Assembly (NCBI GenBank): GCA_020061125.1
Contig: JAGUYV010000105.1
Location: 1-6,267, forward strand
Reading direction: 5' to 3'
Origin: a bacterium
GTDB lineage: Bacteria > UBP15 > UBA6099 > DSWB01
DNA: 6,267 nt
Shown: positions 1-6,267 of the stretch, one piece after another
Layout: every line of letters starts with the position of its first letter
How positions within the stretch are numbered: the stretch's first letter is position 1
The notes under the pieces: model-generated
What the model was told of the DNA's origin: nothing
What the model saw: only the letters and a program-made list of their open reading frames with translations
The model's database searches: none
Made by a program: the position numbers and the translations under genes

Positions 1-864
1 GCGCGCGCCGGGCAGGGGCGCCGGCTCGGCGAGCGCGTCTGTGGGTAGCGCCTCCGCATCCCAGAAATCCGCGGATTCGCCGGGGTGCAGAATGCGCAGC
101 AGGGACAGACGCAGAGCTTCGGCGCTGCTGCGCGCATTGATGAGCGCCTGTTCGCGCAGGGCGGTTTCGGCGCGCGCGGCCACGAGGTCAATTTCCGCCA
201 GGCTGCCCAGTTCCACGCGAAGCGCGGCCTCCTCATACTGGTCCCTCGCGAGTTGAAGGGACGCCTCGTAAATTTCGATTTTGCGCAAGGCCAGTGCATA
301 GTTCCAATATGTGTCAATCAGGTTTCCCGCCAGGGTTTCCGCGTAGGCCTGCAGCTCGAAGACCGAAGCCTGGGAGTCGAGTTCGCTCTGGCGCAGAGAA
401 GCCAGATTCACCTCGCGGCCTCCGCCCTGGAGCAGCGGCTTGGTCACGGACAGGCCCAGGCCCGTGGAATAGCGGCTGTCCGCGGCCGGGGCGTCCGTGT
501 TTGCGGCGGACAGGGCCAGAGACACGGTTTCGCCGGACGCGAGGCGTTTTGAGAGATCCACGCCCGCCCTGTTGGAGCGGCTTTTGGCGCCGGTTTGCGC
601 TTCGGTGTTTGAACCGGACAGCGTGGCCGAGACGCCCGTGTCGAAGGCCGCGTCCTGGCGCGTTTCATTGAGTGACGCGCTTTCGGGGTTCAGCCGCTGC
701 ACTTGCAGCGCCGGGTTGTTTTCGAGCATGAGCAGAACCGCCTCGTTGAGGGACAGCTTGAGGGTCTGGGGCGCGGCGGCGGCCATGGTTGCCGGAACAA
801 GACACGCGGCGAACAGCAACGCGCGGAAGAGGTTCGCCGGATTCCAGGTCAGTGGCGTTTTCAT
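1..864 (-). CDS. TolC-family outer-membrane efflux protein (3' part missing)
   Basis: This gene encodes the outer-membrane channel of the exporter, and the first 288 residues are visible before the window ends. Residues 1-31 form a Sec signal peptide with a hydrophobic run around 12-28 and a likely cleavage at the Ala run before Pro32. A helix of the OEP type follows (SLNEAVLLMLENNPALQ, 38-54). Residues 75-145 are strand-like and end in PLLQGGG at 143-149, a typical TolC-family turn. Long amphipathic helices follow, including ELGSLAEIDLVAARAE at 218-233, the usual coiled-coil start of these proteins. Family members usually have 430-500 residues, so roughly a third is missing. The start at 864 is preceded by AAGGTG and lies 29 nt after the permease stop, so it is probably the last or a late operon gene. 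Cys21 lies in the signal but with a poor lipobox (FAAC), so a lipid anchor is not favoured. Recognition of the family is firm; no substrate is implied. Confidence 0.9.
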   Translation of the reverse strand, partial: MKTPLTWNPANLFRALLFAACLVPATMAAAAPQTLKLSLNEAVLLMLENNPALQVQRLNPESASLNETRQDAAFDTGVSATLSGSNTEAQTGAKSRSNRAGVDLSKRLASGETVSLALSAANTDAPAADSRYSTGLGLSVTKPLLQGGGREVNLASLRQSELDSQASVFELQAYAETLAGNLIDTYWNYALALRKIEIYEASLQLARDQYEEAALRVELGSLAEIDLVAARAETALREQALINARSSAEALRLSLLRILHPGESADFWDAEALPTDALAEPAPLPGAR

Positions 865-893
865 GAGGATCACCTTGTTTTCTGTGCGGTGCA

Positions 894-2105
894 TTATTCG
901 TAATACAGGCACTCGATGGGGTTGAGCTGTGCGGCGCGCCAGGCGGGATAGAAGCCGAAAAAGATGCCGACGCCGGCCGAGAACCCGATGGCGAGCAGCA
1001 CGCTCTGCGCCGTGACCACGGGGTTGAAATCCTGCGAGAAGCGGCCGATGGCCACGGCTGCGCCGATGCCCGCGGCCATGCCGATGAGTCCGCCCAGGGC
1101 GCTCATGATCAGGGATTCGAGGAGAAACTGCTGAAGGATGTCGCGGTCACGCGCGCCGATGGCCTTGCGAATGCCTATCTCGCGCGTGCGCTCGGTCACG
1201 GTCACCAGCATGATATTCATGATGCCGATGCCGCCCACGAGCAGGGAAATGGCCGCGATGCCGCCCAGCAGATAAGTGAATGTTTTGGTCACGCCGGACA
1301 TGGTCTCGATGATGTCCGCCTGGTTGCGCACCTCGAAGTCGTCCTCATCCGGATTCGTGATTTTGTGGCGTTTGCGCAACTCGGCCGCGATGGCCTCCTC
1401 GACCTGTTTCATCTTATTGCTGTCTTTGGCCTGAATCTCGATTCCCGAGAGATAATCCATGCCGAACAGGATGTTCATGGCGGTGGTGTAGGGCACGATG
1501 GCCATGTCGTCCGCGCTGAAGAACGAGTCGCCGCCCTTGGCCTTGAGCATGCCGATGAACTCGAAATTCAAGCCGTTGATCTTCACGGGTTTGCCGATGT
1601 CGAAGCGCGTGAGTTCGAGGGTGCCCGCGGCTTCGGATCCGAGCACCACGACGCGCGCGTTGCGGTCCGCCTCGGAGTCCGTGAAGAAACGGCCGTGCTC
1701 CACCTGGAAATTGTTGCTGGACAGATATGTTACCGCGGTGCCGACTACGCGTGAGCGGGAGTTGTTGTTCTGGTACTTGAGCTGTGCGCTGCCCTGGGCC
1801 ATGGGCGCCACTGTGTTGACGCCTTGGATGGCGAGCAGGGCCTCGGCGTCTTCAACGGTGAGGGTTTGCACATCGTCCCCGCGCACGCCGCCGGGGGTGT
1901 GGCCCTGGCCGGGGCGCACGCTCAACCGGTTTGTGCCCATGGTCTGGATGCGGGAGAGCACATCCTGCTGGGTTCCCGTGCCGATGGCGAGCATGGCGAT
2001 GACCGCGCCCACGCCGATGATGATTCCGAGCATGGCCAGGAACGAGCGCAGCTTGTTGCTCCACAGGCTCTTGAGCGCGGATTTTACGATAGTGACAAAA
2101 AGCAT
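894..2105 (-). CDS. MacB-type ABC transporter permease (split form)
   Basis: This is the inner-membrane permease subunit of a type VII (MacB/LolCE/FtsX-like) ABC transporter, 403 residues long. These proteins use ATP in the cytoplasm to drive movement of a periplasmic domain that pushes substrate into an adaptor and TolC conduit. The layout fits the family: a membrane segment at about 21-43 (LAMLGIIIGVGAVIAML), a large MacB_PCD-like periplasmic domain at about 44-275, then an FtsX domain with segments near 277-299, 330-354 and 368-390. The conserved cytoplasmic motif ERTREIGIRKAIGA lies at 305-318. Unlike E. coli MacB (about 650 residues) it has no fused ATPase; that is the preceding gene, only 5 nt upstream. 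The ribosome-binding AAGGA overlaps the ATPase stop codon, which suggests translational coupling. The C-terminus LYYE differs slightly from the frequent ALRYE ending. Assignment to the family is secure. The substrate (macrolide, peptide, lipid, siderophore or other) cannot be told. Confidence 0.95.
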   Translation of the reverse strand: MLFVTIVKSALKSLWSNKLRSFLAMLGIIIGVGAVIAMLAIGTGTQQDVLSRIQTMGTNRLSVRPGQGHTPGGVRGDDVQTLTVEDAEALLAIQGVNTVAPMAQGSAQLKYQNNNSRSRVVGTAVTYLSSNNFQVEHGRFFTDSEADRNARVVVLGSEAAGTLELTRFDIGKPVKINGLNFEFIGMLKAKGGDSFFSADDMAIVPYTTAMNILFGMDYLSGIEIQAKDSNKMKQVEEAIAAELRKRHKITNPDEDDFEVRNQADIIETMSGVTKTFTYLLGGIAAISLLVGGIGIMNIMLVTVTERTREIGIRKAIGARDRDILQQFLLESLIMSALGGLIGMAAGIGAAVAIGRFSQDFNPVVTAQSVLLAIGFSAGVGIFFGFYPAWRAAQLNPIECLYYE

Positions 2106-2110
2106 TCTGA

Positions 2111-2785
2111 TTATCCTTTTGCGGGGCCGTCAATGACGCGGCCGTCCTTCATGCGGATGGCGCGCGCGCAGCGCGCGGCCACGCCTGCGTCGTGGGTCAC
2201 GATGATGATGGTGCGGCCCTGGCGGTTAAGATCCTCGAACAGGGCCAAAATTTCCTCGCCTGTGCGGCTGTCTAGATTTCCTGTCGGCTCGTCGGCGAGC
2301 AGGATGTCGGGATCGTTCACCAGGGCGCGGGCCACGGCCACGCGCTGGCGCTGGCCGCCGGAGAGTTGCGCAGGCTCGTGATGCATACGGTCCGCAAGGC
2401 CCACGGCCTCGAGCGCGGCGGCCGCGGCGCGGTGCGTGTCTTTCCTTCCCGCGTATTGCAGGGGCAGCTCCACATTCTCCCGCGCGCTGATGCGCGGCAG
2501 CAGGTTGAACGACTGAAACACGAACCCGATGCGCTTGTTCCGGACATGCGCGAGTTGGTCCCTGTTCATCCGGGACACATCTTCTCCGGCGAGCACATAG
2601 GAGCCGGAGTCCGGCTGGTCCAGGCAGCCCAGTAGGTTCATAAGTGTGGTTTTCCCGCTGCCGGACGCGCCGATCACGCTCACCATCTCGCCCTGGCTGA
2701 TGGTGATGCTCACGCCGTCCAGGGCGCGCACCTGGGCCGCGCCCATCTGGTACACTTTGACCAGGTCCCGCGTTTGAATAAGCAT
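2111..2785 (-). CDS. ABC transporter ATP-binding protein, MacB/LolD class
   Basis: This is the cytoplasmic ATPase that powers the neighbouring permease, 224 residues long and typical of the LolD/MacB/FtsE class. All catalytic elements are present: Walker A GASGSGKT at 39-46, the Q-loop glutamine at 91 (VFQSFNLLPR), the signature LSGGQ at 141-145, Walker B ILLADEP with Glu166, the D-loop GNLD at 169-172, and the switch histidine at 198 (VTHD). The sequence FQSFNLLPRISARENVELPL is characteristic of the class that pairs with FtsX-type permeases. The start at 2785 follows GGGAG, 16 nt after the adaptor stop, and the stop lies 5 nt before the permease start. As the chain ends soon after the nucleotide-binding fold, nothing is fused to it. 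It should therefore act as a homodimer with two copies of the permease, as in YknYZ-like systems; this is inferred from the family. Confidence 0.96.
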   Translation of the reverse strand: MLIQTRDLVKVYQMGAAQVRALDGVSITISQGEMVSVIGASGSGKTTLMNLLGCLDQPDSGSYVLAGEDVSRMNRDQLAHVRNKRIGFVFQSFNLLPRISARENVELPLQYAGRKDTHRAAAAALEAVGLADRMHHEPAQLSGGQRQRVAVARALVNDPDILLADEPTGNLDSRTGEEILALFEDLNRQGRTIIIVTHDAGVAARCARAIRMKDGRVIDGPAKG

Positions 2786-2801
2786 GCGCGTGAGTCTCCC
2801 G

Positions 2802-4163
2802 TCAGCGGCGCATTCCGCGCATTCCCCGGCGCGAGCCGGGTCCGGCGCCGGGCATCATGCCCGGAGGCGGGCCGTTGCGTCCTTCCTGGCTCCACCGGCT
2901 TGCGGCCGCGCCCTGTTTCACTTTTATGTTCTCTCCCTCTTGCAAACCGCTCGTGATTTCAATCATGAGTCCTGACTCGATGCCTGTTTCTACGGGCCGC
3001 TCTTCGGTCTTGCCTCCAGCGGCTGCGATTGTCACCACCCGGCGGCCCTGTTTGTCGCGCGTGATCGCAGACGCCGGGATCAGGATCGCATCCCGCTTCA
3101 TCTGCACAATGATTTCCGCGTCAGCGGTCATGCCGGGCATGAGCAGTTCCTTGTTTAGTGAAAGCACCTCGATTTTGACTTCGAAAGTGACCACATTGGA
3201 TGTGTTCACGCCTTTGCGCGCAACGCGCTCGACCTCGCCCATGAAGCGCTCGTCCGGAAATGCGTCGGCGGTGATGCGCACGCGCTGGCCCGGCGCCACG
3301 CCCGCGATGTCGCTCTCGTCCACGGAAGCGGTCACATAAATGCGCGACAGGTCCGAAATCACCATGAGCGCGGTTCCGCCGCCCACATTGCTGATGCCCG
3401 AGGAAATGATCTGTCCGGTCTGCACATTGCGCGCGGTGATGACCCCGTCCATGGGCGCGTAGATTTTGGTGTCGTCCAGGCCCTGTTGCGCAAGCTCCAG
3501 GTTCATGGCCGCGGATTCGAGGTTGGCGCCGGACTGCACGATGTCCTGCCGCTGCACCTCGAGAGCGGCCCTGGACGCGTCAAGTTCGTCAAAGCGCAGT
3601 TTCGCCTGTTCATGGGCGGCCCAGGCCGTGGCCGCGGCGGTTTGCGCCGCGTCCAGTTCCTCGCGGCTGGCCAGCTTCTTGTCATGAAGCTGGCGCGTAC
3701 GCTCGAGTTTGGCGTCCGCTTCGTCCGCTTTGATTCGCGCGGATTTCAGGTTCACTTCCGCGGTCTTATAGGAAGTCTTCAAATTCTTTTCCGCAACAGA
3801 GAGATTGCGCTGGGATTTGGTGAGAGCCGCGCGTGACGCATTCAGATTCGCCTGGGTCTTGTTCACATTGCGCTGTTCGTCCTCTGGGTCGAGTTCCGCC
3901 ACCAGTTCGCCTTTTTTCACGGTGTCGCTGACATCAAAGGGCAGGGAGATGATCTCGCCGCTGGCTTTGCTTTTAATCTCCACATCCAGATTGGACACGA
4001 CCACGCCGCTGGCTTCCACGGTCTTTGCGATGGGGCCTCGCGCGACCTCGACGATTTTGGTTTCGGCTTTTGGCGCCTGTTTTTTCTTGGAGCGCGCTCT
4101 CCAGGCCCAGACGCCGCCCGCGGCAAGCGCCAGGATCAGGATGATGACTATTGCTTTCTTCAT
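2802..4163 (-). CDS. MacA/HlyD-family periplasmic adaptor (membrane fusion protein)
   Basis: This adaptor of 453 residues links the inner-membrane ABC transporter to the TolC-type channel. Residues 3-22 form one hydrophobic N-terminal anchor, followed by a basic RARSKKK stretch; there is no lipobox. The lipoyl domain is split as usual, with halves near 62-93 (SGEIISLPFDVSDTVKKGEL) and 230-255 (IYAPMDGVITARNVQTG). Between them lies a long alpha-helical hairpin at about 95-230. Its tip contains R155, L159 and S166, matching the RxxxLxxxxxxS tip motif known to engage TolC in AcrA and MacA. A beta-barrel (about 265-355) and a membrane-proximal domain (about 356-417) follow. The last 22 residues are an odd tail rich in Gly, Pro, Met and Arg (432-453). 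The protein is longer than E. coli MacA (about 370 residues), mostly in the hairpin and tail. The start is supported by GGAGG 5 nt upstream. Confidence 0.94.
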   Translation of the reverse strand: MKKAIVIILILALAAGGVWAWRARSKKKQAPKAETKIVEVARGPIAKTVEASGVVVSNLDVEIKSKASGEIISLPFDVSDTVKKGELVAELDPEDEQRNVNKTQANLNASRAALTKSQRNLSVAEKNLKTSYKTAEVNLKSARIKADEADAKLERTRQLHDKKLASREELDAAQTAAATAWAAHEQAKLRFDELDASRAALEVQRQDIVQSGANLESAAMNLELAQQGLDDTKIYAPMDGVITARNVQTGQIISSGISNVGGGTALMVISDLSRIYVTASVDESDIAGVAPGQRVRITADAFPDERFMGEVERVARKGVNTSNVVTFEVKIEVLSLNKELLMPGMTADAEIIVQMKRDAILIPASAITRDKQGRRVVTIAAAGGKTEERPVETGIESGLMIEITSGLQEGENIKVKQGAAASRWSQEGRNGPPPGMMPGAGPGSRRGMRGMRR

Positions 4164-4220
4164 GACAGCCTCCGCCGCGCAACGGACGCGGTGTGGGAAT
4201 GTGGATGGCGCTCCGGGCGG

Positions 4221-4697
4221 TCAGCGCATCTTGATGAGATCCGACACTTGTTTATCGAGCTTTTTCAGGGTTTGGGCGCAGCCTGTGTTGTCCTTGATGC
4301 AGGAATCCAGCGCGGCGTCGGTGAGATCGCGCACTTCGGGCCTCGTGCCGATGCACAGATCGGGATTGGAGTCGCAGTGCGTTTTTATGTCGCGGCGCAT
4401 GTCGCGAATGGTTTTGCAGTGCTGACTGTCAATGCCGCAGAGCTGGCGTATTTTATCGCGCAGCGCGTCTCTGTCGCCGCGCGGGCCGCGGCCGTCGCGC
4501 GCTCCGCGTCCGCTGCGACCGTCCCTTGGCCGCATGCCCTGGCCCGGCCCGGCCGGAGATCCCTGTTGCGTGTTCTGCGGCTGCGGCGCGGCGGCCGGTT
4601 TCTGCGGAGCTGCCGTTTTGCTGTTGCACGATGCGGCGGCCAGGCCCAGTGCCGCGCACAGCATGATTGCCATCAGATATGCGGGGTGTTTTTTCAT
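4221..4697 (-). CDS. Small secreted protein or lipoprotein with three C-x6-C pairs
   Basis: I do not recognise the family of this 158-residue protein. It begins with a clear export signal (MKKHPAYLMAIMLCAALGLA) ending in AASC, a degenerate lipobox with Cys24 as possible lipidation site; signal peptidase I cleavage is the alternative. A flexible Ala/Pro/Gln stretch (27-50) leads to a highly basic Gly/Arg-rich linker with RDGR-like units (55-76). The remainder (77-158) is charged and looks helical. It carries six cysteines at 87/94, 108/115 and 133/140, giving three pairs with identical C-x6-C spacing that sit where helices would turn. Disulfide-stapled helical turns in the periplasm are a reasonable inference. 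The gene has a strong AAGGAG ribosome-binding site 5 nt before the start. It precedes the adaptor by 57 nt on the same strand, so it is probably the first operon gene and an accessory, sensor or substrate-related component; this role is a guess from position. Confidence 0.8.
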   Translation of the reverse strand: MKKHPAYLMAIMLCAALGLAAASCNSKTAAPQKPAAAPQPQNTQQGSPAGPGQGMRPRDGRSGRGARDGRGPRGDRDALRDKIRQLCGIDSQHCKTIRDMRRDIKTHCDSNPDLCIGTRPEVRDLTDAALDSCIKDNTGCAQTLKKLDKQVSDLIKMR

Positions 4698-4755
4698 CCA
4701 GTCTCCTTTGTCCGCGGAACGCCGGACTCCTTGTGTTCATTTGTCCCTTTGATGC

Positions 4756-4766
4756 GCGCGGTCCGC
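4756..4766. repeat. 11-bp GCGCGGTCCGC direct repeat, copy 1 (operon leader)
   Basis: GCGCGGTCCGC occurs here in the leader of the leftward efflux operon and again at 4913-4923 in the leader of the rightward gene. Its core is an inverted repeat, GCGG-T-CCGC, and in this copy the arms extend to CGCGG-T-CCGCG (4757-4767). The pairing across two divergent leaders could be a shared regulatory site. However, the 9-bp core also appears inside the permease coding region near 1670, so chance in GC-rich DNA is a live alternative. Confidence 0.3.
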
Positions 4767-4784
4767 GTTTTATTCCCGCGCATT

Positions 4785-4814
4785 AAAAACTCTGCCGGGC
4801 CGCGGAAACCGGCA
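4785..4814 (-). terminator. Stem-loop plus T-tract in operon leader (possible attenuator)
   Basis: Read on the minus strand, TGCCGG (4814-4809) pairs perfectly with CCGGCA (4798-4793) across a 10-nt loop. Three bases (GAG) and then five T residues (4789-4785) follow. This resembles an intrinsic terminator, although the stem is only 6 bp. No minus-strand gene ends just upstream. It would lie a few bases after the predicted transcription start and about 90 nt before the first gene, so its likely role, if real, is attenuation of the efflux operon. It could be a chance structure in GC-rich sequence. Confidence 0.35.
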
Positions 4815-4828
4815 TGAGGCAATGCATC

Positions 4829-4837
4829 ATCATAGCA
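4829..4837 (-). promoter_or_regulatory. Candidate extended -10 promoter for the efflux operon
   Basis: On the minus strand the sequence reads TGCTATGAT, an extended -10 (TGn followed by TATGAT, 5 of 6 matches to TATAAT). No good -35 lies at the standard distance; the bases there are G/C-rich, which extended -10 promoters tolerate. Transcription would begin near 4822, giving a leader of about 125 nt before the gene at 4697. It is the best candidate I could find in the divergent region, but it was read by eye only. Confidence 0.4.
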
Positions 4838-4867
4838 CACGGCGGCCAGCGGCCCCAGTCGAGCGGC

Positions 4868-4896
4868 TTGCCAACCGCGCGGCCGGGGGATAATAT
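4868..4896 (+). promoter_or_regulatory. Candidate sigma70-like promoter for the 238-aa gene
   Basis: TTGCCA (4868-4873, 5 of 6 to consensus) is followed after 17 bp by TAATAT (4891-4896, 4 of 6). The overlapping GATAAT at 4889 is a 15-bp-spaced alternative. The spacer contains the palindrome CCGCGCGG (4875-4882). A start near 4903 would leave a leader of about 50 nt before the ATG at 4954. This AT-rich GATAATATGG stands out from its GC-rich surroundings, which adds support. Confidence 0.5.
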
Positions 4897-4912
4897 GGAA
4901 GCAAGGCGCGCG

Positions 4913-4923
4913 GCGCGGTCCGC
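4913..4923. repeat. 11-bp GCGCGGTCCGC direct repeat, copy 2 (rightward leader)
   Basis: This is an identical copy of the 11-mer at 4756-4766, about 10 bp downstream of the predicted start of the rightward transcript and 30 bp before its start codon. The core GCGG-T-CCGC is symmetric and would suit a dimeric regulator or a small RNA hairpin. The evidence is the repetition alone. Confidence 0.3.
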
Positions 4924-4953
4924 ACGCCATCGCACCGGGGGAGGTGGCGCCGT

Positions 4954-5670
4954 ATGGCAAAGCTCACACAGGAAGAACAGGACATCATGGCGTGGGGCGC
5001 GGAGGCGTTCAAGGCGCCCTGGCTGGATCTGTGCCAGGTGTTTCAAAAACTCAATGCGGGCGAGGATCTGACCCGCGAACAGGCGCTCATTGATCCGTTC
5101 TTTGTGCCGTTCGACATAGATGCGCGCATCATTTTCCGCGCCATGAAGGCCGGCGGCAAAAAAGCTATCCTGGGCGACAACGGGTCCATGCTCACCATCA
5201 TCACCAACACGCGCGGCGACAAAATCATCTGGGCCGCGTGCGAACTCGAAGAGGACGGCGCGTACACCGAGTTCTACCCGCTCCAGGACAAACTCGGCAA
5301 AACATGGGACAAGAAGCTCGCGGAACTCCTTTTTGACAACGACATGGAAGCCGGGTTCGAATACGCCGCGGACTGGCTCAAGAAGCAGCAGGGCATGGAG
5401 CACATAGACCTGGGCATTCTGAAAGTCGCCAATGTGCAGTTCTTCGGCGCGTTCAAGCGCGCGTACGAGGAAGCCGGAGACGGGCGCAAGCTCCTGCTCA
5501 TGGGCGTGAAAATGGCGGACGCCGTGCGCGAGATTATGGACCAGGGCTGGATTCGCTTCTGCCCGGAGATCAATCTCAAGAAATTGCTCGAGCTGGCGGC
5601 CCCGGCCCTGTCCGCGCTCGACCCCATGAACAAGGCCGTTCAGAAAATGCTCGGCGGCCTGCCTGTGTGA
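4954..5670 (+). CDS. Hypothetical cytoplasmic protein, 238 aa, family not recognised
   Basis: I do not recognise this protein and assign no function. It has 238 residues, no signal peptide and no membrane segment, and mixed charge, so it is probably soluble and cytoplasmic. Residues 1-45 look helical (QEEQDIMAWGAEAFKAPWL). Residues 55-115 look alpha/beta, with strands around TIITNTRGDKIIWAACEL (81-98). The rest is mostly helical, with aromatic-rich segments such as GFEYAADWLKKQQG (134-147) and VQFFGAFKRAYEEAG (161-175). Cysteines occur singly at 27, 96 and 203, so no metal-binding cluster is evident. The start is chosen for the strong GGAGGTG 7 nt upstream (4940-4946) and the promoter-like sequence at 4868-4896. 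A long frame on the opposite strand (5742-4783) is rejected as an antisense shadow. The gene is divergent from the efflux operon and may share control with it, but no functional link is shown. Confidence 0.82.
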   Translation: MAKLTQEEQDIMAWGAEAFKAPWLDLCQVFQKLNAGEDLTREQALIDPFFVPFDIDARIIFRAMKAGGKKAILGDNGSMLTIITNTRGDKIIWAACELEEDGAYTEFYPLQDKLGKTWDKKLAELLFDNDMEAGFEYAADWLKKQQGMEHIDLGILKVANVQFFGAFKRAYEEAGDGRKLLLMGVKMADAVREIMDQGWIRFCPEINLKKLLELAAPALSALDPMNKAVQKMLGGLPV

Positions 5671-5696
5671 AACGGCGCGGGCCGCGGCAAGATTAA

Positions 5697-5723
5697 CGCA
5701 GAGGGCGCAAAGGGCGCGGAGAA
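5697..5723. repeat. Three degenerate 9-bp tandem units (CGCAGAGGG type)
   Basis: Three consecutive 9-bp units read CGCAGAGGG, CGCAAAGGG and CGCGGAGAA. They lie between the stop of the 238-aa gene and the exported TPR gene. I recall similar CGCAGAGG/CGCAAAGG tracts dispersed between genes in many unrelated bacteria, where they produce spurious ORFs with Leu/Cys/Ala/Arg-rich starts; the antisense frame here likewise begins with LRALCALCVN. The repeat itself is visible. Membership of a dispersed family is my inference. Confidence 0.6.
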
Positions 5724-5758
5724 TGCATTTTCGTGTAAGCAAATTTCAATCAACATAT

Positions 5759-6267
5759 ATGCACAGGACGCTGCGCACAGCCGCCGCCGTGCTGTTTTTG
5801 CTGTTCGTCATCTCTGCGCTTTTTCTCGCGCTGGTCCCGCAACGGGCGCGTGCGGCCACGGAGCCGCAGTACATCCGCAGCACACTGGATCAGGCCCAGC
5901 AGCTTGTGGACCTGGGCCAGGCAGAGCAGGCCATGGGCGTGCTGGACCAGATCGGCAGCGCGGGCGGAAGCTACTATCGCGTTCACCTGGTGCGCGCACA
6001 GGCTCTCATTCTTCTGGGCCGCTACGACACCGCGTATGACGAAACCCTGCGCGCGGGCGTGCTGGAACCCGGAGACCCGCGCGTGCTCCACTTCCAGGGC
6101 GTGTCCCTGTTTTATCTCAAACGCAGCAACGAAGCCCTGCCTCTGCTGGGCCGCGCCATTGAAATGGATCCGAATTTCTCGCAGGCCTACGAATACCGCG
6201 GGCTAATCTACCGGGATCTGGGGCTTACGGCCCAGGCCGAAGCCGATTTCCAGCGCGCCAGAACAGC
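5759..6267 (+). CDS. Exported TPR-repeat protein (3' part missing)
   Basis: 169 residues are visible before the right edge cuts the frame. Residues 1-32 form a signal peptide or N-terminal anchor: a basic start (MHRTLRTAAA), a long hydrophobic core (VLFLLFVISALFLALV, 11-26) and a possible cleavage after ARA at 32. Helical pairs of TPR type follow, near 36-68, 73-104, 107-140 and 141-169. The clearest unit has Gly114, Ala126, Ala133 and Pro138 (GRAIEMDPNF), continued by YEYRGLIYRDLG. Such repeats mediate protein-protein contacts, here probably in the periplasm or at the membrane; the partner is unknown. An in-frame ATG at 5723 would add 12 residues. I prefer 5759 because it gives a normal signal peptide and because the extra codons are AT-rich and unlike the rest. 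Against this choice, no Shine-Dalgarno precedes 5759, while AAAGGG lies 8 nt before 5723. Confidence 0.82.
   Translation, partial: MHRTLRTAAAVLFLLFVISALFLALVPQRARAATEPQYIRSTLDQAQQLVDLGQAEQAMGVLDQIGSAGGSYYRVHLVRAQALILLGRYDTAYDETLRAGVLEPGDPRVLHFQGVSLFYLKRSNEALPLLGRAIEMDPNFSQAYEYRGLIYRDLGLTAQAEADFQRART

Follow-up and report, generated by a model that had tools for sequence, protein, structure and literature searches.

Twin-CX9C (CHCH) proteins and CP12 are disulfide-stapled helical hairpins, and in CP12 the cysteine hairpins contain an NP motif. In the Helicobacter Hcp family, disulfides tether consecutive Sel1-like repeats (PMC3851747). YbjP, a small lipoprotein, binds TolC in the MacAB-TolC pump of E. 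coli (PMC13082787). The locus analyzed here brings a cysteine-paired, predicted helical protein and a pump of the MacAB type together in a bacterium of the little-known phylum UBP15. The window, that is, the whole stretch of DNA under analysis, is an entire contig of 6,267 bases from a genome assembly of 513 contigs that is 79% complete. The first gene of its probable exporter operon (hereafter the leader) encodes what is, on balance, probably a lipid-anchored, disulfide-stapled helical-repeat domain that acts as an envelope scaffold or binder, with a lineage-specific link to the exporter.

The leader gene (4221..4697, minus strand, as are all of its parts given below) encodes a 158 residue exported, lipoprotein-like protein with C-x6-C pairs. 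It is a real gene, having an open reading frame, a ribosome-binding site (AAAGGAG, 4703..4709) just ahead of the ATG, a GC content by codon position of 0.63/0.53/0.75 that resembles that of its downstream operon partners, and a plausible lipobox at the end of a signal peptide. The signal peptide (residues 1-24, 4626..4697; identified by inspection) ends in the lipobox-like A21-A22-S23-C24, which by eye fits a permissive lipobox with Ala at position -3, where Leu is the usual residue; the protein is probably lipidated at Cys24. The signal peptide is followed by a linker (residues 25-71, 4485..4625) that is P/Q/G-rich and then R/G/D-rich and basic, and is considered disordered from its low pLDDT and composition. 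The remainder (residues 72-158, 4224..4484) is a cysteine-paired domain with four helices in single-sequence AlphaFold models.

Downstream of the leader, and on the same strand, are the genes for an HlyD/MacA-like periplasmic adaptor of 453 residues that begins 57 bp after the leader (2802..4163; PF13437 6.6e-19, RND_mfp 5e-55), a MacB/LolD-like ABC ATPase (2111..2785; PF00005 6.4e-35), a MacB-type permease (894..2105; PF12704 1.1e-44, FtsX 5.5e-22) and a TolC-like outer-membrane factor (1..912; PF02321 3.4e-17). The original prediction had placed a complete exporter behind the leader, but completeness cannot be shown here because the contig end cuts the gene for the outer-membrane factor. The gene arrangement suggests that the leader is probably co-transcribed with the exporter in this genome. 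On the opposite strand (4954-5670, plus), a divergent gene encodes a 238 residue protein that matches nothing in Pfam, no NCBIfam model above its cut-off and no PHROGs family significantly.

Cysteines occur at residues 14, 24, 87, 94, 108, 115, 133 and 140 of the leader. Those in the domain form three C-x6-C pairs: C87/C94 (4416..4439, loop GIDSQH) at the turn between helices 1 and 2; C108/C115 (4353..4376, loop DSNPDL) at the turn between helices 2 and 3, with NP beginning the next helix; and C133/C140 (4278..4301, loop IKDNTG) at the turn between helices 3 and 4. The cysteine gaps are 7-14-7-18-7, giving unit lengths of 21 and 25 residues. If six cysteines are distributed randomly over the final 82 residues, 0.16% of trials yield three consecutive pairs of equal spacing. 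In the AlphaFold model of the full leader, built from the single sequence, the helices span residues 72-89, 91-110, 112-135 and 140-157, with a pLDDT of about 80-91 in the domain; the remaining four of the five models from this first job have mean pLDDT values of 46-54. The domain modeled alone gives nearly the same helices (mean pLDDT 72.6), and in both models every one of the three turns is flanked by a cysteine pair. The pTM values of the two runs, 0.49 and 0.56, indicate moderate confidence for single-sequence input. Because the gaps of 14 and 18 residues correspond to about 3.9 and 5.0 helical turns, both cysteines of one helix would lie on the same side.

The original prediction had thus listed the pairs and loops exactly, and its description of a lipoprotein-like protein with pairs between predicted helices agrees with the export signal and the modeled turns. 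It named no family with this pattern beside MacAB-type genes, and none was found here. Sequence searches of Pfam, NCBIfam, PHROGs and the PDB gave no significant match; a Foldseek search gave no significant PDB match; the VIA-align rows are generic helical bundles; and no named periplasmic C-x6-C family was found in the literature. In particular, there is no LTXXQ or Metal_resist profile match in Pfam or NCBIfam that would place the leader among the Spy/CpxP or heavy-metal sensor proteins.

Proteins with the same pattern do occur elsewhere in UBP15. Among the seven genomes of this phylum that were compared, two others, designated G001 and G005, encode a protein with C-x6-C units, and all three proteins carry an N-terminal export signal by sequence inspection. 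The G001 protein is 323 residues long, and its mature part has nine tandem units. The first three of these can be aligned with the leader domain over 80 residues without gaps, the cysteine gaps being 7-14-7-18-7 in both. Identity over this alignment is 12/80, half of it contributed by the six cysteines. The BLOSUM62 score of 64 was reached by none of 5,000 full shuffles and, when the cysteines were held fixed, by only 6 of 5,000, which indicates that a weak similarity extends to other residues than the cysteines. It is also possible that the two proteins converged on the cysteine pattern. The G005 protein (241 residues) is a weaker match (E 0.001), with two adjacent units and a third near the carboxy terminus. 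We define here a UBP15 C-x6-C helical-repeat set, to which the leader belongs by its export signal and its repeated C-x6-C pairs with preserved inter-pair gaps. A repeat profile run against 386 genomes found cysteine-paired matches in UBP15 only, together with two further weak matches that lack the cysteine pairs. No relative was found when the leader domain was scanned against genome contigs, when viral sequences were searched with the G001 protein, in plasmids, or in 40 genomes of the phylum of G018. In Pfam, the G001 protein matches CP12 at E 2.8, which is not significant.

The surroundings of these relatives have features of their own. A BNR sialidase-like gene adjoins the C-x6-C gene in both G001 (L046, 10064-12185) and G005 (L138, 995-4174; PF13088). 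The UBP15 genomes with orthologs of this sialidase-like gene are precisely the three that encode C-x6-C proteins. In the leader's genome (G000), the ortholog has no C-x6-C neighbor, and linkage to the sialidase-like gene was rejected there. Beside the G001 C-x6-C gene, on the opposite strand (L046, 4560-9895), are genes for an MMPL-family permease, a LolA-like outer-membrane lipoprotein-sorting protein and a 484 residue exported protein with no Pfam match, a region that constitutes another envelope transport cluster.

The following mechanism would account for these features. The leader would be exported by the Sec pathway and anchored, probably by lipid at Cys24, with a flexible basic linker carrying the domain, which consists of four short helices. 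Every C-x6-C pair would form a single disulfide fastening the last part of a helix to the first part of its successor, so that the stapled helices build a rigid stack that could fold without a large hydrophobic core. The leader would be a member of a small, UBP15-only set in which the number of repeats differs from protein to protein. Its most likely role, in the periplasm or at the outer membrane, would be that of a stable scaffold or a module for binding, and in this genome it may assist the MacAB-TolC-like exporter. VKOR is an oxidative-folding enzyme, and its presence in all seven UBP15 genomes makes oxidative folding plausible; DsbA (PF01323) had no match in the leader's genome, which is 79% complete. 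Each UBP15 genome has a single VKOR match except G003, where there are two, separated by about 1 kb (G003:C76, L143 and L148). A broader proposal, which we hold tentatively, is that these proteins form an undescribed, UBP15-restricted secreted family of one-helix repeats of 21-25 residues with C-x6-C disulfide staples, recruited in a single lineage as an accessory of a MacAB-like exporter.

The original prediction had suggested a dedicated accessory, and the leader could in principle bind the outer-membrane factor or the adaptor and stabilize or steer the pump, in the way that YbjP binds TolC. Its place as the first gene of a probable operon, with 57 bp between it and the adaptor gene, makes a YbjP-like TolC-binding role possible, and the MacAB-TolC-YbjP complex provides a precedent for a lipoprotein that binds TolC (PMC13082787). 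The distribution of the leader, however, argues against a dedicated part. Four UBP15 genomes have the same exporter, with adaptors 54-55% identical to that of the window and no C-x6-C gene ahead of it, although these four belong to one genus and thus represent few independent cases. The C-x6-C genes of G001 (95% complete) and G005 (80% complete) both sit away from any MacAB-like exporter, and neither genome has an adaptor match at 1e-20. A survey upstream of macA-like genes, as the original prediction had proposed, extended this to about 40 related exporters (from Sumerlaeota, Hydrogenedentota, Coatesbacteria and others), which are preceded by TolC-like, regulatory or unrelated genes and never by a C-x6-C protein of the leader's kind. 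The association is not conserved: the link between leader and exporter is limited to this genome, and the leader is not a general exporter part. A dedicated accessory is therefore unlikely.

The related exporter loci also vary in other respects. By eye, an RNA polymerase sigma factor-like gene precedes the exporter in two Hydrogenedentota loci (L059 and L082), which suggests a different mode of control, and genes for a response regulator and a kinase-like protein precede two related exporters in Deltaproteobacteria/Deferrisomatales (L079 and L097). Within UBP15, the adaptors of the sister genus (L043, 4091-5794) are about 115 residues longer than that of the window, with a low-complexity insertion before the carboxy-terminal domain.

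A redox- or metal-responsive periplasmic sensor, in which opening of the pairs by reduction, or their binding of a thiophilic metal, alters the fold and the activity of the exporter, had also been suggested. The regularity of the cysteine pairs in a gene that leads an efflux-type operon, and the analogy to the NP-containing cysteine hairpins of CP12, are in keeping with such a function. Inspection of the leader, however, gave no positive evidence for it: there is no CxxC motif and no cluster of His, Met or aromatic residues that would hint at a metal site, and the cysteines lie at turns, as expected of stabilizing staples. In addition, there is no signaling partner on the contig, and in the relatives the gene is not linked to an efflux operon of this type. 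We consider a sensor quite improbable. Slightly less probable again is a coiled-coil dimer of long helices joined by interchain disulfides. The gaps of 7 and 14 would fit repetition of one heptad position, and the Lys/Glu-rich composition of the G001 relative is like that of long helices, but in both AlphaFold models the helix is interrupted at every pair. NP is moreover a typical helix start, and its occurrence within the C-x6-C loop, in CDSNPDLC of the leader and in most G001 units, favors a helix start there. Least likely of all is a cargo or unrelated passenger that shares the exporter promoter by chance, as occurrence at the exporter locus in one genome only would allow, since the 57 bp spacing, the common strand, a ribosome-binding site of its own and codon-position GC like that of its neighbors point to a settled operon.

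If the disulfides of the stapled helical-repeat domain are as proposed, the leader and its relatives represent a compact helical repeat of variable unit number that follows a simple rule: a C-x6-C pair combined with about four or five turns of helix. Such a repeat would help in understanding the envelope proteins of uncultured phyla and is a possible template for design. The locus also illustrates that leading an exporter operon is not enough to make a gene an exporter part.

Several points of comparison place the leader among known systems. The twin-CX9C (CHCH) proteins and CP12 differ from it in cysteine spacing and compartment, and the leader has no Pfam match. YbjP is, as the leader probably is, a small lipoprotein found with a MacAB-TolC-type pump, but YbjP (DUF3828) has an alpha/beta fold, whereas the leader has no DUF3828 match in Pfam and is all-helical in the model. 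The G001 protein shares secretion and, in its first three units, the cysteine framework; it differs in having nine units, a Lys/Glu-rich composition, an SPase I-like signal instead of a lipobox and a BNR sialidase-like neighbor. The leader is not a member of the Sel1-like or Hcp proteins: it has no Sel1 match in Pfam, and its units of 21 and 25 residues contain one helix and a C-x6-C pair, whereas the Sel1 repeats of Helicobacter HcpB and HcpC have 36-38 residues and two helices each. As proteins in which disulfides tether consecutive helical repeats, however, the Hcp family appears to be the nearest working analog of the leader.
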